DNA of 21,483 nt from a virus (IMGVR_UViG_3300036978_000205:1-21483); one strand, 5' to 3'. Shown: positions 1 through 21,483, counted from the first letter of the stretch. Numbers and translations are program-made. The notes: generated by a model from the letters alone, not told the origin.

Positions 1-52
1 AATGGGTACTGACATCGTGCATCAGTTTGGTCATTGACTTTGGTGCTGTCAT
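1..52 (-). CDS. 5' end of a small phage gene, cut by window edge
   Basis: An ATG at 52-50 on the minus strand opens a frame that stays open to the window edge; the visible residues start MTAPKSMTKLMHDVST. The ATG overlaps the stop codon of the preceding gene (49-279) as ATGA, the same coupling used along this operon. I see no good Shine-Dalgarno, so translation would depend on coupling. Too little is visible to suggest a function. Confidence 0.5.
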   Translation of the reverse strand, partial: MTAPKSMTKLMHDVSTH

Positions 53-279
53 AGGTGTTCAATCGTATCGCGGCGTTGTCTAGCATCGCTAAATTCAATT
101 CCCATGCTTGATCGGTTTGCAATAACGGTCGCGGGAAGATGAAGTTTTTTGTAATCCTGCAATGTATCGGAATAAATTTGAATCTTTCTGTGCATGGCAA
201 TCATTGCTGTTTCAAGTTGCTCAATGTGCTTCTGCTTCTCAACGCACTTGGCGCAAACGATTAAATCTGTGCTGTCCAC
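49..279 (-). CDS. small coiled-coil protein with a CxxC pair
   Basis: This 76-residue protein starts at a GTG (279-277) about ten bases downstream of a purine-rich AGAGAGG. It overlaps the end of the previous gene by 19 bases. An N-terminal CAKC pair is followed by a helical stretch (roughly residues 13-45) with heptad-like spacing of hydrophobic residues, then a basic C-terminus. Such small CxxC plus coiled-coil proteins are common in phages and usually uncharacterised; one CxxC alone is not enough to claim zinc binding. It is the sixth gene of the operon that starts at 1803. Function unknown. Confidence 0.65.
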   Translation of the reverse strand: MDSTDLIVCAKCVEKQKHIEQLETAMIAMHRKIQIYSDTLQDYKKLHLPATVIANRSSMGIEFSDARQRRDTIEHL

Positions 280-545
280 GGAATGTTTACCTCTCTTGAA
301 ATTCGGTCAATTGTTTGTTGGAACCATGAAATTGTTTGCGGTGAATCAAATCGTTCACCGCGTATTTGCCCGGACGCGTCTTTGTATTCAATCAGGGTTC
401 GCAGCGGTGAAACCGTAATTACCATCCCCGATCTGTTTATGGCGCAAAACCCGGTTCGCGTTTCGCCCGCGTGGAATCCTTCTCCCCGTAAATACATCAT
501 CGTTGATGCCCTGTGCATTTGAATTGGTTTGCTGTTGTATCTCAT
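261..545 (-). CDS. hypothetical phage protein, 94 aa
   Basis: The start is the ATG at 545 (MRYNSKPIQMHR), six bases behind GGAGG, and it overlaps the upstream stop as ATGA. A longer reading from 617 has no ribosome site and would run deep into the previous gene. The protein has no membrane segment or recognisable catalytic motif. Residues about 40-75 (AINRSGMVITVSPLRTLIEYKD) look like beta strands, suggesting a small mixed alpha/beta fold. Fifth gene of the operon starting at 1803. Function not recognised. Confidence 0.75.
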   Translation of the reverse strand: MRYNSKPIQMHRASTMMYLRGEGFHAGETRTGFCAINRSGMVITVSPLRTLIEYKDASGQIRGERFDSPQTISWFQQTIDRISREVNIPWTAQI

Positions 546-844
546 TTTGCCCTCCACACTTTGATCATGCGCCCGTGCGTAGACGCTCTTGCGGAGCAGA
601 TTACTTTCCCTGTCCACACAAAGCCATTAAAAACGCTTCCGGCTGCGTTCTTGAGTGCTGTGTAATTTAGACCCTTGGCTTCCATGTCTCTTGCCACATC
701 ATCTGAGGTGGCTTCTCCAAGTTGCTCAATCAATCTGCGGGCTGACGCTTGCGCTAGTTGAAGCAGTTCTTGTTTGGCTCCTGCGGCAAGACTCATTCCA
801 TAGTCTTTGCGGCGTTGCGCTTCTGCGTGGTCAAAGAGTTCCAT
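542..844 (-). CDS. small protein with possible winged-helix fold, 100 aa
   Basis: The start at 844 (MELFDHAEAQRRK) sits behind a strong AAGGAGGA; the longer frame from 913 lacks a site and overlaps the upstream gene heavily. Residues about 20-65 are helical, with a pattern resembling a helix-turn-helix followed by a wing (SVFNGFVWTGKVICS), and the C-terminus is basic (STHGRMIKVWRAK). This is compatible with a small winged-helix DNA-binding protein, but that is a fold guess from pattern alone. The stop overlaps the next start as ATGA and the start overlaps the upstream gene by 14 bases, so expression is coupled. Confidence 0.75.
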   Translation of the reverse strand: MELFDHAEAQRRKDYGMSLAAGAKQELLQLAQASARRLIEQLGEATSDDVARDMEAKGLNYTALKNAAGSVFNGFVWTGKVICSARASTHGRMIKVWRAK

Positions 845-1094
845 GATATTGCTCCTCCTTGCTAGGGATCTCTGTGTGTGGAACGCGTTTAATTCGCACG
901 GCTGCGGGCGCAACGATTCGCATACGCGCTCGTTTTAACTTCCCGCCGCAGCGACACGCCTTTAAGCCTGACGCTAGTTCAATGTAGACCGGGATTGGTT
1001 CGCCGTCCGGGTTGTGCGCTAGAAGCATAATTGCCTCCGCTGACTCGCATTCAACCCGCAGAGTTAAAACTAAGCATTTGTAGTCCGGGATCAT
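831..1094 (-). CDS. hypothetical phage protein, 87 aa
   Basis: The ATG at 1094 overlaps the upstream stop (ATGA) and follows GGAG. Its N-terminal half is rich in beta-type residues (LVLTLRVE) and the middle has a small Cys-Arg-Cys-Gly-Gly cluster followed by basic residues (KLKRARMRIV). A later Met at residue 23 (MLLAHNPDG) is possible, but the coupled start is preferred. Function not recognised. Third gene in the chain from 1803. Confidence 0.65.
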   Translation of the reverse strand: MIPDYKCLVLTLRVECESAEAIMLLAHNPDGEPIPVYIELASGLKACRCGGKLKRARMRIVAPAAVRIKRVPHTEIPSKEEQYHGTL

Positions 1095-1435
1095 TTGCGC
1101 TCCATTTCTTCAATCAAATCAACCGCCACAATCTCAGCAACCATTTTTGCCCAATACTCTTTGGCTTGGTTGACTGTCATGTCAATCCACGGGGCGTTGG
1201 CGTTGACTTGCCATTTTGCGTATCGCATACACCCCGTGCGGACAATAATGACTGCGGTCAATTCCCATGACCATTTGGTTTCACCATCAACTGTCTTCTG
1301 TGAAGCAATTGCGTTTGGCTCAACAATTCCAATCATCGTTCCTGCAGGATGCGGTGTCGCAGTCTCCTCAATTTTTTCAAGGTCACTTGCGTCAATGGCA
1401 ACCGCTTCAATTTCAAGAATAAATCCGTTAGTCAC
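1091..1435 (-). CDS. hypothetical phage protein, 114 aa
   Basis: It starts at a GTG (1435-1433) overlapping the upstream stop as GTGA, eight bases after GGAGGAG. The protein is acidic, with beta-rich segments (GFILEIEAVAID, WSWELTAVIIVRTG) and a C-terminal helix ending in EEMERK. It has no Cys clusters, membrane segments or known catalytic motifs. Second gene of the operon from 1803; a strong ribosome site suggests reasonable expression. Function not recognised. Confidence 0.75.
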   Translation of the reverse strand: MTNGFILEIEAVAIDASDLEKIEETATPHPAGTMIGIVEPNAIASQKTVDGETKWSWELTAVIIVRTGCMRYAKWQVNANAPWIDMTVNQAKEYWAKMVAEIVAVDLIEEMERK

Positions 1436-1803
1436 TTGATCTCCTCCGGTGGGTAAAAGGCAACATCAAAAGTCACTACTTCTTTGGTTTCCATTCGCAG
1501 CATCTTGAACTCATTGATCATGTGTTTGATAGCAGTAAAACTTGTGTCTTTTTGCGTATCAAGCCAATCATTGAGCGGGGCGCAAAAGCAAACATATTCC
1601 TTGAATGCGTGGTCGTAACTGCATCGCGCTTCAACGGCTTTGATTGCAGATTTCTCGTCCTCAAAATTCTCGCAAACATAGGACTCGCCTCCCTTAAATT
1701 TCCAATACGAAGGGCATTCGCCTTGCCCGTCCCAACTGTGCGCTCCGTAGTTCTCTTGTATTTGCGTAAGAATCACAAAAGTTGTTCGTGTCCCTGTTTT
1801 CAT
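1432..1803 (-). CDS. conserved-looking phage protein of unknown function, 123 aa
   Basis: First gene of the leftmost operon, starting at ATG 1803 behind AGGAG and directly downstream of a copy of the promoter/5'-UTR cassette (1804-1890). The N-terminal part reads as a beta strand (TTFVILTQIQENYGAH) followed by a Trp/Gly-rich segment (YWKFKGGESYVC) of a type I associate with small uncharacterised phage proteins; I cannot name the family. It contains several Cys, not arranged as a clear zinc site. It overlaps the next gene by four bases (GTGA). Function unknown. Confidence 0.8.
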   Translation of the reverse strand: MKTGTRTTFVILTQIQENYGAHSWDGQGECPSYWKFKGGESYVCENFEDEKSAIKAVEARCSYDHAFKEYVCFCAPLNDWLDTQKDTSFTAIKHMINEFKMLRMETKEVVTFDVAFYPPEEIK

Positions 1804-1890
1804 AGCAGTCTCCTAGCCTTGCGTCCGGCAAGTGCGGGTAGCGCATCTGCGCCACATCAGTAGAGTAACCCCGATACGGCATGGTGTCAA
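1804..1890 (-). promoter_or_regulatory. promoter/5'-UTR cassette, copy A
   Basis: Sigma-70 type promoter: TTGACA (1890-1885), 17-base spacer, TACTCT (1867-1862), predicted +1 at 1855. The transcript would begin with hairpin 1 (GUGGCGC 1855-1849, loop AGAU, GCGCUAC 1844-1838), then hairpin 2 (CUUGC 1832-1828, loop CGGAC, GCAAG 1822-1818), AGGAG (1814-1810) and ATG at 1803. Compared with the other copies, hairpin 1 has an A-U pair replaced by G-C, a paired change. The -35 is a perfect consensus, so this is probably the strongest copy. Confidence 0.85.
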
Positions 1891-1923
1891 TAGTTTGGGG
1901 CGGTGATTCCCAAATATTGCAAA

Positions 1924-2349
1924 TTATTTTTTCAAACGCCGAAACAGCGAAAGCGGTATGAATTCACAAGACTCTATGTCTTGCTTGTCATTGCGGTCTT
2001 TGCGTCCCGCCTGTGCGCGTGGAAACAATTTGTCGGTGAATGTAAACAGCGCAGCGGCATCAGGAAATCCAACAAGCAAATGCGCTCCGCAATTCATTTC
2101 ACGCGATAGCCGTCTAAGACCATCAGATTTCTTGGCTGCAATCATGTAGTTGGGAAATCGGTAGAACGAAAGTTGCCGAACTTTCACTTCAACTATTGCG
2201 GTGATCTTGCCGTCACGCTTGAATTGAAAGTCATACGGCTCAAGACGATCTGTTTCAATGCAATCTAATTCCGGGCGTTCAGCCTGAAGCAATGCAATCA
2301 ACTTTCGTTGTGCTTCTCTGTTGTGTGGCTGTTCGTAGATCGGGCGCAT
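1924..2349 (-). CDS. PD-(D/E)XK nuclease-like protein
   Basis: A 141-residue protein with a D40 ... E54-V-K56 pattern (YDFQFKRDG then IVEVKVR), matching the core of PD-(D/E)XK nuclease folds in which the acidic residues bind the metal and the Lys takes part in catalysis. A conserved-looking segment after the core (YRFPNYMIAAKK) and a late beta strand (GAHLLVGF) fit the same fold. The ATG at 2349 lies only a few bases after the U-tract of a strong terminator hairpin (2354-2402) and no normal Shine-Dalgarno is present, so expression is probably low or regulated. The assignment rests on motif pattern; the fold is inferred, not proven. Confidence 0.65.
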   Translation of the reverse strand: MRPIYEQPHNREAQRKLIALLQAERPELDCIETDRLEPYDFQFKRDGKITAIVEVKVRQLSFYRFPNYMIAAKKSDGLRRLSREMNCGAHLLVGFPDAAALFTFTDKLFPRAQAGRKDRNDKQDIESCEFIPLSLFRRLKK

Positions 2350-2353
2350 AAAG

Positions 2354-2402
2354 AAAAACCCCCGCGCATGGGTGACCCGTCTAGGAACCTGATGCGCGGG
2401 GG
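2354..2402 (-). terminator. strong intrinsic terminator/hairpin before the nuclease gene
   Basis: On the minus strand an 11-bp perfect stem (2402-2392 with 2369-2359, CCCCCGCGCAT paired with ATGCGCGGGGG) is followed by TTTTT (2358-2354). The 22-base loop itself contains small dyads (GGGTCACCC and AGGTTCCT). It lies downstream of the Erf gene and ends five bases before the next ATG, so it may terminate the Erf unit or act as an attenuator for the nuclease gene. Confidence 0.85.
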
Positions 2403-2436
2403 GAGACTGACTCGCCCGTGTGGGGCGGTCAATGGC

Positions 2437-3216
2437 TTAGAATTCTAGTTTAGATATTTCTTCAGGTCTTGTGATGTGGGTAATTTCAAGGATCAACCCA
2501 TTGCGTGTCAATCCAAGGGTAGCCATTTCCCCGGCAATTGATTCAAGGTAGTCCGCGTATCCCTCTACAAGCGTTGAGGCGTAGCAAGCCCCGTGAATTG
2601 CACTTGTCACAGATATGGCGGTGGGCTTTCCTTTCCTCCGGACAACCTTGTTGACTCGTACTAGGAACTCGCCATCATCCGGGAACGCGTCTGCTACCCC
2701 GGATGCCGGGGCAGGGTTGGCTTCAGGCGCGGTTTCAGCCGTTAGGGCTGCTTGGGGCTTCCCCTGAGCGGGCGCGGCTCCACGGGCGTTCTGTGGCTTG
2801 AACGGCTTGCGGTCTTCTGTAGGGGCTTGGCGGTCAGAATCGCCATCGTCATCTTCTCCCACTAGTCCACAGAAACTGATTAGTGAATACCTTCGCAAGT
2901 AAGAAACCGTTGAACCTATCTGCTGAACCGTGCTGCGGTCGGGCAGCGGGTACGACAGGGTTTCAGAGATCCACTCGCCGCTTGAATGGGCAAGGGTCGT
3001 AGTGACCGCTACAAAGTTCCCATCCATTGTGACGGGCTGTAGAACGGCGATCCCTTGTTTGGCTAATGGTGACCGCACGGCGTTCAACACAGCCGCAAGA
3101 GTGGCAAACCTGCTCTTGTAATGCGGGTTGATCCCGTCTAGTTCAGGGTTCTTAATTTCCAAATTTGCTTTTGCCATCGCGCTTGCAATGGTTCCAATCG
3201 TTTCGCTTCGTTGCAT
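2437..3216 (-). CDS. erf: Erf-family single-strand annealing recombinase
   Basis: The 259-residue protein matches the ERF family (P22 Erf, single-strand annealing protein for phage recombination and genome circularisation). Diagnostic segments are the N-terminal helices (to about residue 60, ending KQGIAVLQP), the strand TTTLAHSSGEW (73-82), and the core QQIGSTVSYLRRYSL (98-112) followed by an acidic run GEDDDGDS. Residues about 127-185 form an Ala/Pro-rich linker, then a distinct C-terminal domain (about 186-259) of mainly beta character. The start at 3216 has GGAG seven bases upstream. It is third in a unit with 3520-3882 and 3219-3515, and a strong terminator follows it. Confidence 0.9.
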   Translation of the reverse strand: MQRSETIGTIASAMAKANLEIKNPELDGINPHYKSRFATLAAVLNAVRSPLAKQGIAVLQPVTMDGNFVAVTTTLAHSSGEWISETLSYPLPDRSTVQQIGSTVSYLRRYSLISFCGLVGEDDDGDSDRQAPTEDRKPFKPQNARGAAPAQGKPQAALTAETAPEANPAPASGVADAFPDDGEFLVRVNKVVRRKGKPTAISVTSAIHGACYASTLVEGYADYLESIAGEMATLGLTRNGLILEITHITRPEEISKLEF

Positions 3217-3218
3217 AA

Positions 3219-3515
3219 TTACTCCGCTTTCGTGTTTAATAGATTTCTCAATCTCGCAATCGTAAAAGCCTGTGCGCCCGCTTGCAATGATTGCAAAATC
3301 ATCAAGTGCAATTTCTGTCGATCTTGATCATTCAGCAAAACATAATCGGGATACAGCAATTTGTGGGTTTCATATTTCCCTTCAAATCCCGCTTTGTAGC
3401 CAAACTCAAAGTCGCGCAGGATCTGTTGTTTCATGTCAGGGAAAACCTCCCTTGGATCTCCCCGTACCAAACTTCGGTACATCTCCAACGCAAACTTTTC
3501 TTCTTCTGTCAACAT
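3219..3515 (-). CDS. hypothetical helical protein, 98 aa
   Basis: Starts at ATG 3515, four bases after the stop of the upstream gene; no strong Shine-Dalgarno is visible, so reinitiation is likely. The N-terminus (MLTEEEKFALEMYRSLVRGD) and the rest are predicted helical, with a C-terminal segment of basic and hydrophobic residues. It sits just ahead of the erf gene (two-base gap), so a role in recombination or as an accessory to Erf is possible, but this is only from position. Family not recognised. Confidence 0.7.
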   Translation of the reverse strand: MLTEEEKFALEMYRSLVRGDPREVFPDMKQQILRDFEFGYKAGFEGKYETHKLLYPDYVLLNDQDRQKLHLMILQSLQAGAQAFTIARLRNLLNTKAE

Positions 3516-3519
3516 GGCA

Positions 3520-3882
3520 TTAGTCCATTTCTACAGGTAGACCCTGCATCCAAGAGGGGGTCGCGTCAACGCGTGGCGCAACTCGACAATGACTTTCGTT
3601 CAAAACCTTTACCGCGTTCTCTCGTTCTCTTTCAATTTCCTCTTTCATCAATTGAAACTTTCGCATCATTGCGTAGTTCTTTGCTATCACAATCCGTCCT
3701 GACCACTCAATCCTTTCTTGCATAGTAAAGATGTCAGCCGCACACGCAAACGAAATCAATGCGTTAGCAGTACCAACGGCGGCAATGCGACTTGCATCGC
3801 TTAAATTGCCTTCAGCGATTGTTCCTTCAGCAGTCGCAAGTCGCATTTTCATAATTGCAGCCATTTCGTTTTGTGTCTTCAT
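3520..3882 (-). CDS. hypothetical helical protein, 120 aa
   Basis: First gene of the Erf transcription unit. The ATG at 3882 (MKTQNEMAAIMKM) lies behind AAGGAG, directly after cassette copy B. The frame also runs in from 3927 through the hairpins, but that reading is an accident of the UTR. The protein is almost entirely helical, Ala- and Met-rich at the start (about residues 1-60) and strongly charged in the middle (MKEEIERERENAVK). No catalytic or metal-binding motif is visible. Function unknown. Confidence 0.8.
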   Translation of the reverse strand: MKTQNEMAAIMKMRLATAEGTIAEGNLSDASRIAAVGTANALISFACAADIFTMQERIEWSGRIVIAKNYAMMRKFQLMKEEIERERENAVKVLNESHCRVAPRVDATPSWMQGLPVEMD

Positions 3883-3971
3883 ATCAGTCTCCTTGTGTTC
3901 CCCGTCCGGGGGTTGCGGGTAACGCATCTTGCGTCACATCCATAGAGTAGCACCGATTAGTCGGGGTGCAA
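3883..3971 (-). promoter_or_regulatory. promoter/5'-UTR cassette, copy B
   Basis: TTGCAC (3971-3966), 16-base spacer with dyad CCGACTAATCGG, TACTCT (3949-3944), predicted +1 at 3937. Hairpin 1 is GUGACGC (3937-3931), loop AAGAU, GCGUUAC (3925-3919). Hairpin 2 is CCCC (3912-3909), loop CGGAC, GGGG (3903-3900). AAGGAG (3894-3889) and ATG 3882 follow. Hairpin 2 keeps pairing although its stem differs from every other copy. Confidence 0.85.
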
Positions 3972-4011
3972 GGGCTTGCAGCCGTAAATATCTAAAGATT
4001 GCTAGATTCTT

Positions 4012-4221
4012 TTAGGTGTCCGGATTCAACTTCTTGTGATATTTAAGAAAAGCAATAACGGCTTTGTTGTATTTGCTCTCGGCTTCTTTGAGTATTTCAG
4101 TTTCGGGTAAAGCCTCAACAGCCTTGCGATGGGCAATCTTGGCGTTTGTGTATTCCTCTACGGCATCAGATTTCAACGCCAAAAGGTGAGTCAATCTTGG
4201 ATTGGAATTAAATCTAATCAT
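4012..4221 (-). CDS. small helical protein, 69 aa
   Basis: Starts at ATG 4221 overlapping the upstream stop as ATGA; only a weak GAGG-like site is present, so translation is coupled. The protein is one long amphipathic helix (about residues 15-62, e.g. KSDAVEEYTNAKIAHRKAVEAL), probably a coiled coil. Second and last gene of the unit starting at 4421. Function unknown. Confidence 0.7.
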   Translation of the reverse strand: MIRFNSNPRLTHLLALKSDAVEEYTNAKIAHRKAVEALPETEILKEAESKYNKAVIAFLKYHKKLNPDT

Positions 4222-4421
4222 GGCTTTGCCTCAATCTTGAAGTCGCAAGTAATCGTGCCGCCGTACTTTCGCTGCCAATCACGCGCTTGCTTTTCTGTCA
4301 CGCTAATGAGCATTTGGGCAGGAGCCCATCGGTCAGCATCAGAGTGCCAATTCCAAATCCGGTTGCTGCCAAGCATCGCGTCTGCAATCGTTCTAAAGGT
4401 CGCAAGTTGTACATCGTTCAT
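4218..4421 (-). CDS. small hypothetical protein, 67 aa
   Basis: ATG at 4421 (MNDVQLATFRTIADAML), seven bases after AGGAG and immediately downstream of cassette copy C. A TTG two codons upstream is in frame but lies inside the spacing to the ribosome site. The protein has helices at each end and a Trp-rich middle (RIWNWHSDADRWAP), ending in a basic beta-like tail (GGTITCDFKIEAKP). Function not recognised. Confidence 0.8.
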   Translation of the reverse strand: MNDVQLATFRTIADAMLGSNRIWNWHSDADRWAPAQMLISVTEKQARDWQRKYGGTITCDFKIEAKP

Positions 4422-4508
4422 GGTCAATCTCCTGTGTCCGCGTCCGGCGGTTCGGGTAACGCATCTTGCGTCACATCATGATTGTAACACCGATTGGTCG
4501 GGGTGCAA
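4422..4508 (-). promoter_or_regulatory. promoter/5'-UTR cassette, copy C
   Basis: TTGCAC (4508-4503), 16-base spacer with dyad CCGACCAATCGG, TACAAT (4486-4481, the best -10 of the set), predicted +1 at 4474. Hairpin 1 is GUGACGC (4474-4468), loop AAGAU, GCGUUAC (4462-4456). Hairpin 2 is CCGC (4450-4447), loop CGGAC, GCGG (4441-4438). AGGAG (4433-4429) and ATG 4421 follow. Confidence 0.87.
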
Positions 4509-4512
4509 GTAT

Positions 4513-5037
4513 TTAGTTCCCTGTTCCTAGAATTCTTCCCGGCATAAATCCTCCGCATGGGTTTCGTACAGCGCGTCTAACTGTCGCGGTCAAGGCGTTT
4601 GTTTTCTTGCCTTTGATCAAACCGCCCATCATGCAGTTCTGAAACACGGGTTCACCCGCGCTGTCTCTGTAGGCAAATCGTGCCTCAAAGTTTTCAAGTC
4701 GCAGCGTGTCGCCTTTCTTAATCTTGGGCAGGTCAATTTCTTTTCCGCTTGGGACTTCAATTTGTCCATATGCCAACCACCCGTCTGCGGTCAACATCAA
4801 GACTCGTACTACGCTCACTTTCTCAGGGGAGGTAGCAATCCATGTCCGTAAGCCTCTGCGCGTTGCCTGTGATTTGTGACGGTAAATGTGCGTCTGCGTC
4901 ACCCATGCTCGTACTACCGTGGCAGAGATGTCAAAGATGGCGTTCATGGGCTTGGAAACATCTTCGACTCCATCGCCAATCCAAACAAACTCTGCGGGGT
5001 TGTTCACAATCTTGTAGTTGTCAGGTGGGGCGTACAT
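4513..5037 (-). CDS. hypothetical phage protein, 174 aa
   Basis: The ATG at 5037 (MYAPPDNYKIV) sits seven bases after AGGAG, directly downstream of cassette copy D; a longer reading from 5106 runs back through the UTR hairpins and is rejected. The protein is beta-rich with many short strands (VVRAWVTQTHIY, VRVLMLTADGWLAYGQIEV), giving an OB- or barrel-like impression, and a basic C-terminus. The rightward gene 8482-8874 has a similar run of features (ALFETHHGN..., VVLLMDEGWLLWGVI), so the two may be distant relatives: each has an R/K-rich strand, a segment of the form VLLMxxxGWLxxG, then a PxIKxGxxx loop. Function unknown. Confidence 0.8.
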   Translation of the reverse strand: MYAPPDNYKIVNNPAEFVWIGDGVEDVSKPMNAIFDISATVVRAWVTQTHIYRHKSQATRRGLRTWIATSPEKVSVVRVLMLTADGWLAYGQIEVPSGKEIDLPKIKKGDTLRLENFEARFAYRDSAGEPVFQNCMMGGLIKGKKTNALTATVRRAVRNPCGGFMPGRILGTGN

Positions 5038-5124
5038 GGTCAATCTCCTATGTCCGCATCCGGCGGCTCGGGTAACGCATCTTGCGTCACATCCAAAGAG
5101 TAGCACCGATCAATCGGGGTGCAA
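5038..5124 (-). promoter_or_regulatory. promoter/5'-UTR cassette, copy D
   Basis: TTGCAC (5124-5119), 16-base spacer with the perfect dyad CCGATTGATCGG, TACTCT (5102-5097), predicted +1 at 5090. Hairpin 1 is GUGACGC (5090-5084), loop AAGAU, GCGUUAC (5078-5072). Hairpin 2 is CCGC (5066-5063), loop CGGAU, GCGG (5057-5054); this is the only copy with U in the last loop position. AGGAG (5049-5045) and ATG 5037 follow. Confidence 0.87.
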
Positions 5125-5172
5125 GTCATTGCAGCCATCATTTTCTAGAGAATGTGAAAAAGATTTCCAAGT

Positions 5173-5209
5173 AAAAACCCGGCGCGGATCTTGCGATCAA
5201 CACGCCGGG
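5173..5209 (-). terminator. intrinsic terminator after the DUF932 gene
   Basis: On the minus strand CCCGGCG (5209-5203) pairs with CGCCGGG (5184-5178), with an inner GATC/GATC pairing in the loop, followed by TTTTT (5177-5173). It lies about 50 bases past the stop of the DUF932 gene and ahead of cassette copy D, separating the two units. Confidence 0.85.
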
Positions 5210-5260
5210 CTTCCGGGGGCATAGATGGGAGCCGTCCGTGGCTACCCGTTTTGAATCCTA

Positions 5261-6274
5261 TCAGGCTTGCAGCACCAAATCAAACGCTTTCGCTGTGGCA
5301 TCCGCAGTCGTGCCATCCCAACGGGCGTAGTTGACTGTGTTGGCATCCTTGCTTCGGATTGCTTGGTGGGCGCGGTAGTGTTGAATTGCGCTTGTCGCTG
5401 CATTCACCGCCGTCCATGCGGACATCCCGTAGGTGCTGCCTTCCATATCCATTTTTTCATGGCAATGCGCCAAGAAACGCAATCCCTTTTCACGCTTGCG
5501 CTCTTCCCAACCATTGGTCGGGTCAATCACAAACTTGCCGTCAAGGGTTTCAAGGACATCCATCCACAACTGCTTCGCCTGTGAAACGGTCATGGACTTA
5601 TGGGCGAGTGCTGTAGCAATCTTACGACCCTTCTCAATATTCCCGTACCACCGGGAAATGTCAGTTTGCAATTCCTCAACACGCGCAGAAATGTTGTGCG
5701 TATGTCGGAAGCACCAACCATTCTTAGCCGCATCAATTGCGCTGTGGAATGTGTTGGAACAAACAACACGGACGCTCGTAGGAATCACGCGCATCGCCAT
5801 CGTGCCGTCATGGGAATTGGCAATCATCAGGTACGGACTCGCAAAATCTTCAAGCCCGGTCATGTCAATAGTTGGAGCCCGCAGCAACATCCAAACACGC
5901 CGCCCGCCTTGAATGGTTCCTGCTGACTCAACTTCAACGCCACGGTCTTCTCCCGCCCTGCGGAATGCCCAAGCCAACTCAGCAAGCGTGGAGTTCTGCA
6001 CCGGGCTGTATGAACTACCAACAACTCCAAGGATGCTGTAGTCATCGCTACGGACAAGCATCTTGTGTGAGTCAGTAGAAATACGCTGTGGCTCTTGCGA
6101 ATCCAAATCAAAGCCACAAACCATTGACTCAGACTCAAGAACATTCCATTCCATCTTGGCAATTCGCAAAGCCGCAAACGGGTTTGGGGCTCCCTCAACA
6201 ACAGTTCCCAAACCGTGCCAAGCAGCAGTATTCGCAAAAACCTGTCCGTCATTCTTCTCAATTTCGTGCGCCAT
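5261..6274 (-). CDS. DUF932 family protein (phage/plasmid-like TIGR03299 type)
   Basis: A 337-residue protein with the typical start of the family (MAHEIEKNDGQVF then AWHGLGTVV) and further family-like segments in the middle (PYLMIANSHDGTMAMR, PTSVRVVCSNTFHSA) and late (NAATSAIQHYRAH). The family is widespread in phages and plasmids and its biochemical role is not settled. The start at 6274 is chosen from AGGAG at 6286-6282; the longer reading to 6313 begins within hairpin 1. The gene has its own promoter cassette (copy E) and its own terminator (5173-5209), so it is expressed alone, and is the largest leftward gene. Confidence 0.9.
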   Translation of the reverse strand: MAHEIEKNDGQVFANTAAWHGLGTVVEGAPNPFAALRIAKMEWNVLESESMVCGFDLDSQEPQRISTDSHKMLVRSDDYSILGVVGSSYSPVQNSTLAELAWAFRRAGEDRGVEVESAGTIQGGRRVWMLLRAPTIDMTGLEDFASPYLMIANSHDGTMAMRVIPTSVRVVCSNTFHSAIDAAKNGWCFRHTHNISARVEELQTDISRWYGNIEKGRKIATALAHKSMTVSQAKQLWMDVLETLDGKFVIDPTNGWEERKREKGLRFLAHCHEKMDMEGSTYGMSAWTAVNAATSAIQHYRAHQAIRSKDANTVNYARWDGTTADATAKAFDLVLQA

Positions 6275-6363
6275 AACTTGTCTCCTAACCCTGCGTCCGG
6301 CAGGTGCGGTCACCGCAATCTTGCGGCAACAAACAATCTAACCCCGGTTCACAGGGAAGTCAA
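6275..6363 (-). promoter_or_regulatory. promoter/5'-UTR cassette, diverged copy E
   Basis: TTGACT (6363-6358), 17-base spacer with AACCGGGGTT partly overlapping the -10, TAGATT (6340-6335), predicted +1 at about 6328. Hairpin 1 is diverged but still pairs: CCGCA (6326-6322), loop AGAU, UGCGG (6317-6313). Hairpin 2 is CCUGC (6304-6300), loop CGGAC, GCAGG (6294-6290). AGGAG (6286-6282) and ATG 6274 follow. Same plan as the other copies with little shared sequence outside the loop and the SD. Confidence 0.8.
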
Positions 6364-6701
6364 GTAGCGGGGGCTCAATTTCAAACATTTTTTGCAGTAT
6401 TTAATTTCAACAGGTCTGCGGGCTGTTTTTAGTCTGCACGGTGAGCGCAGAGAGAAATGACCCCTCGCGGGGTCACAACTAACTTCAGCCCTCACGGAGC
6501 CGCGCTTCAAGTTAATGCCACGATCCCAAGCAGTATCAGTTCTTGGTTCCATTTCGCTGTTCGTCTACAGCCGCTGCCATCGTGGAGGAGCGCAAGTGTC
6601 AACAGCACACACAAGGCGCGAGGTAGGGTCAAGCCCCGCGTCTACACCGATCCCTCCCAACCGTGCCGGAGGGGCATTGCAACATTCTTGTAGCGCACTA
6701 C
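6364..6701. other. divergent non-coding region with hairpins
   Basis: No convincing gene lies here; the open frames lack ribosome sites and family-like composition. Visible structure: an AT-rich patch (about 6377-6412) with the direct repeat AATTTCAA (6377-6384 and 6403-6410); a perfect 7-bp hairpin TGACCCC/GGGGTCA (6458-6475); and a 6-bp hairpin CCCTCC/GGAGGG (6652-6673). It separates the leftward and rightward gene sets, which is where phages often hold replication origins or control sites, but nothing here proves that role. Confidence 0.5.
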
Positions 6702-6729
6702 TTCACCCCGGTGAATTGAGCGGTAGAAT
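6702..6729 (+). promoter_or_regulatory. rightward promoter, distant relative of the cassette promoters
   Basis: TTCACC (6702-6707), 16-base spacer, TAGAAT (6724-6729), predicted +1 near 6736. The segment ACCCCGGTGAAT resembles the spacer of cassette copy F (CCCCGGTGAAT at 7366-7373 region), and the spacing equals copies B, C, D and F. The -35 is only a partial match to TTGACA. No hairpin-plus-SD leader follows; instead a terminator lies about 60 bases downstream. Confidence 0.5.
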
Positions 6730-6735
6730 GTAATC

Positions 6736-6825
6736 GCTCTAGGTTTCGCAGCCGCACACTTTAACCACGATGTCAAAGAGTGCAAGGGCAAAGACCGCCA
6801 TATGTAAAAATATCGGCGGTTTTTT
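6736..6825 (+). ncRNA. candidate small RNA (promoter to terminator, about 90 nt)
   Basis: The predicted promoter (6702-6729) and the intrinsic terminator (6794-6825) bracket about 90 bases with no credible open frame. This could be a stand-alone phage small RNA or an attenuated leader for the gene at 6870. I cannot match it to a known RNA family; a tRNA-like reading was tried and failed. Confidence 0.4.
6794..6825 (+). terminator. intrinsic terminator ahead of gene 6870
   Basis: ACCGCC (6794-6799) pairs with GGCGGT (6815-6820); ATAT/ATAT pairing extends the stem past a single bulged C, with loop GTAAAA. TTTTTT (6820-6825) follows. A clear rho-independent terminator on the plus strand, 44 bases before the next start codon. 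Confidence 0.88.
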
Positions 6826-6869
6826 CATTGAAGCCTTGCGTTGTCAATGTTCATTGCTAAGGTGCGGGC

Positions 6870-7373
6870 ATGATGCCAACAACAACAAATGAGAAGCCTA
6901 CATGGAATGACACATGGCAAATGATTCGCGGGCTTTGGACTGAGTGGGATCCAACTCCCCAAACGACTAAGTGGCTGTGGGAGCGATGGATGCCACTCCA
7001 CCAAGACAAATTAATGGATGCGGTGAAGCAACACCGGATGGAAGCCGCATCTGAAAAATCCAATCGACCTGTGTTCAACAGAATCAATGACCTCTACATT
7101 GAACGAACTGTTCAACAACAACTTGTAGTCCACACGCGAGTAGAAAAAGAAAAAATCCAACCGCTGTCTGACAATGATTTCAAGGCGTGGGATATATGGG
7201 CTGCAAAGGTCATGGCAACAGCAACAGCCGAAGAAATCAAAGCGGCTCAAGAGAGTGTTGGTCTGCTTTCAATAACGACTCAAAGAGTTCTCGCTATCGC
7301 TGTTGATCTATACCGGGAAAAGAATCTAACAAAATCTAGAAAAATACCGCCCCGCCCCCTTGCGCCCCGGTGA
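6870..7373 (+). CDS. hypothetical protein, possible replication accessory
   Basis: A 167-residue protein; two adjacent ATGs (6870 and 6873) lie behind AAGG. The first half is Trp-rich and helical (WQMIRGLWTEWDPTP, WLWERWMPLHQDKLMDAVKQH) and ends with a segment of the type RPVFNRINDLY. This layout (helical domain, P-x-x-x-x-I, then a charged helical tail) recalls small phage proteins that load or regulate replicative helicases, but the similarity is weak and only from pattern. The C-terminus is basic and Pro-rich. Its stop lies inside the promoter of cassette copy F, so the next gene is transcribed independently. Confidence 0.7.
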   Translation: MMPTTTNEKPTWNDTWQMIRGLWTEWDPTPQTTKWLWERWMPLHQDKLMDAVKQHRMEAASEKSNRPVFNRINDLYIERTVQQQLVVHTRVEKEKIQPLSDNDFKAWDIWAAKVMATATAEEIKAAQESVGLLSITTQRVLAIAVDLYREKNLTKSRKIPPRPLAPR

Positions 7374-7447
7374 ATCGGTGTTACTCTACTGATGTGACGC
7401 AAGATGCGTTACCCGAACTTGCCGGACGCAAGAACAGGAGACTGACC
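7360..7447 (+). promoter_or_regulatory. promoter/5'-UTR cassette, copy F (rightward)
   Basis: TTGCGC (7360-7365), 16-base spacer with the imperfect dyad CCGGTGAATCGG, TACTCT (7382-7387), predicted +1 at 7394. Hairpin 1 is GUGACGC (7394-7400), loop AAGAU, GCGUUAC (7406-7412). Hairpin 2 is CUUGC (7418-7422), loop CGGAC, GCAAG (7428-7432). AGGAG (7436-7440) and ATG 7448 follow. The only plus-strand copy; it overlaps the 3' end of the upstream gene. Confidence 0.87.
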
Positions 7448-7816
7448 ATGACACAAGTACTTACGATTCTACGACTGCAACCACTTACTGCCCGCGAACA
7501 CGGTTACACGCACGCGAACCATATTGGCTACAGCGATGTGAATCCGTACGAGATTGTGCGGTTTGTGAGTGACAAGTGCATTGAGATCCGCGCCATGAAT
7601 GCTGAACACGCGCCGGATTGGAAGCCTGACTTTGTTGCAGGTGGGTTCTCCGCGATTTGCACGAACAACGGACGGCAGCATTGGGTTTGCACAAGTAACC
7701 CTGACGCACCAATCATCCGTATACGACTCTCCAAGAACAAGGGATGGCGATGCGCGAGTAAGGCTTCTTACCGCCTAAGCCATGAGCCGATTAAACACTA
7801 CGACTACAACTTCTAA
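7448..7816 (+). CDS. conserved phage protein of unknown function, 122 aa
   Basis: Starts at ATG 7448, seven bases after AGGAG, right after cassette copy F. The sequence has a distinctive pattern I associate with a widespread uncharacterised phage family: GYSDVNPYEIVRFVSDKCIEIR fragments near residues 27-49, DWKPDFVAGGFSAICTN around 57-75, a strand pair with RIRLSKNKGW, and the C-terminal ending YDYNF. The fold looks beta-rich. No catalytic residues are known to me. It is the first gene of a unit with 7840, 8300 and 8482. Confidence 0.85.
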   Translation: MTQVLTILRLQPLTAREHGYTHANHIGYSDVNPYEIVRFVSDKCIEIRAMNAEHAPDWKPDFVAGGFSAICTNNGRQHWVCTSNPDAPIIRIRLSKNKGWRCASKASYRLSHEPIKHYDYNF

Positions 7817-7839
7817 ACCCTGACTAGAAAGGATTCCAA

Positions 7840-8316
7840 ATGCAACACGGACACAAAATGAGCGCACCCAAGGTGATGTTGCGAGGCGCGGCAAGAAATT
7901 CCAAGTTGGCGCGGACGGTTGCCAAGATGATTGATGACAATTTAGAAGCGATGTTGAATTGCAACGGACGAGTACGAGCCCGAATAGATCGCTACAACGA
8001 ACGCGAAATTGAACTGATTAAGATCCACAACGAGGCATACATTGCGGTTCTAGAGCAAGGTGGCATGATTGAACACCGCCGAGCAATGGAACTATTGCGT
8101 GCAAATGACCGCATGGCTAATGCTGCGGTGGCGAGTTGGGAGAATCTGCAAAATGAGTTTTACAAGTACGAGAACCTTGGAGATGGCAAGGGTGACTTTG
8201 AGGCTTGGGCAAACGAACGATCCAACGAGCCTGAGCCTGAAATAGAAATGCCTCCTTGCACATGGACTGCGAATTATTTGAAGTCTTTGGAGGCTAGTAA
8301 TGTTTCCGCAAAGTGA
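7840..8316 (+). CDS. hypothetical helical protein, 158 aa
   Basis: ATG at 7840 with AAAGGA upstream; an in-frame Met at residue 7 (MSAPKVMLRG) is an alternative. The protein is mostly long helices with a basic first third (RGAARNSKLARTVAKMIDD) and a regular charged middle (RYNEREIELIKIHNEAYI), compatible with a coiled coil. The C-terminal third is acidic (NEPEPEIEMPP). No known domain recognised. Confidence 0.75.
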   Translation: MQHGHKMSAPKVMLRGAARNSKLARTVAKMIDDNLEAMLNCNGRVRARIDRYNEREIELIKIHNEAYIAVLEQGGMIEHRRAMELLRANDRMANAAVASWENLQNEFYKYENLGDGKGDFEAWANERSNEPEPEIEMPPCTWTANYLKSLEASNVSAK

Positions 8317-8485
8317 AATTGAGTTCAAAGAAGCAATGCCGCGTGATACTGAGGATGTTTTTGTACGAGCCGCATATTGGTTGATTTGGGATGACCGCTA
8401 CGGATGCCCGCAAGGTCTGCCCGCCCGGAAGGTTATGAAATGCTTGAGGGATTTAGTAGTGCAGACAGCGGAGAATTCCAAATGA
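8300..8485 (+). CDS. small hypothetical protein, 61 aa
   Basis: ATG at 8300 follows GGAGG and overlaps the end of the previous gene by 17 bases. The short protein contains an aromatic helix (VFVRAAYWLIWDDRYGCP) and a basic tail. Its stop overlaps the next start as ATGA. Function unknown; kept because of the good ribosome site and coupling on both sides. Confidence 0.65.
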   Translation: MFPQSEIEFKEAMPRDTEDVFVRAAYWLIWDDRYGCPQGLPARKVMKCLRDLVVQTAENSK

Positions 8486-8874
8486 CCGTTGACCGCACCG
8501 GGTGGCTAAGAAAGCCCGTGCGCGGAATAGTTACCTCTGTGAAGCCCTATGCCACCCATGCGCTGTTTGAAACGCATCACGGCAACCACAGACGCAGTTG
8601 GACGAAGATCCACAAGGACTACGCGCAGCCGATTACCCGACTGTGCGTAGTTCTCTTGATGGATGAGGGGTGGTTACTTTGGGGAGTCATTGGAGGGGGA
8701 TTGAAGGGGCTTGATCCATTGCCGCCCATCAAGGTTGGGCAACGAATTCAAATTGATTCAGCCTGTTTGAAGCAACTTCAAAGCGAGTTGTATGTGGACA
8801 CTTCGTACGCTGACAGGATTATTCATGGCAAAGTGATTGTGCAAAATAAGGAATCATTTGCACCCCGTATGTAG
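8482..8874 (+). CDS. hypothetical phage protein, 130 aa
   Basis: Starts at ATG 8482 (MTVDRTGWLRKPVRG) overlapping the previous stop as ATGA, with GGAG about ten bases upstream. Beta-rich, with segments VRGIVTSVKPYATHALFETH, VVLLMDEGWLLWGVI and PPIKVGQRIQID that parallel parts of the leftward protein at 4513-5037, so the two may be distant paralogs. Last gene of the unit from cassette copy F; a promoter-like sequence follows at once. Confidence 0.75.
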   Translation: MTVDRTGWLRKPVRGIVTSVKPYATHALFETHHGNHRRSWTKIHKDYAQPITRLCVVLLMDEGWLLWGVIGGGLKGLDPLPPIKVGQRIQIDSACLKQLQSELYVDTSYADRIIHGKVIVQNKESFAPRM

Positions 8875-8877
8875 ACA

Positions 8878-8900
8878 CGCCCCTCATTCGGGGGTATCAT
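8878..8900 (+). promoter_or_regulatory. promoter for the 8908 operon, with dyad in spacer
   Basis: The -10 is TATCAT (8895-8900); 17 bases upstream is TAGACA (starting near 8872, overlapping the previous stop codon), five of six matches to each consensus hexamer. The spacer contains the dyad CCCC-TCATTC-GGGG. Predicted +1 falls at about 8907, next to the ATG at 8908, so the transcript would be leaderless or nearly so. The same dyad could also form an RNA hairpin, but no U-tract follows. Confidence 0.6.
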
Positions 8901-8907
8901 AAGGTCA

Positions 8908-9171
8908 ATGAAGAAAATCAAAGTTAAGTCCCCTAGTGCGATCAGAGACGCACTTTTGGAAAGGCTCAAGGAGCAAGGGCGATCAAAGTATCGGTTTGGA
9001 ATAGATTGCGTCATCGCTGAAATCTGCCAACACCACACCGTTGACGAAGTCCTTTCAACCACCTCAAAAAAGCAGCGAGTCCCGTCAGTAGCCGTGGCGA
9101 TAGCAATGCTTGAAGCAGCAGATCTTGAGTTATTTATTCAGCCAATCAAAAGGAAGCCCCGTGAAAATTGA
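8908..9171 (+). CDS. HTH (Xre/Cro-like) candidate regulator, 87 aa
   Basis: A small basic protein with a layout like a Cro/C1-type helix-turn-helix: an N-terminal helix (SAIRDALLERLKEQGRSKYRFG), a middle corresponding to helices 2-3 (about 31-53), then PSVAVAIAMLEAADLELFIQP (roughly 58-78), which closely recalls the last helix and C-terminal strand of small Xre-type regulators. The recognition helix region is atypical, so DNA binding is inferred. First gene of the ParB / PP-loop block, overlapping the next gene by 11 bases. It could regulate its own promoter, whose spacer holds a dyad. Confidence 0.6.
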   Translation: MKKIKVKSPSAIRDALLERLKEQGRSKYRFGIDCVIAEICQHHTVDEVLSTTSKKQRVPSVAVAIAMLEAADLELFIQPIKRKPREN

Positions 9172-9733
9172 AGATGTATCGTTAGCCAACCTGACCAATG
9201 ACCCTTCAAATGTGCGGAAGCATGATGAGGCAAACCTGTCTGCCATCAAGGCTAGTTTGGCGAAGTTTGGTCAACAAAAGCCTGTAGTAATCAATAGCGC
9301 GGGAGTCGTGGTCGCGGGGAATGGAACTGTCATGGCAGCGCGGGCTTTAAGTTGGAAAACGATCAAGGCAATTAAGACTGATCTAACCCCATCAATGGCA
9401 ATTGCTTATGCCATCGCCGACAACCGATCCGCTGAGTTGGCTACTTGGGATGACGAGGCTCTGCGGCAGCAAATGGCAGCACTCCAAATTGAAGACGAGG
9501 ATCTAGCCGCAGCCACCGGGTTTGACTACAACGCGCTTCAAAAGATCGCGGATGGTGACACCGCCCCGACAGAAAAAAGTCTAAACCCCGTTATTTCGTT
9601 TACGATCATCTTTGACACGGATGAGCAGCAAGAGGCATGGTTTGAATTTGTCCGGGAATTAAAAGACCGTTACCCGGAGGCAGTTACAAACGGGGAGCGT
9701 CTTGCGGCATTCCTTGAGGATCAAGATTCGTGA
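9161..9733 (+). CDS. ParB/Srx-fold N-terminal domain protein
   Basis: Starts at GTG 9161 behind AAGGA. Residues 1-100 match the ParB N-terminal domain: a first strand and LTNDPSNVRKHD, then a helix (ANLSAIKASLAKFGQQKPVVI) and the nucleotide-binding-type motif VVAGNGTVMAA (50-60), followed by AIADNRSAELATWD. The family can be a DNA-binding CTPase, a nuclease or, in phages, often sits with DNA-modifying enzymes. The C-terminal part (about 125-190; ISFTIIFDTDEQQEAWFEF) is a separate small domain often found in phage members. No centromere-like sites or parA are seen, so partitioning is unlikely. Its stop overlaps the next start (GTGA). Confidence 0.85.
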   Translation: MKIEDVSLANLTNDPSNVRKHDEANLSAIKASLAKFGQQKPVVINSAGVVVAGNGTVMAARALSWKTIKAIKTDLTPSMAIAYAIADNRSAELATWDDEALRQQMAALQIEDEDLAAATGFDYNALQKIADGDTAPTEKSLNPVISFTIIFDTDEQQEAWFEFVRELKDRYPEAVTNGERLAAFLEDQDS

Positions 9734-10776
9734 CACGCATCAAGCGGTTCATTGACAAAGATGTGCTTCAAGCCGCCCGTGAGCGGATAGCGCATATCTA
9801 TGACATCTATGACACGGTTGCCGTCTGCTTTTCAGGTGGCAAGGATTCGCTTGTTGTACTCCACCTTGCCTTGGAAGAGCAGCAGAAGCGAGGCATTGAA
9901 AAACTCAAGATTGTGTTTCGTGACGAGGAGTTAATTCCCGACAGCGTTATCAATTTTGTCAATGAGTACAGGCAGCGCAGCGACATTGATATGCAATGGT
10001 TTTGTGTCCCGTTGAAAAGCGCAAAGTACATCCTTGGCAGGACTTATGATTATGTTCAATGGGCTGAAGACAGAACCCATGTCCGTGAAATACCGCCGTG
10101 GTCAATTAGGTCTGACGCGCCCGGTACGGTCTTTGACCAATACACGATGGATGAGTTTGCTTGCAGGGCATACAAAGGGAAAGTCTGCTTGATGACGGGC
10201 ATCCGGGCTTCTGAAAGCCTCATACGGTTCCGCGCATCCGTAAACAAGTTGAACGAGAATTACCTAACAGCCACCGAATCGCGCCGGATCATGTTGGGAA
10301 AACCAATTTACGATTGGGCTGAGAACGACATCTTTAAGTACCTGTTGGATAACAACATAAAGTACGCTCAGTTGTATGACGCTCAATGCATGGCAGGGGA
10401 GTCTTTGAGAGTTTCAACGCCGCTACACGCTGAAGCAGCCAAGAAACTAGACCGTTGGCGCGTACTTGATCCTGAGTTCTATGACCGCGTCTTGCAGATA
10501 TTTCCTGAAGTGTCTGTGCAAGCCCGGTATTGGGGTGACCTTGATAGAGCCGCTTTGGTCAAAGCCTACGGCAGTAACTTTGAATCAATTAGGCGGTATG
10601 TGACTGAGTGCATCACAGACCAAGCACAGCAGGAAATGGCATTGAAGCGATTGAGTGTCATTGAAAACATGGCAATCAAAAGCCCGCGAATCTACCCGCT
10701 TGACTATGTGTTGAAATACATCATTGCAGGGCAATACAAGCGGATGCTGTTGCCCATGCAGAAGGACAAAGCATGA
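9730..10776 (+). CDS. PP-loop ATPase / PAPS-reductase-like protein (IbrA-like)
   Basis: A 348-residue protein with the PP-loop SGGKDS (35-40) of adenine nucleotide alpha hydrolases, followed by FRDEELIPDSV and later GIRASES (157-163), as in the phosphoadenosine phosphosulfate reductase-like family and its IbrA relatives. PIYDW with a following helix and a C-terminal helical domain (about 240-348) resemble the IbrA type. These enzymes adenylate or handle sulfur- or nucleotide-linked substrates; the reaction here is unknown. The few Cys are not arranged as the iron-sulfur cluster of DndC. GTG start at 9730 overlaps the previous stop; its own stop overlaps the next ATG. Flanked on both sides by ParB-like genes, as IbrA is by IbrB. 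Confidence 0.88.
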   Translation: MTRIKRFIDKDVLQAARERIAHIYDIYDTVAVCFSGGKDSLVVLHLALEEQQKRGIEKLKIVFRDEELIPDSVINFVNEYRQRSDIDMQWFCVPLKSAKYILGRTYDYVQWAEDRTHVREIPPWSIRSDAPGTVFDQYTMDEFACRAYKGKVCLMTGIRASESLIRFRASVNKLNENYLTATESRRIMLGKPIYDWAENDIFKYLLDNNIKYAQLYDAQCMAGESLRVSTPLHAEAAKKLDRWRVLDPEFYDRVLQIFPEVSVQARYWGDLDRAALVKAYGSNFESIRRYVTECITDQAQQEMALKRLSVIENMAIKSPRIYPLDYVLKYIIAGQYKRMLLPMQKDKA

Positions 10777-11291
10777 AAAAAGACCCCATTGATCGGATTG
10801 AGTGGCGTGATGTAAACACCCTCAACGCCAACGATTACAACCCAAATGTCGTTTTGACGCAGGAGATGCGTCTGCTTGAGCGGAGCATCCTTAAAACCGG
10901 GTGGGTGCAGCCTGTTCTTGTCACAGGTGACGGGTTGATTATTGACGGGTTTCACCGCGTCACCCTGTCCAAAATGTCTGACCAACTCAAAAAGGTCTAC
11001 AAGGGAATGGTTCCATGTGCGGTCATGAACATTGACCGACCCGCAGCCATGATCTTGACCATCAGGATGAACCGGGCAAAAGGAAGCCATGTTGCGCTTC
11101 GCATGAGCGACATTGTGTTTGAATTGGTGAACACGCACAACATTGATCCGCAGCAGATAGCACTTGACATTGGCGCAACCCCGGAAGAAATTGAGTTACT
11201 TCTTCAGCAGGATGTGTTCAAAGCCAAGAAGATTGCTGATTGGAAATACAGCAAGGCGTGGGTTCCCGCAGAAACCAAACTGCGAAAATGA
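10773..11291 (+). CDS. IbrB-like ParB-domain protein
   Basis: A 172-residue protein with LNANDYNPNVV (17-27), IDGFHR (57-62) and MNRAKGSHVALRMSDIV (99-115), close to the arrangement of IbrB (ParB fold, DGFHR and NRARGSH segments). The C-terminal helical part (about 120-172; IDPQQIALDIGATPEEIELLL) continues into SKAW, also typical of IbrB. IbrA and IbrB are encoded side by side in Escherichia coli elements, where they act as regulators of the eib genes; their biochemistry is not established. Here the pair is phage-borne. ATGA overlaps at both ends show tight co-translation with the PP-loop protein and the GNAT protein. Confidence 0.85.
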   Translation: MKKDPIDRIEWRDVNTLNANDYNPNVVLTQEMRLLERSILKTGWVQPVLVTGDGLIIDGFHRVTLSKMSDQLKKVYKGMVPCAVMNIDRPAAMILTIRMNRAKGSHVALRMSDIVFELVNTHNIDPQQIALDIGATPEEIELLLQQDVFKAKKIADWKYSKAWVPAETKLRK

Positions 11292-11677
11292 GTGCCGCCT
11301 TCAAGATCACCCCGTGTGACTTCCAATCGATTGCTCACTTGGCTAATAAAGCAGCGGGTGACCGCGTTTCAATTTCTGACACTAAGTTGACAAAGTGGTT
11401 CAAATCAACAGACGAAGACCAAAAAGTCACAGGTTGTGCCGCAGCAATGAAGGTCGCGGGGTGTGGAATCCGGATTAAAGGCGTTTGGGTGAGCCCAAGC
11501 CACAGAAAGAAAGGCATTGGAGAAGCGTTCGTTGATGTCATAACCCGTGATGCAGAGCATAATTGTGTTTCATTTCTTGAGGCTTTTGCTTATAACAAAG
11601 CCTTCTATGAAGCCAAGGGATTCAAAACTACAGGGGTGTTGCCTAACGGCGCATCCAAAATGAGAAAGCCGCTATGA
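11288..11677 (+). CDS. GNAT-family acyltransferase
   Basis: Starts at ATG 11288 (MSAAFKITP) overlapping the IbrB-like stop as ATGA; the earlier frame from 11240 is not needed. Residues 64-78 (KGVWVSPSHRKKGIG) hold the acyl-CoA pyrophosphate loop RKKGIG of GNAT motif A, and NKAFYEAKGFKTTG (103-116) is the motif B region. Substrate not readable. Phage GNAT proteins include DNA base modifiers (Mu Mom) as well as protein acetylases, and its place in this block leaves both open. No secretion signal. Confidence 0.85.
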   Translation: MSAAFKITPCDFQSIAHLANKAAGDRVSISDTKLTKWFKSTDEDQKVTGCAAAMKVAGCGIRIKGVWVSPSHRKKGIGEAFVDVITRDAEHNCVSFLEAFAYNKAFYEAKGFKTTGVLPNGASKMRKPL

Positions 11678-12096
11678 AGTCTTACAATGGATTTACCGCA
11701 GCCGATCGAATGAAAGCATTCAATTGGCTCAAGGATGAGTATGCCAAGAAAACGCGAACGCGACCAACCGTCTGCGATGCCTGTGGTCAAAAAGAGGGCA
11801 TCATTGAAGCGCACAGCGAAGATTATTCGGCACCATATGGAGATCACATCGGCGCGTATGGGTTTTGCTACCGATGCCACATGATGATTCATTGCCGCTT
11901 TAACGCACTACACGCGTGGAACACTTACCGGGACATGGTGTCAGCGGGATATCAATTCCCACCGATACACGCCCGGAACTTCAGAGCCATAACTGATTTC
12001 TTGAACAACCCGCACAACCAAGAGACTTTTGAGCGTAAGGGCGAGGCAAGGACACATACCGTACTTGACACCATTCACAGTAGTGTGGCACAATGA
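11674..12096 (+). CDS. HNH-like zinc protein (probable degenerate HNH endonuclease)
   Basis: 140 residues with CDAC (34-37), AHSEDYSAPYGDH (46-58) and CYRCHMMIH (65-73). The two CxxC knuckles fit a zinc-binding HNH/McrA-like fold, with H47 in the place of the first catalytic His and H69 or H73 near the last. A spacing of this kind is known in phage HNH-like proteins next to terminases, where HNH enzymes can assist packaging by nicking. Whether it cuts is uncertain because the central Asn is not obvious. ATGA overlaps link it to the GNAT gene before it and the terminase small subunit after it. Confidence 0.8.
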   Translation: MKSYNGFTAADRMKAFNWLKDEYAKKTRTRPTVCDACGQKEGIIEAHSEDYSAPYGDHIGAYGFCYRCHMMIHCRFNALHAWNTYRDMVSAGYQFPPIHARNFRAITDFLNNPHNQETFERKGEARTHTVLDTIHSSVAQ

Positions 12097-12509
12097 AACC
12101 AAAGAAGGTCAACAAGCAGCCCCGCGCCAAGGCAAAGGGAACCAAAGACCCGGTCAAACCCGTTGAAACCCTTGATGACATTGAGGGGAAGGGGAGGGTT
12201 CGTTCTGATCTCAGGCTCTTCACACGCGCTATCCGTGAAGGATGGACGGTTGACCCCATGTTCAAGCGGGCAGCGATTCAGCGCACAGCGCAGGTGCTTG
12301 CTGACGCAACCGCCAACCGCCGGGATGTCGCAAGAGCAACTACCACCCTCATGGCTATTGACCGCCTGTCTTTGGACGCGGCAATGGAAGAAGACCGCAT
12401 GAGCCGTCTAGATGCCGGAGAGGTCACAGATCGTGTGCAGGTGATGTCTGACCTAACGGACGATCAACTCACGGCACTTGCCAAGACCATTCGCAATGAC
12501 AAGCGTTGA
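12093..12509 (+). CDS. terS: terminase small subunit candidate
   Basis: The 138-residue protein has a basic, Lys/Pro-rich N-terminal tail (about 1-30) followed by helices (RLFTRAIREGWTVDPMFKRAAIQRTAQVL) and an acidic C-terminus. Position decides the call: it directly precedes and overlaps (14 bases) the large terminase gene. Small terminase subunits bind the packaging site and feed DNA to the motor. The sequence itself is not distinctive. Start at 12093 overlaps the previous stop (ATGA) with no clear Shine-Dalgarno, so coupling is expected. Confidence 0.6.
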   Translation: MKPKKVNKQPRAKAKGTKDPVKPVETLDDIEGKGRVRSDLRLFTRAIREGWTVDPMFKRAAIQRTAQVLADATANRRDVARATTTLMAIDRLSLDAAMEEDRMSRLDAGEVTDRVQVMSDLTDDQLTALAKTIRNDKR

Positions 12510-13938
12510 AGCCCAAATTGACTATGCGCGTCAAAGACCGGAGGCGTTTCTAGCCCTCTGCATGGGTAAAACCCCAAGCGGTCTTCAAAAGGAGATGATC
12601 TCACACGCCCTCAATGACACGCGTTGGTACGCGGAATTGCCCCGTGGTCACGCCAAGACATCAACCTTCGCCCATTTAGCCGCATGGTGGATCGGGGTAA
12701 GACCAAACACCCGCATCAAGGTCATTGCTCAAACTGATGAACACGCGTCAGCGACTACTAAGTTTATCCGTGAAATCGTAAAGTCTTCTGCTTTCAAGGC
12801 TTGCTTCCCTCATGTCCGCTTGAAGTCAAGCGAAACAGGGGTGACCGCATGGAGCGTGACCACGCCGGGAATGAAAATGAGGCGTGACCCAACCGTTCAA
12901 GGCATGGGCATCTTTGGGCGCACGGGTGGACGCGCTGATGTCATGTGGCTTGATGACATCTGCGATCTCCGGAACTCCGTGTTGCAGCCCGCTCTGCGAA
13001 GTCAAGTCAAAGAGGCTTATGCCAACATTTGGCTTCCCATGCTTGACCCGTCTGCAACTCATGAGCCAAGGTTGTGGCGCACAGCCACCCCGTTTCATAC
13101 GGATGACTTGACGGCAGAGTGGCGCAGGGAATGTATCCACAACGGTACGCTGCTTCGCCGACCCTGCATGGGCTTGGAATCCCCGTGGGGCGAAGTCTTT
13201 ACGGAAGATGTCTTGCGCCGTGCGCGTGACGAAATGGGCGCATTGGCTTACGCCCGTGCGTATGAACTCGTACCGCTTTCCTCAGATCTTTTGATCTTTC
13301 GTCCTGAGTGGTTTGGGTACTACCCTCCGGATCAACTGCCATCTAACACGCGCACTATTGCGGGGATTGATTGGGGCTACGGGAAAGCGCAGCAGAGTCG
13401 AAACGACCCCGATTATTCGGTGTGCATCATTGGCGAGATTGACCACAACAGGAATCTGTACATCACAGAAATGCTACGGGTGCGAGAATCCTTTCCCGTG
13501 TTTGCCAAGCAAGCCGCTGAACTCTTGAACCGCCGTGGCGTTTCTGTGGTCTTGGCTGAAGCCAATGGAACCCAAAAGGGCATCTTTGACCAATTTGCCC
13601 TCATGACCAACCAACCCATGATGGCAATGGAACGCACCAAAGACAAGCACATCCGCGCTGCGGGCAGTCAACCATTCGTACAAAGCGGCAAACTCAAGTT
13701 CCCCACAGACCAAGACGGGAAAGTAATCCCCGTGTTTCAATCAGTCATTGACGAACTGTTGTCTTTTCCCGCCGGGGCGCACGATGACTGCGTGGATGTC
13801 ATCGTAGATATGTGCAGCGAGGCGGTTCGTGGGAGTCTTGGAGCGGCAGACAAGCAACGCCTCAAGGAACCCCAAGATGCCATCAACCGGATCTTTAGCG
13901 CACGGGAACCAAAAGGTGGCAAGGCATTCTTTTCTTGA
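12496..13938 (+). CDS. terL: terminase large subunit (packaging ATPase-nuclease)
   Basis: 480 residues from ATG 12496. ATPase domain: a Walker A-like PRGHAKTS (49-56), then VMWLDD as Walker B (149-154), and a coupling-type ATPFHTDD (197-204). Nuclease domain (RNase H-like): GIDWG (290-294, D292), LAEANG (353-358, E355) and HDDCVDV (429-435), giving the metal-binding acid triad. This motor drives DNA into the prohead and cuts it. An alternative start at 12478 exists but lies deeper in the small subunit gene. A 30-base gap follows, then the first RPG-motif gene. Confidence 0.95.
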   Translation: MTSVEAQIDYARQRPEAFLALCMGKTPSGLQKEMISHALNDTRWYAELPRGHAKTSTFAHLAAWWIGVRPNTRIKVIAQTDEHASATTKFIREIVKSSAFKACFPHVRLKSSETGVTAWSVTTPGMKMRRDPTVQGMGIFGRTGGRADVMWLDDICDLRNSVLQPALRSQVKEAYANIWLPMLDPSATHEPRLWRTATPFHTDDLTAEWRRECIHNGTLLRRPCMGLESPWGEVFTEDVLRRARDEMGALAYARAYELVPLSSDLLIFRPEWFGYYPPDQLPSNTRTIAGIDWGYGKAQQSRNDPDYSVCIIGEIDHNRNLYITEMLRVRESFPVFAKQAAELLNRRGVSVVLAEANGTQKGIFDQFALMTNQPMMAMERTKDKHIRAAGSQPFVQSGKLKFPTDQDGKVIPVFQSVIDELLSFPAGAHDDCVDVIVDMCSEAVRGSLGAADKQRLKEPQDAINRIFSAREPKGGKAFFS

Positions 13939-13968
13939 GCATGGCGGGCTTCCTAGTAGCATCAAAGC

Positions 13969-15135
13969 ATGAGCAACACTCGCAACGACATCGCAAAGCG
14001 TCTTGGACTAGTGCAGCCTAAAACCAAAATGGGTCGCGCTGAAAAGGTAATGACGGACGGCAGCGTCCACCTTGACTTCAAGGAAGCCAAGGAATGGCTT
14101 TCAAGCGTTAGTGATGACTCTTTGAAGTACATCATTTCTGATGCAAACGCCGCAGCCAAGGCAATGGGCGCAGACGGCAAGAAGTTCAACTACTACACAG
14201 ACCTCGCGTTGACGGCAGGACAGATTCTGCGAAGTACCAAGCGCGGCGGTCATCGACTCAATAGTTCTCTTGAAGCCAAGTCTTCCCGCCCCGGCGCAAA
14301 GGCGAAGTTTGCGGTAATTTATTCAGATTCTGCTCCCGGAGATCCACAGGTTACCCCACGACAATACCCGCGAAGAGTTGAAGTTCATTTTGCTATAGGC
14401 AAAACCGACTTTCTCTATTCGGTCAAGTATTTTGAAAATGGGAAATTGATTGGTGTGCATGAAAACCTATCGCGTGAGAAAGCGTTAGAAGACGCAAAGT
14501 CATTTATTCGTGCGGGACACCGTTACTCCCGCCCCGGCGCGAAAACGAAGTTCTTGCGAATTGACCCAAACAGCATCAACAGTTGGGAAATTCAAAGAGG
14601 TCGCAAGATCACTTCTGCGGGCAAGGGAACATGGGCATTTACTGATCCCTATGGCAAACTTGTAATTGTGCCAATCCTTGGGACATTCAAGGAAGCCGTT
14701 GCTTGGCTAAACAAGAACGGCGATTACAAAGGATCTAACGATTACTACAAGGTTGAAATGTCCCGCCCCGGCGCGAAGGCGAAGTTTGAAACCTATCCCT
14801 CAGATGAGGCTGCACCTACAGGGCAGGGCATACCGCAGTCAGCAAAGGATCTAGAAGAGTCTATTGCTTTTTTGACAGACAGAATTAATCGCCTCAAGAA
14901 GGGTTTGTTGGCTTATCCAAAAGCACTTAGCAAGGCAAGTGGATATGAAAAAGAGAGTTTGCTTCATCAACTTGAGAGGCAAAAGAACGACATAAAGAAT
15001 TTAGAAAAAGATGTTTTGACTTCTAAGGCTCTTTTAGCAAAACTCAAAAGCAACCCGGACATGAATCGCATCAATGGCAAGGGCAGATTGATGAAGTTGC
15101 AACGCTCTGTTCGCCCCGGCGTGAAGGTCAAGTAA
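13969..15135 (+). CDS. modular protein with repeated RPGAKAKF motifs
   Basis: 388 residues of no known family. The N-terminus MSNTRNDIAKRLGLVQP is shared with the protein at 19790-20377. The chain is cut into modules by SSRPGAKAKF-type motifs at residues 106-114, 187-195, 265-273 and, ending the protein, VRPGVKVK at 381-388. Module 1 (18-105) is helical; module 2 (115-186) and 3 (196-264) are alpha/beta with different sequences; module 4 (274-380) is a coiled coil rich in Leu/Lys. Composition is basic. No Shine-Dalgarno is clear; a weak promoter-like TTGAGC-16-TAGCAT ends six bases before the ATG. It lies between the terminase and head genes, which suggests a virion component, perhaps internal, but that is inference. 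Confidence 0.85.
   Translation: MSNTRNDIAKRLGLVQPKTKMGRAEKVMTDGSVHLDFKEAKEWLSSVSDDSLKYIISDANAAAKAMGADGKKFNYYTDLALTAGQILRSTKRGGHRLNSSLEAKSSRPGAKAKFAVIYSDSAPGDPQVTPRQYPRRVEVHFAIGKTDFLYSVKYFENGKLIGVHENLSREKALEDAKSFIRAGHRYSRPGAKTKFLRIDPNSINSWEIQRGRKITSAGKGTWAFTDPYGKLVIVPILGTFKEAVAWLNKNGDYKGSNDYYKVEMSRPGAKAKFETYPSDEAAPTGQGIPQSAKDLEESIAFLTDRINRLKKGLLAYPKALSKASGYEKESLLHQLERQKNDIKNLEKDVLTSKALLAKLKSNPDMNRINGKGRLMKLQRSVRPGVKVK
14284..14310 (+). repeat. RPG motif repeat 1 (SRPGAKAKF)
   Basis: Nine codons, residues 106-114 of the 13969 protein. The DNA is also conserved between copies (CCCGCCCCGGCG core). Confidence 0.85.
14527..14553 (+). repeat. RPG motif repeat 2 (SRPGAKTKF)
   Basis: Residues 187-195 of the 13969 protein; TCCCGCCCCGGCGCGAA is shared with repeat 3. 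Confidence 0.85.
14761..14787 (+). repeat. RPG motif repeat 3 (SRPGAKAKF)
   Basis: Residues 265-273 of the 13969 protein, identical in protein to repeat 1. Confidence 0.85.
15109..15132 (+). repeat. RPG motif repeat 4 (VRPGVKVK, C-terminal)
   Basis: The last eight residues (381-388) of the 13969 protein; the motif ends the protein where the Phe would be. Confidence 0.75.
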
Positions 15136-15644
15136 TGAACATGAACGCCGAATCAGTTGCCAAACGAGCAGCCGCTTCGGGGCGTTCGTTTACTCAACAA
15201 TGGATGCTTGACAACCAAGCGGAGCGCGATGCCTATGTGAAGCAGCGCGATGCTGCTGAACAGAAGCGGGCGTTGAAGTCAGCGGTTAACAACTCGCCGG
15301 AAGTCAAACAGGCTGAAGCAAACTTGGCAAAGGCGAAAGCCGATCTTGCAGACTTTGAGGTTCGCCGCCGCGCTGCGGAGATTGCGGGCGAACGCCTTGC
15401 ACAGCGGGAACAAGAACACGCCGCTTTGACCGCCAAGTTGGAGCAGCAGAAACGCGAAGCCGATGCCCGTGTTGCCAAGTTGGCTCAAGACAGGCAAGCA
15501 ATGGAAGCCCGTCACGCCGCAGATAGCAAGGCAAGGGAAGAGCGCACCGCTGAGTTGAAGCGCAAGATGGAAGAGAGCAAAGCGATGTATAAAGGCAACA
15601 CCACGATTTCAGCGTCCCTGTTAAGAAAGATGAGAACACGATGA
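15135..15644 (+). CDS. coiled-coil protein, possible internal or scaffold-like virion protein
   Basis: 169 residues starting at ATG 15135, sharing one base with the upstream stop (TAATG); a second Met at residue 3 is also possible. From about residue 28 to 155 it is one long, highly charged helix (Ala, Glu, Lys, Arg, Gln repeats such as AEANLAKAKADLADFEVRRR), a strong coiled-coil signature, with a basic C-terminus. There is no RPG motif. Position among head genes suggests a structural or assembly role, but coiled coils carry no functional information. Its stop overlaps the next ATG (ATGA). Confidence 0.8.
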   Translation: MNMNAESVAKRAAASGRSFTQQWMLDNQAERDAYVKQRDAAEQKRALKSAVNNSPEVKQAEANLAKAKADLADFEVRRRAAEIAGERLAQREQEHAALTAKLEQQKREADARVAKLAQDRQAMEARHAADSKAREERTAELKRKMEESKAMYKGNTTISASLLRKMRTR

Positions 15645-16201
15645 GCGCATTCTTTGCCACTCAGGCTGACCAAAGCCTCACTTTTCTTGTCTCGCAAAAG
15701 GTATCGGGTAATGCGCCTGTCTTGCCATTTAGGGGAATGGAGATTACTCGCTCAGCGCAATTTGTAGCAGGTGCAATAACGATGGGCGCGGATGTTGACA
15801 TTACGCAAACGGCAGGGACAGGGACGAGGTTTTATTTGGGTGTCACCGATGGTTCAGTAGAAAGTTTTAACAGCACGACTGCGGCAAATATCGGTGACCC
15901 AATTTCGTTTCAAGTTGGCAATGCTGTTCAAGTAAGCATTATGGAATCAGTTGTTGCCGGGGATACGCTGTATTTGCATCGTGACAACACAGGTCAATTT
16001 GCGGCAACCTACGAGCCGTCCATATTGGTTCCAAATACAACGCCTCCACCTGCATTTCTACAGCCTATTTATTGGCAAGAAGAGCGCGTGTTTGTCGCGC
16101 TTCAATCAGGAAGTGCCAACGAGTTAATTTGGGCTTACCGGATTTCCGCGTTTATGAATACTTACGAGATGGATCCACACACACTACCGGATGAAGCATA
16201 A
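15641..16201 (+). CDS. tandem head-decoration-like protein 1
   Basis: 186 residues, beta-rich. It carries GVTDGSV (67-73), followed by DPISFQVGNAVQVSI and AGDTLYL, the pattern of small capsid decoration or DUF2190-like head proteins (a strand, a Gly-bend with TD, a strand, then GD-x-L). Two paralogs follow directly (16201 and 16640). It differs by a longer C-terminal half with Pro-rich loop (PNTTPPPAFLQPIYW). Start overlaps the previous stop as ATGA. Decoration function is inferred from pattern and neighbourhood. Confidence 0.75.
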   Translation: MSAFFATQADQSLTFLVSQKVSGNAPVLPFRGMEITRSAQFVAGAITMGADVDITQTAGTGTRFYLGVTDGSVESFNSTTAANIGDPISFQVGNAVQVSIMESVVAGDTLYLHRDNTGQFAATYEPSILVPNTTPPPAFLQPIYWQEERVFVALQSGSANELIWAYRISAFMNTYEMDPHTLPDEA

Positions 16202-16638
16202 TGGGAATCCCTAATGAAACAATTAGTCTCAAGGCGGCTACGGCAATACTCCCGTACAGCATTGTTTATGTTGTTGGTGAGTTCGCGGTAAGCGCAACCC
16301 CATTAACGGGTAATCAACGAACCGATCAAGTAATTCCAATTGGTGTTACTGATGGATCCGTGTCTGATGTCAATGGGGTGTATCACGCGTTAGTAGGCGA
16401 GCCCGTGACATTGCAAATGGAGTATGTAGTTCAACTGCGGGCATCAAACGCAATAACCGCAGGGACAATGATTGAGGCTACAACCAATGGCGCGGCACTT
16501 GGAAGACCATATCCGTTTGATACTTTTGAAAACTTCAGATACGCGTTTTATCAATGCCTAGAAGGCTGCAACACGGGAGACATATTCCCTGCGATTAAAA
16601 TTGGATGCGGGATACGCCGTCCGGCAAGCGAGGCATAA
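16201..16638 (+). CDS. tandem head-decoration-like protein 2
   Basis: 145 residues starting at ATG 16201, sharing one base with the upstream stop (TAATG). GVTDGSV lies at 48-54, followed by GEPVTLQMEYVVQL (66-79) and an AITAGTMI segment, matching paralogs 1 and 3. Near the N-terminus it has LPYSIVYV, aligned with LPYSAVTI of paralog 3. The shortest of the three; the C-terminal half has a short Cys-containing part (YQCLEGC, IGCGIRR) not shared with paralog 1. Probable capsid-surface or head protein. Confidence 0.75.
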   Translation: MGIPNETISLKAATAILPYSIVYVVGEFAVSATPLTGNQRTDQVIPIGVTDGSVSDVNGVYHALVGEPVTLQMEYVVQLRASNAITAGTMIEATTNGAALGRPYPFDTFENFRYAFYQCLEGCNTGDIFPAIKIGCGIRRPASEA

Positions 16639-16639
16639 A

Positions 16640-17170
16640 ATGAAAACAGGAAATTCAGTACCGCAACTTATTGCAGGTGAAAATCTACTCCCGTATTCAG
16701 CCGTAACAATTACGGGAAACAGGATTTGTTCCGCTACTTATTTTGCCAATAGTTGCGTCATTGGAATTACGGATGGCTCTGTTTCAAAATACAACCATCA
16801 ATTTCACGCCACAACAGGAGAGCCTGTAAGTCTGCAATCAGGATCAATTGTTGTAGTGCGAATTAGGAGTTCGTATGACGCTGAAGTAAATACTTGGGTG
16901 TGCAGAAAAGGGTTCCCCTTAATTGTGACTCCAAACACAGCGGGTGCGTTTCAAGAAAACCCGTGGAACAACGGTGGTTATGCACAGCCGCAATACACTC
17001 CAATTCAATATGTCGCTCTTGAAACTGCTTCGTATGCAAACACGGAAGGTGTAGATCAAGAAATCTTGATATGGGCAATGAAGACATTCTCATACAACCA
17101 AGCACTATCGTCATCGGTTGAGCCTCCGGTAGGAGTGCTTCCGCCGGGTGGTGGTGCGTGGGAAGAATAA
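16640..17170 (+). CDS. tandem head-decoration-like protein 3
   Basis: 176 residues; ATG 16640 lies one base past the upstream stop, with no strong ribosome site, so reinitiation is likely. An earlier frame from 16601 overlaps paralog 2 and is rejected. GITDGSV (42-48) is followed by GEPVSLQSGSIVVVRI (60-75), and LPYSAV lies near residue 17. The C-terminus is Pro/Gly-rich (SSVEPPVGVLPPGGG), like a flexible exposed tail. Probably a head decoration or fibre-like protein. Confidence 0.75.
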   Translation: MKTGNSVPQLIAGENLLPYSAVTITGNRICSATYFANSCVIGITDGSVSKYNHQFHATTGEPVSLQSGSIVVVRIRSSYDAEVNTWVCRKGFPLIVTPNTAGAFQENPWNNGGYAQPQYTPIQYVALETASYANTEGVDQEILIWAMKTFSYNQALSSSVEPPVGVLPPGGGAWEE

Positions 17171-17173
17171 AAA

Positions 17174-18619
17174 ATGCAAAATGACAATCCACTAACAAAC
17201 GGTCTGCCTCCTGCCAAGCGTCCCCGCAAGCCACTTCCGGCTCCGGTTGATCGCGGCATTCAGCAGCCACTCGCAACGAGCGTTGAATTACAGCGTTCGT
17301 TCTTTGCGTCAGCAGACAAGATGTTGCGGAACAGCAGCATCGCGTATCGGCTGAACCCGCAGTATCAGCAGATGATGCGGGCAGACGCGGACATTGAAGG
17401 TGTGTTGCGTTCGCTTCAAGTCACGCTTGCCTCGCTTGAGTGGGCAGTCATTTCAGCGGATGACGAAGACGAGCGTACAAAGGCGTTTGCAAAGCGCATC
17501 GGCGAAATCTTTGATGCCATGCCGCGCCGGAGTGATTTCGTTCGTTCAATGCACGAAGCCGTTTGGTACGGGAACGCCGCTTGCAATTTCGTGTACGCCA
17601 AGGATGAGCGACTAGGCATCATGGTCAAGGAGTGGTATCCGTTCCACCCTGACACGCTTTCTTACGATCAGCGCGGAAACCTAGCCATGCGCGTGGGTGC
17701 GGCATACGGTGCTAGTGGTCCTTCCGAACAGAACATCGGCTTTGATGCGCGGGTTCATATCTTCACCGATCTAGAGCGCAAGGCTGTCATTCTCCACAAG
17801 GTGTTTATCAACGCACCTGATTTCAATGACCCCAACACTTCTGAATCAATCTATCGCGGCGTGGGTGCGCGTGACATCTGTTGGTTCATGTGGCTTGCCA
17901 AGCAAGAGATTCTGCAAGATGCCATTACCTACGCGGAGCGATACGCGATGGGCATTCGCGTTGGTTACTACCCGTTAGGGCAGGACGCGGGGCGCGGCAT
18001 GATGGAGAATGTCCTTGCCAACCTGACCAACGACAACAGCGTCTTGTTGCCAATGACAGGCACGGACAAGATTTACGACATTGACATCAAGGAGCCAAAC
18101 GCCGGACGGGCGCAGATCTTCTTGGAGTTGGTGAATTGGTTCTCCGGCAAGATCAAGGAAGCCATCCTTGGGCAGTCGCTGTCAAGCGAAGCGGGTGGCA
18201 CGGGCATGGGTAGCGGGGTGGCAAACCTTCATGCCGACACGCTTTCCCGGATTATCCGTTACCACGCTGACGCTCTTGCGGACAGCATGACCACGGATTT
18301 CGTGCGGGTGGTTGCCAAGATGCTTGGGGCTACGGACAAGGAAGCCTCTGCGCTTCGGTTTGTGTTTGCCCCTGAGCGTCCTGATCCAAAGGAGCGGTTG
18401 GAAGCCATTGAGAAGTTCGTGACGATGGGCGGGCGCGTCAGCGAACGCGAAGTCCGCGATCTGCTTGGACTCTCGCAACCCGCCAATGACGAGCCAATCC
18501 TTGGAGCGGAAAAGAGCGGCAACCCCATAAGTGACATGATGGGGTCACTTGCGGCTCCTGAAGGGGAGCAACCTGAAGCAAATGCTCCTACCGCCTTTAG
18601 CCGCCGTGCATGGGTCTAA
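17174..18619 (+). CDS. portal protein, DUF935 (Mu gp29-like)
   Basis: 481 residues. The central to C-terminal part carries the DUF935 hallmark KEAILGQSLSSEAGG (328-342) followed by GSGVANLHADTL and a helix (ADSMTTDFV), as in Mu gp29. The N-terminal half contains the DNA-tunnel-type helices (ADADIEGVLRSLQVTLASLEW). The portal forms the ring through which the terminase pumps DNA and to which the tail attaches. The start at 17174 has GGAAG upstream. It is followed within a codon overlap by the gpF-like gene, the usual order of Mu-like heads. Confidence 0.95.
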   Translation: MQNDNPLTNGLPPAKRPRKPLPAPVDRGIQQPLATSVELQRSFFASADKMLRNSSIAYRLNPQYQQMMRADADIEGVLRSLQVTLASLEWAVISADDEDERTKAFAKRIGEIFDAMPRRSDFVRSMHEAVWYGNAACNFVYAKDERLGIMVKEWYPFHPDTLSYDQRGNLAMRVGAAYGASGPSEQNIGFDARVHIFTDLERKAVILHKVFINAPDFNDPNTSESIYRGVGARDICWFMWLAKQEILQDAITYAERYAMGIRVGYYPLGQDAGRGMMENVLANLTNDNSVLLPMTGTDKIYDIDIKEPNAGRAQIFLELVNWFSGKIKEAILGQSLSSEAGGTGMGSGVANLHADTLSRIIRYHADALADSMTTDFVRVVAKMLGATDKEASALRFVFAPERPDPKERLEAIEKFVTMGGRVSEREVRDLLGLSQPANDEPILGAEKSGNPISDMMGSLAAPEGEQPEANAPTAFSRRAWV

Positions 18620-19740
18620 TGGCAAAAAGGTCTATTGCCGATCTGTTTCGCGCCGTCTATGCAGACGGGGACAAGGCGTACCGCGCAGCGGTAGCGGCTC
18701 AGATCACCAATGACAACCCTGCGGAAGCGTGGGACAGATGGAAGAGCAACACGGCTGCGCTGCTGTTGATTTCATGGGCGGCGGGCGCACACGCAAGCCT
18801 ATACGCTGCAAAGGTTAAGACCGTCAAGAAGCCTCAACCTGTCAAGTTTGACCGTGACATCCCTGAGTTCTTGCTTCGTTTTGAAAGTGGTGCAGCCCGA
18901 CAGGTCGTTGACCGATACATGGAATTGCTCCCGATTACGAGGGAGCGTTGGAACGCGCTTGTGGACTACGCGTTTCAGGCTGCGGACGAGATGACCAAAG
19001 ATGAGGCGGCAACCGCGCTCCTAAAGATGGTTGAGCGCAGTCCTGACCTTGCCAAGATTGTGTTCCCGGCGGCAATGGGCGCGAAACCAAAGCCCGTCCC
19101 CGGTATGAAGATTGTGACCGGGTTGCCTGAAGAGGTGCAGAAGCGGCGTACTCCCGGCGTTCAAGCGGTAGTCCAAGGCACATTCTTTGTCACAGGCATG
19201 ACGCAGAAGCAGGTGGAATCAACGCGTAACCTGTTAGCAAAGACCATTAGGGGTGAGGTTACGACCTCTGTTGCCGGAAAAAAACTCCTTGAATTGGGCG
19301 TGGGCGATTTCGTTCAACAGTCTGTGATTGCTACAGGTACAGACTTGACGGCTGCGCGGCTTGAAACCGTCTACCGGACAAACTTGAACCGGGCGCAAAC
19401 CCAAGGGCGGCTAGACATTTGCCGGGACGATACGGTCAAGGCGTTTGTGCCTGTCATGCAGTTCCGGGCTACCAAGGACAACCGGACTCGCCCAAGCCAC
19501 AAGGCAATGAACGGCTATGTCGCAACGGTTGAGCAGATTGACAATCAGGGAATTCCCGCCCCGCTTGGCTTCAATTGCCGTTGCTCTTGGACTCCCGTTT
19601 CCCTGTTTACGGCAGTATCCAATGGATGGGCAACGGAAGACGGCAGACCAAATTACGATGCCATTCGCAAGCACAACGGGCTGCGTCAAAATCTCATTGA
19701 CAGCGGTGCAGTCCCTGACCCCGGTTTCATCTCAGGATAA
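18619..19740 (+). CDS. minor head protein, Mu gpF-like
   Basis: 373 residues from ATG 18619, sharing one base with the portal stop (TAATG); an ATG at 18610 is an alternative. The C-terminal third has the Phage_Mu_F signature: YRTNLNRAQTQGR, then DNRTRPSHKAMNG (about 287-299) and GFNCRCSW (317-324), a set of Arg, His and Cys residues typical of the family. Proteins of this family are minor capsid or prohead morphogenesis components. The N-terminal half is helical with an Ala-rich stretch (LLLISWAAGAHASLYAAK). Ends 41 bases before the second RPG-motif gene. Confidence 0.92.
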   Translation: MAKRSIADLFRAVYADGDKAYRAAVAAQITNDNPAEAWDRWKSNTAALLLISWAAGAHASLYAAKVKTVKKPQPVKFDRDIPEFLLRFESGAARQVVDRYMELLPITRERWNALVDYAFQAADEMTKDEAATALLKMVERSPDLAKIVFPAAMGAKPKPVPGMKIVTGLPEEVQKRRTPGVQAVVQGTFFVTGMTQKQVESTRNLLAKTIRGEVTTSVAGKKLLELGVGDFVQQSVIATGTDLTAARLETVYRTNLNRAQTQGRLDICRDDTVKAFVPVMQFRATKDNRTRPSHKAMNGYVATVEQIDNQGIPAPLGFNCRCSWTPVSLFTAVSNGWATEDGRPNYDAIRKHNGLRQNLIDSGAVPDPGFISG

Positions 19741-19743
19741 TCC

Positions 19744-19765
19744 ACCACTACATATAGTGGTTTCT
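19744..19765 (+). terminator. weak terminator-like hairpin after the gpF-like gene
   Basis: ACCACTA (19744-19750), loop CATA, TAGTGGT (19755-19761) followed by TTCT. The stem is good but the T-run is short, so it may be an mRNA-stabilising or partial terminator. Confidence 0.45.
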
Positions 19766-19789
19766 AAGAAAGACGATACTATGAGCAGC

Positions 19790-20377
19790 ATGAGCAACAC
19801 TCGTAAGGACATTGCAGCGCGTCTTGGATCAGCGCAGCCTAATGATCGTCCCGGCAAAAAGGCAAAGTTTGGTCGTATTGATTCAATGCTTGATTATGCA
19901 AAAAAACTTGATAGCCAACTTGATTCAATTAGGTCGGATATGTTTCTGTTGCAGACTCGCCGTCTTGGAAGGGTAATAGGTGGCTTGATAAGAGCCCAAA
20001 AGTCAAACGATGAATCACAACTTGATGCATTGTCAAATGAATTGAATTTCATTCGATCAGAAGCCAATAAAGTTTGTAATGAGAAGTTTTCTCGCCCCGG
20101 CGTGAAGGCGAAGTTTGAAGCAACCCCCGCTCTTAAAAACTTTGTTCGGCAATGGAATCGCCTTGAAGATCAAAATTATCACCCCGAATGCGTTCTGTTG
20201 ATTTCCAAATTTATTGGCACTCCGCAAGATGTTGCTAATTCTCAACGGCTAGTCAAGATAATGGACAAGGGGTTTGATCCGTCTGCGAATGTAGAACTAG
20301 GCGAAATTAGAGATCGCTTGTGGAAACAAGTTCGTGCAAAGTATGGAAATGAAACAGTCAACAAGTTGATGGGATAA
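19790..20377 (+). CDS. second RPG-motif modular protein, paralog of 13969
   Basis: 195 residues from ATG 19790, the start that keeps the shared N-terminus MSNTRKDIAARLGSAQP; ATG 19781, nine bases earlier, is an alternative with a slightly better AAGAAAG upstream. The first motif DRPGKKAKF is at 19-27 and SRPGVKAKF at 101-109. Between them is a coiled-coil-like helical module (SMLDYAKKLDSQLDSIRSD); after the second is an unrelated helical module (110-195). The modules do not resemble those of the 13969 protein, while the tag and motifs do. It lies between the gpF-like gene and the protease/scaffold gene. Confidence 0.85.
   Translation: MSNTRKDIAARLGSAQPNDRPGKKAKFGRIDSMLDYAKKLDSQLDSIRSDMFLLQTRRLGRVIGGLIRAQKSNDESQLDALSNELNFIRSEANKVCNEKFSRPGVKAKFEATPALKNFVRQWNRLEDQNYHPECVLLISKFIGTPQDVANSQRLVKIMDKGFDPSANVELGEIRDRLWKQVRAKYGNETVNKLMG
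19844..19870 (+). repeat. RPG motif repeat 5 (DRPGKKAKF)
   Basis: Residues 19-27 of the 19790 protein, directly after the shared N-terminal tag; the DNA is more diverged than in the other copies. Confidence 0.75.
20090..20116 (+). repeat. RPG motif repeat 6 (SRPGVKAKF)
   Basis: Residues 101-109 of the 19790 protein; CGCCCCGGCGTGAAGG is shared at DNA level with repeat 4. Confidence 0.85.
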
Positions 20378-20386
20378 TAATACCTT

Positions 20387-21483
20387 ATGAATCCCTCACA
20401 TCAAATTACCGACAACGGCAAGACGGTAACGGTTCATGACCTTGAGGTTTTCTGCGCGTATGACCCATCTATTGATGGTGACAACGACAGCGAACTTGTG
20501 AAGTTTGACAATGCGCGTGTCCGCGAAATTGTTGCTTGCACTCAAAAGTACATGGCGAAGGGATCAAACCCGCGTCTTGTAGTCATGCACGAAAAGGACG
20601 GCAACGAGCCAAAGTCATCCGTTGGGCGATTTACCGCGCTGCGCTATGACGAGCGGGATGGTGTCGGCTACATCGTTGGTGACTGCGAAGTTGAACGCGC
20701 CGTGTTTGACAAGTTGCTTGCCACTAATGCCTTCCCGCGCAGGAGCGCGGAGATTTGGGCAGATCAAAATCACTTATCAGAGGTAGCGTTGTTGGGTCGC
20801 GAGACTCCGCGCCGTCCTCTGCCTGATACACACTTCACCCGCAAGGGTGAGTTGGTTCGGTTCTCTCGTTCGCTACGCTTCGACATGGGGACAGTCGGCG
20901 GCGGGCTTTCAACCTTTGTCCCCAACACGAAGAAGGAAACGCACATGGCAGACGATTACCGGAAGGAAATCGACTCTCTGAAGGCTGCAATGGACGAAAT
21001 GAAAGACGCAATGAAGCGTCATTTCGGCACGGCAGACAACGAAGAGGAAAAGGAAGAAATGGCTGCGGACGATATGTTGTCTGAGCAGTTCGGCGAGGAT
21101 TTGAAAGAGGGCGAAGAGGGTGTCCACATTGACATCGGTTCGCACGATGACGAATCTAAGAAGGATGAGATGGACATGGAAGATGATGCAATGTTCCCGG
21201 CTTCGCGCCGTGGTGCAGCAGACACCTTCGCGCTTCGCCGCGAGAACTCCAAGATGGCGCGTGAACTTCACGCCATCAAGGCAGAGTTGAGCAAGGAACG
21301 CTTTAGCCGTGAACTTGATCTCATGGAACAGGATGGCTACTCAATTCCGTCAAAGATGCGTCCGCGCCTCTTGGCAGAACTGTCGCGTTCTGCTGACCCT
21401 GCCGGAACGATTGAGGGATGGCGTGAGTTGTTCGCGCAGAACCCAATGGGCGTTCGCATTGATATGAGCCGCGCAAGTATGCC
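20387..21483 (+). CDS. head maturation protease/scaffold-like protein (3' end outside window)
   Basis: Open from ATG 20387 to the window end (365 residues seen). The N-terminal 150 residues look like a phage head protease domain: LVVMHEKDG (possible catalytic His, about residue 65), FPRRSAEIW (candidate catalytic Ser) and LSEVALLGRETPRRPLPD. From about 180 it is acidic and helical (KKETHMADDYRKEIDSLKAAMDEM; EEEKEEMAADD), then coiled coil (RRENSKMARELHAIKAELSKE), like a scaffold domain. A protease-scaffold fusion is common in phages: it builds the prohead, then cuts itself and other proteins. The catalytic residues are inferred from family pattern. No strong ribosome site is visible. It may be the enzyme that acts on the RPG motif proteins. 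Confidence 0.75.
   Translation, partial: MNPSHQITDNGKTVTVHDLEVFCAYDPSIDGDNDSELVKFDNARVREIVACTQKYMAKGSNPRLVVMHEKDGNEPKSSVGRFTALRYDERDGVGYIVGDCEVERAVFDKLLATNAFPRRSAEIWADQNHLSEVALLGRETPRRPLPDTHFTRKGELVRFSRSLRFDMGTVGGGLSTFVPNTKKETHMADDYRKEIDSLKAAMDEMKDAMKRHFGTADNEEEKEEMAADDMLSEQFGEDLKEGEEGVHIDIGSHDDESKKDEMDMEDDAMFPASRRGAADTFALRRENSKMARELHAIKAELSKERFSRELDLMEQDGYSIPSKMRPRLLAELSRSADPAGTIEGWRELFAQNPMGVRIDMSRASM

Follow-up and report, generated by a model that had tools for sequence, protein, structure and literature searches.

The virus record analysed here, which we call the window (the whole stretch of DNA, one record of 21,483 bp in full), carries six copies of a cassette in which a promoter is followed by a leader with two RNA hairpins. 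The leader represents a structured RNA family not described before, one that goes with a particular promoter class and a candidate regulator; that the RNA element is real is near certain. The cassette as a whole probably serves as a common switch for turning genes on and off and for their translation. Specifically, we assign a probability of about 0.5 to the reading that it provides conserved control of both transcription and translation in a phage regulon, with an HTH protein acting on a DNA dyad, hairpin 1 (HP1) capping the transcript and hairpin 2 (HP2) serving as a translation element.

Five of the six copies lie on the minus strand and one on the plus strand, and with copy F as the blastn query the other five were matched at E values of 3e-23 to 2e-5. 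An earlier note on this DNA had already placed these copies, and our re-derivation agrees with its coordinates to the base. Copy A (minus strand) has its promoter, TTGACA-17-TACTCT, at 1862-1890, HP1 (7 bp, loop AGAT; outer base the predicted transcription start, +1) at 1838-1855 and HP2 (CTTGC-CGGAC-GCAAG) at 1818-1832, followed by AGGAG at 1810-1814 and ATG at 1803. Copy B (minus strand) combines a promoter at 3944-3972, whose spacer holds the dyad CCCCGA-CTAA-TCGGTG, with HP1 at 3919-3937 (8 bp, loop AAGAT, C-G closing pair), HP2 at 3900-3912 (CCCC-CGGAC-GGGG), AGGAG at 3889-3893 and ATG at 3882. The promoters and spacer dyads of copies C and D, both on the minus strand, occupy 4481-4509 and 5097-5125, their first hairpins 4456-4474 and 5072-5090, and their second hairpins 4438-4450 (CCGC-CGGAC-GCGG) and 5054-5066 (CCGC-CGGAT-GCGG), with AGGAG at 4429-4433 and 5045-5049 and ATG at 4421 and 5037, respectively. 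In copy E (minus strand), the promoter TTGACT-17-TAGATT, with a weaker dyad, lies at 6335-6363, HP1 (9 bp, loop AGAT) at 6309-6330, HP2 (CCTGC-CGGAC-GCAGG) at 6290-6304, AGGAG at 6282-6286 and ATG at 6274. Copy F (plus strand) runs from a promoter with spacer dyad at 7359-7387 through HP1 at 7394-7412 and HP2 (CTTGC-CGGAC-GCAAG) at 7418-7432 to AGGAG at 7436-7440 and ATG at 7448. HP1 measures 7-9 bp and HP2 4-5 bp in these copies, and HP2 is followed by 3-6 nt, AGGAG, 6-7 nt and ATG. The outer HP1 bases fall at 1855, 3937, 4474, 5090, 6330 and 7394; in copies A, B, C, D and F, 6 nt intervene between the -10 and this base, which is the seventh past the -10 just as the earlier note had it, and in copy E, where it lies two bases nearer, 4 nt intervene.

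The same anatomy extends across all records. It begins with a -35 of TTGC/TTGAC and a -10 of TAnnnT. HP1 has 5-10 bp and usually an AAGAY loop on a C-G closing pair, with the exceptions of CGGAT in G008f and G010f, UCGGAU in G002 and ANNNY forms in G011. Its stem starts 6 nt (range 4-8) past the -10 while the stem sequence varies, and the register of HP1 to the +1, which is predicted from sequence, is kept in the promoter-bearing copies examined. The linker between the hairpins, 3-7 nt long, contains an invariant CCG, which in long-stem copies lies inside or beside the outer HP1 pairs. HP2 consists of 4-6 bp and a CGGAY loop in all copies but one (G010h, CGUAU), and is followed by 3-6 nt, AGGAG, about 6-8 nt and ATG; the typical sequence around the SD is NNAGGAGAYTGA. 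HP1, linker and HP2 together span about 35-45 nt, and the predicted folds of whole leaders reach -15 to -30 kcal/mol with the SD mostly unpaired or weakly paired. The cassette plan proposed earlier stands, with the corrections that the two loops and the linker are not incidental and that the promoters are weak by consensus. Two further pairings are conceivable for the linker CCG: with CGG in the HP2 loop, which would make a 3-bp pseudoknot (loops of 2-3 and 2 nt), or with GG in the SD, as in several minimum-energy folds. Because the HP2 loop and the CCG are invariant, covariation cannot speak on either pairing; the deviant loop of G010h loses one of the three proposed pseudoknot pairs.

The pairing itself is well above chance. 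In 18 leaders chosen without regard to pairing, 94% of the cells for the 13 named pairs are paired, compared with 80% in shuffled leaders and 24-47% when the structures are slid along the same 18 leaders. Six of the 13 pairs covary in this pairing-blind set, where the search pattern itself dictated the innermost HP1 pair, which is therefore uninformative. Among 26 leaders, compensatory changes on both sides occur in 8 of the 13 pairs, and the covariation score was reached by none of 500 shuffles. Furthermore, two pair positions show G-U in 11 and U-G in 5 of 24 rows, and every element lies in sense orientation ahead of an SD.

The earlier note had proposed a covariance-model search for relatives of the six leaders, which, once run, returned 27 further copies in eight other records, the opposite of the outcome that the note had named as refuting it. 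Together, covariance models R1 and R2 thereby account for 33 copies in nine phage records: six in the window, five in G005, seven in G008, eight in G010, three in G011 and one each in G002, G004, G012 and G017. Near-identical records collapse to about four lineages (window/G005, G008/G010, G002/G017/G004 and G011/G012), and recurrence across the nine records strengthens the earlier proposal that one repeated cassette marks a phage regulon. The phage group is without cultured members, and a single genome can hold up to eight leader copies. Searches by other routes also led to leaders: a degenerate pattern without a pairing requirement picked up three other records with the leader; scanning for promoter and spacer dyad, blind to the RNA, yielded two further leader-bearing records, L132 and L133, whose leaders score E about 1e-11 with a covariance model that predates their discovery; and a scan of the collection seeded on the HTH protein returned six records, all six leader-bearing and one previously unfound. 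Neither model finds the leader in the terminase/DUF932 relatives G001, G003, G006, G013 and G014 or in the more distant records G007, G015 and G016; some of these records are fragments without the early region. Among 80 loci fetched via a gene-A homologue, the leader occurs solely in records already known as carriers; an exact-core scan of viral contigs with GATGTGACGCAAGATGCGTTAC gave no match, and neither of two different leaders had a DNA match among 50,697 records of isolated phages. Ten matches of a pattern scan in bacterial genomes have neither promoter nor hairpins and were judged chance, and 11 matches of a hairpin-only scan outside the known records are apparently all coding sequence, none of them scored by the model.

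The leaders head units in the non-structural region. Specifically, copy E precedes a DUF932 gene, copy B a small gene followed in the unit by genes for an Erf-like annealing protein and a PDDEXK nuclease, copies A, C and D small unknown genes, and copy F the unit on the plus strand starting at 7448. The leader is kept on orthologues despite their divergence, with 65% identity for DUF932 (leadered in the window, G005, G008 and G010), 37-39% for gene A (window, G008 and G010), 67% for gene F (window and G005) and 46% for gene C (window and G010); in G011, a leader also stands on a MAHEI-starting gene. G008 differs from the window in its terminase yet shares its early module and ParB/PAPS-reductase genes, which indicates that regulon and module move together. 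The orthologous operon-internal copies G008c and G010c are promoterless, start 6 nt past the upstream gene's stop codon and keep both hairpins; the leader is thus retained even away from a primary 5' end. The nearest relatives of the adjoining PAPS-reductase/ParB pair are in Arthrobacter phages (50.6% identity) and DUF932 is nearest to mycobacteriophages (30% identity), affinities that make the host likely actinobacterial. The HTH protein was sought in 396 genomes of one actinobacterial genome's phylum and found in none, so the host continues to be inferred from the phage genes.

At the DNA level, most copies carry between the -35 and the -10 a G+C-rich dyad, CCCCGA-n4-TCGG(G/T)G, which the earlier note did not mention and which is likely an operator, probably a repressor site. 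The dyad is poor in copies A, E, G008a and G010a and in the high-GC records, so one protein for all promoters is not assured. A generic sigma-70 consensus scan of the region called copy E only, with a promoter-like total not above shuffles; the promoters are thus weak as generic sigma-70 sites, and the case for them is their conservation among copies and phages. A candidate regulator, likewise new relative to the earlier note, is the 87-aa product of a plus-strand gene at 8908-9171 with orthologues in all nine leader-bearing records. The co-occurrence of this gene and the leader may reflect shared descent only. An AlphaFold2 model of the protein (pLDDT 82.5) has its best Foldseek matches in HipB and other XRE-type HTH proteins, at probabilities reaching 0.97 but with a best E of 0.23, and searches gave no Pfam match and no PDB sequence match; we treat the HipB/XRE-like HTH assignment as a lead drawn from the model. 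The promoter of the gene (TAGACA-17-TATCAT with a CCCC-n6-GGGG spacer dyad; 8872-8900, plus strand) is of the same kind as the leader promoters, with the start codon 7 nt downstream in the window and 6-8 nt past the -10 in 9/9 records. The HTH mRNA is predicted to be leaderless, and this spacing from a -10 of the same kind lends independent support to a +1 at the first base of HP1, in line with the earlier prediction.

The joint recurrence of promoter, spacer dyad and leader is explained most simply by transcriptional control in common, which the HTH protein is a natural candidate to exert. As the likeliest regulator, it would bind the G+C-rich dyad, and the promoters of the early and accessory units would be switched together. 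The transcript would begin on the first HP1 base, placing its 5' end in a stem from birth and shielding it from 5'-end-dependent decay. HP2 with its fixed CGGAY loop, the CCG and the adjacent AGGAG would then exert sequence-specific control of ribosome access, either as a compact fold (CCG paired with the loop CGG or the SD's GG) or as the target of a trans-acting factor, and the regulator's own leaderless mRNA would escape this leader layer. The free stem sequence, loosely kept loop and fixed 5' register of HP1 suit a 5'-end shield, and HP2, CCG and SD, which are kept by sequence, suit a recognised or folded translation element.

It is also possible that HP2 is the binding site of an RNA-binding protein, from phage or host, through which translation of the whole regulon is repressed or activated in the manner of coat protein or RegA. 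Its covarying stem and its fixed loop, located 3-6 nt ahead of the SD, argue for such a site, as do the HP2-type loops that HP1 at times carries (CGGAT in G008f and G010f, UCGGAU in G002); however, no candidate binder has been identified, and no leader stands on a recognisable autoregulated binder. We consider it somewhat doubtful that the leader is only a device for mRNA stability or expression strength, in which the hairpins block 5'-end-dependent decay and insulate the RBS without a dedicated RNA-level regulator. A hairpin at the extreme 5' end of an mRNA slows its decay, and the register of HP1 with the +1, its free stem sequence, the stability of the leaders and the mostly unpaired or weakly paired SD of the predicted folds are consistent with such a device. 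Yet the CGGAY loop and the linker CCG are fixed over diverse lineages in which the stems are free to vary, and promoterless operon-internal copies keep both hairpins. The 5'-end protection suggested in the earlier note thus explains the position of HP1 and leaves the fixed HP2 loop, the CCG linker and the promoterless G008c and G010c unexplained; these operon-internal copies indicate that protection is not the whole function. Returning to combined transcriptional and translational control, a more specific and in our estimate unlikely form would have a phage-coded trans-acting factor at HP2, CCG and SD set the translation of the whole leadered regulon, with the leaderless HTH message escaping. 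If true, the phage would possess a switch that separates leadered from leaderless messages at translation.

A cis- or protein-dependent antiterminator after each promoter, of the putRNA, nut or ANTAR kind, is highly improbable. HK022 putRNA, present twice per genome, resembles the leader in having two stem-loops directly downstream of a phage promoter, as at putL, but it is about 70 nt long, contains a triplex and two long stems with interruptions, acts in RNA polymerase antitermination and has no SD attached (PMC9378689), whereas the phage leader is an element of about 40 nt with short perfect stems of 4-10 bp. ANTAR-target RNAs, which are bound by an ANTAR protein, often lie at an RBS and are common in actinobacteria, likewise form dual hairpins with fixed loop bases and a 2-25 nt linker (PMC8164766), a range that includes the 3-7 nt of the leader, but their hexaloops with A1 and G4 occur in 0/26 leaders at either HP1 or HP2. 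The lambda nut boxA, YGCTCTT, is equally absent from all 26. In addition, the leader ends in an SD, heads short units and exists in promoterless copies, all of which argue against antitermination. Least credible of all is a purely DNA-level element (cruciform or protein dyads) with irrelevant RNA structure, since the common G-U/U-G pairs, the covariation and the uniform sense-strand placement before an SD outweigh the position of the spacer dyad upstream of the predicted transcript and the precedent of cluster K ESAS, judged to be DNA sites (PMC3203893).

The copies provide a near-isogenic leader set for dissecting how 5' hairpin, linker and SD affect translation and the lifetime of the mRNA and, should the host be as inferred, a portable cassette for actinobacterial expression work. 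Rfam 15 has no match in the window (best sub-threshold E 1.9, at 16.2 of the 45.5 bits of the gathering cut-off), and with neither Rfam 15 nor isolated-phage DNA containing a counterpart, the earlier view that no described phage leader has this arrangement holds within these searches, SAS/ESAS and putRNA being the nearest precedents. The SAS of cluster K mycobacteriophages is a fixed 13-bp sequence, GGGATAGGAGCCC, at the start codon, and ESAS consists of 17-bp inverted repeats without RNA covariation (Pope et al. 2011; PMC3203893). Like the leader, these elements are repeated at the starts of many, mostly non-structural, phage genes, include AGGAG, are kept on orthologous genes and are of untested function, and half of the SAS have an extra upstream dyad (PMC3203893). 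Unlike them, the leader has two short covarying RNA hairpins, fixed loops and a coupled promoter, and its SD region is typically NNAGGAGAYTGA in place of GGGATAGGAGCCC. SAS/ESAS are therefore the closest phage precedent by distribution and not by structure. CsrA/RsmE sites present a GGA in a hairpin loop beside the SD, with the loop ANGGAN. The leader shares the GGA loop beside the SD but uses the pentaloop CGGAY, with ANGGAN in 0/26 HP2 and most HP1 lacking GGA. The ompA leader is a 5'-terminal stabilising stem-loop with its stem at the extreme 5' end, the position predicted here for HP1; to this arrangement, the phage cassette adds a sequence-specific second hairpin and a probable shared operator.

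Gene A (1432-1803), which lies behind the first leader copy and carries the signature ENYGAHxWDGxGECPxYWKFKGG, belongs to a family of very common phage proteins, with 518 relatives in viral contigs (L053-L131 among them), and the present searches returned no match for it to Pfam or PHROGs.

A comparison of the window with G008 (L027), another leader-bearing phage record, reveals a common early module but a different terminase, indicating that early and packaging modules are exchanged. The distant phage L013 (IMGVR_UViG_3300044837_000080) has multi-copy repeats of its own at 5691-8534, which are 100-157 nt long and unite a dyad (TGACATCCCGTCAA) with a terminator-like hairpin.

No convincing gene fills the roughly 500 bases (6365-6870) between leader copy E and the plus-strand gene at 6870-7373; this interval contains G+C-rich hairpins and possibly represents an origin or attachment site. 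In two virion-region proteins (13969-15135 and 19517-20377), the peptide motif (S)RPGAKAKF is repeated every ~75-100 aa, and it likewise recurs in relatives (loci L009, L011 and L012); these repeats might be linkers or processing sites.

Finally, consecutive genes at 9110-11291 encode a ParB-like nuclease, a protein resembling PAPS reductase and another ParB-like protein, the first two of which occur in the same arrangement in Arthrobacter phages.
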